A stretch of DNA of 64,000 nucleotides from Persephonella hydrogeniphila (GTDB lineage Bacteria > Aquificota > Aquificia > Aquificales > Hydrogenothermaceae): assembly GCF_900215515.1 (NCBI RefSeq), contig NZ_OBEI01000007.1, positions 1-64,000 of the forward strand, read 5' to 3'. A program made the translations under genes and the position numbers. The notes under the pieces are model-generated. The model was not told where the DNA came from. It saw only the letters and a list, made by a program, of their open reading frames with translations, and did no database searches. This document shows positions 1 through 64,000 of this stretch, in pieces; position 1 is the first letter of the stretch, and the number at the start of each line of letters is the position of its first letter.

Positions 1-57
1 TACCGCCAGCTGGGGAGATATCCACACCTGAATAAGGCGGAATACAAATACCCCAGC

Positions 58-86
58 CCAAAGTGTAGTTAGTTTTTACACTTTGG
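58..86. terminator. Perfect 10-bp inverted repeat, possible terminator
   Basis: The arms ccaaagtgta and tacactttgg pair perfectly around a 9-base loop. Only a short T-rich stretch (ttta) follows on the + strand, so an intrinsic terminator for a gene ending left of the window is possible but weak. Positions 1-57 are too short to assign. The + strand is open at the edge in all three frames, the first stops lying at 29-31, 33-35 and 70-72, and no recognisable C-terminus is seen. Confidence 0.4.
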
Positions 87-102
87 TTTACCAGGGTTGA
101 TC

Positions 103-585
103 ATGAAAAAGATACTTATTCTCTCTATAACTTTGATATTTGCCCTGTATTCCTATGGAGAAAGCTACACAGATCTATACCGGTTTTTGGTTGATATAAA
201 AGGATGGAAGGGAGAAAAACCTACAGGTAGTAAAATGGCCGGTCCTTTTGGTGTTGTGATCACAGCTGAAAGGGATTACTCAAAAAATGAAAAACAGCTT
301 GAAATTACAGTAATAAAAGGTTCAATGGCCACAGCAATGATGGCTCCCTTCAGCATGGTAACAGAGATGGACACACCTGAAGAATATGTAAAAGTCTTTA
401 AGTTTAATGGATTTAAAACAGGTCTCTCCCATAATAAAAAATCCCTTACAGGAGAGATTATTGTGTTTCTAACACCTGATAGTGTTTTTTCTATGAAGTA
501 CTCAGGAATGCATTACAAAGAAGCATTAGATATACTTAAAAAATTTCCCTTGAAAGAGCTTTCCCAAAAGTTGATGGAAATGTGA
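103..585 (+). CDS. Secreted protein of unknown function
   Basis: This 160-residue protein has a clear Sec signal peptide: an N-terminal MKK, then a hydrophobic stretch to about residue 19, with a likely cut near Tyr-Gly-Glu. The mature part is soluble and mixed alpha/beta with no Cys pairs, so it is probably periplasmic. I do not recognise the family. I chose the ATG at 103 over an in-frame TTG at 97 because the AGGG at 93-96 sits 6 bases before the ATG. It is followed 13 bases later by dcd on the same strand, but no functional link is evident. Confidence 0.75.
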   Translation: MKKILILSITLIFALYSYGESYTDLYRFLVDIKGWKGEKPTGSKMAGPFGVVITAERDYSKNEKQLEITVIKGSMATAMMAPFSMVTEMDTPEEYVKVFKFNGFKTGLSHNKKSLTGEIIVFLTPDSVFSMKYSGMHYKEALDILKKFPLKELSQKLMEM

Positions 586-598
586 TATTATTAGTTTT

Positions 599-1141
599 AT
601 GATACTGAGTGACAGAAAAATAAAAGAACTTCTTAGAAAAAAAGAGCTTATTATAGAGCCGATTGACAGTAACCAGATACAGCCTTCTTCTGTTGATCTC
701 AGGCTAGGTAATGATTTTTTGATTTACCCCGAAGAGATCGAAATATTGGATGTAAAAAATCCGGATCTGGGAAACCAGCTTAAAAAGGTAGTGGCAGATG
801 AAGAAGGCTTCGTTATACAGCCGAAACATTTTATTCTTGCAACAACAAGGGAGTATATAAAACTACCGGACTATCTAACAGCATTTGTAGAAGGAAGGTC
901 TTCTTTAGGTAGATTAGGTCTTTTTATAGAAAATGCAGGGTGGGTAGACGCAGGATTTGAGGGTAATATAACTCTGGAGTTTTACAATGCAAACTCAAGA
1001 CCTTTAAGGATATATCCCGGAATGAGGATATGTCAGCTTGTTTTTGCCCAGATGGAACAGCCTGCAGAAAATCCCTACAGAGGAAAGTATCAGGGGCAGA
1101 GAGGCACAACGGCCTCCCGTATATATCTTGACAAGGATTAA
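599..1141 (+). CDS. dcd: dCTP deaminase
   Basis: It deaminates dCTP to dUTP and so feeds dUMP for thymidylate synthesis in the cytosol. The 180-residue length and trimeric dUTPase-like fold motifs fit the family: QPSSVDLRLG near residue 27, EGRSSLGRLGL near 98, and the active-site stretch AGWVDAGFEGNITLEF near 112-128 with its catalytic Glu. A bifunctional dCTP deaminase/dUTPase cannot be excluded by eye. No good Shine-Dalgarno precedes the ATG. thyX (5163-6251) lies 4 kb away and would use the product after dUTP hydrolysis. The stop codon interlocks over 4 bp (TTAA) with the stop of the convergent gene. Confidence 0.9.
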   Translation: MILSDRKIKELLRKKELIIEPIDSNQIQPSSVDLRLGNDFLIYPEEIEILDVKNPDLGNQLKKVVADEEGFVIQPKHFILATTREYIKLPDYLTAFVEGRSSLGRLGLFIENAGWVDAGFEGNITLEFYNANSRPLRIYPGMRICQLVFAQMEQPAENPYRGKYQGQRGTTASRIYLDKD

Positions 1142-2463
1142 GGAGAGCTACAGACCACTCCTTTAGGAGCAAGCTCCATCTCGCACAGTTTTAAGAATAG
1201 TATCTGGTATGCATAAGATGCACAGTTACTGTGGTCTAAACTGCCAGTACCGAAAACAACCTCAGGATCTATGAAATCCACATCAGGGGCTCCATTACTG
1301 GCAAACTTCTGGTATGTTTCATAAGCAAGCTGTTGGGGTAGGATGTTGTCTCCTCCGCAATGTATGAAGATCATCTTCATCTGGGGAACCCAGTTATCAA
1401 CATTGTTTTCCCTCAACCTTTTTCTGAGAGGAAAGTCTGGATTGTTAATAAAGCTGTCTATAGCGTCCAGTGTAAAAAAGTCTGAAACGAGGAAAGTATC
1501 ATTATTTGGATCTTTACCTGCATAAGCAAACATCATCCCGTAGATAGTTGTTCCATCTTTTGTCTTGTCAAAAAGGGTATCAAGGGTGCTCTGGAAGGCA
1601 GACTGAAGAATATTTTGCAAAACAATATCACTGTATGCCTTAGAATACGCATAGACAACATAGGCAGGATACGGAGGAAATACCATACTACCGGCTGTTA
1701 TAATACCAAGCCCCATTTTTTCCATATTATAAACACCTGCCATCGGGAAGACAGCTTTTATATGATAAGGGGTTTTTCCTTGAAGTTTTCTTGCAGATGC
1801 CATAGTTACAAAACCACCCTCTGAATAACCTGCAAGATATACCTCCCTTTTCATAGGAAGCGTATTCTTCTCTGCGTACTCATAGACTGCTTTTATCATA
1901 TCAGCAACAGAGTTAGCAAGAGGCTCCGCTATCATATAAGGGTGATAGTGGTCTACAGACTCTCCATACCCTATATAATCAGGCATAGCAACGGCAAAAC
2001 CAAGAGTACCGGTATATTGGAGTACTAAAGAAAGAGTACTTCCTGTGGGAGATCCTCCGTTGAAAAATGTTGATATATCTTCTGTTGGAGCTTCATCATT
2101 CAGAAATATGGTGCCGTGGTTGTCTGTTACGAGGGGATAAGAAAACAACAGTTGTTTATCAGGCGGTAAAGAAGAGTAATCAGGAATAACCAAAAGACCT
2201 GAGGCTCTTATTTTATTACCTTCCTTGTCTGTAGTCCAGTAAATAATTTTGTAAGCATAGAGACCAAAGTATGTTGACTGAGATGTATTAACTGAAGCTG
2301 TTAAAGGCTGTGTTAATAAATTTCCTACATCTGAGCTGCTTAAATGTCCCAAAAGCTGGACATCTATCAAAGTGCTCTCTTCTTGAGGTGTGTCGTTTTC
2401 ACAGGAAAAAAAGATAAAGCCAGATAGAACTAAAAAAACTGAAAAAATAACTTTCCTCATCAT
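1138..2463 (-). CDS. Alpha/beta-hydrolase lipoprotein
   Basis: This 441-residue protein starts with a lipoprotein signal peptide whose lipobox ends in FFSC (Cys about residue 21), so it is probably anchored to a membrane facing the periplasm. The nucleophile elbow GYSEGG lies near residue 213. A probable acid lies in CGGDNILP (about 372), and a His in LDHSNC (about 413) completes the triad. The layout resembles secreted lipase/esterase-type serine hydrolases with a lid insertion; the substrate is unknown. Two ATGs are adjacent, and a GGAGGAGG site upstream supports the first. It ends over the stop of dcd. Confidence 0.75.
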   Translation of the reverse strand: MMRKVIFSVFLVLSGFIFFSCENDTPQEESTLIDVQLLGHLSSSDVGNLLTQPLTASVNTSQSTYFGLYAYKIIYWTTDKEGNKIRASGLLVIPDYSSLPPDKQLLFSYPLVTDNHGTIFLNDEAPTEDISTFFNGGSPTGSTLSLVLQYTGTLGFAVAMPDYIGYGESVDHYHPYMIAEPLANSVADMIKAVYEYAEKNTLPMKREVYLAGYSEGGFVTMASARKLQGKTPYHIKAVFPMAGVYNMEKMGLGIITAGSMVFPPYPAYVVYAYSKAYSDIVLQNILQSAFQSTLDTLFDKTKDGTTIYGMMFAYAGKDPNNDTFLVSDFFTLDAIDSFINNPDFPLRKRLRENNVDNWVPQMKMIFIHCGGDNILPQQLAYETYQKFASNGAPDVDFIDPEVVFGTGSLDHSNCASYAYQILFLKLCEMELAPKGVVCSSP

Positions 2464-2472
2464 ACCCTCCTC

Positions 2473-2847
2473 CTATATACCGGCTATTACTTCTATTTCT
2501 ACAAGTGCTCCCTTCGGAAGATTAGAAACCTCCACCGTTGCCCTTGCAGGCTTATGCTCTTTAAAATATCTGCCGTAAATCTCATTCATTTTCTGAAAAT
2601 CATTTATGTCTTTTAAGTATATAGTTGTTTTTATAACATGGTTAAAGTTAAGACCTGCTTCTTCAAGTATTGCTTTTATATTTTCCATAACTCTTTCTGT
2701 CTGCTTTTCTATATTTCCCCCTATAAACTCCTGAGTTTCTGGATCTATCGCTATCTGACCAGAGATAAAAAGGAGATTTTCATATTTTACAGCCTGTGAG
2801 TATGGGCCTATTGCTTTTGGTGCTTTTTCTGTTTCTACTATCTGCAT
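2473..2847 (-). CDS. ridA: RidA/YjgF family enamine/imine deaminase
   Basis: RidA hydrolyses reactive 2-aminoacrylate-type enamines and imines released by PLP enzymes. The 124-residue length is standard. Family motifs are present: AIGPYSQAV near residue 11, the ISGQI strand, and the C-terminal [20 protein letters not shown] with the conserved Arg and Glu. I placed the start at the ATG at 2847, preceded by GGAGG at good spacing, rather than the longer reading at 2868 that would run back into hisA. It starts two bases after the hisA stop and is surely cotranscribed with it. Several PLP enzymes elsewhere in the window (thrC, cysteine desulfurase) are plausible sources of substrate. Confidence 0.9.
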
Positions 2848-2848
2848 C

Positions 2849-3574
2849 TCAATCCTCCAACTCCTCAAGTTTTATTTTTCCTTCATACAGAGCTTTTCCA
2901 ACAACAACGCCATAAACACCAAATTCTTTTAGCTGGTATAGTTTTTTTACATCCTCTATACTCCCTACACCCCCAGAAGCTATAACAGGATGTTTCAGGT
3001 TCTGGGCAAGGTATTTTGTCCCTTCAACATTTGGACCTACCATAGCCCCATCCCTATTGACATCCGTGTACAAAAAACCCCATATATCAAGTTCATCAAA
3101 ACGCTTTGCAAACTCAAGGGGTGTAAACTCTGTTTTCTCAAGCCATCCTTTTATAGCAACCTTTCCGTCCTTTGCATCTATCCCAACAATGACCTTTTCT
3201 GGAAAAGCATTTACTATTTTCAAGAACTCCTTTTCATTTTGATATGCAAGACTTCCTATAACAACCCTTTCTACTCCAATATTAATCATCGCTTTAACAG
3301 CTTCGAAACTTCTCAGACCTCCTCCAAACTCAACAGGAATAGAAATTTCTTTTACAATCTGCTGTACAATTTTATAGTTTTTTGGTTTACCTTCGAAAGC
3401 TCCATCAAGATCTACTATATGAAGATGTTTTGCTCCTTTTTCCTCCCACTGTTTTGCTATCTCTACTGGATTATCTCCATAAACTGTTACAGCATCAGGA
3501 TCTCCTTTGAAAAGCCTTACAGCCTTCCCATCTTTTATATCAACAGCAGGTATAATAAAAGATTTTAATCCCAT
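2849..3574 (-). CDS. hisA: Phosphoribosyl-formimino-AICAR ribotide isomerase
   Basis: HisA carries out the Amadori rearrangement of ProFAR to PRFAR in histidine synthesis. The 241-residue TIM barrel shows the paired catalytic aspartates, one in [13 protein letters not shown] near residue 8 and the other in [15 protein letters not shown] near 127. Phosphate-binding Gly loops ([16 protein letters not shown]) are also present. I prefer the ATG at 3574 to the TTG at 3577 because AGGAGG lies 6 bases before the ATG. The other his genes are not nearby, so the pathway is dispersed here, as is common in Aquificota. ridA follows directly. Confidence 0.93.
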
Positions 3575-3583
3575 CAAAACCTC

Positions 3584-5170
3584 CTAAAATCTGAATACTC
3601 TGTAAAAAGATATTAACCCTACAATCACAGATATTACAAGTACCGTAATCCCTAAGGTCTCCTTTCCAGCACTGTAAAAAAGAGCAGAAGATGCTAGCAT
3701 ACCTACAAAAATTATCGCAAGAGCGATCTTGCCTGTCTGGTATTTATAGAATTTCTGAAGCTCTTCTATATCCTTAAACACTATCTGGAATGTGGTTCTT
3801 TCTCTTATCAGCAGTCTGTATAGATTTTCTATCTTAAATATCAGATAAAAGGCAAGTTCTGCAGCATCTCTTATTTCGGCAGCTTTTTCCTTTATATAGT
3901 CTTTAGTTGAGACTCCTATAAAGTTTTTTAATCTCTCGGTAGGATTAAACGTTGGGTGGAGTTTTCTTACTGTTCCTTCTAAATTCAGGGCAGCCTTTCC
4001 CAGATAAGCTATGTCATTGGGAAGTTTAAGATGGTTTTCCCTTATAAATCCTATGATATCTTCTATCATCTCTCTCAGGTTTATCTCATCAAGCCTTTTA
4101 TTGTGGTACTTTTCGAGGAAAAACTGCAGGTCAGCCTCAAAGTTGGCAAAATCTGTCTTCGGAGTAAACATATTAAACCCTTCGTAAAACTGTATGGCAA
4201 GATTCAGGTCAAGGGTTGTAACGGCAATGATATAATCGAAAAAATATTTCATCTTCGTTTTTGATAAAAAAGCGATCATTCCAAAATCTACAGCAACAAT
4301 AGTTCCGTCATCTAAAACAAAAAGATTTCCCGGATGGGGATCTGCATGATATATACCATCTTTAAAAACCATTTTAAAGTAAGCATCAGTCAGTCTTATA
4401 GCTATATCAACCGGATCTAACCCTTTTTTCTTTAAGGTCTCAACATCTGATATTTTTGTTCCTTCTATAAATTCTGTTATCAAAATCTCGGAAGTTGATA
4501 TATCAAAAAAGCAGTTAGGAACTTTAAATCCAGGGTAGTTTTTAAAATTTTCCTGAAAGATTTTTATATTCTGGGCTTCTATAGAAAAATCAGCTTCCTG
4601 AAGAGTTGTTCTTTTGAACTGATGTATAACTCCTTTAAGGTTAAAGTCCTTCACACCTTCAAAATGTCTTTCTAAAAAATCTACCACCATGTACATAAGC
4701 TCTGAATCAAGCTCTATTATTTCCTCAAGGTTCGGTCTCCTCACCTTTACTGCAACTTTTTCTCCTGTTTTTAGATATCCAACATGAACCTGTGATATAG
4801 ACGCTGAGGCGAGGGGATTAGGATCAATATAAGAAAAGATGTCCTCAAGTCTATTCCCGTAGTTTCTCCTGAGTGTTTCTTCGATAATTTTAAAATCGAT
4901 AGGGGCTACCCTGTCCTGTAGTTTTATAAGCTCATCTATTATATAAACAGGAACTATATCCGGCCTTGTACTGAGTATCTGACCAAGCTTTATAAATGAA
5001 GGTCCCAGTTTTTCAAGGGCTTCTCTAATTTTTCTCGGTTTTGCTCCCGGTTCAACCTCTAAACCAAGTAAAAGTTTAAAATATTCGTAAATATTGTAAA
5101 ATCCAAGTTTTGACAGAGTTAACGTTATCTCTTTAAATCTTTTTATAAGCTTGATCTTCTTTTTAAACAT
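3584..5170 (-). CDS. ubiB: ABC1/UbiB atypical kinase-like membrane protein
   Basis: This 528-residue member of the UbiB/ADCK family has the KxGQ signature (FIKLGQILSTRPD, about residue 55), a VAVKV lysine strand, the HADPHPGNLF catalytic-type loop (about 280) and VDFGM in place of DFG. Two hydrophobic helices at the C-terminus (about 478-525) anchor it in the membrane. The family is an ATPase needed for quinone synthesis or lipid handling. In an Aquificota-like cell the quinone would be a naphthoquinone, so the symbol is by family only. It overlaps the thyX stop by 8 bp, suggesting translational coupling. Confidence 0.85.
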   Translation of the reverse strand: MFKKKIKLIKRFKEITLTLSKLGFYNIYEYFKLLLGLEVEPGAKPRKIREALEKLGPSFIKLGQILSTRPDIVPVYIIDELIKLQDRVAPIDFKIIEETLRRNYGNRLEDIFSYIDPNPLASASISQVHVGYLKTGEKVAVKVRRPNLEEIIELDSELMYMVVDFLERHFEGVKDFNLKGVIHQFKRTTLQEADFSIEAQNIKIFQENFKNYPGFKVPNCFFDISTSEILITEFIEGTKISDVETLKKKGLDPVDIAIRLTDAYFKMVFKDGIYHADPHPGNLFVLDDGTIVAVDFGMIAFLSKTKMKYFFDYIIAVTTLDLNLAIQFYEGFNMFTPKTDFANFEADLQFFLEKYHNKRLDEINLREMIEDIIGFIRENHLKLPNDIAYLGKAALNLEGTVRKLHPTFNPTERLKNFIGVSTKDYIKEKAAEIRDAAELAFYLIFKIENLYRLLIRERTTFQIVFKDIEELQKFYKYQTGKIALAIIFVGMLASSALFYSAGKETLGITVLVISVIVGLISFYRVFRF

Positions 5171-6251
5171 CTATCCCCTGCTCTGATAATAACTCCTTCA
5201 TCTGTTTTGCCACATTCTGTATCTCCCACTGGGCATGGGGATCCGTTCTTTTGATGATAAAATCTTTTATCCAGCTTACCGTTCCGGAAACAACAATAGT
5301 AGTTTTTCTACCATGGGGAAGTATAAAACGGGCATCTTCCCTTTTTATTTTTCCCGAATAAACTGAAAAGTCGTAAACAGCTTCACATAGCTGATCAGTC
5401 AGTAAGAATATATCTTCGAGGGTTGCTTCTTCTTTTTTCTCAAACTCTTTTATAAACTGTTCCATTCTGCTGATAACTGCATTTCTCAAACTTTCTTTAG
5501 TATCGGCTTCTTCGATAATCTGTCTGTATCCTTCAATCAGTGACAGATAATAGGATATATACTCCTTTCTTAGAGAAATATCTGTTCCTTTCACTGAAGG
5601 AGGAATTATAAGGAGATTTTGATCCTCTTTTACATATCTCTGGCTTCTCTGACTGTAGTTTAATGCTGTATGTCTTACAAGCTGATGTGTCATTGTTCTT
5701 GACACGTTATCTATATAAAAAACAGCATAACCGTCATATTCTCTGATAAGACCTATGAGGGTTGTATTTCCCTGTGAACCTAACGGTTCGATTGGAATAT
5801 CAAACTCTGCCATTTTCTCAAAAGTTTTGTAATACTCTGCTTCATCTTTGTCAAGCATATCCTCAAGGTAATGTCTGAGGGAAACACCTACAACTGTCGG
5901 ATATTCAGGATTATAATGGGATTTGAATTTTGTTGATGCTATCTTCAGTGCGAGTATACCTGCTTTTTCCCTTTTGGGAAGTGTACATAAAGTTTCCGGC
6001 AGGTATTTATCAATTAAAGATTCATCTAATTCAAAAAGATCTTTATAAGCAAAAGAATGGGCAAAAACACTAAAATGTTTATAATTACCTAATTTAGATA
6101 AAAACTTTGCTCTATCTTCTCTGCTTGCTACCCGCGGATCATTCAAAAGATAATCAAGATCTCCTGAAGAGTAACAGGTTCGTGCTCCAATAGCTGTATA
6201 GGGTATAGACTCTTTAAAATCTTCAAGTTTGAATATCTCTGTTATCAACAT
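5163..6251 (-). CDS. thyX: Flavin-dependent thymidylate synthase, long form
   Basis: ThyX makes dTMP from dUMP using FAD, NADPH and methylene-tetrahydrofolate. The signature stretch THQLVRHTALNYSQRSQRY (about residues 191-209) matches the ThyX motif with its conserved Arg-His and Ser/Arg dUMP contacts. At 362 residues it is longer than the usual 210-260. The extra length lies mainly before the motif (about 75-150) and at the C-terminus. I chose the ATG at 6251 because an AGGAG lies 6 bases upstream; the TTG at 6257 is too close to it. The start overlaps the preceding gene by 29 bp. Confidence 0.88.
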   Translation of the reverse strand: MLITEIFKLEDFKESIPYTAIGARTCYSSGDLDYLLNDPRVASREDRAKFLSKLGNYKHFSVFAHSFAYKDLFELDESLIDKYLPETLCTLPKREKAGILALKIASTKFKSHYNPEYPTVVGVSLRHYLEDMLDKDEAEYYKTFEKMAEFDIPIEPLGSQGNTTLIGLIREYDGYAVFYIDNVSRTMTHQLVRHTALNYSQRSQRYVKEDQNLLIIPPSVKGTDISLRKEYISYYLSLIEGYRQIIEEADTKESLRNAVISRMEQFIKEFEKKEEATLEDIFLLTDQLCEAVYDFSVYSGKIKREDARFILPHGRKTTIVVSGTVSWIKDFIIKRTDPHAQWEIQNVAKQMKELLSEQGIDV

Positions 6252-7494
6252 TAACAACTCCTTTGAGTAGTTTTTGCTTTATCTCCTCAACGTATAAAAC
6301 AGCATCTTCTTCTGCTTTAAAAAATTCCTCTATCTTACAGTTCATTTCTTTAAGCTCTTCCTTTAATCTCAAAAAATCCCCTGATTCAAGATACTCACAC
6401 AATTTTATCATTTTCCCCAATATACCTTCTTCATTTAAAAGAGCAATCTTTATCTGTTCGTCTATATTAAGATCAGACAGAATTTCTTCTCTTGATACTC
6501 CAAGTAAAATGTCTATTAGAGATAGTACTCCTGTTAAAAATGCCATATCTGCAAAATTTTTGTCCTGTGTTTTTCTTATGGCTATATTTTCTAATATCTT
6601 CCCTCTCATAAGGGCAAGTTCAAGAAGAGGATTGTCTATTCCTCCTACTTTTGCGTCTGCATAAAGCATTAAAAGAACCCATATCTTAAGTCTTTTTACT
6701 CCCAGCATCATAATAGCATGCCGTATAGTTTTTATTTTGGATTTGAAACTAAAATAAGCAGAATTAACAAATCTCAGAAGATTAAAGGTAATGTGAACAT
6801 CACTTTTTATTATTTTCTCTATCTCATCGATAGAAGGATCTTCTCTGTTCAGAACTTTTAAAAGGTTAATCAGTGTAATCTCGTAAGGATCAAATCTTCT
6901 GTGGGTTATTATTGACGGTTTTGCAAAAAAATATCCCTGAAAAAGTTCAAACCCGAGGTTATATGTTTCTTCAAAAATATGATGGTTCTCTACCTTTTCT
7001 GCAACTAACTTTTTGTTTTCTTTCTTTAAAAAATTTGCAACTCTTTCCAGTTCATCTCCTTTTGTCTCAAGAACATCAACCTTTACATAATCTACATAAG
7101 GAAGAAGTTTTTTTGTGTCTTCAGTCTCAACAAAATCATCCAATGCAAGCTCAAAGCCCAGCTCTTTTATCTTTTTTATCCTTTGGATAACTTTATCGTC
7201 CACAGGCGTGTTCTCAAGTATCTCAATCACTATATTGTGGGAAGGGATAAATTCAAAAATATCATAAAAAAGAAGCTCTATATTTACATTGATAAAAGCT
7301 TTTTTACTGCCAGTTAGATTTTTTATACCTATATTGTTAAATATATTTATAATAACCCTTGAAGTAGCTTGATTTTCATCCTCTATTCTGGCAAAAGCTT
7401 CCAGAGTTTTCCTGTACAGAACTTCATATGCAACAATCTTCTTATTTCTATCTAAAATAGGCTGTCTTCCGAGATATATAAAAGGTTCCTCCAT
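6223..7494 (-). CDS. EAL-HDOD signalling protein with degenerate EAL domain
   Basis: This 423-residue protein has an N-terminal EAL-like domain (about 1-200) and a C-terminal HDOD domain (about 205-400), the YuxH/CdgJ-type arrangement. EAL becomes EVL in YEVLYR near residue 26. FINVN, ALDDF, AEKVE and QGYFFAKP remain, but the DFGxGYSS loop after ALDDF is replaced by VETEDTKK. Loss of that loop suggests no c-di-GMP phosphodiesterase activity, so it probably binds or relays signals in motility or surface control. Such proteins often affect flagella, and flgM is present at 21.8 kb. A typical AAGG precedes the ATG. Confidence 0.85.
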   Translation of the reverse strand: MEEPFIYLGRQPILDRNKKIVAYEVLYRKTLEAFARIEDENQATSRVIINIFNNIGIKNLTGSKKAFINVNIELLFYDIFEFIPSHNIVIEILENTPVDDKVIQRIKKIKELGFELALDDFVETEDTKKLLPYVDYVKVDVLETKGDELERVANFLKKENKKLVAEKVENHHIFEETYNLGFELFQGYFFAKPSIITHRRFDPYEITLINLLKVLNREDPSIDEIEKIIKSDVHITFNLLRFVNSAYFSFKSKIKTIRHAIMMLGVKRLKIWVLLMLYADAKVGGIDNPLLELALMRGKILENIAIRKTQDKNFADMAFLTGVLSLIDILLGVSREEILSDLNIDEQIKIALLNEEGILGKMIKLCEYLESGDFLRLKEELKEMNCKIEEFFKAEEDAVLYVEEIKQKLLKGVVNVDNRDIQT

Positions 7495-7555
7495 ATCCTT
7501 ACCTTATATTTGTTGATATAATTTAAATATACGTCTAACAAGGATGTGAGGGAAG

Positions 7556-8116
7556 ATGAAGTACAAAATAGATAATGCCGAGATAATTCTGAAAATCGGA
7601 GATATTACAGAGGAAGACACAGAAGCCATAGTAAATGCTGCAAACTCCACCCTTATGGGAGGTGGTGGAGTTGATGGAGCTATTCACAGAAAAGGAGGCC
7701 CATCTATTTTAGAAGAATGTAAAAGGATAAGAGAAAAAGAATATCCAGAAGGTCTTCCTACAGGAGAAGCTGTTATCACTACAGGGGGAAATCTAAAAGC
7801 AAAATATGTTATACATACAGTAGGTCCTGTATGCCACGGAAAATTCACACAGAGAGAAAAACAACTCTTATATAACGCGTATTACAACAGTCTAAAAATA
7901 GCAAAAGAAAATAAAATAAAAACTGTAGCCTTTCCCTCTATAAGTACAGGTGCGTACAGATGTCCCGTAGAAGAAGCTGCAAAAACTGCATTAAAAGCAG
8001 CAATTGATTTTATAAAAACTGAAAACTACCTTCAACAGGTAAGATTTGTACTTTTTACAGAAGATATATATGAGAAATATTCGGAAGCTCTAAAGGAAAT
8101 AATAAATGAAATTTGA
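7556..8116 (+). CDS. Macro-domain ADP-ribose hydrolase (YmdB-like)
   Basis: A 186-residue macro domain that binds ADP-ribose and probably deacetylates O-acetyl-ADP-ribose or removes ADP-ribose from targets. Visible motifs are GDITEEDTEAIVNAAN (residues 16-31) with the catalytic-type Asn, the glycine loop LMGGGGVDGAIHRKGG (34-49), TGEAVITTGG, and the phosphate loop PSISTGAYRCP near 126. A GAGG precedes the ATG. The last 11 bp overlap the next gene, so the two are coupled. Stand-alone macro proteins are widespread, and this pairing with a nuclease-like neighbour is discussed in the findings. Confidence 0.92.
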   Translation: MKYKIDNAEIILKIGDITEEDTEAIVNAANSTLMGGGGVDGAIHRKGGPSILEECKRIREKEYPEGLPTGEAVITTGGNLKAKYVIHTVGPVCHGKFTQREKQLLYNAYYNSLKIAKENKIKTVAFPSISTGAYRCPVEEAAKTALKAAIDFIKTENYLQQVRFVLFTEDIYEKYSEALKEIINEI

Positions 8117-8888
8117 TTTAGTAGATATAGCTCTTTTTATAATTATTTTCAGTATAGTCTTCTATTACGCATATATAAGGTACAGAGAGGAAAAAAAGAA
8201 AAAAGAGGAGCAGCTTATACCTAATCTGAAATCCTATCTTGAGAAGCTCAGAAAGGAAAAAAATGAGTACAGCCTAAAAGCAGAAAAATTCAATGACAAA
8301 ATAAAAATATACAGCCAAAAACTTAAAAAAATCAAAGAAAACATCGGTAAATACAAATGGGAAAAAGATGATAAAAAGTATTTAAAAAGCTTAAAAGGAA
8401 CAGACTTTGAGTGGACATTCTCTTTTATGCTCAGTATTTTAGGATTCAAAGTGCAGGAAACCCCTGTTTACAAAGACAAAAATATCGATTTTATAGTTGA
8501 AATCAAAGGAAAAAAATTATGTGTAGACTTTGTAGACTTTAATCAGTTGAAAAAGATAGATGAAAAATATTTAGATACACTTATAAAAGGAAAGGAAAAA
8601 TACAGATGTAACGGCATATGGATAATAACAAACAGCAAGGTAGATAAAGAAACCAAAAAAAAAGTTAAGAAAAAAGGCATCTATATATGGGATTACACAG
8701 ATATATTACAGTTTTTTCCGTCTATAATGATTGTAGAAGATTTTTACGAGACCGAAACAAAACTCCACAACTATGAATTACTGCATAAAGAAACAACCGA
8801 TGAGATAATAAGAAGAGAAACATGGATAAAAGAAGTTGAAAAAAAACTTGAAGAAGCATACAGAAAAAAAGGAAAGGAAGAAAGATGA
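8106..8888 (+). CDS. Membrane-anchored Mrr-like nuclease-fold protein, probably inactive
   Basis: A 260-residue protein with one N-terminal transmembrane helix (about 6-22), a long basic coiled coil (about 23-85), a globular domain (about 95-210) and another charged helix (about 220-258). The globular part reads like an Mrr-type restriction-endonuclease fold: GTDFEWTFSFMLSILGFKV, then the Asp of NIDFIVEIKGKK. However, the usual (E/Q)xK strand reads CVDFVDF, with no lysine in the catalytic place. I therefore expect binding without cleavage; this is inferred by eye. The start lies inside the macro-domain gene and the stop shares ATGA with the peptidase gene, so the three form one operon. Confidence 0.6.
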   Translation: MKFDLVDIALFIIIFSIVFYYAYIRYREEKKKKEEQLIPNLKSYLEKLRKEKNEYSLKAEKFNDKIKIYSQKLKKIKENIGKYKWEKDDKKYLKSLKGTDFEWTFSFMLSILGFKVQETPVYKDKNIDFIVEIKGKKLCVDFVDFNQLKKIDEKYLDTLIKGKEKYRCNGIWIITNSKVDKETKKKVKKKGIYIWDYTDILQFFPSIMIVEDFYETETKLHNYELLHKETTDEIIRRETWIKEVEKKLEEAYRKKGKEER

Positions 8889-10192
8889 AGTTTAAAATAA
8901 TATTTACGGTGGTGATTATCATGGCAACATTAACCCATGCAGGGCAAATAATAAAAAATATTTATCTGGAAAAGTTAGACAACGGCGTGACTGCTATTAT
9001 TAAAGAAAGGAAAGACACACAAGCTGTTGCAATACAGGTCTGGTTTGGTGTGGGATCTGTTTTTGAAAAAGATAATGAGAGAGGCTTGTCCCACTTCTTA
9101 GAGCATATGCTATTTAACGGTACAAAATACACAAAACCGGGAGAAATTGAGTTTGAGATAGAAAAGAAAGGAGGAAGTATAAACGCAGCAACAAGTACAG
9201 ATTTTACTTATTATCACATTGAAATTGCAGCACCTTTCTGGGAAGAATCACTCCAGTATTTATACTATATGACAACAGCCCCTACACTATCTGAGGATAT
9301 GATAAAAAAAGAAAAACCTATAGTCCTTGAAGAACTAAACAGACATTTAGACAATCCTAAAAGCCTACTGTGGGATACATATAACAAGCTGGCATACAAA
9401 GTAAGTAATTATAAACATCCTGTTATTGGATATAGAGAAACAATTCAAAAGTTCAATCAGGAACTTGTAAGAAACTACTTTTATTCCCACTATGTTCCCT
9501 CAAACACATACGTAGTAGTCGTAGGAAATATAGACAGAGACAGCGTACTGAAAAAAATAAAAGAGACATTCGGTACAGCAAAAGGTAAACATTATAGACC
9601 CCCAAAAGTACCTCTTGAACCACCACAAAAAGAAATAAGGAAAAAAATTATCAGAAAACCTCAGGTGACAAGAGCTTATGTAGCAATTGGATGGCAGGCT
9701 CCCCCGATAAGTGATAAAGAGAGTTTTACAGCGAATGTCCTTGAAGAAATTTTTACTGGCGGAAGAACATCTGTTCTTTACCAGAAATTGAGAGAAAAAG
9801 GACTTGTACAGGCTATATATGGAGGATACCTTTCCCATAGAGGAACAAGTCAGTTTCTGTTCTATTTTGTTACAGATGTTGATAAGATAGAAAAAGTAAA
9901 AAATGAGCTATTTAAAGTAATAAAAGATTTTAAAGAGAATGGAGTTCCTGAAGATCTGGTTAAAGATGCTAAAAAGAAAATTATAAACAGTGAGATTTTT
10001 GCAAGGGAAGAAGTAACTCATGATGCAGAAGCTCTTGGATATGCAGCATCTGTTGCAGAAGATATATACTACGATATAAAATACACAGAAAACATTGAAA
10101 AAGTAAGTAAAAAGGATATAGATGAGTATATAAAAAAATACTTCGGAGAAAATAACTATACAGAGGTTCAGTTACTTCCAGAGTCCCCGTAG
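8885..10192 (+). CDS. M16-family zinc peptidase, secreted
   Basis: This 435-residue protein has a signal peptide (about 1-19) and an M16B (processing-peptidase-like) fold. The inverted zinc motif HFLEHMLF near residues 61-68 gives HxxEH, and a downstream Glu near 138 (VLEELNRH) is the likely third ligand. The C-terminal inactive half contains RxxVLYQKLREKGLVQAIYGG near 297-316. It probably degrades peptides in the periplasm. In many bacteria two M16 genes sit in tandem, but only one is seen here. Its stop codon TAG (10190-10192) lies inside the tRNA-Arg gene. Confidence 0.88.
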   Translation: MKFKIIFTVVIIMATLTHAGQIIKNIYLEKLDNGVTAIIKERKDTQAVAIQVWFGVGSVFEKDNERGLSHFLEHMLFNGTKYTKPGEIEFEIEKKGGSINAATSTDFTYYHIEIAAPFWEESLQYLYYMTTAPTLSEDMIKKEKPIVLEELNRHLDNPKSLLWDTYNKLAYKVSNYKHPVIGYRETIQKFNQELVRNYFYSHYVPSNTYVVVVGNIDRDSVLKKIKETFGTAKGKHYRPPKVPLEPPQKEIRKKIIRKPQVTRAYVAIGWQAPPISDKESFTANVLEEIFTGGRTSVLYQKLREKGLVQAIYGGYLSHRGTSQFLFYFVTDVDKIEKVKNELFKVIKDFKENGVPEDLVKDAKKKIINSEIFAREEVTHDAEALGYAASVAEDIYYDIKYTENIEKVSKKDIDEYIKKYFGENNYTEVQLLPESP

Positions 10193-10256
10193 CTCAGAAG
10201 GATAGAGCGCGAGATTCCTAATCTCGAGGTCGGCGGTTCGAATCCGCCCGGGGACA
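10183..10256 (+). tRNA. tRNA-Arg(CCU)
   Basis: A complete cloverleaf can be drawn. The acceptor GTCCCCG pairs with CGGGGAC, the D-arm GCTC pairs with GAGC, the anticodon stem CGAGA/TCTCG holds the loop TTCCTAA (anticodon CCT), and the T-arm GGCGG/CCGCC holds loop TTCGAAT. The discriminator is A and no CCA is encoded, so CCA must be added after transcription. The first ten bases overlap the 3' end of the M16 peptidase gene on the same strand; separating the RNAs would need RNase P cleavage within or at the mRNA stop codon. Confidence 0.95.
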
Positions 10257-10312
10257 TTTTAATAAAATCAATATTCAGCAATAAATAACAAACCTCAAAT
10301 CAAAAATCACCC

Positions 10313-10332
10313 ATTTGGAATTATTTGGAATT
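10313..10332. repeat. Tandem 10-bp direct repeat
   Basis: ATTTGGAATT occurs twice head to tail, 57 bases after the tRNA-Arg gene, in an AT-rich gap (10257-10395) that otherwise shows no gene, no strong hairpin and no integrase. It may be simple local duplication. Placement beside a tRNA gene would fit a relic attachment site, but nothing else supports that. Confidence 0.5.
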
Positions 10333-10395
10333 ATATTGAGCTTAAGAAGTCAGAGACTTAGAAGTTAAAGATTAAAGTGGGAATAAAATATTACT

Positions 10396-11136
10396 TTAAA
10401 TTTCCATCTTTATTTTTTTTCTGACTCTGTATACTTCATTAAGATTAATGTCTGCACTTATCATACCTTCATTTTCGTCAATAAATGCAAGGGTTTCTCC
10501 CCATGGATCATATATACCAGAACTTCCTGCATACTCTATATCACCGATTTTTCCTGTCGTATTGCTTACTACAACAAAAGACTGATCTTCAATTGCCCGT
10601 GCCCTTGAAAGAATCTCAAGATGTGTTTTTCTTGGTTTTCCCCACTGGGCAGGAACAAGGATTATCTCAACACCTTTCTTTCTCAGAGTGTAAGATATAT
10701 TGGGAAACCTCAATTCAAAACATATCATTATTCCTAAATTTCCATTTGAGCTTTCTGTAACATCAAAAGTTTTTCCTGCTCGAAAGTACTTATGCTCTCC
10801 TGTAGGTCTAAAGAGCTTCACTTTTGCCTGTTTATAAACAATCTCACCGTTATCTATTACAAACGCTTTATTGTAAATGTAACTTCTTGATTTTTCAGGA
10901 AGAGTCCCTGAAATAACAAGATGCTTTTCATGGGAAAACTCTTTCAGTTTTTTATAAATAAAAGGGGTCTCCTTTATATGCTTTTCCAGATTTTCATTAT
11001 CGAATCCACAACTGAACATCTCTGGAAGGAGAACTAAGGAGCCTTTTTCTACATCTTTCAGATATGAAAAAATTTTTTCGATATTTTTTTCTGTATTTCC
11101 AAGCTCAAGATTTACCTGTAAAGCATATACCAGCAT
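10396..11136 (-). CDS. Carbon-nitrogen hydrolase (nitrilase/omega-amidase family)
   Basis: A 246-residue cytosolic amidase of the nitrilase superfamily. The Glu-Lys-Cys triad is readable: Glu in LLPEMF (about residue 39), Lys in KQAKVKLF (about 106) and Cys in IMICFELRFP (about 139). The pattern is closest to Nit2/YafV-type omega-amidases, which hydrolyse 2-oxoglutaramate-like products of transamination, but the substrate cannot be set by eye. AGAGGAAA precedes the ATG. The divergent 61-bp gap to the lipoprotein gene must hold both promoters. Confidence 0.82.
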   Translation of the reverse strand: MLVYALQVNLELGNTEKNIEKIFSYLKDVEKGSLVLLPEMFSCGFDNENLEKHIKETPFIYKKLKEFSHEKHLVISGTLPEKSRSYIYNKAFVIDNGEIVYKQAKVKLFRPTGEHKYFRAGKTFDVTESSNGNLGIMICFELRFPNISYTLRKKGVEIILVPAQWGKPRKTHLEILSRARAIEDQSFVVVSNTTGKIGDIEYAGSSGIYDPWGETLAFIDENEGMISADINLNEVYRVRKKIKMEI

Positions 11137-11197
11137 ACTTTTCCTCTGTTATGTTTTTGCTTTTGCAGATAAAGAATTTTATCATAAGATATAGAAG

Positions 11198-11605
11198 ATG
11201 AAATTTCTATGGATAATAACTGCTGTACTTTTTATTACAGGATGCGAGAATTTTTATGAAAAGGTTTATGATGAAAAGATAAAAATAGAAAAAATACCCT
11301 GCCTTAATGTTGAAGAAAAAAACGCAATCTTAAGGGCACAGATAATAAGAGTTCTTAAAAAAGAAAATATAAAGTTCAGAGATAACTGTCCTTATACCTT
11401 AAAAGTAAACGCCAAATTTCTCTCCCAGTGCAATAATCCAGAGGCAAAATCTATTGGCGCAGATTTTGATGGTTTTCTGAGATTTGATCTGTACAGGAAA
11501 GGAGAACTGGTTTATAGGTGCCAGATGGACTGGAAAGGTGAGTTTTCAGAAGAAAAGATAGAAGATCTTGTTAGAAAAATGAAAAAAGATTTAAAGGGGC
11601 TGTAA
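11198..11605 (+). CDS. Small lipoprotein of unknown function
   Basis: This 135-residue protein has a lipoprotein signal with lipobox ITGC (Cys about residue 16). The mature part contains four further Cys (in IPCLN, DNCPY, SQCNN and YRCQM), which could form disulfides in the periplasm. The overall look, with strands such as LKVNAKFLS and FDLYRKGELVYRC, recalls small envelope-assembly lipoproteins, but I cannot name a family. Its stop codon lies in the loop of the terminator hairpin that follows. Confidence 0.7.
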   Translation: MKFLWIITAVLFITGCENFYEKVYDEKIKIEKIPCLNVEEKNAILRAQIIRVLKKENIKFRDNCPYTLKVNAKFLSQCNNPEAKSIGADFDGFLRFDLYRKGELVYRCQMDWKGEFSEEKIEDLVRKMKKDLKGL

Positions 11606-11618
11606 GCCCCCAGTTTTT
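11596..11618 (+). terminator. Intrinsic terminator between convergent genes
   Basis: GGGGCT and AGCCCC pair around a GTA loop and are followed by a run of five T on the + strand. The stem spans the end of the lipoprotein gene, with the stop codon TAA at 11603-11605 in loop and stem. On the - strand the T-rich tract is weaker (TTTAAATC), so it mainly serves the + strand. Confidence 0.7.
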
Positions 11619-11619
11619 G

Positions 11620-13572
11620 TTATTTATTCAAAAGTTCTACTGCTTTCAAAATCTCTATACCTGATTCATGTATCGATGTTTTACCTATAAAACCTGCAAG
11701 CCGTGCAACCGCAATTTCTTTTTCGAATATTTCTTTATCCAGCCCTGATAGCTTTATTGCTTCTTCCCAGTTTTTTGGAAGGATCCTTATCCTTTTTTCT
11801 TTAACATAAAGATTTCCTACTTGCTTTATAGCCTGTAATATCCTCACAATTACTGGGTTAACAGGATTTGCTATACCTTCAGGAACTCCGGAAAGAGCTT
11901 TTTTTATCAACTTTCCAGCTTCAGTAAGTCTAAGGGCATTGTTTGGAAGAACATCTAATATATACCTTGCCTCAAGTTTGTTTACAGCGTACTGGATTTC
12001 TTCCTTAAGTGTTTCATCAAATTCACCAAACAACTCATCTAAAAACATACCGTATTCTGGAATTTTATGTAAAACCATAAGTTCAAATCTGGTAAGATGA
12101 GGCAGCCTTTTCACAGAGTAGGCAAGCTCTTCATATAAAAGACCCGATTTTGTAGGATACCCTCCTCCGATAAGATGCTCATCTACAGCATCTTTATACC
12201 AGTTATAATTGGGAGCACCAAATTCTGTCTTTGTGATTGTAACTGCTTTTACTCCTGTAGCCTTTATCTCTCTTATACCTTTTTCTTTAATATCTTTAAG
12301 AACCTTTTTCCCATATGGTGTAAGTTTATAAACAGTTTTTCCTGACTTTTCATCTACTTCTGAGATTATTAGATTGAACGCTTCAAGGGAATATAAAGAT
12401 TCCTTAACCGTATCATAAAGTTTTTCATACCACTGGTTACCTTTTTCCCAGAAATGTTTAAACAGATCTTCAATTGTAAACAACTCTGCCCATTTCTTTT
12501 TCAGTTCTTCCTTTTTCTGATATCCCATAGCCTGATTAATCATCCTGCCGTAGAACCCTATCAGATGTTTATACTCTTTAAGAGGCTTCTCCATAAGGTA
12601 ATGGACAATCTCTTCTGCTGTTGGAATTACATCTGGATTTGTTTTATTCTTTTCCCATACCTTTTCTATTCCTATCAGTAATTCTTCATCAATCGTTTCC
12701 AGATTGAAAGTCTTTACAGGTCTATAAGATCTTTCGCTCCACAGCCTATAAACCTCAAGTAGATGTTCACCTGCAGGAAGTATATTTCCCTCTGAATCAA
12801 TAAATGCAAGTTCTTCTAAAAGTTCTGTTTCCTGCGGAGTAAGAAATTCTATACCTCTATCTAATACTTTTAACAGAGCATACATATAATCTTCATTTAT
12901 TACCGTTTCCAGAGAAGGTGCCATAGTTTGAACAACCTTCTGAACAGCCTGTCCAAGTCCTGACAGAGTGTATACATCCGAGTTTGGTACAGAAAAAGAT
13001 ATTAATCTCATTGATTCTAAAATTAGAGGGAATCTTCCATGTTCTGGTAACATTTTTGTCTCGGCAGGTCCTGTAGGCATCGAAGCGATATAATGTCCTA
13101 ATTCCCTTGATATCTCTATTCTTGGTTTTGAATTTCTGTAAATCTCGTATACAGAACTTGCATAGTTGTTGATCTTCTTTAACCAGCCTTTTTTCTCTTC
13201 ATGAATCTCCTGTGCAAAACCTCTTTTCCTCAGAGCTTCAAAAGTCTCTTCTCCTGTTAATCCTCCGCTCAAAATAGCTGCTTCTATCATTGCTATCACT
13301 TCGGAACCTATCCATCTGAACCTTTCATCCCATTCTGATGGATGATGAATCAGTCCTTTCTGTATCATCTCTTCAAGTAAATAAACAAGATTTCTTCCCC
13401 AATAAGTAAGGGTGTACTCTACAGGACTGTTCCCCTGTTCAAGAAGATTTTGCAGTTCAAGTTCTTTGTAAGGCTCTTCCTCAGATTTAATTGTTATCTG
13501 GCAGGAAAGACCTTTCTCTTCCTCTGATTTTGCATTCAGCAGTGCAAGTGCATGCTCTTTTCTTATAACCAT
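11620..13572 (-). CDS. DUF505-like large cytosolic protein of unknown function
   Basis: A 650-residue soluble protein that I recognise as resembling the DUF505 family found in Aquificota and some archaea; the function is unknown. It has no membrane segment or signal. Several stretches look like winged-helix modules ending in hairpins (YTLTYWGRNLVYLLEEM near 53, KLTPYGKKVLKDI near 418, LRLTEAGKLIKKAL near 552). This suggests a string of degenerate DNA- or protein-binding wHTH repeats. GGAGGG precedes the ATG. It stands alone with its own predicted promoter and is divergent from purL. Confidence 0.65.
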   Translation of the reverse strand: MVIRKEHALALLNAKSEEEKGLSCQITIKSEEEPYKELELQNLLEQGNSPVEYTLTYWGRNLVYLLEEMIQKGLIHHPSEWDERFRWIGSEVIAMIEAAILSGGLTGEETFEALRKRGFAQEIHEEKKGWLKKINNYASSVYEIYRNSKPRIEISRELGHYIASMPTGPAETKMLPEHGRFPLILESMRLISFSVPNSDVYTLSGLGQAVQKVVQTMAPSLETVINEDYMYALLKVLDRGIEFLTPQETELLEELAFIDSEGNILPAGEHLLEVYRLWSERSYRPVKTFNLETIDEELLIGIEKVWEKNKTNPDVIPTAEEIVHYLMEKPLKEYKHLIGFYGRMINQAMGYQKKEELKKKWAELFTIEDLFKHFWEKGNQWYEKLYDTVKESLYSLEAFNLIISEVDEKSGKTVYKLTPYGKKVLKDIKEKGIREIKATGVKAVTITKTEFGAPNYNWYKDAVDEHLIGGGYPTKSGLLYEELAYSVKRLPHLTRFELMVLHKIPEYGMFLDELFGEFDETLKEEIQYAVNKLEARYILDVLPNNALRLTEAGKLIKKALSGVPEGIANPVNPVIVRILQAIKQVGNLYVKEKRIRILPKNWEEAIKLSGLDKEIFEKEIAVARLAGFIGKTSIHESGIEILKAVELLNK

Positions 13573-13600
13573 ATTTAGCCCTCCGTTGTTTTTTATTATA

Positions 13601-13629
13601 AAGATAATCTTTTATTATATTTTTGTCAA
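13601..13629 (-). promoter_or_regulatory. Sigma-70-type promoter for the DUF505-like gene
   Basis: Read on the - strand, a perfect TTGACA (13629-13624) is followed after 17 bases by TATCTT (13606-13601), with a leader of about 22 bases before the ATG at 13572. The -10 matches only 4 of 6. The purL promoter must lie in the rest of this 153-bp divergent gap, and I cannot fix it. Confidence 0.4.
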
Positions 13630-13725
13630 ATTATTTTAGTATAAAAATTTAGATTTTACAAAAAGAACTAATAATCAAATCCTGATAAAATATTTCAGGA
13701 GATATTTACATAAAAGGAGTAATAG

Positions 13726-15981
13726 ATGGACGAAAAAATTCTTTCAGCCCATGGATTAACTGTTGAAGAGTACAATAGGATCGTAAAGCTAATAGGAAGA
13801 GAGCCTAACGAGATAGAACTCGGAATCTTTGGAGCTTTATGGAGTGAACACTGTTCCTATAAATCATCTAAACCATTTCTAAAAGTTTTTCCTACTGATG
13901 CACCATGGGTTATTCAGGGTCCCGGAGAAAATGCAGGAGTAGTAGAAATAGATGACAGATACGCTGTAGCCTTTAAGATAGAATCCCACAACCATCCATC
14001 ATATATAGAGCCATTCCACGGTGCAGCAACAGGTGTAGGGGGAATAATCAGAGACATTTTATCTATGGGAGCAAGACCTGTCTGTGCTTTTGACAGTTTA
14101 AGATTTGGAGATCCACGGAACGACGGCAAAAGAGAAAACATAAAGGACACAAGACCCATTGCACAGGGCGTTATCAAAGGAATAGGTTTTTATGGGAATT
14201 GTATAGGTGTCCCGACTATTGGAGGAGAAGTGGTTTTTGATGAAGTGTATGCAGGAAATCCACTTGTTAATGCTTTCTGTCTGGGAATTTTAGAAAAAGA
14301 TAAGATCTTTAGAGCAAGAGCTACCAAAATAGGTCAGAAGATGGTAATGGTAGGTTCTTCAACTGGAAGAGATGGTATACATGGAGCCACTATGGCTTCT
14401 GCAGAATTTTCAGAAGAATCAGAATCTAAAAGACCAAATGTTCAGATAGGAGATCCATTTTTTGGAAAAAGACTTGTTGAATGCACACTTGAGGTCATGC
14501 AGAAGGGTCTTATAGAAGGCTGTCAGGACTTTGGAGCTGCAGGTCTGGCAGGTTCAACATCTGAGTTCGGTTCAAAATCCGGGATGGGAGTAAGGGTATA
14601 TCTGGAAAATGTTCCTTTGAGGGAAGAAGGAATGACCCCCTATGAGATTCTTCTTTCAGAGTCTCAGGAGAGGATGTTATATGCTGTAGATGAAGATAAA
14701 GTTGATGAAGTTATAAAGATAGCAAAATGGTATGGCCTTGAGGCTGCTGTAATAGGAGAAACAACAGACACAAAAAGGATGGAAGTATTCTATAAAAGTA
14801 AAAAAGTTGCTGATTTACCTATATCAGCTATTGTTGATGATGCCCCTGTTTACAACAGACCCAGAAAAGAACCTGAATATCTAAAGAAAACAAGGGAGTT
14901 TAATCAGAACACCCTTCCTAAAGTTGATATAAAAAAAGCCATAAGAAAAGTTATATCTTCTCCTACTATAGCCAAAAAAGAATGGGTCTACAGACAGTAC
15001 GACCACGAGGTTGGTATAAACACCGTGGTAAAACCAGGAAGTGATGCTGCTGTTTTAAGGATAAAATGGACTGTAAAACCGGAAATAGATTCTGAAAAAG
15101 CTGTGGCTATATCATCAGACGGGAATGGGAGATGGGTTTATCTTGATCCATATGAAGGAGGAAAAAGGGTTGTAGCTGAAGCTGTAAGAAATATTTACGT
15201 TTCAGGGGCGAAACCCCTTGCAATAACAGACTGCCTTAATTGGGGAAATCCAGAAAATCCTGAGATCATGTGGCAGTTTGAACAGGCAACAAAGGGAATG
15301 GCTGATGCCTGTAGAGAACTTAATACCCCTGTAATAAGCGGTAATGTTTCTCTGTACAACGAGACTGTTCTGCCAGACAAAAGAATAAATATATACCCAA
15401 CCCCTACAGTTGTTGCTGTAGGAGTTTTAGACAGACCTGAAGATGCAATACCTTCCTATTATCAGGAGGAAGGAGATCTAATCGTTATTATAGGAGATAC
15501 AGATAAAGAGCCTACTATCAACGGAAGTGAATATCTAAAAGAAGTTCACGGCATAACTGCCGGAAAGATACCTCCAATTAATTTTGGTACAGAAAAAAAA
15601 CTGCAACAGTTTATAAGAGAAAATAGAGACAAAATAAAATCAGCCCATGATGTCTCAGATGGAGGACTTATAACTGCAGTATTAGAACCGGCATTTACAG
15701 AAGAAAAAACTTTTGGTCTGGATATACAGATAGATACAGAATACAGACCTGATTTTGAGCTTTTTGATGAAATGAGAAGCATAGTTGTGATATCTGCTTC
15801 TCAAAAAAATATTCCTTATCTTGAAGCCAAAGCAAAAGAGATGGCACTGGGATTCAAAGTAATAGGTGTAGTGAAGGGTTCCGCTGAATTCAGCTTAAAA
15901 ATAGGAGAAATCCAGATAAAGGATAATATTGAAGAGCTTCGTAGTTTCTGGGAGAACAGGTTAAATAAACTGCTTGGTTAA
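13726..15981 (+). CDS. purL: FGAM synthase, PurL subunit (small-PurL type)
   Basis: This 751-residue enzyme converts formylglycinamide ribotide to FGAM using ATP and ammonia supplied by the separate PurQ/PurS subunits, which are not in this window. It is the short PurL without a glutaminase domain. Motifs include [10 protein letters not shown] near residue 39, [10 protein letters not shown] near 84, [13 protein letters not shown] near 105, and a second AIRS-type half with NWGNPENPE and [16 protein letters not shown] precedes the ATG. No purine riboswitch is visible upstream. It appears monocistronic, since the following gap contains a dedicated promoter for the next operon. Confidence 0.95.
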
Positions 15982-16005
15982 TAAATACCACAAATTTTTG
16001 AAAAA

Positions 16006-16047
16006 TTGACTGCAATCAATCCCCTTTCCTTTATATAGTTTTATAAT
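16006..16047 (+). promoter_or_regulatory. FNR/DNR-type box with class II promoter
   Basis: TTGAC-TGCA-ATCAA at 16006-16019 matches the FNR/DNR consensus TTGAT-N4-ATCAA in 9 of 10 half-site bases. A perfect TATAAT lies at 16042-16047. If transcription starts 7 bases after it (16054), the box centre (16012.5) falls exactly at -41.5, the class II activator position. An AT-rich palindrome (15993-16007) overlaps its left edge. It would drive the NO-reductase-like operon starting at 16124, with a leader of about 70 bases and a GGGGAGGG ribosome site. Confidence 0.7.
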
Positions 16048-16123
16048 CGGTATAAACATACATAATAATCATAAACACATCAGCAGGTCACGTCATTAAT
16101 CACTTTAACGGGGAGGGATTATT

Positions 16124-16714
16124 ATGACTACTTCTGCTGAAGTTTTATTTGCTCTTAAGATTGTTTACACAATTTATGCTTTTGCCATTATTTCTCTGGT
16201 AGGATGGTTTGCTTATAGTGTTACAAAAAAACCACAGACTTACAAAACATGGATAACACCAAAGGTTTTTTACAGTTACCTCGGTATTCTTGTTTTGATA
16301 GGAGTCGGTATACATATACTCACTTACAACAAAATACCGTGGGTTGCATGGGAACTTAAAAAACACAAAATTCCTGCTGACAGAGAAATAGTAATAAAAG
16401 TAAAAAATCACCAGTTTATTTTTCCTGAACCTACTCCTATTACTATAAAATGCGGTGAAGTAATAAGGTTCAACGTTCTCAGTGAAGATCTCACTTATGG
16501 TTTTGGTCTTTTCAGACCTGATAATTCTATGGTTTTTCAAATGCAGGTGGTTCCAAACCATGACAATATCCTTCTGTGGCAGTTTCACGAAGAAGGAAAG
16601 TTTTATGTCCTGAGCACGGAATATTCTGGTCCAAAAGGAGCAAGAATGAAGGTTTCAGATGCATTTAGAGTAATAAACTGCAACAATAAAATCGCAATGG
16701 AGGGAAAAAGATGA
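16124..16714 (+). CDS. Subunit II-like protein of a heme-copper oxidase/NO reductase, lacking CuA
   Basis: A 196-residue membrane protein with two N-terminal helices (about 8-30 and 48-66) and a periplasmic cupredoxin domain. It aligns with COX2 around SEDLTYGFGLF and VVPNHDNILLWQFHEEGKFYV. The CuA-binding CxExC is STEYS: both cysteines are serine (164 and 168), and the ligand His residues are lost (Y for H in the DxxH strand, G before ARM). It therefore cannot bind CuA and probably serves as a structural or quinol-linked subunit. GGGGAGGG precedes the ATG. Its stop overlaps the next start (ATGA). Confidence 0.8.
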   Translation: MTTSAEVLFALKIVYTIYAFAIISLVGWFAYSVTKKPQTYKTWITPKVFYSYLGILVLIGVGIHILTYNKIPWVAWELKKHKIPADREIVIKVKNHQFIFPEPTPITIKCGEVIRFNVLSEDLTYGFGLFRPDNSMVFQMQVVPNHDNILLWQFHEEGKFYVLSTEYSGPKGARMKVSDAFRVINCNNKIAMEGKR

Positions 16715-18369
16715 AAATAAAAGATATTTTTATAAACGGTAACCAAGGAGGTTTAGATCATACATCACTCAGTCCTTTACAAAAAATAACACTTAGATTT
16801 GTTGTTATAGGTCTTTTATTTTATGGAGTTGCAGCTATCGAAGGAATGCTTATGAGAGGTCAGGAAATAAAACCTTTACCTTTTATAGATGACAGCCACT
16901 TTTTTGCTATCATGACAGCACACCCTATTGTAGGAATATTCGGTTCAACATATCTCATTGTTTTTGGAGCATTTCTGTTTCTTGTACCCTATCTTATGAA
17001 AAAACCTATATTCAGTATAAAACTCGCAAATTTTACATGGATTATTATGACAATAGGAACTGTTCTAGTCTGGCTTTCCGGATTTATATTCCATTACGCA
17101 CCTCTTTATACTGTTTATTGGCCTTTACCAGTAGATTTCAACCAATTTAGCGTGGCTGGAGCTACGATGTTTGCTGTCGGTCTGGCTTTCATAATGATTG
17201 GAACGCTGGCATTTATAGTTAATATTTATGGAACAGTCTTTTATACACCTAAAGGGCAAAAAAAACAGCCCATAAAACCTCTTCTTATGAGTGCTTTCGG
17301 CATAGATGGATTATTAAACATATTAAATAAAATTAGAGGAAAAGAACCCTATGTAAAAGAGCCTCCTCTTTCTCTTCCTATAGTTGCAATATTTAGAGGT
17401 ACAGTTGATACATTTCTTGATGCTCTGGTTATACTCGGTGCGGGATTATTAATCTTGTTCTACATAGGAAACCATGTATTTCAATGGGGGCTTCATTACC
17501 ATTCAGTAGATGCTCTTTTATACAAAAATATATTCTGGTGGGGGTTAGACCTTATAGCAGATGGTCTGGTTCTTATATACGTTGCAGGGACATGGTATCT
17601 TCTGGCTATGCTCATAACAGGAAGAAATCTTTTTATGCAGAATATAGCAAGGGCTGCTCTTTTACTAGAGCTAATAGTTTCATGGGCTGTGTGGAGTCAT
17701 CATCTTTTATCTGATCAACCCCAGCCTGAAATAATGAAACTTGCATCTGGGGAAATGATTACAGCATTTGAGCTTATAACTCAAGGTCTTGCATTTTTTA
17801 TAACATTAACCACTTTATGGTTGGCAAGGCCTCTAAAAATGACCAATGAACTCAAATTTTTGCTTGGAGGACTCCTTGGATTTGCTCTGGCAGTTCCTGC
17901 AGGTATTATACAAGCAGACATAGGTATGAATAGATTACTGCATAACACCCAGTGGGTTGCAGGTGCTCATTTCCATGTTGCTATACTTGTAGGACTTACT
18001 ATGACACTGTACAGTGCTATCTATATAATGCTTCCCATATTGACAAACAATTCTGTTAAACTTTTCAGCCAGAAACTTGCAAACTGGCATTTTTGGCTCC
18101 ATTTGATCGGAGGTATAGGGATGGGTGCATTTATGGGTATGGCTGGAATAGATGGTATGCTTAGAAGGCATGTTTATATAGAAGGGGAATTCTTAGGTTA
18201 CATGATACTTGCCGGTATATGCGGAGCTATGCTGCTTCTTGCATGGATTATATTTATGTTCAATATAATTGCAACAATCGGAATAAAAGGAATAATAGGT
18301 ATATTTCTCCCTTCAAAATTAGAAAAGGAAATCATTGTTCCAGAAACAGTTACAACTGCAAAAGGTTGA
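16711..18369 (+). CDS. NO-reductase-like heme-copper oxidase subunit I
   Basis: A 552-residue membrane protein with about 12-14 helices. The heme ligands are present: His71 in TAHPIVG (low-spin heme) and His420/His422 in GAHFHVA. Two of the three CuB/FeB histidines remain (His330-His331 in WSHHLLSD). The helix-VI histidine is replaced by Asp280 in FWWGLDLIADG, which aligns better with the NorB pattern WWVVHLWVEG than with oxidase GHPEVY. The NorB Glu position is Asp284, and the oxidase active-site Tyr is absent. NO reduction is therefore more likely than O2 reduction, though the family assignment is inference. It is coupled to subunit II and the next gene. Confidence 0.8.
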   Translation: MKIKDIFINGNQGGLDHTSLSPLQKITLRFVVIGLLFYGVAAIEGMLMRGQEIKPLPFIDDSHFFAIMTAHPIVGIFGSTYLIVFGAFLFLVPYLMKKPIFSIKLANFTWIIMTIGTVLVWLSGFIFHYAPLYTVYWPLPVDFNQFSVAGATMFAVGLAFIMIGTLAFIVNIYGTVFYTPKGQKKQPIKPLLMSAFGIDGLLNILNKIRGKEPYVKEPPLSLPIVAIFRGTVDTFLDALVILGAGLLILFYIGNHVFQWGLHYHSVDALLYKNIFWWGLDLIADGLVLIYVAGTWYLLAMLITGRNLFMQNIARAALLLELIVSWAVWSHHLLSDQPQPEIMKLASGEMITAFELITQGLAFFITLTTLWLARPLKMTNELKFLLGGLLGFALAVPAGIIQADIGMNRLLHNTQWVAGAHFHVAILVGLTMTLYSAIYIMLPILTNNSVKLFSQKLANWHFWLHLIGGIGMGAFMGMAGIDGMLRRHVYIEGEFLGYMILAGICGAMLLLAWIIFMFNIIATIGIKGIIGIFLPSKLEKEIIVPETVTTAKG

Positions 18370-18372
18370 AAG

Positions 18373-18966
18373 ATGTTAAATCTGGAAAAAGTAGCAAGGC
18401 AGATTAAAGAAGAAGGACTTTACACGTTTATCTATAACGAGATGAAAGAAATAGCAGGCAAAGGAGAGCTTTCTGAAAAGGAAGTTCTCCATCTTTTAAA
18501 AGAAGAACCGAAATTTCTGCAGGATTATAAAACACTCAATACCCAAAGTGAGATAAGTAATATACAGATTGCTCAGCAAGAGATCTTTGATACAGATTCG
18601 GCAGAATGTAAAGAACTTAAGGAAACGATTAACAGAAATAGAAAAGAATTGATAAAATTAGAACCTTACGAAAGCAAACCTGATAGTATGCTTTATGCAG
18701 TATGGATAGGTTCTGCTACTATCTTTTTGATATTTGTTATACACAATCTGATAGTCCTGTACACATTCTGGTATGAGAACTATCCTTTATTAGTATATAC
18801 ATCGTATATGGTCGTGTGTGTCCTCGGATATGTATACTACAGAAAAAGGATAAAAGATCATATCAGGAAATATCTATTATTTAAACAGATAGAAAAAGAG
18901 ACTAAAGAATTGATAAAAAAAGGCATTGAAGAAGGGTATCTCAGCAGGAGTAAAATTTACGAATAA
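18373..18966 (+). CDS. Two-helix membrane protein of unknown function, third gene of the oxidase unit
   Basis: This 197-residue protein starts 3 bases after the subunit I stop and is surely cotranscribed. It has a charged, helical N-terminal part (about 1-105), two transmembrane helices (about 112-132 and 142-160) and a basic helical tail. No heme-, metal- or cofactor-binding motif is visible and I do not recognise the family. It may be an assembly factor or an accessory subunit of the NO-reductase-like complex. Confidence 0.7.
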   Translation: MLNLEKVARQIKEEGLYTFIYNEMKEIAGKGELSEKEVLHLLKEEPKFLQDYKTLNTQSEISNIQIAQQEIFDTDSAECKELKETINRNRKELIKLEPYESKPDSMLYAVWIGSATIFLIFVIHNLIVLYTFWYENYPLLVYTSYMVVCVLGYVYYRKRIKDHIRKYLLFKQIEKETKELIKKGIEEGYLSRSKIYE

Positions 18967-18967
18967 T

Positions 18968-19090
18968 TTACTCATCTCCTCTATTCTCCTGCTCCTTTCT
19001 TTTTTTTAGTGCAGGTCTAAGTCTCATATAAATAAGGAAAACCATAGTACCTACGTATATTAAAAACATCAAAACTATAAGCCATTTCAT
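18968..19090 (-). CDS. 40-residue membrane microprotein
   Basis: A short gene with good signals. Read on the - strand, AAAGGAG lies about 6 bases before ATG, and 40 codons encode one transmembrane helix (about residues 3-22), a basic stretch RLRPALKKRKEQ and an acidic end. This is the usual topology of CcoQ- or CydX-like small subunits, but it faces the oxidase unit on the opposite strand, with one base between the two stops. Its promoter would lie in the 60-bp gap shared with the divergent symporter gene (TATAAT-like sequence on the - strand). Confidence 0.65.
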   Translation of the reverse strand: MKWLIVLMFLIYVGTMVFLIYMRLRPALKKRKEQENRGDE

Positions 19091-19150
19091 ATAAATCTCC
19101 TTTTATTCCCAATTATAATATTTAAAACAATTATACAGCAGGAGATATCT

Positions 19151-20356
19151 GTGAAAAGATTTTTGACAGTAGAAAATCTAACAGTAATTGGTATAGTACT
19201 CGGGATAGCTTCAGGAGTATTAATACCTGAAATTATGCTAAAGCTAAAATTTCTTGGGGATATATTTTTAAACCTACTGAAAATGATAGTCATACCTCTT
19301 ATATTTGTTTCAATCTTTATGAGTATCGCATCTTTAGCATCAATAAATGATTTGAAAGATATGGGAATTAAAGCCATTGCTTATTACTTTCTGACTACAG
19401 CCCTTGCTGTTATTACAGGGATAGTTATAACGAATATTATACATTTTGATGTTTCTGGGTTAGAAAGACATGGGGAAGTTATAAAAGTAAACGAGTTTAC
19501 ATGGGAGGCATTTTTAAATAATCTCATACCATCAAATATATTTCAGAGTTTTTCTGAGGGAAAAGCCATCCATGTGATACTGTTTTCTATTTTGTTTGGT
19601 ATTGCTGTTGTAAGCCTTGTAAAACATAAAAAGGAAAATGTAGTAGGATTTTTTGACGGTGTAAATGATGCACTTATGAAAATAGCAAAATGGATAATAG
19701 CACTTTCTCCTGTAGGAGTATTTTCCCTTATAGGTTATGTTGTTGCTGATAAAGGAATTGGCGTTATCATTTCACTGTGGCAGTACGTTTTAGTTGTCAT
19801 TCTGGGAATTCTAATACATGCTGTAGTGAATTTAGGTTTTATAGCATACATAGTAGGAAGGTTTAACCCCTTCAAATATTTTAAACAGGTCAGAGAGGCA
19901 ATTCTTGTTGCCTTTTCGACATGCTCTTCTTCTGCAACATTACCTGTATCTTTAGAAGTTTCTACAGAAAAAGCCAAAGTAGATAAAAAGGTTGCTGGAT
20001 TTGTCCTTCCACTTGGAGCGACTGTAAATATGGATGGAACAGCTCTTTACGAAGCAGTTGCTGCTATTTTTATAGCTTCTGTATTCGGAATAGAGCTTTC
20101 TATATTCCAGCAAATAATCATATTTATTACAGCCACTTTGGCTGCTGTTGGTGCAGCAAGCATACCTTCTGCAGGTCTTGTTACAATGACACTTGTTTTT
20201 TCTGCTGTAGGTCTTCCTCTTGAAGGGATAGCTATTATAATAGCTGTTGATAGATTTTTAGATATGTTCAGAACAGCTACAAACGTATGGGGGGATTTGA
20301 TAGGAGCAAAGATTATATCCAGACTAATGGAAAAAGATGAACATAGAAAAAATTAA
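19151..20356 (+). CDS. Dicarboxylate/amino-acid:cation symporter (DAACS family)
   Basis: A 401-residue transporter of the GltP/DctA family with about eight helices and two re-entrant loops. Signature stretches are the serine-rich FSTCSSSATLPVSLE (near 256-270), the cation-site NMDGTALYEA (near 294-303) and IPSAGLVTMT. Substrates in the family are glutamate, aspartate or C4-dicarboxylates coupled to Na+ or H+; the choice cannot be made by eye. The start is GTG, supported by AGGAGA 7 bases upstream. The 3' end overlaps the next gene by 20 bp. Confidence 0.9.
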   Translation: MKRFLTVENLTVIGIVLGIASGVLIPEIMLKLKFLGDIFLNLLKMIVIPLIFVSIFMSIASLASINDLKDMGIKAIAYYFLTTALAVITGIVITNIIHFDVSGLERHGEVIKVNEFTWEAFLNNLIPSNIFQSFSEGKAIHVILFSILFGIAVVSLVKHKKENVVGFFDGVNDALMKIAKWIIALSPVGVFSLIGYVVADKGIGVIISLWQYVLVVILGILIHAVVNLGFIAYIVGRFNPFKYFKQVREAILVAFSTCSSSATLPVSLEVSTEKAKVDKKVAGFVLPLGATVNMDGTALYEAVAAIFIASVFGIELSIFQQIIIFITATLAAVGAASIPSAGLVTMTLVFSAVGLPLEGIAIIIAVDRFLDMFRTATNVWGDLIGAKIISRLMEKDEHRKN

Positions 20357-20648
20357 GAAAAATTTGGTAATAGGAGAAGTGGAAAGAGCCGTTCAGGAGA
20401 TTTCACAGGAACTTGAATTAATGAACAGTTCATATAGAAAAACTTTTTTGAACTATTACAGTTTTTTCGGGAATATCCATATATCTATGAGACCAGAAAG
20501 TTATATCGACAAAGCAACAATTATAAGATCTGCCCTCACAGTTGTACTGAAAAAAGCACATAAAGCTAAAGATATAAAAAATGCAAAGCTGCTTCTTGAG
20601 CTTATACAGCTTATTAAAGATTTTGAGGTGGAAGATGATTTACCTTGA
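20337..20648 (+). CDS. Small helical protein of unknown function
   Basis: A 103-residue, all-helical, soluble protein that begins inside the symporter gene and ends 14 bp inside the cysteine desulfurase gene. No cysteine, metal site or known motif is visible. Tight overlap on both sides suggests translational coupling, so it is probably expressed. Whether its role relates to sulfur transfer or transport is unknown. Confidence 0.6.
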   Translation: MNIEKIKKNLVIGEVERAVQEISQELELMNSSYRKTFLNYYSFFGNIHISMRPESYIDKATIIRSALTVVLKKAHKAKDIKNAKLLLELIQLIKDFEVEDDLP

Positions 20649-21768
20649 CAATGCATCGACAACAAAGATTTTTCCTGAAATATTGGGAAAAATAGAAAAA
20701 TGGTCTGAAGAGTTTTATGCAAACCCAAATTCCGTCCATCCAGAAGGTCAAAAATGTAGAAGGGAGATAGAAAAAGCAAGGGATTTTTTGTGTAAAATAA
20801 CAGGGTGTAAAAGAGAAGATATCATATTTACTTCCTGCGCAACAGAAAGTAACAATACAATAATAAAAGGTCTTGCTGAAAAATACCCAGAAAAAAATGA
20901 GATCGTACTATCTCCAATAGAACATAAATCAGTACTGAATCCTGTAAAGTATCTGATCAGAAAAGGTTTTAAAGTAAAATTCCTAAAAATAGATAAAAAC
21001 GGTATTGTAGATACAGATGACCTAAGAAAAAAAATCAGTAAAAGCACTCTTTTTGTTGGTGTCATACATGTAAACAACGAGACAGGAGTTATTCAGGATG
21101 TAAAAGAGATAGGGAAGGTGTGCAGGGAAATGGAAGTATTTTTCTTTTCAGATACTGTTCAGAGTTTTGGAAAGGTAGATATTCCCTTTGAGCTTATCGA
21201 TTTTTTCTCTATTTCAGGACATAAGATAAACGCTCCAAAAGGAGTGGGAATAATGAAAAAATCCTCAGATTTAGTACCTCTTTTACACGGAGGAGGACAG
21301 GAATTTGGTATAAGATCAGGAACAGAAAATACAGCAGGTATACTGGCACTGAAAGAAGCTAGTGAAATATGGTTAAACCGAAAGGATATTTTCATAAAGA
21401 AAACTATAGGACTTGAAAAACTTCTGATTAATAAACTTAAGGAAAATATACCTGAAGTAAAAATAGTGTCCGAAAACAAAAAGGTACCTTACATAACAAC
21501 CGTTATATTTCCTGAGGTAAAGGGACACGACATGGTAATAGCCCTTGGAAGAGAAGGGATAGCTGTGTCTTCTGGATCCGCATGCTCATCAGGAAGCCCA
21601 CTCCCCTCCCATGTTCTTACTGGATATGGATATTCCGAAGAAGAAGCCCTCTCAGGAGTAAGGTTTTCTTTTGGGTGGGATACTACCGAGGAAGATATAA
21701 GTATAGCTGTTGAGAAAAGTACAGATATTTATAAAAAACTGAAAAGGTTTACCGGTTTTTCTTTATAA
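20635..21768 (+). CDS. Cysteine desulfurase (NifS/IscS-like)
   Basis: A 377-residue PLP enzyme that takes sulfur from cysteine for Fe-S clusters or thio-cofactors. It begins MIYLDNASTT, a standard family start. The PLP lysine lies in SISGHKINAPKGVG (near 195-208), and the active-site Cys is in SSGSACSSGSPLPSHVL (near 318). I chose the ATG at 20635 with GAGGTGG upstream; the longer frame from 20581 adds a non-homologous leader. No iscU or iscR is adjacent, so the acceptor is unknown. The 3' end overlaps flgM, which is convergent, by 20 bp. Confidence 0.92.
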   Translation: MIYLDNASTTKIFPEILGKIEKWSEEFYANPNSVHPEGQKCRREIEKARDFLCKITGCKREDIIFTSCATESNNTIIKGLAEKYPEKNEIVLSPIEHKSVLNPVKYLIRKGFKVKFLKIDKNGIVDTDDLRKKISKSTLFVGVIHVNNETGVIQDVKEIGKVCREMEVFFFSDTVQSFGKVDIPFELIDFFSISGHKINAPKGVGIMKKSSDLVPLLHGGGQEFGIRSGTENTAGILALKEASEIWLNRKDIFIKKTIGLEKLLINKLKENIPEVKIVSENKKVPYITTVIFPEVKGHDMVIALGREGIAVSSGSACSSGSPLPSHVLTGYGYSEEEALSGVRFSFGWDTTEEDISIAVEKSTDIYKKLKRFTGFSL

Positions 21769-21964
21769 ACTCAAGTATTTTTTCGGCAACTTTTTCTGGA
21801 GGAATCTCATACTCCCCTTTTTCTATTAACTCTTTTAACTGTCTGATCTTTTCTCTTCGCAACTCCTTTTCCTCCGCAAGATATTGTTCCAACTTTTCTA
21901 TATCTTCCTCACTGAGTCCTTTTAACTTTTCTTCTAAAATTTTTTTCAGCTTTTTTTCATCCAC
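21749..21964 (-). CDS. flgM: Anti-sigma-28 factor FlgM
   Basis: A 71-residue, very charged helical protein. The C-terminal half KIRQLKELIEKGEYEIPPEKVAEKILEFI follows the FlgM sigma-28-binding pattern (I..L...I..G.Y.....VA..ll.fi). It holds FliA inactive until the flagellar hook is finished and FlgM is exported. No other flagellar gene is in this window, which is usual for the scattered motility genes of Aquificota. A sigma-28-like promoter precedes it, which would give the known feedback loop. Confidence 0.82.
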   Translation of the reverse strand: MDEKKLKKILEEKLKGLSEEDIEKLEQYLAEEKELRREKIRQLKELIEKGEYEIPPEKVAEKILEFIKKNR

Positions 21965-21988
21965 TTTTACCTTCCCCGGTTAATTAAA

Positions 21989-22016
21989 TTTTCGGTATAA
22001 TCATTTAATAACTTTA
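21989..22016 (-). promoter_or_regulatory. Candidate sigma-28 promoter of flgM
   Basis: On the - strand TAAAGTTA (22016-22009) and ACCGAAAA (21996-21989) lie 12 bases apart. They compare with TAAAGTTT-N11-GCCGATAA (7/8 and 6/8 matches; spacing one base too long). The flgM start is 25 bases downstream. The + strand carries a TATAAT at 21996-22001 that may belong to tsaB. Confidence 0.4.
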
Positions 22017-22041
22017 AAAAAATTAATAAGATGGTAATATA

Positions 22042-22656
22042 ATGATTTTATCAATAGATACATTCTCTGAAAATTTAGGAATATCTCTGATTGACGGACA
22101 TAAACTTGTAGCAAAAAACGTTTATCACAAAGTAAAACCATTTTCTGAGCTTCTCCTTGAAAAGATTGACAGTATGTTTAATCAGTTTGGTTATGATCCT
22201 TCCGTATTATATGCAGTATGTGTAAACAAAGGTCCTGGAAGTTATACAGGTTTGAGGGTAGGAGTCACTGTTGCAAAAACTTTATCATATTCCCTTAATA
22301 TACCAATATACAGCTTCAGTTCACTTGAGGCTATGGCATTTAAATACAGACACTGTAAAAAAAGAGTTGTCACAGCTATAAATGCTGGAAAGGGTGAGTG
22401 TTATATCTCTGAGTTTGAGACAGGAATTTCTGAGATAAAACCTATTTCAGATATAAAACTGGTAAAAATTTCACAATTCAAAGAAAATACATATAATAAG
22501 GAAACTCTTATAATAGTAAAAAATATAGATATCTCAGGGGATAATGTTATAAGCCTTGTTGACGAACTGTCCACTGAGGGAGCATTTTATGCTCTGAAGG
22601 AAAATAAAAGAGAGGATCTTTTCAGATTAGAACCTGTCTACATCAGACCTCTTTAA
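22042..22656 (+). CDS. tsaB: tRNA t6A synthesis protein TsaB
   Basis: A 204-residue ASKHA-fold partner of TsaD in threonylcarbamoyl-adenosine (t6A37) formation. It begins MILSIDTFSENLGISLI, the family's DTS-like opening, and has the GPGSYTGLRVGVTVAKTL motif (residues 64-81). It lacks the TsaD metal site, as expected for TsaB. Its stop interlocks with the convergent membrane-protein gene over TTAA. Confidence 0.9.
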   Translation: MILSIDTFSENLGISLIDGHKLVAKNVYHKVKPFSELLLEKIDSMFNQFGYDPSVLYAVCVNKGPGSYTGLRVGVTVAKTLSYSLNIPIYSFSSLEAMAFKYRHCKKRVVTAINAGKGECYISEFETGISEIKPISDIKLVKISQFKENTYNKETLIIVKNIDISGDNVISLVDELSTEGAFYALKENKREDLFRLEPVYIRPL

Positions 22657-22973
22657 TGCTTCAGTAGTATTTTCGTTGATAGTCTTAACATGAATGGAAA
22701 TGTTATACTTCCAAATATAATTCCAACTGTTAAGAACTTAACCGCCAGATCTTTATGCTCAAACAAAAAGGAATTATAAACTATAAATTTTCCTGTATAT
22801 ATAAGACCTAACAGAAAAACCATCAATGAAACAACTCCCATCAAGATATAAAAAATTCTCGTCTGAATATTAAAAGTCCTCGTCTTGAAATCTATAAGAT
22901 ATAGAACTCCTAAAGAAAATATAAAAGCCTCTGTTAATGAAAATCCCAGCCCTATACTTGCTATCTCAATCAT
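22653..22973 (-). CDS. Three-helix membrane protein of unknown function
   Basis: A 106-residue protein with three predicted membrane helices (about 8-28, 39-63, 76-98) and few charged residues outside the loops. No motif is recognised. It starts 8 bp inside the end of ppx and is the last gene of the thrC-to-ppx operon, so it is probably expressed at a low, coupled level. Confidence 0.6.
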   Translation of the reverse strand: MIEIASIGLGFSLTEAFIFSLGVLYLIDFKTRTFNIQTRIFYILMGVVSLMVFLLGLIYTGKFIVYNSFLFEHKDLAVKFLTVGIIFGSITFPFMLRLSTKILLKH

Positions 22974-23919
22974 TAAATCTCTCCATAACTCTCTTTATAA
23001 CTGCACCGTGCCTTAATCCCCAGTCACTAACAGTTATACTATCTTTACCGAAAAAATCAAGAGCAGTATCAAATATAACGATACCTGATATAATCACTTC
23101 AGCTCTTTTGTCTTCTATTACAGGAATCGCTTTCCTATCTTCAATTCTCATTGAAGATAATTTTTCCAGCCATTTTTTTATAGAATCTCTTTTTAAAACT
23201 TTACCGTGAACTTTAGATGAAACATAAGGAAATATATGATTTTCAAGGGCAACAAGAGTTGTTATAGTTCCTCCAAGTCCTATAAACTGGTGAGCTTTAC
23301 CAAAATCCTTTATCTTGCTTAATTTTTCTACTATAAACTCCCTCATATGCTCAAGTTCTTCTTTTTTTGGAGGATCAGACTTAATAAATCTTTCGGTCAA
23401 CGAAACTATACCAAAAGGAAATGATACAGACGCTTTCAAACTGTATTTAGAATTTTTTTCACCGTAAACAAACTCTGTACTACCACCACCCTGATCTATA
23501 ACAACAAAATCTTTTTCAGGTTTTACACCATAAGCTGTTGCAAGGAAAGAAAGATATGCTTCTTCTTCTCCTGTTATCAACTTTACGTCAATTCCAAGCT
23601 GTTTTACCTTTTCTAAAAGCTCAGTTCCGTTTTTTGCTTCTCTGCACGCCTGAGTTGCATATCCTATAATCTCTTCAACACCATACTCTTTTGCAATAAG
23701 AACATACTCTTTTAATGTAGATAAAACCTCATTTATAGCTTCTTCTTGAAGATATCCTGTCTCCTTTAGTTTTCTACCTAAGGCTGTTATACGTCCTACA
23801 GAAAAAACATCCTCAATACTGTTAAGGGTCTCTTCAAGGGTAGGTTTAATATGCACTGCCGATATTAAAAGCCTCGTTGAGTAGGTTCCGATGTCAACAA
23901 CAGCTATTCTGTAGTTCAA
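22966..23919 (-). CDS. Ppx/GppA-family phosphatase
   Basis: A 317-residue ASKHA-fold enzyme that hydrolyses polyphosphate and/or pppGpp. Motifs are VVDIGTYSTRLLI at the N-terminus (phosphate 1), ITGEEEAYLSF near 135, the catalytic-type VVIDQGGGSTEFVYG near 158 and IGLGGTITTL near 230. It is the short form without the C-terminal HD domain. The start is a TTG with a GGAG/GGGGG stretch just before it. It follows the NIL gene by 4 bases, linking stringent-response or polyphosphate turnover to the thrC operon. Confidence 0.88.
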   Translation of the reverse strand: MNYRIAVVDIGTYSTRLLISAVHIKPTLEETLNSIEDVFSVGRITALGRKLKETGYLQEEAINEVLSTLKEYVLIAKEYGVEEIIGYATQACREAKNGTELLEKVKQLGIDVKLITGEEEAYLSFLATAYGVKPEKDFVVIDQGGGSTEFVYGEKNSKYSLKASVSFPFGIVSLTERFIKSDPPKKEELEHMREFIVEKLSKIKDFGKAHQFIGLGGTITTLVALENHIFPYVSSKVHGKVLKRDSIKKWLEKLSSMRIEDRKAIPVIEDKRAEVIISGIVIFDTALDFFGKDSITVSDWGLRHGAVIKRVMERFND

Positions 23920-23923
23920 CCCC

Positions 23924-24166
23924 CTACTCCATAAATACCTGACCTTCTAAAGGGGATACCTCTATTCCCTGAGATTCCATAAATTTTATTGCCTCTTCTA
24001 TCTGTTTTTCATCCCCTGTAAGCTCAAGCTCAAGCCAACCTATATTTTCAGTAACATTTGCCTTCCTTATATTGATTTCTACATCAAAATTTTTACATAC
24101 CTTACTGAGAATAGGTTCTTTTATCTTGTCTTCAGGATATATAAGCTTAAGCTTAATAGACTCCAT
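23924..24166 (-). CDS. NIL-domain protein
   Basis: An 80-residue ferredoxin-like fold of the NIL type (named after the conserved N-I-L; here ENIGWLELELTG near 40-51). NIL domains occur at the C-terminus of methionine importers and, as small stand-alone proteins, near sulfur-amino-acid genes. It starts one base after the MoaD-like stop. No cysteine-rich ferredoxin module is fused to it. Confidence 0.82.
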   Translation of the reverse strand: MESIKLKLIYPEDKIKEPILSKVCKNFDVEINIRKANVTENIGWLELELTGDEKQIEEAIKFMESQGIEVSPLEGQVFME

Positions 24167-24167
24167 C

Positions 24168-24452
24168 TTATCCCTCCAGTCCCCCTGCTATAGCCGGAAT
24201 AATAGCAACAATATCCCCATCTTTAAGTTCGGTATCTTTCCCTTTCAGAAATCTTATATCTTCATCATTAACAAAGAAATTAACAAATTTTCTTATCTCT
24301 CCACTTTCTTCAACAAGTCTTTCTTTTATTCCGGGAAATTCTTTTTCTAAAGCTTCTATCAGCTCTGCTATCGTCTTTGCCTCAACCTGAACCTCACCCT
24401 GACCCTGTGTAACTCTCCTTAAAGCTGTTGGTATTCTAACTGTTACTGCCAT
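24168..24452 (-). CDS. MoaD/ThiS-like sulfur carrier with residues after the GG
   Basis: A 94-residue beta-grasp ubiquitin-like protein with the typical FVNFFVNDEDIRFL and LKDGDIVAIIPAIAGG end. Three residues (LEG) follow the di-glycine, so activation by an E1-like enzyme would need prior trimming, as for CysO/QbsE/HcyS-type carriers handled by JAMM proteases. No protease or E1-like gene is in the window. It sits between thrC and the NIL gene. A separate MoaD ending exactly in GG is encoded at 48969-49214, so this one is unlikely to serve molybdopterin. Confidence 0.85.
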   Translation of the reverse strand: MAVTVRIPTALRRVTQGQGEVQVEAKTIAELIEALEKEFPGIKERLVEESGEIRKFVNFFVNDEDIRFLKGKDTELKDGDIVAIIPAIAGGLEG

Positions 24453-24465
24453 AATTTCCTCCTTA

Positions 24466-25704
24466 TTATTTTTCTACTTTGATACCTATGACTTTCTCTT
24501 TAAACTCTTGCAGTGAAGGTTTGATATGAATTGGCTTGTTTAAATGACCTTCAAGAACTTCCATTGTTTTATACCCGTTTCCTGTTATATAAGCAACTAC
24601 AACCTCATCTGGATCAAAAGCACCTTTCTCAGCAAATTTTTTTAGAACTGCTATTGTTGTTCCTCCAGCTGTTTCTGTAAATATACCCTCTGTTTCTGCA
24701 AGGAGTTTCATTCCTTCAATAATCTCTGAATCAGATGCTATTTCCATATCCCCGTTACTTTCTTTTCCTACTTTTACAGCATAAGGACCATCTGCCGGAT
24801 TACCAATAGCTATTGATTTTGCTATTGTGTTTGGTTTTTCTGGAACTATCCAGTCTCTATCCTCTTTAAAGGCCTTATATATAGGACTGCATCCTTCTGC
24901 CTGAGCTCCGTACATTCTCGGAGGATTATCAGATATTAGACCAACTGTTTTCAGTTCATTAAAGCCTTTCCATATTTTTGTATACAGTGATCCAGATGCA
25001 AGAGGAGCCACCACAGCATCAGGAGCTTTCCAGCCAAGCTGCTCAGCAACCTCAAAAGCAAGAGTTTTTGAACCTTCAGAGTAGAAAGGTCTTACATTTA
25101 TATTAACAAATGCCCATCCAAACTCGTTTGCCACTTCAGAAGAAAGTCTGTTTACATCATCGTAGTTTCCTTCTACAGCAACAACTGTAGGATTAAAAAC
25201 AAGGGAACCTATTATCTTGTTTGTCTCAAGGTTTGCAGGAATAAAGACATAACAGTTCATTCCTGAAGCCGCAGCATTTGCAGCAACAGAGTTCGCAAGA
25301 TTTCCTGTAGAGGCACACGCTGCTGTATCAAAACCAAACTCTTTTGCTTTAGATAAAGCAACAGCAACAACTCTGTCTTTGAAAGACAAAGTTGGATGGT
25401 TAACAGAATCATCTTTTATGTAAAGGTTGTTTAACCCAAGTTTTCTTCCTAATTTCTCAGCTTTTATTAGAGGTGTAAATCCTGCTGAAAGACCTACAGT
25501 AGGGTTATCTACAGGAAGAAGATCTACGTATCTCCAAAGACTCTTTGGTCCTTTCTCTATTTTTTCCTTTGATACCACTTTCTTTATTTCATCGTAGTCG
25601 TACTCTATCTCCAACGGCCCAAAACAGTACTCACATACATGAATTGGTTCTACAGGATACTCTTTACCACATTCTTTACATTTCAATGCTTTGACTTTTG
25701 CCAA
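24466..25704 (-). CDS. thrC: Threonine synthase with N-terminal zinc ribbon
   Basis: A 412-residue PLP enzyme converting O-phosphohomoserine to threonine. The first 35 residues form a CxxC-CxxC zinc ribbon (CKEC...CEYC). The PLP lysine is in HPTLSFKDRVVAVAL (near 105-119), and the phosphate loop GSLYTKIW follows near 237. It starts with TTG, with GGAGG at a spacing of 9. It is the first gene of the operon thrC / MoaD-like / NIL / ppx / membrane protein. The company of a sulfur carrier suggests that the same phosphohomoserine pool also feeds homocysteine formation; this is inference. Confidence 0.92.
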   Translation of the reverse strand: MAKVKALKCKECGKEYPVEPIHVCEYCFGPLEIEYDYDEIKKVVSKEKIEKGPKSLWRYVDLLPVDNPTVGLSAGFTPLIKAEKLGRKLGLNNLYIKDDSVNHPTLSFKDRVVAVALSKAKEFGFDTAACASTGNLANSVAANAAASGMNCYVFIPANLETNKIIGSLVFNPTVVAVEGNYDDVNRLSSEVANEFGWAFVNINVRPFYSEGSKTLAFEVAEQLGWKAPDAVVAPLASGSLYTKIWKGFNELKTVGLISDNPPRMYGAQAEGCSPIYKAFKEDRDWIVPEKPNTIAKSIAIGNPADGPYAVKVGKESNGDMEIASDSEIIEGMKLLAETEGIFTETAGGTTIAVLKKFAEKGAFDPDEVVVAYITGNGYKTMEVLEGHLNKPIHIKPSLQEFKEKVIGIKVEK

Positions 25705-25791
25705 TTTAAAGACCTCCGGTTGTATGTAGAAGTAATAATTATAATATAAAATGGCATTTCATGGTAAATAATGACAATAATCAATTTTATG

Positions 25792-25820
25792 TTCACAGGT
25801 ATGGAAATTAATGATAAAAT
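25792..25820 (+). promoter_or_regulatory. Sigma-70-type promoter of guaB
   Basis: TTCACA (25792-25797), a 17-base spacer and TAAAAT (25815-25820) give a leader of about 48 bases to the guaB start at 25875. The leader shows no purine riboswitch fold. The same 170-bp gap must hold the thrC promoter on the other strand. Confidence 0.5.
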
Positions 25821-25826
25821 GAATAA

Positions 25827-27344
<1,518 letters not shown>

Positions 27345-27357
27345 AGGAGGAGCATTT

Positions 27358-27483
27358 ATGGATGCGCCTATTACGGCAGTTATATCTGCCATAGCTTTTG
27401 GAGTAGTATCTATACTTATTATAGGCTATCTGATTAAAGAGATGTACAGATACTACTCAAAGCAGGATAAAAATAACGACTAA
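27358..27483 (+). CDS. 41-residue membrane microprotein
   Basis: A short open frame with an excellent ribosome site (AAAGGAGGAG 6-7 bases before ATG). It encodes one membrane helix (about residues 6-26: VISAIAFGVVSILIIGYLI) and a short polar tail ending KQDKNND. It lies 13 bases after guaB and 10 bases before the next gene, clearly within the operon. No family is recognised. Confidence 0.65.
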   Translation: MDAPITAVISAIAFGVVSILIIGYLIKEMYRYYSKQDKNND

Positions 27484-27493
27484 GAGGTTTTAG

Positions 27494-27856
27494 ATGGAAA
27501 GAAAGATCTCATCATTTGATATGCTTCTTACACAGGAACTTACAAATTTAGAAAGATTTATTGTCAAAAGTCCACTGGGAACTAACGAGTTCTGGAGTGA
27601 GTGGCAGGCAAAAACAGGAGAGATAGTAGTTACTAAAGCGGCTATAAAAAGAGCATTGAGGACACATCAAGGACAGCTATCTCAGGAAGAAATCAACAAA
27701 CTTTCTTCTATGCTTGAAGCATTTAAAGAGATAGCCAGTTATCTTGAACTGCTAAGACAAACCGCTTTAAAGATAAGGGGTATTGATGCTTCAGAATGGG
27801 ATATATTAGGTGGAATTGAAGGAGAAAACGAAGGAGAAGACGATTTACCGTTTTAG
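27494..27856 (+). CDS. Small helical protein with an SSB-like C-terminal tip
   Basis: A 120-residue protein predicted to be mostly helical (about 1-100). It continues with a short acidic linker GENEGE and ends exactly in DDLPF. That end matches the conserved tip of bacterial single-stranded DNA-binding proteins (DDDIPF/DDDLPF), which recruits DNA repair and replication enzymes. No OB fold is visible, so this is not SSB itself. I do not recognise the family. Ten bases separate it from the microprotein and ten from pgk. Confidence 0.65.
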   Translation: MERKISSFDMLLTQELTNLERFIVKSPLGTNEFWSEWQAKTGEIVVTKAAIKRALRTHQGQLSQEEINKLSSMLEAFKEIASYLELLRQTALKIRGIDASEWDILGGIEGENEGEDDLPF

Positions 27857-27865
27857 GAGGAAGTA

Positions 27866-29062
27866 ATGTTTAACGGGTATATGACATTAGAAGATGTAGA
27901 TGTTTCTGGGAAAAGGGTATTTGTAAGGGTTGATTATAACGTTCCCCTTGATGAACACGGAAATATAGTTGATGATGTAAGAATCAGAGAAACAATACCT
28001 ACAATAAACTATCTTATAGACAGAAATGCAAAAGTAATTCTTGCTTCTCACCTGGGAAGACCAAAAGGTGAGAGAAATCCCAAATACTCTCTCTATCCTG
28101 TGGCAAAGAGGTTAGAAAGACTTTTAGAAAAAGAAGTAAAGTTTCTTCCTGACTGTATAGGTAAAGATGTTGAAGAGACTGTCAATTCTATGAAAGAGGG
28201 AGAGGTTGTTCTTCTTGAAAATCTTAGGTTTCATCCTGGAGAGGAAAAAAACGACCCTGAATTTGCAAAAGCTCTGGCATCCCTTTCAGATATATACGTA
28301 ATAGATGCTTTTGGGACATGCCACAGAAAACATGCTTCTATGTATGGAATAAAAGACTACATACAACCTGTTGTTATGGGTTTTCTGCTGGAAAGAGAGC
28401 TAAGATACTTTGAGAAAGCACTTGTTAATCCCCAAAGACCTGTAGTTGCTTTTTTAGGAGGTTCAAAGGTTTCTTCTAAACTAGGAGTAATCACACATCT
28501 TATAGAAAAAGTGGATAAGATATTTGTAGGGGGAGCTATGGCTTTTACATTTATAAAAGCACAGGGATATGATGTAGGAAGCTCCCTCATTGAAGAGGAT
28601 ATGTTCGAAGAAGCTCTTGCAGTGTTAGATAAAGCAAAAAAATTAGGAGTAAAGTTTTATCTTCCTGTAGACTTTGTTTGCGGTCAGGCTGTATCGGAGC
28701 AAACACCTGTAATGGAAGTTGCATGGCAGGAGATACCTAAAGGCTGGCTTGGTCTCGACATAGGACATGCATCTGTGGTTCTGATTAAAGAGATTCTAAA
28801 AGATGCACAGACTATTATATGGAACGGTCCTATGGGTGTTTTTGAAATAGAAAAATTCAAATATGGAACATTCTCCCTTGCCCATGCAATAGCAGAATCT
28901 CCTGCCCTTTCTATAGCAGGAGGTGGAGATACAGATTACGCAATACATAAAGCTGGTGTTGTCGATGATATAAGCTATATATCAACAGGAGGAGGAGCAT
29001 TTTTAAAACTTCTTGAAGGTAAACAACTTCCCTGTCTTGAAGCTATAACAAAAACAAAATAA
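27866..29062 (+). CDS. pgk: Phosphoglycerate kinase
   Basis: A 398-residue glycolytic/gluconeogenic enzyme that transfers phosphate between 1,3-bisphosphoglycerate and ADP. It shows the N-domain signature RVFVRVDYNVPLD near 15-27, SHLGRPKG near 59, LENLRFHPGEEKND near 112, and the C-terminal nucleotide loop SIAGGGDTDYAIHKAG near 350. In an autotroph using the reductive TCA cycle it would run mainly towards sugar synthesis. AGGAGG precedes the ATG; suhB-like follows by 10 bases. Confidence 0.95.
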   Translation: MFNGYMTLEDVDVSGKRVFVRVDYNVPLDEHGNIVDDVRIRETIPTINYLIDRNAKVILASHLGRPKGERNPKYSLYPVAKRLERLLEKEVKFLPDCIGKDVEETVNSMKEGEVVLLENLRFHPGEEKNDPEFAKALASLSDIYVIDAFGTCHRKHASMYGIKDYIQPVVMGFLLERELRYFEKALVNPQRPVVAFLGGSKVSSKLGVITHLIEKVDKIFVGGAMAFTFIKAQGYDVGSSLIEEDMFEEALAVLDKAKKLGVKFYLPVDFVCGQAVSEQTPVMEVAWQEIPKGWLGLDIGHASVVLIKEILKDAQTIIWNGPMGVFEIEKFKYGTFSLAHAIAESPALSIAGGGDTDYAIHKAGVVDDISYISTGGGAFLKLLEGKQLPCLEAITKTK

Positions 29063-29072
29063 GGAGAGTTTA

Positions 29073-29858
29073 TTGGATATAGAGAGATTTATACAGACTG
29101 CTAAAGAAGCAGCCGTATTAGGAGGTTATATTCTCAAGGAAAATTTTAAAACAATTAAAAGAGAAGACGTTGAGTATAAAGATAAAAAAGATTTTGTTAC
29201 ATTTGTAGATAAGCTATCTGAAGACAGAATAAGGAATTTTATACTGTCTGTTCATCCAGAACACAGTTTTTTAGGAGAAGAAGAAGGGGTTTCCGGGAAC
29301 AAAAATAGTGAATATCAGTGGATTGTTGATCCGTTAGACGGTACAAAAAACTATATAAACGGCTTTGAGATTTTTGCCGTTTCTGTAGCTTTACAAAAAA
29401 ATAACGAGATAATAGCAGGGGCTATTTATATCCCTATGTTAGATAAACTGTACTGGGCAGGGAAAGGTAAAGGGGCATATCTAAACGGAATCAGAATAAA
29501 AGTATCGGATAGACCTGTTGATATGGCTATTATTGCAACAGGATTTCCCTTTAGATATGAAGAGGAGATAGACGTATATCTGAAAGCCTTTAGAGAAGCG
29601 ATGATAACATTCTCTGCTGTAAGAAGACCGGGAGCCGCAGCAGTAGACCTTGCTATGACTGCAGAAGGTGTATTTGATGGATTCTTTGAGATGAAGCTAT
29701 CTAAATGGGATATAGCAGCCGGTGTCTTACTCATTGAAGAGGCAGGAGGTGTTTTCACAAACTTTCACGGCAGTAAAGAATTAGACGGAAATGTTGTTGC
29801 CGGAGGAAAGAAGATACACAAAATACTATTTGATATTGTTCAGAGGACTCTGATCTGA
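29073..29858 (+). CDS. Inositol monophosphatase family enzyme (SuhB-like)
   Basis: A 261-residue Mg2+-dependent, Li+-sensitive-type phosphatase. Metal-site motifs are GEEEG (near 68), IVDPLDGTKNYINGF (near 87-101) and KWDIAAGVLLIEEAGG (near 209). Substrate could be inositol-1-phosphate, fructose-1,6-bisphosphate or histidinol-phosphate in this superfamily; the sequence does not decide. The start is TTG with AAGGAGAG upstream. The stop overlaps the pheA start (TGATG). Confidence 0.87.
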   Translation: MDIERFIQTAKEAAVLGGYILKENFKTIKREDVEYKDKKDFVTFVDKLSEDRIRNFILSVHPEHSFLGEEEGVSGNKNSEYQWIVDPLDGTKNYINGFEIFAVSVALQKNNEIIAGAIYIPMLDKLYWAGKGKGAYLNGIRIKVSDRPVDMAIIATGFPFRYEEEIDVYLKAFREAMITFSAVRRPGAAAVDLAMTAEGVFDGFFEMKLSKWDIAAGVLLIEEAGGVFTNFHGSKELDGNVVAGGKKIHKILFDIVQRTLI

Positions 29859-30943
29859 TGGATTATACAAAAGAGTTAGACAAGCTGAGGCAGCAGATAG
29901 ATAAGATAGACGAACAGATTTTATATCTTTTAAATGAACGGGCAAAACTTGCCAGAGAGGTTGGCGAGGTAAAGAAAAAGTACGACCTTCCTATTTACGT
30001 TCCAAGCAGAGAGCAGAAAATCTTTGAAAGACTTGAGAAGATAAATAAACGGATAGGAGAAATATTCCCTACAGAATTTATAAAGCCTGTATTCAGAGAG
30101 ATCATATCAGCTTGCAGATCAACAGAGGAAAATCTAAAAGTTGCATACCTTGGTCCAAGAGCAACATTTACCCATCAGGCATCTATAGAACATTTTGGAC
30201 AGGCTGTAGAACATATCCCTGTTCAGACTATAAAAGACGTCTTTGAAGAGATAGTTAAAGAAAAAGCAGATTATGGAGTTGTACCTGTTGAAAACACCAT
30301 AGAAGGAATAGTAAATTACACACTTGACCTTCTTGTTGATTACCCATTGAAGATAACTGGAGAAGTGATATTAGAAATCTCACTACATCTGATGGGAATT
30401 AATCCAAACAAGAATGAGATAGTTAGAGTATACTCCCACAGACACGCCCTTGCAGAATGCAGGGACTGGCTTATGAAAAATCTTCCTGATGCACAGCTGA
30501 TAGAGGTTGAGTCTACAGCAAAGGCTGCAGAAATGGCAAAGGATGATTATGAATCAGCTGCTGTAGCAAGTGAAGCCGCTGCTGATATATACGGTCTTCA
30601 TATAATAGAGAGAAAGATAGACAGACACACACATAACTATACAAGATTCCTGATAATAGGAAAGGATATCCCACCTCCAAGCGGTAATGACAAGACAACG
30701 TTTGTTTTTTCACTGAAAAACGAGGTTGGAGCTCTGTACAAAACCCTTGAACCACTTTACAAACACGGCATAAATATGACCAAGATAGAATCAAGACCAT
30801 CTAAAAAGGAAGCGTGGGATTACATATTTTTTACAGATATAGAAGGACATATATCCGAAGAAAAAGTAAAGAATGCCCTCAATGAACTTCAGAAAAAATC
30901 TCCTTTCTTCAAGATATTAGGGTCTTATCCTAAAGCTCACTGA
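29858..30943 (+). CDS. pheA: Bifunctional chorismate mutase/prephenate dehydratase
   Basis: A 361-residue P-protein for phenylalanine synthesis. The chorismate mutase (about 1-85) is AroQ type: LDKLRQQIDKIDEQILYLLNERAKLA. Prephenate dehydratase (about 93-270) has GPRATFTHQAS, PVENTIEGIVNYT and HNYTRFLIIG. A C-terminal ACT domain (about 280-355; ESRPSKKEAWDYIFF) provides feedback by phenylalanine. It overlaps the convergent permease gene by 14 bp. Confidence 0.95.
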   Translation: MDYTKELDKLRQQIDKIDEQILYLLNERAKLAREVGEVKKKYDLPIYVPSREQKIFERLEKINKRIGEIFPTEFIKPVFREIISACRSTEENLKVAYLGPRATFTHQASIEHFGQAVEHIPVQTIKDVFEEIVKEKADYGVVPVENTIEGIVNYTLDLLVDYPLKITGEVILEISLHLMGINPNKNEIVRVYSHRHALAECRDWLMKNLPDAQLIEVESTAKAAEMAKDDYESAAVASEAAADIYGLHIIERKIDRHTHNYTRFLIIGKDIPPPSGNDKTTFVFSLKNEVGALYKTLEPLYKHGINMTKIESRPSKKEAWDYIFFTDIEGHISEEKVKNALNELQKKSPFFKILGSYPKAH

Positions 30944-31991
30944 ACTTAAGGCGCATAAACAGAAACAGACCTAATAAAATATATACAACATCAACTATAA
31001 ACACACCGTAGTAAGGTATGATATTGCTCTGGGCTATAGAAGATAGAAAAGCAGTTGAATACCAGTATGTAACAAGTAGCACAGCCATTATAACAATATT
31101 AGATTTTTTTCTGCTCCAGATGAGAGGATAAAAAGCGAAACTTAAGATAAGCGGTGATATAACTGTTGCCAGTTTCGAGTACATCTTACTCCAGTAGTAG
31201 TTTGAAGGATAACCGAACTTTTCAGCTATCACAGCAGATTTATAAAGTTGTCTTATAGAAACCGGCTTTTTAACTTTTATCAATTTTTTCAGGCTTTCTA
31301 CATCTATTCTTTGAGGATATCTGTACTCCTTAAATTTTTTCAGGTTTATATTTGTAGGACTTTCAATAGTAACAAGTTTACCGTTTCTTATATAAACTAT
31401 ATCTGATATCTTAAAAAAGTTTCCTTCTATCTTCATTAAAGGATTGAACTTTTTATCATATCTGATGATGGCTATACCCCTACCTTCTTTTTTCAACAGA
31501 TCAAAAAATGAGAAATAAATAAATGTCCTCTTGTCTATTGTTACCCAAGAATTATAAGCTATCAGAGGTTCCTCTTTGGATCTTTTTTTCAGAACCATAT
31601 AAATATCCTGAGCGTTTTTTTTAGCTTCAGGCATAACCATTTCCAGATTAAATAGTTGAATACCTGATACAACAGCCGGAAATATAAAAAGAGAAATTCC
31701 AAGCTTTCTAAGGGAAACACCGTTTAGAAGTATAGGATATATCTCTTTAGAGCTTATAAGATCTCTGGCAAGGAGAAAAAAAGCAATAACCATTGACACA
31801 GGAAGAATATAGTATATCTTTTCAGGAAGCTGGTATACAGAATACAGAAATATTGCTGCATAATCTAAGTTTTTAGCCTTTCTCAGCAACTCTACCAGTT
31901 CGGCCAAAATCGCAACAAACGAGAATGAAGGGACTATAACCAGAAGATAGATTGCAAGTTTTCTATATAGATATCTGTATAGTATTTTCAT
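30930..31991 (-). CDS. LptF/LptG-family lipopolysaccharide export permease
   Basis: A 353-residue membrane protein with three helices near each end (about 12-105 and 270-345) and a periplasmic beta-rich jellyroll between, the YjgP/YjgQ layout. It passes lipopolysaccharide from the inner membrane to the Lpt bridge together with LptB. It cannot be decided by eye whether it is LptF or LptG, and only one gene is present here. TAAGGA lies before the ATG. Confidence 0.85.
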   Translation of the reverse strand: MKILYRYLYRKLAIYLLVIVPSFSFVAILAELVELLRKAKNLDYAAIFLYSVYQLPEKIYYILPVSMVIAFFLLARDLISSKEIYPILLNGVSLRKLGISLFIFPAVVSGIQLFNLEMVMPEAKKNAQDIYMVLKKRSKEEPLIAYNSWVTIDKRTFIYFSFFDLLKKEGRGIAIIRYDKKFNPLMKIEGNFFKISDIVYIRNGKLVTIESPTNINLKKFKEYRYPQRIDVESLKKLIKVKKPVSIRQLYKSAVIAEKFGYPSNYYWSKMYSKLATVISPLILSFAFYPLIWSRKKSNIVIMAVLLVTYWYSTAFLSSIAQSNIIPYYGVFIVDVVYILLGLFLFMRLKFSEL

Positions 31992-32066
31992 ATGTTTCCT
32001 TATGTGTGGTATTTAGCAGATAATTATGATATATTATTTAAGTTTTTGTTGGTAGTCAAATAAACA

Positions 32067-32112
32067 CGCTTCCCGCTGCAAAAGGGTTGCCCTTTGTGGT
32101 CACTGGGAGGCG
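32067..32112 (+). promoter_or_regulatory. Structured leader RNA before rpsB
   Basis: CGCTTCCC (32067-32074) pairs with GGGAGGCG (32105-32112), and an inner hairpin AAAGGG/CCCTTT lies within it. The structure ends 28 bases before the rpsB start. S2 represses its own operon through a leader in other bacteria, so this is a good candidate for that element, although its sequence was not compared with known leaders. Confidence 0.45.
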
Positions 32113-32140
32113 GAAGAATAAACCCTTAGGAGGTAGTATT

Positions 32141-33043
32141 ATGCCATTTGAAATTACTATGAGAGAACTCCTGGAAGCAGGAGTACATTTCGGTCATCAG
32201 ACCAGAAGATGGAATCCCAAAATGGCTCCTTACATTTTTACAAAAAGAAATGGGATTCATATCATTGACCTTGCCAAAACAATCCCCCTGTTTAAAACAG
32301 CATGGGAGTTTGTTAGGGATGAGGTTGCCAATGGAGCATCTATCCTGTTTGTAGGGACAAAAAAACAGGCTCAAGAGATCATTAAAGAGCAGGCTGAAAG
32401 ATGCGGAGCTTTTTACATCAATGAAAGATGGCCGGGAGGTCTTCTGACAAATTTCTACACCGTAAGAAAGTCTATTGAGAAATTGAAGAAACTTGAAAGA
32501 ATGGAAGCTGAAGGTGCATTTGAGATTCTCCCTAAGAAAGAAGTAGTGAAGCTCAAAAAGAAAAAAGAAAAGTTAGAGAAGATTCTTGGTGGCATAAAGG
32601 ATATGGAAAAAATACCGGATATTCTCTATGTAGTTGACACGGTAAGAGAAGAACTTGCTGTAAGGGAAGCAAAAAAGTTAGGAATTCCTGTTGTAGCAAT
32701 AGCTGACACAAACTGTGATCCTGATGTTATCGATTATCCTATACCGGGAAATGACGATGCTATTAAAGCTATTAATCTTATAACAACAAAAATAGCCGAT
32801 GCAGTCCTTGAAGGAAAATCCCTCAGAGAATCTGTTGGAGCTGAAATGGAAACAGAAAGTGTAGAAGCGGAACTGCTCAAAAAAGCAGAGGAAGAGGGTG
32901 TAGCAGAAGTAGGAGTAGTAGAATCAGGCATCCACGGAGCAAATGCCCCTGAAAAAGAAGAAGCTTTAGAAAAAGCTATAGACAAAGAAGTCAAAGAAGA
33001 ATTACCTGAAGAAATAGAAGAAGCAAAGGAGGAGTTAAAATAA
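32141..33043 (+). CDS. rpsB: 30S ribosomal protein S2
   Basis: A 300-residue S2, with the family opening [22 protein letters not shown] and the core [14 protein letters not shown] and [11 protein letters not shown]. The C-terminal 60 or so residues are an acidic, Glu-rich extension beyond the usual 230-250, unusual but seen in thermophiles. I chose the ATG at 32141 (TAGGAGG upstream); a longer frame from 32087 would translate the structured leader. It heads the operon rpsB-tsf-pyrH-frr. Confidence 0.96.
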
Positions 33044-33636
33044 TGGCAGTAGACGCAAAACTTGTTAAAACATTAAGAGAGATGACAGGAGCCGGTATAT
33101 TAGAATGTAAAAAAGCATTAGAAGAAACAAATGGAAATTTAGAAGAAGCTGTTGAACTCCTCAGAAAAAGAGGCATAGCAAAGGCTGCAAAAAAAGCAGG
33201 AAGAGAAACAAAAGAAGGTATTATCCATGCTTATATACACGCAGGAGGAAGAGTAGGAGTTCTATTAGAGCTTAACTGTGAAACAGATTTCGTTGCAAAA
33301 AATGAGATGTTCAAAGAGCTTGCAAACGAGTTAGCCCTCCAGATAGCAGCAATGAGACCTCAGTACGTAAGCAGAGATACTGTTCCTAAAGAGGTCATAG
33401 AGAAAGAAGGGGAGATAGCAAGGGAAGCTGCCCTTGCAGAAGGAAAACCTGAGCATATAGCAGAAAAAATAGCAGAAGGAAAGGTTGAAAAGTTCCTTAA
33501 AGAGGTCTGTCTCCTTGAACAGCCGTATATAAAAGATGATAAGAAGACGGTAGAAGATTTAATAAAGGAGTACATAGCCAAATTAGGTGAAAACATACAG
33601 GTAAGAAGATTCACAAGGTACGAAATAGGAGAATAA
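33043..33636 (+). CDS. tsf: Elongation factor Ts
   Basis: A 197-residue nucleotide-exchange factor for EF-Tu. The N-terminal UBA-like motif [18 protein letters not shown] is near 9-26, and the core stretch [16 protein letters not shown] is near 76-91. The length is that of the short, thermophile-type EF-Ts with a single core subdomain rather than the 280-residue form. Its ATG overlaps the rpsB stop by one base, and AAAGGAGG precedes it. Confidence 0.95.
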
Positions 33637-34350
<714 letters not shown>

Positions 34351-34440
34351 GGTTTTCTTCCCTCTTAAACATATCTATATTATCCTTGGCCCAGATGATA
34401 TAATAAGTTATTAGTCTAAATGGATATCAAGGAGGTCGGG

Positions 34441-34995
34441 ATGATTCAGGAATATCTAAAAGATGCAGAAAAAAGGATGAAAAAAGCTGTAGAAAAGTTT
34501 AAGGAAGAACTGGCAGGTATCAGAACATCAAGGGCATCAACAGCAATAGTTGAGAATATAAAAATAGATTATTACGGCGTAGAAATGCCTTTAAAACAGC
34601 TTGCAACAATAACAATACCTGAACCTTCCCAGATAGTTATACAGGCATGGGATCAGAACGCTGTCCCTCTTATTGAAAAAGCCCTAAAAGAAGCAAATAT
34701 AGGAGCAAACCCACAAACAGAAGGAAATCTGATAAGATTGATTCTGCCTCCAATGACTGAGGAAAGAAGAAAAGAGATCGTTAAGTTTATAGGTAAACTT
34801 GCAGAAGAGGCAAGAATAGCAGTCAGAAATGTAAGGAGAGATGACAAAGAAAGATTAGAAGAACTCAAGAAAGAAGGCTTTTCAGAGGACGAAGTAAAAA
34901 AAGCATTAGAACAGCTTCAGAAAATCACAGACAAATACATAAAAGAGATAAATCAACTTGCACAGAAAAAGGAAGAGGAAGTTCTATCACTTTAG
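34441..34995 (+). CDS. frr: Ribosome recycling factor
   Basis: A 184-residue factor that, with EF-G, splits post-termination ribosomes. It shows ERMKKAVEKFKEELAGIRTSRAS near 12-34, YYGVEMPLKQLA near 46 and the helical hairpin KFIGKLAEEARIAVRNVRRD. I chose the ATG at 34441 because AAGGAGGT lies directly upstream and the standard N-terminus starts MI; the frame is open further back to 34420. Confidence 0.95.
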   Translation: MIQEYLKDAEKRMKKAVEKFKEELAGIRTSRASTAIVENIKIDYYGVEMPLKQLATITIPEPSQIVIQAWDQNAVPLIEKALKEANIGANPQTEGNLIRLILPPMTEERRKEIVKFIGKLAEEARIAVRNVRRDDKERLEELKKEGFSEDEVKKALEQLQKITDKYIKEINQLAQKKEEEVLSL

Positions 34996-34998
34996 ACT

Positions 34999-35027
34999 TT
35001 GAAAAATTCCTTTAAAATTCTTATATT
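34999..35027 (+). promoter_or_regulatory. Sigma-70-type promoter of the rimP-nusA-infB operon
   Basis: TTGAAA (34999-35004), a 17-base spacer and TATATT (35022-35027) lie just after frr, giving a leader of about 28 bases to rimP. It separates the rpsB operon from the nusA-infB block. Confidence 0.5.
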
Positions 35028-35061
35028 AAAACCTGAAAAAACTTAATACGGGGTTTTATTA

Positions 35062-35526
35062 TTGAAAGAAAAGATTGTTGAAAGAGTAAAAGAACTATTA
35101 CAACCTCTTATTGAGGAAAGAGGTTTAAAGCTTGTTGATATTGAGTATATAACTGCAGGAAAGCCTGTTTTAAGGATATATGTGTACAATCCGGAAGGAA
35201 CAAGTATAGAGGATTGTGAGTGGATAAGTAGAAGAATAGGAGCATTACTTGATATAGAAGATCTTATACCCGTTTCTTATATATTAGAAGTATCATCTCC
35301 CGGACTTGATAGAAAGCTGAAAAACAAAGAAGAGTATGAAATTTTCAAAGGCAGAGATATAAAGATAGTAACCAAAGAGCCTATAGAAGGAAAGAATGTT
35401 TTTGAAGGTATACTGAGAGGTCTTGAAGACAGTAAAGTTGTCCTTGAAACAGAAGAAAAAACCATTAAAATACCTCTGGAAAGTATATCCAGAGCAAACT
35501 TAGAGTTTAAAATAGGTGGAGAGTAA
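35062..35526 (+). CDS. rimP: Ribosome maturation factor RimP
   Basis: A 154-residue factor needed for 30S assembly. It has the N-terminal EERGLKLVDIEYITAGKPVLRIYV and the family motif SYILEVSSPGLDRKLKN near 73-89, then an SH3-like C-terminal domain. The start is TTG with no good ribosome site except GGGG about 10 bases upstream. It overlaps or abuts nusA, the usual rimP-nusA-infB order. Confidence 0.93.
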   Translation: MKEKIVERVKELLQPLIEERGLKLVDIEYITAGKPVLRIYVYNPEGTSIEDCEWISRRIGALLDIEDLIPVSYILEVSSPGLDRKLKNKEEYEIFKGRDIKIVTKEPIEGKNVFEGILRGLEDSKVVLETEEKTIKIPLESISRANLEFKIGGE

Positions 35527-35527
35527 T

Positions 35528-36649
35528 ATGGCTGTAAAATTAAAGAATGTTATCGAGGCAGTAGCAAGGGAGAAAAATGTACCTGAAGATATAATAGAAA
35601 AGGCTCTTATCGATGGTATAAGAGCCGCTGTCCAGAAAGAGTATGGTTACAAAGACAATGTTAGGGTAGTTTTTGACAAAGAAAATGATGAACTAAAAGT
35701 TTACCTGAAAAAAAGAGTATCCCCTTTTATCGAAAATCCAAAAAGAGATATAACATTAGAAGAGGCAAAAAAATACAACCCAAAAGCTGAGATAGGCAAG
35801 TATGTAGAAGTTCCCCTAAGCCTTGAAGATTTAGGCAGAATCGCATTAAATGCAGCAAAAGAGGTTATTACACATAAAGTAGCAAAAGTAGAAAAAAATA
35901 TACTGTACAGAGAGTTTAAGGAACTTGAGGGAAAAGTCGTCACAGGAACAGTAAGAAGATTTGAGAATGGAGATATTATAGTAGATTTAGGTAGATTAGA
36001 AGCCATTTTACCTGAAGAAGAACAGATAAAAAAGGAAAGCTACAAAATCGGAGACAGGATAAGAGCTCTAATTCTAAAAGTTATAAGAGACGGTTCATAC
36101 ACTATATACGAAAAAGGTAAAGTGAAAAGAGTTATCAATCCAATAGACAGAGATAAGCCTCTTGTTATCCTATCCAGAACACATCCGAACTTTCTGAGGA
36201 AATTATTAGAGATAGAAGTTCCTGAAATACAGGAAGGAGAAATTGAGATAAAAGCCATTGCAAGAGAACCGGGAGAAAGGGCTAAAGTGGCGGTTTACTC
36301 TAAAGATAAAAATATAGACCCTGTAGGAGTAGTAGTAGGACTGAAAGGAAGCAGAATACAGAATGTTACAAATGAGCTATCAGGAGAAAAGATAGATGTA
36401 ATCCAGTGGGATCCTGATCCTGCCAGATTTATAATGAGGGCTCTTTCCCCTGCAAAACCCAAAAAATGGAGACTTCTCGAAGATGAAAAAAGAATTGAAG
36501 TCGCAGTTCCAAAAAATGAACTTTCCCTCGCTATAGGGAAAGGAGGAATAAATGCCAAATTGGCACATAAACTAACAGGATGGCATATAGATATACTAAG
36601 CGAGGAAGATTTTGAGAAACTACAACAACTCCCAAGATCAAAAAAGTAA
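35528..36649 (+). CDS. nusA: Transcription elongation/termination factor NusA
   Basis: A 373-residue NusA with the N-terminal RNA-polymerase-binding domain (about 1-125), an S1 domain (about 130-200; GTVRRFENGDIIVDLG) and two KH domains (about 225-365; GLKGSRIQNVTNELSGEKIDV and LAIGKGGINAKLAHKL). It lacks the acidic C-terminal repeats of gamma-proteobacteria. I chose the ATG at 35528 because GGTGGAGAG precedes it; an earlier in-frame start at 35516 lies inside rimP without such a site. Confidence 0.94.
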   Translation: MAVKLKNVIEAVAREKNVPEDIIEKALIDGIRAAVQKEYGYKDNVRVVFDKENDELKVYLKKRVSPFIENPKRDITLEEAKKYNPKAEIGKYVEVPLSLEDLGRIALNAAKEVITHKVAKVEKNILYREFKELEGKVVTGTVRRFENGDIIVDLGRLEAILPEEEQIKKESYKIGDRIRALILKVIRDGSYTIYEKGKVKRVINPIDRDKPLVILSRTHPNFLRKLLEIEVPEIQEGEIEIKAIAREPGERAKVAVYSKDKNIDPVGVVVGLKGSRIQNVTNELSGEKIDVIQWDPDPARFIMRALSPAKPKKWRLLEDEKRIEVAVPKNELSLAIGKGGINAKLAHKLTGWHIDILSEEDFEKLQQLPRSKK

Positions 36650-36805
36650 ACCTATAAGAAGCTGTATTATATGTAAAAAAAAAGACCTAAAAGGGAGCTA
36701 ATCAGATTTGTCAAAAAAAACAAAGAGGTTGATATTTTAAAAAATAAAGGAGGAAGGGGCTTTTACGTATGCCCTTCCTGCATTCAAGAAAAAAAGTTCA
36801 AAAAA
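36612..36805 (+). pseudogene. ylxR: YlxR (DUF448) domain, interrupted by a -1 shift at an A9 run
   Basis: From a possible TTG start at 36612 (GAGGAAG before it) the frame reads KPIRSCIICKKK and then stops at 36699 after a run of nine A (36675-36683). Reading one base back at the run gives RPKRELIRFVKK and, further on, GGRGFYVCPSCIQEKKFKK, i.e. a complete YlxR domain that runs without a stop into the L7Ae-like part. The first two cysteines are before the shift and the second pair after it. Either slippage at A9, a sequencing error or a true mutation explains this. YlxR is an RNA-binding or RNase-P-associated partner in the nusA-infB operon. Confidence 0.75.
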
Positions 36806-37156
36806 ATGGTAAAAATTCCTGAAGAAGAAATAGAAAAAAAACTTTTGAAACAGATAATTAACTTGATACAGATAGGATGGAGAGGAAGAATTATAACTAT
36901 AGGTTATGATGAAACAGTAAAACAGATTAAAAAAGGAAGAAAAGGATTTTTAATACTTGCAGAGGATATAGCAGAAAGAACAAAAAGGAATATTTTAAAG
37001 GAAGGAAATTTAGAGTATTTTCAGTTATTTACTAAATCCCAGCTTGGGAATTTTATAGGTAAAAAAGAAGTAGGAATTATATTTGTCCCTACGACCAAAT
37101 TTGGTTTAAAATTAAAAGGTTTAATAGCTCAATATTTTGAGCTTAAAAGGAGGTAG
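36806..37156 (+). CDS. ylxQ: L7Ae/YlxQ-like RNA-binding protein, C-terminal half of a YlxR-YlxQ fusion
   Basis: This 116-residue part from an internal ATG resembles the YlxQ/ribosomal L7Ae fold: LLKQIINLIQIGWRGRIITIGYDETVKQI, then LILAEDIAERTKRNIL near 50-65 and the LGNFIGKKEVGII end near 87-99. The frame is open upstream to about 36681 and continues the YlxR C-terminus, so the real product is probably a fused YlxR-YlxQ. A separate start at 36806 has no clear ribosome site. Role: kink-turn RNA binding linked to transcription-translation coupling. Confidence 0.75.
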   Translation: MVKIPEEEIEKKLLKQIINLIQIGWRGRIITIGYDETVKQIKKGRKGFLILAEDIAERTKRNILKEGNLEYFQLFTKSQLGNFIGKKEVGIIFVPTTKFGLKLKGLIAQYFELKRR

Positions 37157-37162
37157 ATAAGT

Positions 37163-39814
37163 TTGTCAAAGGTTAAAATATCAGACCTTGCTAAAGAGTT
37201 TGGAATGACTTGGAAACAGCTTGCAGAAGAAATCCATAATTTGACAGGAGAGACTGTAAAATCACCGTCTACTAAAATAGATGAAGAAGTTGTCTCCCTA
37301 TTAAGAGATGTACTGGGAGAATCTACAGTTCTTGTAGAAGAAGAACAGGAAGAAAAGAAAGAAGAGAAAAAAGGCATAAAACTGTGGGATCTTGCACATG
37401 AGATTGATGTACCAATTGAAGATATAAAAGAAGGTCTGAAAGCACTTGGTTTTGAAGGAGAGATTGACAGCTTTACAGTCGTTGAAGAATCCATTGTAGA
37501 AAAGATAAAAGAGTATCTGAAAGAAAAAGAGAAAAGAGAAGAAGAGAAGAAAAAAGAAGAGGAAAAACTTAAAAAAGAAAAAGAAGCAGAAAAAGAGCTA
37601 AAAAAGAAAGAGATAGAAAGAAAAAAAGAGTTCAAAGCAAAATTAGAGGAAAGACCTGCACCAAAGGTTGAGAAGAAAGAAAAAATCGAAGCAAAGAGAC
37701 CTGAAAAACCAAAAACGGAAAAAACTGTAAAGCCTAGGGAAGAAAAGCAGAAAGTAGAACCTGTAGAAAAGATAGAGAAAAAAGAAGAAAAACCAAAGAA
37801 AAAAATAGAAAAAGTAGAAAGACCAAAGCCAGTAGAAGAAAAACCAAAAGTAGAAGAAAAAGAAGGAACAAGAGAGAAGCTCCCAGAGAAAGAAAAAATA
37901 AAACTAAGCAAAGAAGAAAAAGCCGAGTTAGAAGCCCTGAAAAAACTAATGGGAGCCCAGCCTAAAAAGAAAAAGAAGAAAAAGAAAAAGGAAAAAGAAG
38001 AAGCAAGAAAACCAGAAGCAGAGAAGAAAGAGGAAGAAGAATTAAAAATAGCCATCATACCTGAAGTCATTACAGTAAGAGAATTGGCAGATTTACTAAA
38101 CCTGCCAGTTAACCAGATAATGGCAGACTTACTGCAAAAGGGCATCCTCGCAACAGTAAACCAGACTATTGATCCAGAAATAGCACTTCAGATAGCTGAA
38201 GAACACGGATTTTTAGCAGAGATACAGAAGGAAGGAGAAGAAGTATCAATAGTGGAAGAACTTCCTGAAGAAGAAAAAGCAAAAATATTAGAAGAAGAGG
38301 AAGAAGAAGGAGAACTTGTCGAGAGACCACCTGTAGTAACAGTTATGGGTCATGTAGACCACGGAAAAACCACATTATTAGATACAATAAGAAAGACTGA
38401 TGTTGCAGCGAGAGAAAAAGGAGGAATAACCCAGCATATAGGTGCATACAAAATCAAACTACCTAACGGGAAAGAAATCACTTTCCTTGATACGCCAGGA
38501 CACGAAGCCTTTACAACATTAAGAGCCAGAGGTTCTAAAGTAGCCGATATAGCAGTTCTTGTTGTCGCAGCAGACGATGGAGTAAAACCACAGACTGTTG
38601 AGGCTATAAACCACGCAAAAAATGCAGGAGTCCCTATAATCGTTGCTATAAACAAAATTGACAAACCGGGTGCAGACCCTGAAAGAGTTAAGAGGGAACT
38701 ATCCCAGTACGGTCTTATCCCAGAAGAATGGGGTGGAGATACCATAATGGTACCTGTTTCTGCTAAAACAGGGCAAAATGTAGAAGAACTTTTAGAAAAT
38801 ATACTTCTCGTTGCAGAAATTTTAGATCTTAAGGCAAATCCAAACAAACCAGCCGTAGGAACGGTAATAGAATCAAAGCTTGATCCAAAAAAAGGAGCTG
38901 TAGCAACAATTCTGATAGAAAATGGTACACTCCATCAGGGAGATTACTTTGTTGCTGGCTACACATGGGGTAAAGTCCGTGCAATGTTTGATGAAAGGGG
39001 AAATCAATTAAAAGAGGCAGGCCCCGGAACACCTGTAGAAATACTTGGTTTTAATGAAGTTCCTCAAGCAGGTGATAAATTCATAGTTAAGAAAACAGAA
39101 AGAGAAGCAAGACAGCTGGCCGAACTCAGAAAAAGAAAAAGAGAAGAAGAACTTCTTGCCAAAAAAGCAAGACTGCACTTTGAAAACCTCGCAGGTCAGA
39201 AAGAGATTAATATCATTGTAAAAGCAGATGTTCAGGGTTCACTTGAGGCGATAATAAAATCCCTTGAAGAACTATCTGAGAAATTTGAAGATGTCAGTAT
39301 AAATGTGATACACAGTGGTATAGGAGGAATCACAGAAAGTGATGTTATGCTTGCTGCTGCTTCAAACGCAATAATTCTTGGCTTTAATGTAAGACCAGAT
39401 GCTGCAGCAAGAAAAGCAGCAGAAGAGGAAAATGTTGATATCAGAATATACAGTATCATATACGATCTTGTTGAAGATATGGAAAAAGCACTAAAAGGAA
39501 TGCTTGAACCTGTTGAGAGGGAACAGTTCCTCGGAACATGTGAGGTAAAACAGATATTCAGAATAAAAGGTGTAGGAACTGTAGCAGGGTGTCTCGTCAC
39601 AGAAGGTGTAATCAGAAGAAACGCAAAAGCCAGACTTGTAAGAGACGGTGTTGTTATATATGATGGAGAGATCGCTTCTCTGAAAAGATTTAAAGAGGAT
39701 GTAAAAGAAGTGGCAAAAGGATACGAATGTGGAGTTATGTTAAAAGATTTCAATGATGTAAAGCCGGGAGATATTATAGAATCGTACGAAATTGTTCAGG
39801 AGAGACAAGAATAA
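37163..39814 (+). CDS. infB: Translation initiation factor IF-2
   Basis: An 883-residue GTPase that places initiator tRNA on the 30S subunit. The N-terminal 290 residues hold two IF2N-like modules (ISDLAKEFGMTWKQLAEEI; IKLWDLAHEIDV) and a long Lys/Glu-rich linker. The GTPase has VMGHVDHGKTTLLD (near 394), DTPGHEAF (near 440) and NKID (near 496), with domains II-IV after it. It starts with TTG, with AAAGGAGG 9 bases before it. The linker is extremely purine-rich, which creates a long Ser/Phe-rich frame on the other strand that is not a gene. Confidence 0.97.
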   Translation: MSKVKISDLAKEFGMTWKQLAEEIHNLTGETVKSPSTKIDEEVVSLLRDVLGESTVLVEEEQEEKKEEKKGIKLWDLAHEIDVPIEDIKEGLKALGFEGEIDSFTVVEESIVEKIKEYLKEKEKREEEKKKEEEKLKKEKEAEKELKKKEIERKKEFKAKLEERPAPKVEKKEKIEAKRPEKPKTEKTVKPREEKQKVEPVEKIEKKEEKPKKKIEKVERPKPVEEKPKVEEKEGTREKLPEKEKIKLSKEEKAELEALKKLMGAQPKKKKKKKKKEKEEARKPEAEKKEEEELKIAIIPEVITVRELADLLNLPVNQIMADLLQKGILATVNQTIDPEIALQIAEEHGFLAEIQKEGEEVSIVEELPEEEKAKILEEEEEEGELVERPPVVTVMGHVDHGKTTLLDTIRKTDVAAREKGGITQHIGAYKIKLPNGKEITFLDTPGHEAFTTLRARGSKVADIAVLVVAADDGVKPQTVEAINHAKNAGVPIIVAINKIDKPGADPERVKRELSQYGLIPEEWGGDTIMVPVSAKTGQNVEELLENILLVAEILDLKANPNKPAVGTVIESKLDPKKGAVATILIENGTLHQGDYFVAGYTWGKVRAMFDERGNQLKEAGPGTPVEILGFNEVPQAGDKFIVKKTEREARQLAELRKRKREEELLAKKARLHFENLAGQKEINIIVKADVQGSLEAIIKSLEELSEKFEDVSINVIHSGIGGITESDVMLAAASNAIILGFNVRPDAAARKAAEEENVDIRIYSIIYDLVEDMEKALKGMLEPVEREQFLGTCEVKQIFRIKGVGTVAGCLVTEGVIRRNAKARLVRDGVVIYDGEIASLKRFKEDVKEVAKGYECGVMLKDFNDVKPGDIIESYEIVQERQE

Positions 39815-39818
39815 CTGA

Positions 39819-40454
39819 ATGACCTCTATAAAAATAGTCGAGATATTCAGAACCGTAGAAGGGGAAGGCAAATGGGTAGGCCTTCCTGTCTCATTTATCA
39901 GATTAGAGGGCTGTAATCTAAGATGTCCATGGTGCGATACATCCTACTCCTACGACGGCAAAACATTTGAAGAGATCAGTATAGACAGTGTGATTAAAGA
40001 AATAGAAAAATTAGGTCTGAAAAGAGTTTGTATCACAGGAGGAGAACCCTTTCTTACACCTCAACTACCTGAACTGGTAAAAAAGCTCATAAACAGAGGA
40101 TACAAAGTTCTCATTGAAACAAATGGAACATTATGGATAAAAGAGTTAGAAGATATAAAAAGTAAAGACCTTTATATAACCTGTTCTCCAAAGCCTCCTG
40201 CCTACTTTATCCATCCAGAGTTACTTCCTTTTATAACAGAGCTTAAATATGTTGTTGATGAGTACCTGAAAATAGAAGATATAATTAATGAAAAAACACT
40301 AAGAATAATAAAGAACGACTTTGTGGTTCTTCAACCGGAAAGCAATAGACCAGAAATGGTCAGAAAAGCTTTAAAACTACAGGAAGAGATATTAAAAACA
40401 GGTTATGAGAGCAGAATAATACCACAATGTCATAAAATACTGGGTCTTCCATGA
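39819..40454 (+). CDS. queE: 7-carboxy-7-deazaguanine synthase (radical SAM)
   Basis: A 211-residue radical SAM enzyme of queuosine precursor synthesis. The cluster motif is CNLRCPWC (CX3CX2C, near residues 30-37), followed by DTSYSYDG. TGGEPFLTPQLPEL near 68 binds S-adenosylmethionine. It opens with IVEIFRTVEGEGKWVGLPVSFIRLEGC, a typical QueE start. It begins 4 bases after infB and shares ATGA with the next gene. Confidence 0.92.
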   Translation: MTSIKIVEIFRTVEGEGKWVGLPVSFIRLEGCNLRCPWCDTSYSYDGKTFEEISIDSVIKEIEKLGLKRVCITGGEPFLTPQLPELVKKLINRGYKVLIETNGTLWIKELEDIKSKDLYITCSPKPPAYFIHPELLPFITELKYVVDEYLKIEDIINEKTLRIIKNDFVVLQPESNRPEMVRKALKLQEEILKTGYESRIIPQCHKILGLP

Positions 40455-41623
40455 AAAAAGTTATAGTAAAAAACTCTGCTGAGCACAAGTTTAGAAAACA
40501 GGTACAGTGGGTGTACAAAAACGAGATAAAAAAATACCCTAAAGATATACAGAAGGGAGAGATTGTCGAGATATTTTCTCCGGCAGGAAAATTCCTTGGA
40601 TTAGGTTATTTTAACCCCCTAAGCAAAATCTCATTAAGAGTTCTTTCCTTTTTTAGAAGAAAGGACATACCTGAACTGATAAGAAGCAGAATAATAAATG
40701 CAATCAACAGGAGAAAGGAGCTTGCAAAAATCACAGATGCTTACAGAATTGTACATTCTGAGGCAGACTTGCTACCTGGACTTACCGTCGATTACTATAG
40801 GAATTATCTGTCTATCCAGATCAATACAGCTGGAATGGAAAGACTGAGAGATACAGTTATAGAAACACTTATAGATGTGATAAAACCAGAAGGTATATAC
40901 GATAAATCTGACCAGAAAGTAAGAAAAATAGAAGGATTAGAAACAGAAAACAAAACTTTATACGGACATATTCCGGATAAAATCAAGATAAAAGAGTACA
41001 GTACAGAGTTTTTTGTTTATTTGAAAGAAGGACAGAAAACAGGAGCTTATCTGGATCAAAGGGCAAACAGAAAAATTGTGTCTGATTTTGTACAGAAAGG
41101 ATTCAGAGTTTTAGATCTTTTCTGTAATACAGGTGGATTTGGCATACACGCATACAAAAAGGGTGCAGACTTTGTTAAGTTTGTTGATATTTCAGATATT
41201 GCTCTAAAACAGGTAGAGGAAAACTGCCATCTGAATAATATTCAGAATTTCGAAACAGTAAATAAAAATGTTTTTGATTTTTTGAAAGAAGAAAAAAACA
41301 AAGGAGAGAAATACGACCTTATCATACTTGATCCACCTTCTTTTGCAAAAACAAAGCATGAAAAAGTAGGGGCACTAAGGGGATTTAAATATCTGATTTT
41401 AAATAGTCTAAAGCTACTGAAGGAAGGAGGTTTTCTATCAGTATTTTCCTGCTCCTACCATATCTCTATGGATGATCTGATAAATCTATCTATAGATGCT
41501 TCAGCTGACAGTTTTTCTGTATCCCACATAAAAAAATTTCTGTATCAGGATGTTGATCATCCTGTTCTCCTGAACATGCCTGAGACTTTATATCTGAAAG
41601 GATTTATACTGAAAAAACTATGA
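40451..41623 (+). CDS. RlmI-like 23S rRNA methyltransferase
   Basis: A 390-residue protein with an N-terminal PUA domain (about 1-75) and a C-terminal Rossmann methyltransferase (about 190-390). The SAM loop is VLDLFCNTGGFGIHAYKKGA near 223, and the catalytic stretch LDPPSFAKTK lies near 295. It probably makes an m5C in 23S rRNA (RlmI/YccW family). A catalytic Cys lies in SVFSCSYH near 337. ATGA overlaps exist with both neighbours. Confidence 0.88.
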   Translation: MKKVIVKNSAEHKFRKQVQWVYKNEIKKYPKDIQKGEIVEIFSPAGKFLGLGYFNPLSKISLRVLSFFRRKDIPELIRSRIINAINRRKELAKITDAYRIVHSEADLLPGLTVDYYRNYLSIQINTAGMERLRDTVIETLIDVIKPEGIYDKSDQKVRKIEGLETENKTLYGHIPDKIKIKEYSTEFFVYLKEGQKTGAYLDQRANRKIVSDFVQKGFRVLDLFCNTGGFGIHAYKKGADFVKFVDISDIALKQVEENCHLNNIQNFETVNKNVFDFLKEEKNKGEKYDLIILDPPSFAKTKHEKVGALRGFKYLILNSLKLLKEGGFLSVFSCSYHISMDDLINLSIDASADSFSVSHIKKFLYQDVDHPVLLNMPETLYLKGFILKKL

Positions 41624-42459
41624 AAATAAAAAAAGCCCTTGAGCTTGGAGTAAAGAGACTTAAAGAAGCAGGAATAAAGACTCCGGTAACAGACACACAC
41701 CTTATCATGTCTAAAGTACTGGGAGTTCCCAGATGGAAAATTATTGTAGAAAAAGATAAAGAGATTTCTCCAGAAAAAAGAAAAAGGTTTTTTTCATTAA
41801 TAGAAAAAAGAGCAGAGAGGTATCCCCTTGGATATATACTCGGAGAAAAAGAATTTTTCAATATAAAACTAAAAGTAGAAGAAGGAGTATTAATTCCAAG
41901 ACCTGAAACAGAAATTCTTGTGGAAGAAGTTTTAAAAAGAATACCAGAAAATGAGAAAAGAACAGGTCTGGAAATAGGAGTAGGATCAGGTGCTATATCT
42001 ATAGCGCTTTTAAAAAACAGAAAAAAACTTATCATGTATGGAGTTGATATATCAGATAAAGCCCTGCAGATTTCAGCCTTAAATGCTAAAATTAATGGCG
42101 TACTGGATAGATTTTTACTGTTAAAAAGCAATCTATTTGAAAAAGTTCCCGATATAAAATTTGATTTTATAGTTTCAAACCCACCGTATATATCAGAAGA
42201 AGAGTACAGGGAACTTGAAGAGGAAGTTAAAAAAGAGCCTTATGAAGCTCTGGTATCAGGTAAAGAGGGCACAGAGTTTTACGAAAAGATAGTGAAAGGA
42301 GGGAAAAAGTTCTTGAAAGAAAAAGGCTTTTTTGCTTTTGAGATAGGGTGGAAACAGGCACAGGCTGTAAGGTATATTTTAGAAAATGAAGGATTTAAGG
42401 TATCTGTAATAAAAGATCTTCAGGGTCACGACAGGGTGATAATAGGAGAAAGGCAATGA
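41620..42459 (+). CDS. prmC: Release-factor glutamine methyltransferase
   Basis: A 279-residue enzyme that methylates the Gln of the GGQ motif in RF1/RF2. It has a helical N-terminal domain, then LEIGVGSGAISIALLK near 115 (SAM loop) and the catalytic SNPPYIS near 185. The segment VLIPRPETEILVEEV near 90 is characteristic of PrmC. It is coupled to the genes on both sides by ATGA overlaps. Confidence 0.94.
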   Translation: MKIKKALELGVKRLKEAGIKTPVTDTHLIMSKVLGVPRWKIIVEKDKEISPEKRKRFFSLIEKRAERYPLGYILGEKEFFNIKLKVEEGVLIPRPETEILVEEVLKRIPENEKRTGLEIGVGSGAISIALLKNRKKLIMYGVDISDKALQISALNAKINGVLDRFLLLKSNLFEKVPDIKFDFIVSNPPYISEEEYRELEEEVKKEPYEALVSGKEGTEFYEKIVKGGKKFLKEKGFFAFEIGWKQAQAVRYILENEGFKVSVIKDLQGHDRVIIGERQ

Positions 42460-43754
42460 TTAATATAGAGGAAGGGGTTATTGAGTATCTTGAAATAGAA
42501 GGACAGAGAGAGCTAAAGGGTTCTGTCAAGATATCCGGAGCTAAAAATGCTGCCCTTCCAGATATGGCAGCTACAATACTCACAGATGAAACGGTCATTT
42601 TAGAGAATATCCCATATCTGCTTGATGTCTCAACAATGAAAGATCTTCTCGAACATATCGGAGTTCAGATTGAAGAGAAAGAAAACTCTGTATTCTCCTT
42701 TAGCCTGAAAGAAGTAAAATCTCTACAAGCTCCCTATGAACTGGTCAGTAAAATGAGAGCATCTATACTGGTTTTAGGACCCCTGCTAACAAGATTCGGT
42801 TATGCAAAAGTTGCGCTCCCTGGAGGCTGTTCAATAGGAACAAGGCCTGTAGACCTCCATCTCAAAGCCTTACAAAAAATGGGTGCCAGAATAAAGGTAG
42901 AACATGGATACATCTATGCAGAAGCTCCCTACGGTCTTAAAGGCAGTTATATATACTTTGATAAAAAGAGCGTTACAGGAACAGAAAACATAATGATGGC
43001 AGCCACTCTTGCAGAAGGACAGACAGTGATTGATAACGCTGCAAGAGAACCTGAAGTTGTTGACCTCGCAAATATGCTAAAAAAAATGGGAGCTGATATA
43101 AAAGGAGAAGGAACAGACAGAATAATAATAACAGGTGTTAAAAAACTAAAAGGTACAAAACATAGAATTATCCCCGATAGAATAGAAGCTGGAACTTTCG
43201 CTGTAATAGCTGCTCTTTTCGAAGGAAATATAGTTATTGAAGAGTATCCTTCAGAGTACCTCGGATATGTCCACACAATTTTGAGAGATATGGGTATCAA
43301 TGTGATAAAGCTCTCAGAAAATCAGGTCATTATTAAAAAATCTGGCAGATTAAAACCTGTAAACATTCAGACAAAAGAATACCCTTATTTCCCTACTGAT
43401 CTTCAGGCACAGTTTATGACACTACTTTCAGTTGTAGAAGGAAGATCTAAAATAACAGAAAATATATTTGAAAATAGGTTTATGCATGTTCCTGAACTAA
43501 AAAGATTAGGAGCAGATATCACAGTAAATGGAAGGGATGCATTTATAAAAGGTGTTAAAAAGCTCTCAGGGGCACAGGTGAAAGCAACGGATCTCAGGGC
43601 AAGCGCAGCAATGGTAATAGCCGGTCTGATAGCCGATGGAAAAACAAGAATTTACAATATATACCACCTTGATAGAGGATACGAAAATTTAGATTCAAAA
43701 CTCAGACTTTTAGGTGCTTCTGTAAAAAGAGGTTTTGAAGATATATCCAGTTAA
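42456..43754 (+). CDS. murA: UDP-N-acetylglucosamine enolpyruvyl transferase
   Basis: A 432-residue enzyme for the first committed step of peptidoglycan synthesis. It opens with LKGSVKISGAKNAALP, and the active-site Cys is in LPGGCSIGTRPVDLHLKAL near 115-135, so fosfomycin would react in principle. The terminal loop DLRASAAMVIAGLIADGKT lies near 378. It is the last gene of the rimP-to-murA block. Its stop interlocks with the sigma-factor stop (TTAA). Confidence 0.95.
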   Translation: MINIEEGVIEYLEIEGQRELKGSVKISGAKNAALPDMAATILTDETVILENIPYLLDVSTMKDLLEHIGVQIEEKENSVFSFSLKEVKSLQAPYELVSKMRASILVLGPLLTRFGYAKVALPGGCSIGTRPVDLHLKALQKMGARIKVEHGYIYAEAPYGLKGSYIYFDKKSVTGTENIMMAATLAEGQTVIDNAAREPEVVDLANMLKKMGADIKGEGTDRIIITGVKKLKGTKHRIIPDRIEAGTFAVIAALFEGNIVIEEYPSEYLGYVHTILRDMGINVIKLSENQVIIKKSGRLKPVNIQTKEYPYFPTDLQAQFMTLLSVVEGRSKITENIFENRFMHVPELKRLGADITVNGRDAFIKGVKKLSGAQVKATDLRASAAMVIAGLIADGKTRIYNIYHLDRGYENLDSKLRLLGASVKRGFEDISS

Positions 43755-44596
43755 GACAGAAAATCCTTTAGGTGTTTCTTTATTGCAAGGGTTCTCAACT
43801 TTTTTAATGCCCTCTGTTCTATCTGTCTGACCCTTTCCCTTGATATACCAAGTATTTCTCCTACTTCTGTTAAGGTTTTTGGTTCTTCTCCATTTAGACC
43901 GAATCTGTACTCTATGATAGCCTTCTCCCTTTCGTCAAGCACGTTAAGAAGTTTATTCAGTTCTTTATGTAAAGATTCCTCAACAATATCTTTTTCAACA
44001 TCCTCCGTGCCCTTTTTGGAGAGAACATCAAGGAGTGTAAGATCTTCCCCTTCTTCACCTAAGGGTTTATCAAGGGAGTAAGGCATTCTTACTATCTGAA
44101 GGGCATTCCTTACTTTTTTTGGAGATGCATTAACCTCTTTCGCTATTTCCTCTATTGTAGGTTCCCTTTTCAGCTCTTCCTTAAGTCTTTCATACGTCTC
44201 CTTCACTTTGCTTATAAACAACGATTCTTTAACAGGAATTCTTACAGCTCCTGTTTGTTGGAATATAGTCTGCATAATAGCCTGTCTTATCCACCAGACA
44301 GCATAAGATATAAATTTTACATCTCTGTCTGGGTCAAATCTTTTTGCAGCCTCAAGGAGCCCTAAATTTCCAGCAGCAATAAGGTCTGTTAAAGGTACTC
44401 CCCACCCCATAAAGTTTTTTGCAACATTGACTACAAAGCGAAGATTACCCTCCACCAGTTTCTTTAGAGCTTCTTTATCCCCTTTTTTTGCTCTTCTGGC
44501 GAGTTCTTTTTCTTCTTCAGGTGTTAGAAGGGGATGTTCGGCCATCTTCTGTATGTATAAGTTTAATGTTGTCTGTTCTTTATCCAAATCTGCCAT
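43751..44596 (-). CDS. Sigma-70 family factor, group 2 type
   Basis: A 281-residue RNA-polymerase sigma factor with regions 1.2 to 4 but no region 1.1. Region 1.2 is LYIQKMAEHPLLTPEEEKELA. Region 2 is RFVVNVAKNFMGWGVPLTDLIAAGNLGLLEAAKRFD, with the -10-binding YAVWWIRQAI near 98. Region 4 ends with the helix-turn-helix LTEVGEILGISRERVRQIEQRALKKL near 238-263. The RpoH box is absent. It could be the RpoS-like sigma of Aquificota; the regulon is unknown. Confidence 0.9.
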   Translation of the reverse strand: MADLDKEQTTLNLYIQKMAEHPLLTPEEEKELARRAKKGDKEALKKLVEGNLRFVVNVAKNFMGWGVPLTDLIAAGNLGLLEAAKRFDPDRDVKFISYAVWWIRQAIMQTIFQQTGAVRIPVKESLFISKVKETYERLKEELKREPTIEEIAKEVNASPKKVRNALQIVRMPYSLDKPLGEEGEDLTLLDVLSKKGTEDVEKDIVEESLHKELNKLLNVLDEREKAIIEYRFGLNGEEPKTLTEVGEILGISRERVRQIEQRALKKLRTLAIKKHLKDFLS

Positions 44597-44674
44597 ATTA
44601 TCCCCTTTCTTTTTTTAAATAAAAATTAAGAATAATTATTAATAAAATCTATGATATATCTCAATAATTTAAAT

Positions 44675-46492
44675 CTAAGATTGTTCCTCTGGCAGTTCAA
44701 CTTCTATTCCAAGTTCTTCTAACTGCTCTTCTCTTACATAATCAGGAGCTCCTGTTAAAGGACATATTCCCTTTTGTGTTTTTGGAAATGCTATCACCTC
44801 CCTGATACTATCTACACCTGCCATAAGGGCAACAAGTCTGTCTAAACCAAAAGCAAGACCTCCATGAGGAGGAGCTCCGTATTTCAAAGCATTAACAAGA
44901 AAACCAAATCTTTCCTCTGCTTCTTCTTCAGATATTCCTATAAGCTCAAAAATTTTCTTCTGAATATCCGGTCTATGAATACGGATTGAACCTCCAGCTA
45001 TCTCTTCCCCATTCAAAACCAGATCGTAAGCCCTTGACTTAAACTGTAAAGCAAGTTCCTTATTATTAATAGCATCATCAAGTTTATCCATATCCTCTTC
45101 CCGTGGAGATGTAAATGGGTGGTGAAGGGCTACAAGTCTATCTTCTTCCTCATCCCATTCAAGGAGAGGAAAATCAACTATCCATACAAACTCCCATCTA
45201 CCTTCAGGTATAAGATTCATCTTTTCTGCTATATGTTTTCTGAGAAATCCCAATACTCTGTGGGTTATTTCAGGAGTATCTGCGATAAATATAAGAAGAT
45301 CGTTATTTTCAGCTTCCATTGTGTTTTTTATCTGTTCTATCTGTTCCTGTGTAAAGAACTTGACAATAGGGGATTGTAAAGAACCATCTTCATTAATTTT
45401 TATCCATGCCATTCCCTTTGCACCGAATTTCTGGGCATACTCTGTAAGTTCATCTATCTCCTTACGTGAAAATCTTGCTCCACCTTTTATATTTAGACCT
45501 TTTACGAGCCCTCCACTTTCTGCAACAGATCTGAAAACTTTAAAATCAACATTCTTTGCTATCTGGGTGATATCCTTCAGCTCAAGTCCGTATCTGAGAT
45601 CCGGTTTGTCTGTTCCATACCTGTTTATCGCTTCCTCGTAGCTCATTCTCCTAAATGGAATTTTTAGCTCTATTCCAAGGATTTTTTTAAAAAGATAATG
45701 AACAAGACCTTCAGATACTGCTATAACATCCTCTTCGTTTACAAAAGACATCTCAAAATCTATCTGTGTAAACTCAGGTTGTCTGTCTTTTCTCAGGTCT
45801 TCATCTCTGAAACATTTAACAATCTGGAAATACCTCTCAATGCCGGCAACCATAAGTATCTGTTTAAAAAGCTGAGGTGACTGTGGAAGGGCATAAAATT
45901 TACCGTGTTCAAGTCTTGAAGGAACAAGAAAATCCCTTGCTCCTTCCGGCGTTGATTTTGTAAGCATTGGAGTCTCAACTTCAAGAAATCCGTGTCCTGC
46001 AAGATACTCTCTGGTAGCCTGATAGACTTCATGTCTGAGAATGAGTCTACCCATCATTTCCGGTCTTCTTACATCAAGATACCTGTATTTCAGCCTTGTC
46101 TCTTCGCTTACATTAATTTTGTCCTCTATAGGGAACGGCAGTATATCACAGGTATTCAGTATCCTCAGCTCTTCAACAGCAACTTCTATATTTCCTGTCT
46201 TTAGTTTGGGATTTTCCGTTCCTGCGGGTCTTCTATTTACCCTTCCCCTCACAGCAAGTACATACTCTGATCTGACTCTTTTTGCTTTTTCATAAGCCTC
46301 TTCGGGACTTTTAGAAGGGTCTATAACTATCTGTACTATCCCTTCTTTATCCCTCAGATTTATAAAAATAACTCCTCCATGATCTCTAACACTATCAGCC
46401 CAACCTAAAAGTCTAACTTCGTCTCCTATATTGTTCTCTGTAAGCTCTCCACAAAAATAATCCCTTTTAAAATCCCCTAACTTATCTATCAT
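44675..46492 (-). CDS. aspS: Aspartyl-tRNA synthetase
   Basis: A 605-residue class II synthetase of the bacterial long form: OB anticodon-binding domain (about 1-110), catalytic motif 2 KCFRDEDLRKDRQPEFTQIDFEMSF near 219, GAD insertion (about 300-420) and motif 3 GLAFGLDRLVALMAG near 556. Whether it is discriminating (Asp only) or non-discriminating (also Asn) depends on gatCAB or asnS elsewhere. AGGAAG precedes the ATG. Confidence 0.96.
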   Translation of the reverse strand: MIDKLGDFKRDYFCGELTENNIGDEVRLLGWADSVRDHGGVIFINLRDKEGIVQIVIDPSKSPEEAYEKAKRVRSEYVLAVRGRVNRRPAGTENPKLKTGNIEVAVEELRILNTCDILPFPIEDKINVSEETRLKYRYLDVRRPEMMGRLILRHEVYQATREYLAGHGFLEVETPMLTKSTPEGARDFLVPSRLEHGKFYALPQSPQLFKQILMVAGIERYFQIVKCFRDEDLRKDRQPEFTQIDFEMSFVNEEDVIAVSEGLVHYLFKKILGIELKIPFRRMSYEEAINRYGTDKPDLRYGLELKDITQIAKNVDFKVFRSVAESGGLVKGLNIKGGARFSRKEIDELTEYAQKFGAKGMAWIKINEDGSLQSPIVKFFTQEQIEQIKNTMEAENNDLLIFIADTPEITHRVLGFLRKHIAEKMNLIPEGRWEFVWIVDFPLLEWDEEEDRLVALHHPFTSPREEDMDKLDDAINNKELALQFKSRAYDLVLNGEEIAGGSIRIHRPDIQKKIFELIGISEEEAEERFGFLVNALKYGAPPHGGLAFGLDRLVALMAGVDSIREVIAFPKTQKGICPLTGAPDYVREEQLEELGIEVELPEEQS

Positions 46493-46625
46493 CTGCTTCC
46501 TCTCTGATTTTAGAATTAAGATAATAATTATATCACTGGGGGTAAATGTATGGCTAATTCATGAACTTTAAGAATAGGTTATATTATAATGTATGCTGTA
46601 TATATTTCTATTATGAGGGGGAATT

Positions 46626-47060
46626 ATGAGAGTATTATTTATATTTCCTTTCCTAATCTCATTTTTATTTATTATTTCCTGTGCTGAAAAAACAGAATCA
46701 GATGAAAAAGTGATGAGAAAAATTTTAAATGAGCAGGAATGGGGAAGAATTAATAGAGCTAAAAAAGCTGTCAAGATTTACACTAAAACGGCAGATGAAT
46801 GCTACAAAGAAGGGGACTACAACAGGGCAATAACTTTCTATAACAAAGCACTTGTTAAGCTAAAGTATCTAAAGAAACTTGATCATCCAAGGGCTGCATA
46901 TATATATGAGAGATTAGGAGATACTTATATGAAATTAGGACACAAAAAGGCAGCTCTGGAGTCTTACAGGAAGGCATACGATATATATCTTAAATTCTAT
47001 GGGGAAAACAACAAAAAGGCAAAAGAAGTTTTAGAAAAAATAAGCGGAATAGGTTCCTAA
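46626..47060 (+). CDS. TPR-containing lipoprotein
   Basis: A 144-residue protein with a lipoprotein signal (lipobox FIISC, Cys about 19) and two tetratricopeptide-like repeats: TADECYKEGDYNRAITFYNKAL near 55-76 and YERLGDTYMKLGHKKAALESYRKA near 91-114. Probably a periplasmic membrane-anchored scaffold for protein contacts. GAGGGGG precedes the ATG, and a TATAAT lies at 46585-46590. Partner unknown. The stop overlaps that of the convergent glucoamylase gene. Confidence 0.78.
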   Translation: MRVLFIFPFLISFLFIISCAEKTESDEKVMRKILNEQEWGRINRAKKAVKIYTKTADECYKEGDYNRAITFYNKALVKLKYLKKLDHPRAAYIYERLGDTYMKLGHKKAALESYRKAYDIYLKFYGENNKKAKEVLEKISGIGS

Positions 47061-48967
47061 CTGAGCTTTTCATTTAGATTTTGGACTGTCCAGCAAAAAC
47101 CAGCATGTGACCATGTAAGAGGAACAACAGAAAGAGGATTTCCTGTCTGAGGATCATATTGCTCTGCAAGTAGACCTGCCTGTGTCTGTCTTTTAACAAC
47201 CCAGTTTATCAGTTTTAAAGCTTCTTCAATCTGATTGGTTGCTATATACCAGTCTGCAAGCCACATTGTTGTGATAATCCACGGATTTCCCGGATACTGT
47301 TTATCTATTCTGTGGTAAAGGTCTCCTTCAAATCTTGCAAGACCTCCTATCCCAAAATTTACCCATAACCTATCCTTTATTGCACTTACTGTATTTATTA
47401 CCCTGTAATCATTAGGAGGAAGCATTCCTGTGAAAAAGACAGAGAGAAGACTTGCATCAACAGTAAGGTCTTCCATTATGTTTCCGTTTTTGTCTTTTAC
47501 AAGCATCTTTACAAATCTTTCAGCTTTTTTGTTGTAAAGATACTTCAGTATAGCTTTTCTAACTTCCCTTGCTGCTTTTTCGTATTTTTTTGACTCTTCT
47601 ATATTTCCAGTTAGGTGAGCAAGTTTAGAAGCAGACATCAACCCTGCAAACACTGTAGCACAGGTGTAGGTCAGTACTCCTCTTCTCTCCTCCCACGGGT
47701 CATAACTTTCCAGAGGAAGTCCCCTTTCATCTCTATATCTCACCATAAAATCAGCAGCAGGTCTGACTAAAACATTGTACATTTTGTCTATAAACTCTAT
47801 ATCCTTTGTTACCCTGTAATGATGGTGTAATGCCCATATTACAAGGGCTGTTTCATCTTCCTGTATAGGTAGTTGTGGTTTTCCCTCTTCGTCAATCCAT
47901 GGATGCCATGAGGAACCAAATGATCCGTCAGGAAGGTATTTTTGAAGAAAATACCCCTTTTTAGTTATAGTTCTTGAAGCGAACTCAAAAAATTTTTTTG
48001 TGGTATTTCCATAACCTGCCCTATCAAGAGCCATAACAATAAATGCATTGTCTCTTGGCCAGGAATAACTGTAGTGATCTTTGTTAAACCTGTGAAATAT
48101 ACTTGAGTCGGCAGATGCTATTATTGCACCTCTGTTATCCATGTGGGCTTTTATTATAAACAGGCTTCTGTCATACAGTTCTCTAATATCTTTCCTTATA
48201 GAACCCTTGATCTCTCTTTTTTCCTTTATCCAGCTTTTCTGAAATATTTCTGTTTCCTCTATAAAGTGAGGTATTCCTTCCTCAAGCATTCTTTTCTGTT
48301 TTTCTTCTACATCATCAAAGCTTCTTCCTGCTACTATGTAGTAGTAGAACTCATCCTCTTCTTCAGGTAACAGGTTTGTATAGTAAGCTACAGCACTATC
48401 TATCTCTCCCCTCGCGATAGGATTTCTGTTTAATATCTGTTTGTCTATCTGCCTTAATGCTGAATCTTTTTTGGGAGAAATTGTGTAATCTGAGATCTCA
48501 GGGTATATCGAGATAAGAAGATATGTTGCCTCTCTGTAATGTAATATTCCTTTCATTTCTGGATGATAAAGGGCTGTGTTCCCTACCTCAGTTTCGTAAA
48601 GACAGAAATCATGATAAAAGAATATCTTGATATCTTTTTTCTGCCGGGTGAGGTTTTTGACCCTGAACTTTCTTATATAAATTGGCAGATATTTATGTAT
48701 AAGGTCATTGATATTAATCTGTATTCCAAGCTCTTCATTTACCGCTTTAATATCTGTTATAAGAGTATCCTTTTTGTAAGAGAAGGTTCTTTTCCACCCA
48801 ACATCCATATATCTTAATTTTCCATCTACAGATAGAATAAGATGATTTTTATTTCCTCCAAGGTGGTTATACTGACCTACATACGGAAAGTACAGATCTC
48901 TTAGCGAAAGATATTTATCAAAATTTATAAAAAAATGACCGTTTGATATTACAGCTTCCCTGTACAT
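47057..48967 (-). CDS. GH15 glucoamylase-like glycosidase
   Basis: A 636-residue cytosolic (no signal) GH15-type enzyme with an N-terminal beta-sandwich (about 1-250) and an alpha/alpha barrel. Substrate motifs are YSWPRDNAFI near 300, the general acid in SYDPWEERRG near 425, and the general base in LLAEQYDPQTGNPLSVVPLTWSHAG near 598. It may turn over glycogen or trehalose-like stores. It is the last gene of the leftward ilv-to-moaD run, 1 base after moaD, with no good ribosome site. Confidence 0.88.
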   Translation of the reverse strand: MYREAVISNGHFFINFDKYLSLRDLYFPYVGQYNHLGGNKNHLILSVDGKLRYMDVGWKRTFSYKKDTLITDIKAVNEELGIQININDLIHKYLPIYIRKFRVKNLTRQKKDIKIFFYHDFCLYETEVGNTALYHPEMKGILHYREATYLLISIYPEISDYTISPKKDSALRQIDKQILNRNPIARGEIDSAVAYYTNLLPEEEDEFYYYIVAGRSFDDVEEKQKRMLEEGIPHFIEETEIFQKSWIKEKREIKGSIRKDIRELYDRSLFIIKAHMDNRGAIIASADSSIFHRFNKDHYSYSWPRDNAFIVMALDRAGYGNTTKKFFEFASRTITKKGYFLQKYLPDGSFGSSWHPWIDEEGKPQLPIQEDETALVIWALHHHYRVTKDIEFIDKMYNVLVRPAADFMVRYRDERGLPLESYDPWEERRGVLTYTCATVFAGLMSASKLAHLTGNIEESKKYEKAAREVRKAILKYLYNKKAERFVKMLVKDKNGNIMEDLTVDASLLSVFFTGMLPPNDYRVINTVSAIKDRLWVNFGIGGLARFEGDLYHRIDKQYPGNPWIITTMWLADWYIATNQIEEALKLINWVVKRQTQAGLLAEQYDPQTGNPLSVVPLTWSHAGFCWTVQNLNEKLS

Positions 48968-48968
48968 A

Positions 48969-49214
48969 CTAACCGCCGCTTACAGGTGGTATTAATGCTA
49001 CCGTATCTCCTTCTTTAAGCTTTTCTTCTCTGTCTGCGTACTGTTCGTTAACTGCAACCATAATATTCCTGAGATTGTCAGATATATCAGGATATTTTTC
49101 TTCTATGCTTTTAAGTAGATCCGAAACTGTGCTGTTTGCCCCTACATCAAAATATTCAGAACTTTTTTTTATCTTATCTTTGATAGAAGAAAAGTAAAGA
49201 ACTTTAATCCTCAA
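48969..49214 (-). CDS. moaD: Molybdopterin synthase small subunit MoaD
   Basis: An 81-residue ubiquitin-like sulfur carrier ending precisely in SGG, as needed for adenylation and thiocarboxylation. It contains VAVNEQYADREEKLKEGDTVALIPPVSGG-type end features. It starts with TTG inside the last bases of the ribD-type gene, overlapping by 11 bp. It is probably the molybdopterin carrier, in contrast to the longer-tailed carrier at 24168-24452. No moaE is in the window. Confidence 0.87.
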   Translation of the reverse strand: MRIKVLYFSSIKDKIKKSSEYFDVGANSTVSDLLKSIEEKYPDISDNLRNIMVAVNEQYADREEKLKEGDTVALIPPVSGG

Positions 49215-49869
49215 ACTTTATCTCCCATTCTGTAATAAGATGGGAACCTCTCATAAAATGTGCTCTGAGCTTCAATTTTACAACCTCATCAAAAGAGTAA
49301 AAACCTTCACCACCGACCAGCGTAGGTGTGTCTTCACCTCCAACGATAAATGGTATATGTATAAGTCTTACTTCGTCAACTAACCCAAGTCTTATAAGGT
49401 TCCAGTTGAGTGTAGAACCTCCTTCTACCATGAGGGTTTTTATCCCCTTGTTGTAAAGCATGTCCATCATCTCAATAAGGTCAACAGAATCCTCCCCACA
49501 TCTTAAAACTTCAACTTTTTCTTCAAGGGCTTTTACTTTTTCTTCTGGAGCCGACCTTGAAGTTACTATTATTGTAGGTGCATGCTTTTCCAGTATATTT
49601 GAGTTTAGAGGTATATCTGCCCTTGATGTAGGAACAATCCTTGTAGGGTTTTTTCCTTCCACATATCTTACTGTTAAAAAAGGATTATCAGTTCTAATTG
49701 TTTCTGCCCCAACCATAATACCATCGACTTTTGCCCTAAGTTCATGCAGGTATCTATTGGCTTCTTCGTCCATAAACTGCATTATCTCTTTTGACGATCT
49801 TCCCTTTCTGAGGGTAAGCTTTCCGTCAACCGTCACCTCAGACACTATTATTGTGTAAGGTCTATGCAT
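49204..49869 (-). CDS. Stand-alone RibD-type reductase (riboflavin pathway)
   Basis: A 221-residue protein homologous to the C-terminal reductase domain of RibD and to archaeal 2,5-diamino-6-ribosylamino-4(3H)-pyrimidinone 5'-phosphate reductase. It has VTVDGKLTLRKGRSSKE near 8-24, IMVGAETIRTDNPFLTVR near 49-66 and LMVEGGSTLNWNLIRLGLVDEV near 150-171. No deaminase domain is fused, as in archaea and some Aquificota. AAAGGGGA precedes the ATG. Confidence 0.88.
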   Translation of the reverse strand: MHRPYTIIVSEVTVDGKLTLRKGRSSKEIMQFMDEEANRYLHELRAKVDGIMVGAETIRTDNPFLTVRYVEGKNPTRIVPTSRADIPLNSNILEKHAPTIIVTSRSAPEEKVKALEEKVEVLRCGEDSVDLIEMMDMLYNKGIKTLMVEGGSTLNWNLIRLGLVDEVRLIHIPFIVGGEDTPTLVGGEGFYSFDEVVKLKLRAHFMRGSHLITEWEIKFED

Positions 49870-49880
49870 CCTTTTCCCCT

Positions 49881-50504
49881 TTAATCGTAATCTTTATTGT
49901 ATTTTATGTAAAGGTATATAACTCTCTGGAACAGGGAAAGCGTCATTAAAGCCGTTATCAGTATAAATCCTGTCTGAAGTCCACCTAAAATATGAAAATG
50001 CTCCAATATAGAAAATACAATGATTGCAAGGATAGTTTCTGGCCTACCAAAGAAACCTATGCCCTCAAGTGGGTCATTAATTTTCCCCTTTTCTCTATTA
50101 GCGAAACCAATCTCAGCGTATGCTACAGGTTTTATAAATGTATGGAGCATATTAACAACAACAGCCAGTGCTGTCAAAACAGGTGTTGAGTATGTAATAC
50201 CTATAAAAAACAGAACAAATCCATCTACAAATTTGTCTGCAAGCCAGTCAAAAACAGCACCGAACTTTGAAGACTTTTCTGTTTCCCTTGCCACAATACC
50301 GTCCATAAGGTCAAAAAATCCGCTAAGAAAAAGGAAAAAAGCTGCAGTAAGGGGTCTTTCTTTGTAGAATGAAAATGCCGCAAGAAGCCCCATAGCAACA
50401 GAAATAAGCGTGATAACATTAGGTGTTATATGGGCTTTAACAAAAATGAGCCCAAAGGGCTCATATATCTTTTTTAAAGATTTCCTTTTTGATGTTAAAT
50501 TCAT
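49881..50504 (-). CDS. CDP-alcohol phosphatidyltransferase family protein
   Basis: A 207-residue membrane enzyme with about five helices. The signature D(x2)DG(x2)AR(x8)G(x3)D(x3)D is complete in DLMDGIVARETEKSSKFGAV, with FDWLADK after it (near 65-91). It joins a CDP-activated lipid to an alcohol such as glycerol-phosphate or inositol-phosphate; the acceptor cannot be read. The close spacing to ilvC suggests cotranscription rather than a shared pathway. Confidence 0.87.
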   Translation of the reverse strand: MNLTSKRKSLKKIYEPFGLIFVKAHITPNVITLISVAMGLLAAFSFYKERPLTAAFFLFLSGFFDLMDGIVARETEKSSKFGAVFDWLADKFVDGFVLFFIGITYSTPVLTALAVVVNMLHTFIKPVAYAEIGFANREKGKINDPLEGIGFFGRPETILAIIVFSILEHFHILGGLQTGFILITALMTLSLFQRVIYLYIKYNKDYD

Positions 50505-50514
50505 CTAACTCCCT

Positions 50515-51531
<1,017 letters not shown>

Positions 51532-51551
51532 CTATAAATTAAAATATTACA

Positions 51552-52175
51552 CTAATATGATTTTATAATCAAAATCCCTTTAAATCTGTATCCTTTAAGG
51601 AGATAATCAAAAACTTTTGAAGCTTCTGCGGTATTAAGAAGTACAGTATCTATATTTATGATCGCATTTCCAACAGTAATATGTTCAAAATTCTGACCTT
51701 TGAACTTCTGGGCTGGAAGATAATCAATTAAAATATCGCCGTTTGGGGATGTCACCTTAAGTCTTTTTTCAAATTTTTTTGATATTGTCAGAACTTTAAG
51801 GTATATACTTTTTTTTACAGGCTTATTTTTAATTTTTAAAAAATCTATCTCCTCTGAGATTTTAAAAATCTTATCAGAAAGATCCTGTCCATCACTGGCA
51901 GAAAAGCAGAGCATTTTAAAAAGTTTTTCATTTTTATAAATATCTAAACAAAGGTTATAATTGCCAGCAACGGAAGATAAATACGGCTTCAACTCATATA
52001 AATATCTTTTTCCTTTCTTGAATTTTTCAGCATTATCAAAATTTTCCACAAAAAAGGTTTGAAAAATTCCCCTGTACTCTTTAGGAAGATTTCTCATTAC
52101 AGGACTTTTTACCCCTATCTCTCCACCGAAAGAAAAGACAAAAAAACCAAGCAGTCCTATAAGGATATAAATCAT
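51552..52175 (-). CDS. Secreted protein of unknown function inside the ilv operon
   Basis: A 207-residue protein with a signal peptide (about 1-17, ending SFGGE). The mature part is mixed, with two Cys (NLCLD, MLCFS) and no motif that I recognise. Its start shares ATGA with the ilvN stop, so it is translationally coupled to branched-chain synthesis, although its product goes to the envelope. No role in amino-acid synthesis is suggested by the sequence. Confidence 0.65.
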   Translation of the reverse strand: MIYILIGLLGFFVFSFGGEIGVKSPVMRNLPKEYRGIFQTFFVENFDNAEKFKKGKRYLYELKPYLSSVAGNYNLCLDIYKNEKLFKMLCFSASDGQDLSDKIFKISEEIDFLKIKNKPVKKSIYLKVLTISKKFEKRLKVTSPNGDILIDYLPAQKFKGQNFEHITVGNAIINIDTVLLNTAEASKVFDYLLKGYRFKGILIIKSY

Positions 52176-52738
52176 TCTATTTTATGTTCCTGAAGACCTT
52201 CCTTTGCTGATTCTCTTGTCAGGGCAAGGACTCCAGTTCTTGCTATATCTTTTATCCCAAAAGGTCTGAGCAGATTGATAAAAGCCTCAATTTTATCTGA
52301 CGTCCCTGTTATCTCTATTGTATATGTATCTGTTGAGACATCAACAACCTTTGCTCTGAATATGCTTACAAGCCTCATTATCTCATCTCTTGCTTTATCT
52401 TCACCTGCATGGACTTTTATAAGTACAAGCTCCCTCTCTATATGAGGTACATCTGTTATATCCCTTACTCTTAATGTTTCTATCAATTTTCTCAGTTGCT
52501 TTATAATCTGCTCAACAACCCTTTCGTTTCCTTCGACAACAATCGTTATTCTTGCTACATTAGGTTCATGTGTTTTTCCAACAGTGAGACTTTCTATATT
52601 GTATCCTCTACCTGCAAATAAAGATGTAATTCTGGTCAAAACCCCAAAGTTGTGCATAACTCTCACAATGATTATATGCTTTCTTGTTTCTGTTTTTGGT
52701 AGAGGTCTTACTTTTATAGCTTTTATCTCTTCTGTCAT
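52172..52738 (-). CDS. ilvN: Acetolactate synthase small (regulatory) subunit
   Basis: A 188-residue regulatory subunit with an N-terminal ACT domain (about 20-95: IIVRVMHNFGVLTRITSLFAGRGYNIESLTVG) and a C-terminal IlvH-type domain. It confers valine feedback on IlvB. AAAGGAGAG lies before the ATG, and it begins 13 bases after ilvB. Confidence 0.95.
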   Translation of the reverse strand: MTEEIKAIKVRPLPKTETRKHIIIVRVMHNFGVLTRITSLFAGRGYNIESLTVGKTHEPNVARITIVVEGNERVVEQIIKQLRKLIETLRVRDITDVPHIERELVLIKVHAGEDKARDEIMRLVSIFRAKVVDVSTDTYTIEITGTSDKIEAFINLLRPFGIKDIARTGVLALTRESAKEGLQEHKIE

Positions 52739-52751
52739 TACTTCTCTCCTT

Positions 52752-54497
52752 TTATCCTACAAGATACATTGTTTCAGCCTCACCCTTCTGTTTTGGGCTA
52801 ACTATCATCTCCCTATAGCTTTTTCCTGCAGGAACCATCGGTAAAACATTTTCCTCCCTATCAACAACAAAGTCCATTATTACAGGTCTGTCATTTATTT
52901 CCATAGCTTTTTGGAGAACCTCTTTTACCTCTTTAGGTTTCGTAGCCCTCAGACCAACAGCCCCCATAGATTCTGCAAGTTTTACAAAATCTGGATGTAC
53001 AGCAAGACATACAGAAGAGTATCTGCTGTCATAAAATAGCTGTTGCCACTGCCTTACCATACCTAAAAACTCATTGTTTATTATCGCTATTTTCACAGGT
53101 ATTCTGTACTGGACTGCAGTAATTACATCCTGCATATTCATCACAAATGAACCGTCGCCCTCTATAGCAAAAACAGTTCTGTCAGGTTTTCCTAATTTTG
53201 CACCAACAGCAGCAGGGAATCCATATCCCATGGTGCCAAGACCCCCTGAGTTCAGGAACTGTCTCGGAAATTTGTATTTGTAAAACATGGCAGCCCACAT
53301 CTGATGCTGTCCCACACCTGCAGATATTATAGCTTCTCCTTCAGTTATATTGTATATCTCTTCTATAACATACTGGGGTTTTATTATCTTGTCAGATTTT
53401 TGATAACTCAGAGGGTGCTTCTCTCTCCATTTTTCAATCTGCTTAAGCCAGCTTTCCCTTGCCTTTACCCATTCTACAGGCTTTTTCTTCAGTTCTTTCA
53501 GTAATTTTTGAAGAACATTTTTTACATCTCCAACAATAGGTACATCAACATGTATATTCTTACTTATAGATGCTGGATCAATATCTATATGAATTATCTT
53601 TGCCTCAGGGGCAAATTCGTCTATTTTACCTGTTACTCTGTCATCAAACCTTGCCCCTACAGCTATCAGAAGGTCTGAATGGTAAACCGCCATATTGGCA
53701 TAATATGTACCATGCATTCCAAGCATGTGGAGTGCAAGTGGATGATTTTCATCGAAAGCACCTTTACCCATATTTGTTGTAGTTACTGGTATCCTTGTTA
53801 ACTCAGCAAGTTCTCTTAATTCCTGAGATGCATTTCCTATTATTACTCCTCCACCTACATAAAGAACAGGTCTTTTTGCTTTTCTTATAAGCTCTGCAGC
53901 TTTTTTAATCTGTACAGGATTTCCTTCATAATGAGGCTTATATCCCGGAAGAGCTTCTTCTACATCTTTTAAAGTAGGCATTTTGTAGTTATATTCCTGC
54001 TGTGTTATATCCTTTGGTATATCTACTAAAACTGGTCCAGGTCTTCCTGTTCTCGCAAGATAAAAAGCCTCCCTGAGTATAAGAGCAAGATCTTTTATAT
54101 CTGTAACAAGAAAATTATGTTTTGTAATAGGTCTTGTTATTCCTACAACATCAGCCTCTTGAAATGCATCTGTTCCTATATAACTTGTAGGAACCTGCCC
54201 TGTTATAGCAACCATAGGAACAGAATCCATATGTGCTGTAGCAAGTCCTGTAACAAGGTTTGTTGCACCTGGTCCTGATGTTGCAAGAACAACACCAACC
54301 TTTCCTGTAGCCCTTGCATAACCGTCAGCCATATGGGCTGCAGCCTGCTCATGTCTTGCAAGAATATTTCTTAAAGGGGCATCAAAAAGAGCATCGTAAA
54401 CCTCCATTATTGCCCCTCCGGGAAGGCCAAAAACGGTATCTACTCCTTCTTCCAGTAAAACATCTATAACAATATCAGCTCCTCTTTTTTTTGGCAT
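52752..54497 (-). CDS. ilvB: Acetolactate synthase large subunit
   Basis: A 581-residue ThDP enzyme. [14 protein letters not shown] near 24 and [22 protein letters not shown] near 48 carry the catalytic Glu. The FAD region is central, and the ThDP/Mg motif [31 protein letters not shown] lies near 445-475. It heads the leftward operon. GAGGTG precedes the ATG. I saw no leader peptide or attenuator in the 198-bp upstream gap. Confidence 0.96.
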
Positions 54498-54586
54498 AAG
54501 CTTTTCACCTCGTAAAATTATGAAGATTGTATATTATTATAAGCCTTAAAACTTTTTTTGTATAATCCTAATCATATCCTGAGAGC

Positions 54587-54658
54587 TTTTTATCAGAAAT
54601 TTTTATCAAAAATGGACATCTATCTCCCTGCCACAGTCTGAATAAGATAGTGATAAAA
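54587..54658. repeat. TTTTTATCA repeats in the divergent ilvB gap
   Basis: TTTTTATCA occurs at 54587-54595 and 54600-54608 (13-bp offset), and TGATAAAA, its inverse, at 54651-54658. They lie in the 198-bp gap between ilvB (-) and the HATPase-GNAT gene (+), which also has a TATAAT at 54561-54566 on the + strand. They could be operator half-sites; AT-richness makes chance possible. Confidence 0.4.
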
Positions 54659-54695
54659 GGGAAACTGGCAATATATTAATAAATGGAGGAGTAGA

Positions 54696-56156
54696 ATGGA
54701 AATATCTTTAAAATTAGAAAATGATATTAGAGTTATACAGCCTGCTGTTGATTTCGTCTATAGATGGGCTGTAGACTGCGGGCTGTCTGAAAAAGAGGCT
54801 CAGGAATTCGCAACAGCATTCGATGAGCTTATAACAGACATTGTTTTATTTGCTTTCGAAGATAAGGGAGAGTTTTTTGTTCTTCTGTCAGACTCCCTTT
54901 CTCAGCTGGAAATAACAGTACATGAGCTTGGAGAACCTTTTGATCCAGAAAGACACAGATACTCTATACAGAAAGTACTTAATGAGAACAATTTTGATGG
55001 AGCAGGATTTGAGGTAATAGGAAATCTTGTAGATGATTTTATCTACCTGTACAAAGGAAGAGCAGGAAAAGAGTTCAGAATAATAAAGGAGATCAAACAT
55101 AAGCATATAACACAGATACTTACAGAAAAACAGCTTTCTACAGAACCGGAAAAAGCTGTTGGTTATCAGATATCCCCCGTAACCGAAGAGGATGCCGAAG
55201 ATATAGCAAGGCTTATATACAGATCTTACGGTTATACATATCCTAAAGAAGATATGTACTATCCAGATAGAATAGTAAATGCTCTGAGACAGGGAAAGAA
55301 GTTCGGCGTTATCGTCAGAACAGACAGAGGAGAGGCTGTTGGTTATTTTGCTGTTATCATGTCAACCGATTCTAATATAGGGGAGGTTGGTGAAGTTGTA
55401 GTATTCCCAAGGCATAGGGGAAAAGGAATAATGAAAATGATGATGAAAGCTTTAATAGATATGGCAAAAAATAAAGGACTACTTGGACTGTTTGGAGAAG
55501 CGGTCACAGTTCACACTATAAGCCAGAAGGTGAATGCAAAATACGGTTTTAAATCTACAGCCCTTGTTTTAGGATTTTTCCCGTATGCAAAATATAAAGG
55601 CTTCGAACATAAACAGCAGAGGATTTCTGTAGTTATAGATTTTCTTCCCCTTAAAGAGAGAAAACAACTAAAAATATACCTACCTGAAGAGTACAAAAAT
55701 ATACTGAAGGATATTTATAGAAACCTCGGAATAGATGTAGAAAACATACCTGTAAGAAAATCTCCACAGTTAAAAGAAAGATCAAAAATAGAACTCCAGA
55801 TTAATTACAGATTTGGTAATGCGGTTATAGTAGTAAAAAAATACGGCAAAGATATGTTAGATAGGGTGGCAAAAAAGTTAGAAGCCCTTTACAAAAAAGA
55901 TATAAAAGGTATATATATAGACCTTCCATTAGATCATCCATATGTAAAACAGGCTGTTCCTCAGCTAAAAAAAATGGGGTTCATCTTTAGTGGTCTTATG
56001 CCTCTTTTCCACAATGAAAGGGATTTCTTGAGGATGCAGATATTAAGAGAAAAACTGGATTTTAGACATATAAATGTCTTTTCAGATATGGCAAAAAGAA
56101 TCAAAAGATTTATACACCGGGAGATGAACAAAAATGGAATACCACAAAAGGGATGA
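54696..56156 (+). CDS. Anti-sigma-type HATPase fused to a GNAT acetyltransferase
   Basis: A 486-residue protein. Its N-terminus (about 1-140) is an RsbW-like ATP-binding domain with a G1 box HELGEPFDPERH near 81 and a G2-like GAGFEVIGNLVDDFIYLYKG near 110. The N box AFDELITDIVLFAF has Asp where Asn is usual. A GNAT domain (about 155-300) has the acetyl-CoA loop VFPRHRGKGIMKMMM near 238. A further C-terminal region (about 310-486) is not recognised. It precedes and overlaps a STAS protein, so it is probably the kinase/anti-sigma half of a partner switch. GGAGGAG precedes the ATG. Confidence 0.8.
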   Translation: MEISLKLENDIRVIQPAVDFVYRWAVDCGLSEKEAQEFATAFDELITDIVLFAFEDKGEFFVLLSDSLSQLEITVHELGEPFDPERHRYSIQKVLNENNFDGAGFEVIGNLVDDFIYLYKGRAGKEFRIIKEIKHKHITQILTEKQLSTEPEKAVGYQISPVTEEDAEDIARLIYRSYGYTYPKEDMYYPDRIVNALRQGKKFGVIVRTDRGEAVGYFAVIMSTDSNIGEVGEVVVFPRHRGKGIMKMMMKALIDMAKNKGLLGLFGEAVTVHTISQKVNAKYGFKSTALVLGFFPYAKYKGFEHKQQRISVVIDFLPLKERKQLKIYLPEEYKNILKDIYRNLGIDVENIPVRKSPQLKERSKIELQINYRFGNAVIVVKKYGKDMLDRVAKKLEALYKKDIKGIYIDLPLDHPYVKQAVPQLKKMGFIFSGLMPLFHNERDFLRMQILREKLDFRHINVFSDMAKRIKRFIHREMNKNGIPQKG

Positions 56157-56433
56157 AACAATTTATATCAAACTTAAATCTGATTTTATATACCCTACAG
56201 TCAAAAAGATAGAAAATCTGTTGAATGTCGAAAGTTTTGAAAACTTAGTTATAGATCTTTCAGAATCAAAAATTGTAGACAGTGAAGCTGTAAAGTTCTT
56301 ATATTCTGCCTTGAAAGAAGGAATCAGTATAACACTGGTAAACCCACCTGAAATCTACGGTAAAATACTAAAAATCCTCCAGCTTGATGATCATATGAAA
56401 GACATAAAAATAGTAATGGAGGGCAGACAATGA
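56134..56433 (+). CDS. STAS-domain anti-anti-sigma-like protein
   Basis: A 99-residue STAS fold with the strand-loop-helix NLVIDLSESKIVDSEAVKFLYSAL near 39-62. The usual DSSG of SpoIIAA-type proteins is DSEA, so the second serine, the phosphate acceptor, is replaced by Glu. The start is inside the HATPase-GNAT gene (23-bp overlap), fixing a 1:1 pair. It probably binds the upstream HATPase domain. The ATG is preceded by GGGAG. Confidence 0.85.
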   Translation: MEYHKRDETIYIKLKSDFIYPTVKKIENLLNVESFENLVIDLSESKIVDSEAVKFLYSALKEGISITLVNPPEIYGKILKILQLDDHMKDIKIVMEGRQ

Positions 56434-56660
56434 AAAAATTAGGATTTGCTCTTGCTGTACTGGGAATTTTTTACCTGTCATACGGTGGAGAGAAGGTAAA
56501 CCTGAACACAATAAAAGACAAAAAGATGATCAAATGCCTCTCAAAATATATAAAAGAACACCGTACCCATGTAACGATGATTATTAACAAAAATGGAGAA
56601 AGAGAACTCCACATACCTGAGGAGTATGTAGAGTACTGCAAAAAGAAGACAAAAAATTAA
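56430..56660 (+). CDS. Small secreted protein of unknown function
   Basis: A 76-residue protein with a signal peptide (about 1-19) and a mature part with two Cys (KCLSKYI, EYCKKK) that could pair. It shares ATGA with the STAS gene. No family is recognised. Its stop interlocks (TTAA) with the M20 gene. Export, plus coupling to a signalling pair, may mean a sensor-type or reporter role, but this is speculation. Confidence 0.6.
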   Translation: MKKLGFALAVLGIFYLSYGGEKVNLNTIKDKKMIKCLSKYIKEHRTHVTMIINKNGERELHIPEEYVEYCKKKTKN

Positions 56661-57871
56661 CTATGCTCCTCAACCCATTTGTAAGCGAGATAAGATAATA
56701 CCGATGCACCAATAGGAAGTACATCCTCATCAATATCAAAAACAGGACTGTGGAGAGGAGCTGTTATACCCTTTTCTTCGTTTCTTATCCCGAGCCTTAT
56801 AAATGTACCGGGAACCTTCATAAGATACTCAGAAAAATCTTCTCCTCCCATGGTAGGATTTTCGAGCTCTACAACATTTTCTTCTCCCAATAAATCTTTC
56901 ATCATTCCAAGGGCGAATTTTGTAGTTTTTTCATCATTTATGACAGGAGGAGTTCCCGGCTTATAATCAAATTTATAAGCAGCACCATAAGAAAGAGTAA
57001 CTCCCCATATAGCATTCTCTATCCATTTAGGTATCTGGTCTCTCAATTCCAGACTCAAAGTTCGCACTGTCCCTCCCATTTCAACCTCATCTGGGATGAT
57101 ATTCTCAGCATATCCACCTTTTATTTTTCCTACAGTAACAACTGCAGGATGAAGAGGATCTACTTTTCTACTTACTATATGATGAATTGTGTTAATAACC
57201 TGAGCAGCTACTAAAACCGAATCAACCCCCTGATGGGGTCTTGATGCATGGGAACCTTTTCCCTTTATCTTTATATGAAAGATATCTGAAGAAGCCATAA
57301 AATGACCTATCTTTGTTCCAACTTTTCCTGCAGGCAGTTCCGGAAAAACATGAAGCCCAAAAATTGCCGAAACATCAGGGTTTTCCAGCACTCCTTCCTC
57401 TACAAGTTTTCTTGCCCCTCCACAGTCATGTCTTTCCTCACAGGGCTGGAATATAAGTTTTACATTTCCCTGAAGATGTTCTTTTAGAAAACACAGTATT
57501 TTTGCCGCACCAAGAAGCATAGTTGTATGGGCATCATGACCGCAGGAATGCATTACATGTGGAATCTTTGAAGCATAAGGTTTACCTGATTTTTCCTCCA
57601 TCGGAAGTGCATCCATATCAGCCCTTAAAGCTGCTGTTATATCGTGTTTTCCCCTTATAATACCGACTACTGCTGTTGTTCCTCCGAATCCTTCTATAAT
57701 ATCATCCACCCCAAATTCCTTCAGTTTTTCTGCAACAAATTTTGCCGTTTTGTTTTCCTGACCTGAGAGTTCAGGGTACATATGTATATGTCTTCTCCAC
57801 TGGATAAGACTGTCTTTTATAGAACTGGAAATTTTTTTAATCTCTTCTTTTACATTTATATGTGTTGTCAT
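56657..57871 (-). CDS. M20-family amidohydrolase
   Basis: A 404-residue cytosolic metal-dependent hydrolase of the M20D/hippurate-hydrolase type. Metal ligands lie in MHSCGHDAHTTMLLGAA near 106-122 and in FQPCEERHDCGGARKLVEEGVL near 140-161, including the Cys characteristic of the group; a His follows in GLHVFPEL near 172. The dimerisation domain is central. It probably cleaves N-acyl amino acids or indole-type conjugates. Confidence 0.9.
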   Translation of the reverse strand: MTTHINVKEEIKKISSSIKDSLIQWRRHIHMYPELSGQENKTAKFVAEKLKEFGVDDIIEGFGGTTAVVGIIRGKHDITAALRADMDALPMEEKSGKPYASKIPHVMHSCGHDAHTTMLLGAAKILCFLKEHLQGNVKLIFQPCEERHDCGGARKLVEEGVLENPDVSAIFGLHVFPELPAGKVGTKIGHFMASSDIFHIKIKGKGSHASRPHQGVDSVLVAAQVINTIHHIVSRKVDPLHPAVVTVGKIKGGYAENIIPDEVEMGGTVRTLSLELRDQIPKWIENAIWGVTLSYGAAYKFDYKPGTPPVINDEKTTKFALGMMKDLLGEENVVELENPTMGGEDFSEYLMKVPGTFIRLGIRNEEKGITAPLHSPVFDIDEDVLPIGASVLSYLAYKWVEEHS

Positions 57872-57900
57872 CTTCTACACCTCTTTTTGTTTTCTTATAG

Positions 57901-58899
57901 TTAAATAATAAGCTTATTTACAGCATCTAAAACCATATCCGGTGTTATTTTCTCCATACACTCGAAAGTTCCCGTCGGACATTTTTTGTGTCCGTGAAGT
58001 CCACAGGGTCTACATTTTATATTATCCAACTCAACGACGACACCATTTCGGTACGGATAGAAACCAAAATCTTTTACAGTAGGTCCATATATATCAACTA
58101 CAGGAGTGTTGAAAGCAACAGCCATATGAACAGGTGCCGAATCGTTCGATATTAGCAGTCTGGCACTTTTAATTATAGAAAAACTTTCTCTGAGGGTTGT
58201 TTTTCCTACAAGGTTTATTACCTTTGATGTTTTTATATTTTTGATAATACTTTCTGTGTAAGGTATATCCTCTTTACTTCCTATCAGGACTACACTTTCT
58301 CCTTTTTCAGAAAGAATGTCTATAAGACGGGAAAATCCTTTTACAGTCCATCTTTTTGTTTCCCATTTTGAACCGGGGGCTACAAGAATGTATTTTTTCT
58401 CTTTGAGGAAAAATTTTTCGAATGATCTTTCTTCGTCTTCTGATAGAAATATTTCAGGATACCTGTGCAACTTTTTTTCTGAGTAATCGGGAAAAACTGA
58501 TAAAAGGGACAGATTTCTGTCTATCTCATGTGTTCCGTCAAATCTGTGGGGAACTGTTTTTGTATACAGGAAAGAAAATCCTGCTTTATCAAATCCTACT
58601 CTAAAGGGAATTTTAGATAAAAAAAGAGAATAAGAAGCTCTGTGGGATCTGTGGGGAGATATGGCTATATCAAAACCTTCTTTTCTCAACTCTTTAATAA
58701 TCTGGATATTTGAGGTGTTTTTTTTATCGTACAGGATAATTTTATCAACATAGGGATTGTTTTTCAGTACTTCTTTTCCAAATGGTTTTGTTATTACGTA
58801 TAGCTTACTTTTAGGAAATATATTTTTAATTGAGTGTAAAAGGGGAGTTGTAAGTATCAAATCCCCTAAAAATGCTGTCTGCCATACAACAATTTTCAT
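57901..58899 (-). CDS. Glycosyltransferase family 9 (heptosyltransferase-like)
   Basis: A 332-residue GT-B enzyme of the ADP-heptose:LPS type. It opens MKIVVWQTAFLGDLILTTPLLHSIKN, the usual start, with VAPGSKWETKRW near 172 and the donor-binding ISNDSAPVHMAVAFNTPVVDIYGPT near 252-276. It adds a sugar to the lipopolysaccharide core on the cytosolic side of the inner membrane, in line with the LptF/G gene in this window. Four Cys near the C-terminus (CRPCGLHGHKKC and FECMEK) are typical of this group. Confidence 0.9.
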   Translation of the reverse strand: MKIVVWQTAFLGDLILTTPLLHSIKNIFPKSKLYVITKPFGKEVLKNNPYVDKIILYDKKNTSNIQIIKELRKEGFDIAISPHRSHRASYSLFLSKIPFRVGFDKAGFSFLYTKTVPHRFDGTHEIDRNLSLLSVFPDYSEKKLHRYPEIFLSEDEERSFEKFFLKEKKYILVAPGSKWETKRWTVKGFSRLIDILSEKGESVVLIGSKEDIPYTESIIKNIKTSKVINLVGKTTLRESFSIIKSARLLISNDSAPVHMAVAFNTPVVDIYGPTVKDFGFYPYRNGVVVELDNIKCRPCGLHGHKKCPTGTFECMEKITPDMVLDAVNKLII

Positions 58900-59844
58900 C
58901 TATTTTTCTGTAAACCTCCCCATTGAGTAAAATTTAGCCTGTCTTTTACTGACAAGCTCATCAGGAGGAAGATTTATTATCTCTTTCAGGCTGTTTCTAA
59001 TCGCCCTTTTTAAAAGTCTGTACATCTTTTTCGGTTGGAGATGAGCTCCTCCAAGGGGCTCAGGAACAACGCAATCTATTATTCCTAACTCTTTCAGATC
59101 TTTGGCAGTTATTTTCAGACTTTCTGCTGCTTCTGGAGCTTTTTCCTGAGACTTAAAAAGTATAGCTGCACATCCTTCTGGAGATATAACAGAGTATATA
59201 GAGTTTTCAAGCATCAAAATCCTATCACCTACTCCAAGTGCAAGGGCTCCTCCACTTCCACCTTCCCCTATAACTGTACACACTATCGGTGTTTTTAAAC
59301 CTCCCATTGTCATTATACTTTCTGCTATAGCCTGAGACTGTCCCCTTTCTTCTGCACCTATTCCGGGATATGCACCTGGCGTATCGATAAAAGTAATCAC
59401 CGGTCTGTTGAATTTTTCGGCTAATTTCATAACTCTTATGGCTTTTCTGTATCCTTCTGGATGAGGCATTCCAAAATTTCTCTCTATCTTCTCTTTTGTA
59501 TCTTTACCCTTTTCATGGCCTATAACAGCTACAGGTATTCCTTCAAAAAATGCAAAACCTGCTATTATAGCTTTATCATCACCAAATCTTCTATCTCCAT
59601 GAAGTTCAATAAAATCTGTAAATATATTCTGTATATAATCGCTTGTGTGGGGTCTTTTGGGGTGTCTTGCCAGCTGAACACGCTCCCATGCAGACAGATT
59701 CTGCATCTTTTCTCTTGCCAGACTACGAAATTTCTTTCTACTCTCAATAAGTTCTTTTATTTTCTCCTTTTTACCCTCTTTTATCTCTTTTCTCAAAAGC
59801 TCTATCTTTTCAGACAAAGACTGTATATCTTTGCTTAACTCCAT
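58900..59844 (-). CDS. accA: Acetyl-CoA carboxylase carboxyltransferase subunit alpha
   Basis: A 314-residue subunit that moves the carboxyl group from biotin to acetyl-CoA in fatty-acid synthesis. [26 protein letters not shown] and the oxyanion-loop regions [23 protein letters not shown] and [21 protein letters not shown] are intact. I chose the ATG at 59844, which has AGGGG upstream, not a TTG at 59862 that overlaps the exchanger gene. accD and the biotin subunits are elsewhere. Confidence 0.95.
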
Positions 59845-59854
59845 CTTTACCCCT

Positions 59855-60856
59855 TCAGACAAATTCTTTTACTGCAAGATACAGATAAATAATATAAAAA
59901 ACTCCTCCTATTGTAAGTCCAAAAGGAATGAGTTTTTTCTCTACATAAGATAGAGTAAGTGCTAAAAAAGCAGCTATAATTGCAAATATACCTGATATTA
60001 GAGCAAGACCTGTTATATCCCATTCAGTAAAAACTATACCAAAACCGACAGGTATTGTACTCTGGAAAACCATCGCCCCGCTAACATTTCCTACAGCAAG
60101 GGAGTCCTTTCCTCTGAATATCCAGAATACACTGTTTACCTTTTCAGGAAGTTCAGTGGCAATAGGAGCAACTATTAGAGAAAATAGTAATGCTGGAAAT
60201 CCAAAATGCAAACTTATCTTTTCTATACCGCTGACAAACATATGTGCTCCAGATATCATAACAATAAGAGCTACAACAACCTGTAAAATAATAATAAGTA
60301 TGTTAGGGTGAGGATTTTTCGGAGAGAAGTAAAGTTTTTCCACAGCTTCCATCTCGTTACTTTCACCTTTCAGCGTTAGCGTTACATACATAAAGTATAG
60401 AAGTATAAGAAAAATAGCTGTAAAAATCCTGAGTATTTCATTCTCAAAGGGTACTATAAAGAGAGCTACAGAGTAAGCAAAGAGAAAAAACACTATATCC
60501 CTTCTAAATCCTACAGTTTCTATATTCAGAGCAAGTTCCCTTTTCTTAAGAAGAAAATGTCCCATAAGAACAGTCAGACCAATCAAAGGAAATGCAAGTG
60601 TTGCCAGCATAAAAGGAGCTCCCAAAATAGCTCCCACTCCAATCTCATGCCCTTTTCCCTCTGCAAAGAAAAAAATTGCTATTATAGGGAGTATAGTTTC
60701 TGGAAGTGCTGTTCCTACAGCAGCAAGAACACTACCTGTAAAATTTGTCGACAGATTAAGCCTGTGACCTAAAGCTTCCACTCCGTTTGTAAAAATCTCG
60801 GCAGAAATAAGGATGAATACAAGGCCGAGAACAAAAAGGAGTATATCAAATACCAT
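59855..60856 (-). CDS. Sodium/calcium exchanger family (CaCA) protein
   Basis: A 333-residue membrane protein with about ten helices and two inverted alpha-repeats: [19 protein letters not shown] followed by [15 protein letters not shown] (near 44-80), and [19 protein letters not shown] followed by [11 protein letters not shown] (near 225-262). The acidic residues of both repeats are kept, so it should move a cation (Ca2+ or similar) against Na+ or H+. It starts directly after the rpsA-like stop. Confidence 0.85.
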
Positions 60857-62512
60857 CTACTTTTCGAACTCCTTAAGTTTTTCTTTCAGAATTTCTCCTA
60901 ATGTTCCGAGGGATTCACCTTTTGGCTTTACTTTTTCCAGTACATCCCTTAACTCATTTTTCTCTCTTTCTTTTTCCAGAGCCTTTATACTCAGGATTAT
61001 ATCTTTTCCTTTTATTTTTATGATTTTAGCTGTTATCTCCTGACCGAGTGAAAGTTTATCACTTGGTATTTCTATCTTTTCTTTAGTTATCTGGTTTACA
61101 GGGATAAAACCTTCCACTTCATCGGCAAGCTCAACAAAAGCCCCTCTGTCTATAAGTTTTATAACTTTTCCTTTAACGGTATCTCCTTCTTTATGTGTTG
61201 AGAGGAATGTTTCCCATGGATTATCTTTAAACTGTTTCAGTCCCAGTTTTATTCTGTTTCCCTCTCTACCTAAAACTTTAAACTGTTTTACAGAACGTCC
61301 CTTCAAGACGTTTGAGATATTCCTTACTTTTGGATTCCATGTTGCATCTTTTAGATAAAGAACTCCCTCAATGTCATTTCCTAAATCAATAACTGCCATC
61401 TTGGTTTTTATTTCTTTTATTTTTCCCTCAACAACTGAACCTTCTGGGTTTTCTTCTAAGAATTTGTCTACAGGATGGGGTGTCGTAGCTTTAATACTCA
61501 GTTTCATTCTTCTTTTATCTCTATCTAACTCTATTATCTTTGCGGTTACTTTCTGTCCCGGTTTAAATCTCTTTTTATACTCTAAGGGTCTTAAATGGTC
61601 TGTCTCCATCTTGTATATAAAACCTTCAAGCCCATCTACTCTGACAATAATTCCATAATCATTTATTTCTTTAACTACAGCATCAACAGTATCTCCAACT
61701 TCTTTATTAAACTCTTTCCATATATCTGGCTCTAAATCCCTTTTTGAAAAAACTATCTTTTTATTTTCTCTATCAAGATTTTTTACTGCTACTTCTATCT
61801 CATCCCCAACAGTCAACTCATCTTTTATTTTCCTGCTCTTATCCCACGAGTACAAACTCTGGGGAAGGAATCCAAAAACTGTATTTTCAAGGGATAAAAC
61901 AGCTCCATTATCAAGTATTTTTACAACTTTTCCTTTTACAGTCTTTCCTTCCTCAAGGAGAGAAAATATCTCCTCTTTTTTCTTTTCTTCTTCTTCTTTC
62001 AGTATATCCTTTCTTGAAACAACTATATTAGGATACTTACCTTTCTTCTCAAACCTTATAACATAAACATCAAACTCAGCAGGGGGAAACTCCTCTCCTT
62101 TTTTTAATCCTGATTCTGAGTATGGAAGGTACGCTTTGATCTCACCGAGGCTTACGAGAAATCCTTTGTTTGCTTTTTTAATTAGTTTTGCCTTTAACTT
62201 TTCTTTATTTTTAAAAGCTTCTTCAATTTTTTCCATATTTTGTTGGTAGACTATCGGTTTTCTTGATATAAGGTCATACCCTTCTTTATTTTTCTTTCCG
62301 AGATAAACAGCCTCAATCTCGTCCCCTTCCTTTAAACCTTCTATCTCCTTTGCATCTATAGCCACCTCTGTTTTCTGTCCTACATCTACAAAGGCCGTAT
62401 CTCCCTGAATTTTTACTATTTTTCCTTTTACTTTTTCTCCTTTGTGATAAAAATGTATATTTGCTGATTCCTCCTGTAAAAGTCTCTCAAATTCAGACTG
62501 GTAATTTTCCAT
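60857..62512 (-). CDS. rpsA: Ribosomal protein S1-type protein with several S1 domains
   Basis: A 551-residue protein of consecutive S1 RNA-binding domains, roughly at residues 20-85, 90-165, 185-255, 270-340, 355-425 and 435-505. Conserved G-V-D-G/GFIP patterns include GTVKGKVIKLIDRGAFVELADEVEGFIPVNQI-type features near 440. The first domain (VKGKIVKIQGDTAFVDVG) is the ribosome-binding type of S1. It probably aids mRNA binding by the 30S subunit. Confidence 0.88.
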   Translation of the reverse strand: MENYQSEFERLLQEESANIHFYHKGEKVKGKIVKIQGDTAFVDVGQKTEVAIDAKEIEGLKEGDEIEAVYLGKKNKEGYDLISRKPIVYQQNMEKIEEAFKNKEKLKAKLIKKANKGFLVSLGEIKAYLPYSESGLKKGEEFPPAEFDVYVIRFEKKGKYPNIVVSRKDILKEEEEKKKEEIFSLLEEGKTVKGKVVKILDNGAVLSLENTVFGFLPQSLYSWDKSRKIKDELTVGDEIEVAVKNLDRENKKIVFSKRDLEPDIWKEFNKEVGDTVDAVVKEINDYGIIVRVDGLEGFIYKMETDHLRPLEYKKRFKPGQKVTAKIIELDRDKRRMKLSIKATTPHPVDKFLEENPEGSVVEGKIKEIKTKMAVIDLGNDIEGVLYLKDATWNPKVRNISNVLKGRSVKQFKVLGREGNRIKLGLKQFKDNPWETFLSTHKEGDTVKGKVIKLIDRGAFVELADEVEGFIPVNQITKEKIEIPSDKLSLGQEITAKIIKIKGKDIILSIKALEKEREKNELRDVLEKVKPKGESLGTLGEILKEKLKEFEK

Positions 62513-62549
62513 AATATGACCTCAGTTTATAATGTTTGCTTAAACAGAC

Positions 62550-62578
62550 ATTTTAGCATTTTTTCAGATATTTGTCTT
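62550..62578 (-). promoter_or_regulatory. Candidate promoter of the rpsA-like gene
   Basis: On the - strand AAGACA (62578-62573), a 17-base spacer and TAAAAT (62555-62550) lie 38 bases before the S1-type gene. A small TGTTT/AAACA hairpin follows. The -35 matches only 4 of 6. Confidence 0.35.
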
Positions 62579-62596
62579 GCTCTGATATCCTTATAT

Positions 62597-63646
62597 TTAA
62601 AAGGTTATCTCTGCTGTAAACTCACCTTTCCTATACGTTATATTTAAATCCCACCCCATCTCAGAACACAGCTTTTTCACTATTGTAAGACCTATTCCAA
62701 CTCCCCTATCAGATTCCCTGTAATATCTGTCAAACAGTCTGTTTATATTTTTTATTTCTGGTGAAGAGTTTTTTATTACCAGTTTATCGTTTATCTCTAT
62801 GTAAACATATCCATTCTTTATATTATGTTTGAAGGCATTAGAAAGCAAGTTCAGTATAATTCTCTCGGCGACAGTCCTATCGGCTTTTACTATTTTGTCT
62901 TTTAGCTTTGTGTTAACCTTTATGTCTGGATGTATTTTTTTCAAAAAGTTTATTTCAGACTGAACTATATTTTTCAAATTAACATCTTGAAGGTTTTTTT
63001 CTGTCTCTTTGAGCAGATATCTCAGGTTATTGTATATACTGGAAAGCTGTTTTATCGCCAGTACTATGCTTTTTACATCTTCATCATCTTTATATTTCAT
63101 ACTAAGGATCTTTCCATTTATAAGTATCGTTGTTACAGGAGTGTTTATATCATGAATTATATCTTTTATAGCCTCATCAAGAAGACGGTATGCTTTTCTT
63201 AAAGGAGAAAGGGAATATATGGAAAATCCAAATGAAAAAATTAAAGTAAAAAACACCGACAGGAGATAAAAATAAAAAGCAGGCTTCAGTGAACTGTAAA
63301 AGTCTGACAGGAACTTTTGCTTTGGATACTGTATTCTTAAAAACTCATCTTTCACAAAAGGTATTGGGACATCTATATAGTAATATTTCCCATCTTCTAA
63401 AAGCTCATAAACTCTGCTTTTTTTCCCAGAAACAAGCTCTGTTTCAAACTTTTTTCCCTTTAAAGATAAAGAGTAATTTTTCATCTCAAGGAAAAGTGAG
63501 TATAACTTTTCCTGTTTTAGATTTTGGGCGTAAAACAGAAAAACTACAGATATAAGTAAGAATATAGAAAGAAAAAAAAGCAGAAAACTTTTTATAAAAG
63601 ACTCTTTTTCATATCTATTTCTCCACAGGCTATTTAAAATCCTCAT
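62597..63646 (-). CDS. Sensor histidine kinase
   Basis: A 349-residue membrane kinase with two transmembrane helices (about 20-40 and 128-150) and a short periplasmic sensor of about 85 residues. The H box is IIHDINTPVTTILING near 167, a HDxxTP variant of the OmpR-partner class. The N box is RIILNLLSNAFKHNI near 263, and the G box is DRGVGIGLTIVKKL near 316. No HAMP domain is obvious. The signal is unknown. It follows the response regulator with an ATGA overlap. Confidence 0.9.
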   Translation of the reverse strand: MRILNSLWRNRYEKESFIKSFLLFFLSIFLLISVVFLFYAQNLKQEKLYSLFLEMKNYSLSLKGKKFETELVSGKKSRVYELLEDGKYYYIDVPIPFVKDEFLRIQYPKQKFLSDFYSSLKPAFYFYLLSVFFTLIFSFGFSIYSLSPLRKAYRLLDEAIKDIIHDINTPVTTILINGKILSMKYKDDEDVKSIVLAIKQLSSIYNNLRYLLKETEKNLQDVNLKNIVQSEINFLKKIHPDIKVNTKLKDKIVKADRTVAERIILNLLSNAFKHNIKNGYVYIEINDKLVIKNSSPEIKNINRLFDRYYRESDRGVGIGLTIVKKLCSEMGWDLNITYRKGEFTAEITF

Positions 63647-64000
63647 TCTAATGTGTAACCTAATCCCCTTACAGACTTTATTTCAAGTCCTGTTTTCTTT
63701 TTTATTTTGGATATAGTCACTCTTAAAGCAAGATCAGAAGGGTGCTCCATAATCTCAAAAAATCGTTCTTTAGGAACAATTTTCCCTCTGTTTTTTACCA
63801 GTTTTTCTAAAAACTTTATCTGGAGCGGAGAAAGATCAACAGGTTTTTCATCCTTATAAACACGTCCTCCTGAAATTCTGATATCTCCGTAAGACAGCTC
63901 TTCTTCTGGAGTCTGTCTTTTACTTTCCAGTCTAACTTTTACCCTTACCAGTAGCTCTTCAGGATCAAAAGGTTTTTTTATGTAATCTTCTGCCCCTGCA
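63643..64000 (-). CDS. OmpR-family response regulator, N-terminal part outside the window
   Basis: The window edge cuts the gene; about 118 C-terminal residues are present. They begin in the receiver domain with the conserved GAEDYIKKPFDPEELLVRV (the KP switch lysine). After a linker the winged-helix DNA-binding domain follows (LSPLQIKFLEKLVKNRGKIV; VTISKIKKK; KSVRGLGYTLE). It pairs with the kinase just downstream and is probably the first gene of that operon. Confidence 0.92.
   Translation of the reverse strand, partial: AGAEDYIKKPFDPEELLVRVKVRLESKRQTPEEELSYGDIRISGGRVYKDEKPVDLSPLQIKFLEKLVKNRGKIVPKERFFEIMEHPSDLALRVTISKIKKKTGLEIKSVRGLGYTLE

What the first reader, a model, noticed from the sequence alone, without database searches (positions are those of the whole stretch)
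16124..18966. NO-reductase-like heme-copper complex with Asp in place of a CuB/FeB histidine and no CuA
Seen: subunit I keeps His71, His330/331, His420 and His422, but the helix-VI metal ligand is Asp280 (FWWGLDLIADG). The NorB glutamate position is Asp284, and the oxidase Tyr is absent. Subunit II has Ser164/Ser168 where CuA cysteines belong. Known: NO reductases lack the His-Tyr crosslink and CuA, and NOR-type families with altered ligands have been proposed in this superfamily. Inferred: this is a non-canonical NO reductase with a 2-His/Asp metal site and a third, unknown subunit (18373-18966).
Basis: partly seen in the sequence, partly recalled or inferred. Interest (0 to 1): 0.85.

Follow-up and report, generated by a model that had tools for sequence, protein, structure and literature searches.

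The report
gNOR-type nitric oxide reductase operon
This is a membrane enzyme of a known but biochemically untested family (gNOR) that probably turns nitric oxide into nitrous oxide, in which two aspartates replace a metal-binding histidine and the tyrosine of ordinary respiratory oxidases, carried by a heat-loving denitrifying bacterium beside its standard nitric oxide reductase.

Summary
Subunit I (16711-18369) has Asp280 at the CuB/FeB helix-VI histidine position and Asp284 at the Tyr (oxidase) or Glu (cNOR) position; two profile-profile alignments and a phmmer alignment agree. Subunit II lacks CuA (Ser164/Ser168). The genome is Persephonella-like, with Nap, NirS, qNOR and NosZ. Homologues occur in Persephonella, Nitratiruptor, Sulfurimonas, Sulfurovum, Ignavibacteria, Bacteroidota and several archaea. 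This matches the described gNOR family (norGH; active-site residue D; Sulfurimonas/Sulfurovum/Persephonella). Asp280 and Asp284 are present in all 60 sequences checked. The tree gives one clade outside A-, B- and C-family oxidases and cNOR/qNOR. New here: invariant Glu354 aligns with the catalytic helix-VIII Glu of cNOR/qNOR and with no acid in oxidases; a Crp/Fnr-type box (16006-16019) is conserved upstream of 25 of 53 homologues and recurs near nosZ, nirS, qNOR and cbb3; one Sulfurimonas copy sits in the nirS cluster. The third gene follows only Persephonella/Nitratiruptor-type copies. NO reduction and metal ligation by Asp280 remain inferred. The organism also has qNOR, so this enzyme is probably auxiliary. 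Verdict: a member of a known, uncharacterised family, with useful new anatomy.

The parts
16124..16714 (+). gNOR subunit II (NorH/NorG-like partner): N-terminal membrane part plus cupredoxin fold; CuA ligands lost (S164-T-E-Y-S168-G-P-K-G-A-R-M)
   Evidence: CoxB TIGR02866 1.2e-5, weak; family alignment; directly upstream of subunit I in every homologous locus that is not cut there
16711..18369 (+). gNOR subunit I, heme-copper superfamily, 552 aa
   Evidence: COX1 1.1e-52; AF2 pLDDT 82.8, pTM 0.86; Foldseek to cytochrome c/quinol oxidases, TM about 0.7; clade support 100/100
17548..17550 (+). codon of Asp280, at the helix-VI CuB/FeB His ligand position
   Evidence: invariant in 60/60
17560..17562 (+). 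codon of Asp284, at the oxidase Tyr / cNOR FeB-ligand Glu position
   Evidence: invariant in 60/60
17770..17772 (+). codon of Glu354, at the helix-VIII Glu of cNOR/qNOR (P. aeruginosa Glu280, numbering from memory); hydrophobic in oxidases
   Evidence: invariant in alignment A2
16613..16627 (+). codons of Ser164 to Ser168 in subunit II: degenerate CuA loop
18373..18966 (+). lineage-specific accessory gene (197 aa, two likely membrane spans by inspection), no known family
   Evidence: in Aquificota only downstream of gNOR apart from one marginal hit, and in Nitratiruptor-type loci L040-L042
16006..16019 (+). Crp/Fnr-type palindrome TTGACTGCAATCAA, about 105 bp upstream of the subunit II start
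   Evidence: TTGA-N6-TCAA upstream of 25/53 homologues, shuffled mean 0.44, max 4; one of only 18 TTGAY-N4-RTCAA sites in the genome

Best explanation
The operon encodes a gNOR-type nitric oxide reductase of a Persephonella-like denitrifier. Shown by sequence: the heme-copper fold, five of the six canonical heme/metal histidines, two aspartates at the helix-VI ligand and Tyr/Glu positions, an invariant helix-VIII Glu, no CuA, and a denitrification setting. Inferred: electrons enter from quinol (no CuA, no cytochrome c domain), pass through the low-spin heme (H71/H422) to a high-spin heme (H420) facing a non-heme metal, more likely iron than copper, held by H330, H331, Asp280 and perhaps Asp284. 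Two NO bind there and are joined to give N2O and water, with Asp284 and Glu354 doing the proton and metal work of the cNOR glutamates. It acts as an auxiliary NO sink beside qNOR, under Crp/Fnr-type anaerobic or NO control.
For: Family: homologues in exactly the genera listed for gNOR, with D at the active-site position. PMC8906906 calls gNOR (norGH) quinone-oxidising and non-electrogenic, consistent with the lost CuA. NOR-like active site: D284 at the cNOR Glu position and E354 at the second cNOR/qNOR Glu, with no acid at the latter in 13 oxidase or Q-type rows; no Tyr in 60/60. Setting: own genome has NapB/NapD, NirS, NirJ, qNOR and Sec-type NosZ. A Sulfurimonas copy lies in a cluster with nirS, heme d1 genes and cNOR. 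The Crp/Fnr box is shared with the nosZ, nap/nir, qNOR and cbb3 regions of the same genome. All 12 Aquificota gNOR genomes have NosZ, against 26 of 124 others (one lineage, so not independent).
Against: gNOR is named as proposed, not characterised, in the papers read. Every complete Persephonella with gNOR also has qNOR, and most Campylobacterota carriers have cNOR, so NO reduction is already covered. Ignavibacteria and Bacteroidota carriers, and most archaeal ones, show no true NirS. The Crp/Fnr box also precedes the cbb3 O2 reductase, so it does not single out NO.
Confidence: 0.77

Rival explanations
1. It is a microaerobic O2-reducing quinol oxidase that has lost the cross-linked Tyr.
For: Closest solved relatives are oxidases. 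The Crp/Fnr box is shared with cbb3. Some carriers lack NirS.
Against: No Tyr in any of 60 sequences, helix-VI His replaced, invariant NOR-type Glu354. Clade lies outside A and B oxidases. Most bacterial carriers already have cbb3 or A-family enzymes.
Confidence: 0.1
2. It belongs to the superfamily but uses another substrate or reaction, for example NO dismutation or another N-oxide, which would explain why it sits beside qNOR or cNOR.
For: Redundancy with canonical NORs. It is the sole COX1-family protein in five archaeal genomes, four of them with no detected NirS.
Against: Active-site acids match cNOR/qNOR rather than a new pattern. One copy lies inside a nirS cluster.
Confidence: 0.09
3. 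Within the gNOR reading: Asp284, not Asp280, is the metal ligand (a 2-His-1-carboxylate site), and Asp280 is only a proton or water site.
For: MAFFT can slide the oxidase His onto Asp284. In cNOR the Glu at this position is a metal ligand (established knowledge). Two His plus one carboxylate is a common non-heme iron motif.
Against: phmmer and profile alignments put Asp280 on the His; both Asp are equally invariant, so both may bind.
Confidence: 0.25

Closest known systems
gNOR (norGH), proposed NO reductase family of Sulfurimonas, Sulfurovum, Persephonella and Methylomirabilis
   Same: Genera, two-subunit cupredoxin-type layout, Asp at the Tyr position, no CuA
   Different: Nothing that excludes membership; the window locus adds a lineage-specific third gene. 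The His-to-Asp280 change was not found described in the papers held; that Murali et al. 2024 report altered active sites for these families is from memory only
cNOR / qNOR
   Same: Acid at the Tyr position, Glu in helix VIII, no CuA
   Different: Far apart in the tree; helix-VI His kept in cNOR/qNOR; different second subunit or fused domain
B-family oxygen reductases (ba3 type)
   Same: Best sequence match among solved structures; cupredoxin subunit II
   Different: They have the helix-VI His, Tyr and CuA; separate clade
Q-type HCO near nirS in Aquificaceae and Thermus (probably eNOR)
   Same: Non-canonical NOR candidate, no Tyr
   Different: Keeps the helix-VI His, Gln at the Tyr position, Lys at the low-spin heme His position in most rows; separate clade

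Membership tests
gNOR | Asp at the active-site Tyr position (PMC8756737 Table A4) | tested here: met
   D284
gNOR | Groups with Sulfurimonas/Sulfurovum/Persephonella proteins | tested here: met
   63-92% identity, one clade 100/100
gNOR | Second subunit with cupredoxin fold, quinol rather than cytochrome c donor | tested here: inconclusive
   Subunit II cupredoxin-like without CuA; the donor was not tested
gNOR | No conserved proton channel | not tested
   Channel positions were not mapped systematically; a conserved acid at 320 in helix VII (E or D) was noted
gNOR | NO reduction to N2O | not testable with these tools
   needs biochemistry
cNOR/qNOR | Three His plus Glu at FeB; NorC or fused quinol domain | tested here: not met
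   Helix-VI His is Asp; no cytochrome c subunit; tree distance
A/B-family O2 reductase | Cross-linkable Tyr and three CuB His | tested here: not met
   Asp284 and Asp280
A/B-family O2 reductase | CuA in subunit II (cytochrome c oxidases) | tested here: not met
   S164/S168
eNOR | Gln at the Tyr position (PMC8756737 Table A4) | tested here: not met
   Asp284; the Q-type forms another clade

The most novel reading that the evidence does not exclude
gNOR built a cNOR-like iron site independently on an oxidase-like scaffold: a 2-His/2-Asp non-heme iron centre plus Glu354, with archaeal members, one still bearing CuA, recording the change from a cytochrome c-fed to a quinol-fed enzyme.
Probability: 0.4. 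Interest if true: 0.65.

Novelty: new member of a known kind. Interest (0 to 1): 0.42.

Why it matters
NO reductases make N2O, a major greenhouse gas. gNOR is one of the proposed NOR families without biochemistry in the papers read. The invariant Asp280/Asp284/Glu354 set gives exact residues to mutate, and the conserved Crp/Fnr box and thermophilic hosts give practical ways to test function. A 2-His/2-Asp site in a heme-copper enzyme would bear on which metal and which ligands are needed to join two NO molecules.

Tried and rejected
A viral-contig scan found nothing. Plasmid tblastn found only distant A/B oxidases, used as references. Pfam and NCBIfam gave no family for the third gene. The key paper (Murali et al. 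2024, PNAS) is not held, so the published gNOR ligand set could not be checked. The idea that a complete Persephonella uses gNOR as its only NOR was rejected: all also carry qNOR. The idea that the third gene is a core subunit was rejected: it is absent from other bacteria and archaea. The MAFFT placement of the oxidase His on Asp284 was rejected after profile alignments and the D/N anchor 13 residues upstream.

Full report
What is there. Three co-directional ORFs at 16124-16714, 16711-18369 and 18373-18966 overlap by 4 bp or lie 3 bp apart, so they probably form one operon. The middle one is a heme-copper subunit I (Pfam COX1 1.1e-52; AF2 model pLDDT 82.8, pTM 0.86; Foldseek best matches are cytochrome c and quinol oxidases at TM about 0.7). 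The first is a cupredoxin-type subunit II (weak CoxB match). The third has no known family. The genome (2.0 Mb, 19 contigs) is close to named Persephonella MAGs: the nearest named relatives of subunit I, at 88-92% identity, are Persephonella and Aquificota MAGs. The name is inferred, as G handles bear none.

The observation. The key question was whether Asp280 really sits at the helix-VI histidine. phmmer against ba3 oxidase, hhalign against B-family oxidases and hhalign against cNOR/qNOR all put Asp280 on the His, and Asp284 on the Tyr position or on the cNOR Glu. A D or N lies exactly 13 residues upstream of the ligand in ba3, cNOR, the Q-type and here (D267; read). A multi-family MAFFT run put the oxidase His on Asp284 with a gap; I regard this as an artefact, but it leaves open which Asp holds the metal. 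Nearby H262/H264 are not conserved across the family.

The family. A genome-contig scan returned 51 loci. The gNOR-like ones are in Persephonella, Nitratiruptor, Sulfurimonas, Sulfurovum, other Campylobacterota, Bacteroidota, Ignavibacteria and Woeseiaceae, plus archaea (Geothermarchaeota, Aigarchaeota, Nitrososphaeria, Thermofilaceae) at 40-46% identity. Asp280 and Asp284 are present in 60/60 sequences, some of them near-identical. Table A4 of PMC8756737, modified from Hemp and Gennis 2008, lists gNOR with active-site residue D in Sulfurimonas, Sulfurovum and Persephonella. PMC8906906 describes gNOR (norGH) as quinone-oxidising and non-electrogenic; PMC6094997 lists it in Methylomirabilis. 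PMC11388526 says sNOR, gNOR and nNOR are proposed from phylogenomics, while cNOR, qNOR, bNOR and eNOR are characterised. A tree of 69 proteins puts all gNOR rows in one clade (100/100), apart from A oxidases, B oxidases plus Q-type, cbb3, and cNOR/qNOR. Deep joins involve long branches and should not be trusted.

New active-site detail. Glu354 is invariant in alignment A2. In both the multi-family alignment and the profile alignment it falls on the helix-VIII Glu of cNOR/qNOR, where the oxidase and Q-type rows have A, V, L or I. With Asp284 this gives gNOR the same pair of acids as cNOR although it lies far from cNOR in the tree, which suggests convergence towards NO chemistry (inference). gNOR rows also carry one extra residue before the proximal heme His (GxHxH for GHxH).

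Electron input. The CuA loop reads STEYSGPKGARM in the window and STEYSGPxHxxM in most archaea. One Thermofilaceae MAG (L077) keeps a full CuA set (THGFGVF ... CTEYCGFRHSEM) together with FWWGLDLVADG. So the subunit descends from a CuA protein. Loss of CuA suggests quinol as donor; this is inference.

Setting. The same genome carries NapB and NapD, NirS, NirJ and a qNOR on contig C10 and a Sec-type NosZ on C5. All complete Persephonella with gNOR also have qNOR and cbb3. Most Campylobacterota carriers have cbb3 and a cNOR near nirS. In Sulfurimonas locus L052 the genes just upstream are cytochrome c, NirJ, a NirF-like protein and NirE/CobA, and nirS and cNOR lie on the same contig within about 10 kb. 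Rrf2 or Crp/Fnr regulators precede gNOR in L054, L056 and L057. In five archaeal genomes gNOR is the only COX1-family protein found. All 12 Aquificota gNOR genomes have NosZ, against 26 of 124 without gNOR (Fisher p 5e-8), but these are one lineage.

Regulation. TTGACTGCAATCAA at 16006-16019 is a Crp/Fnr-type box. TTGA-N6-TCAA occurs upstream of 25 of 53 homologues (all Persephonella and most Campylobacterota), against 0.44 expected (close relatives are not independent). TTGAY-N4-RTCAA has only 18 sites in the genome (reversed control 7). Besides gNOR, sites lie at the start of the nosZ operon beside a Crp/Fnr gene, inside the nap/nir cluster, upstream of the qNOR operon and upstream of the cbb3 operon. 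This ties gNOR to anaerobic and microaerobic respiration but does not separate NO from O2.

Third gene. In Aquificota it is found only directly downstream of gNOR (11 genomes, plus one marginal hit elsewhere). Outside Aquificota it was seen only in Nitratiruptor-type loci L040-L042. It is a lineage-specific accessory, not part of the core enzyme.

Conclusion. The finding is real and is a member of a known, proposed family. The most likely function is an auxiliary quinol-fed NO reductase. Asp ligation, metal identity and substrate are inferred. What is added here is the Asp280/Asp284/Glu354 pattern, the conserved regulatory box, the archaeal members with a CuA-bearing relative, and the limited range of the third gene.

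Noticed in passing
L016-L030, L156 (Thermus thermophilus plasmid pTF24b), L157 (Thermomicrobium roseum plasmid): HCO subunit I with Gln at the Tyr position and, except in L157, Lys in place of the low-spin heme His (HFK for HFH), a few kb from nirS in Aquificaceae genomes and on the Thermus plasmid; fits eNOR by the Gln. Annotated simply as b(o/a)3 or cbb3 oxidase on the plasmids.
   Followed up: partly
L077 2289-3824 and its subunit II at 1713-2285 (Thermofilaceae MAG JALURH010000216.1): gNOR-type subunit I with FWWGLDLVADG but a subunit II that keeps a full CuA set; the same genome has a NirS-like cytochrome d1 protein (6e-100). Nested among CuA-less archaeal copies, so multiple losses or a regain.
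   Followed up: partly
genomes of L067, L069, L077, L080, L082: Archaeal genomes in which the gNOR-like protein is the only COX1-family protein found; four of the five show no NirS hit.
   Followed up: partly
window 18966-19097, minus strand: Small ORF for a 40-aa single-span membrane protein (MKWLIVLMFLIYVGTMVFLIYMRLRPALKKRKEQENRGDE) just after the operon.
   Followed up: no
window subunit I residue 320 (codon 17668-17670): Acidic residue inside helix VII (Glu in bacteria, Asp in archaea), hydrophobic or aromatic in all other families compared; possible proton site.
   Followed up: no
L056 3876-4331: A 152-aa protein resembling a fragment of COX1 (1.3e-7) directly upstream of the gNOR pair in Ignavibacteria, near a DUF6448-hemerythrin protein and a Crp/Fnr regulator.
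   Followed up: no
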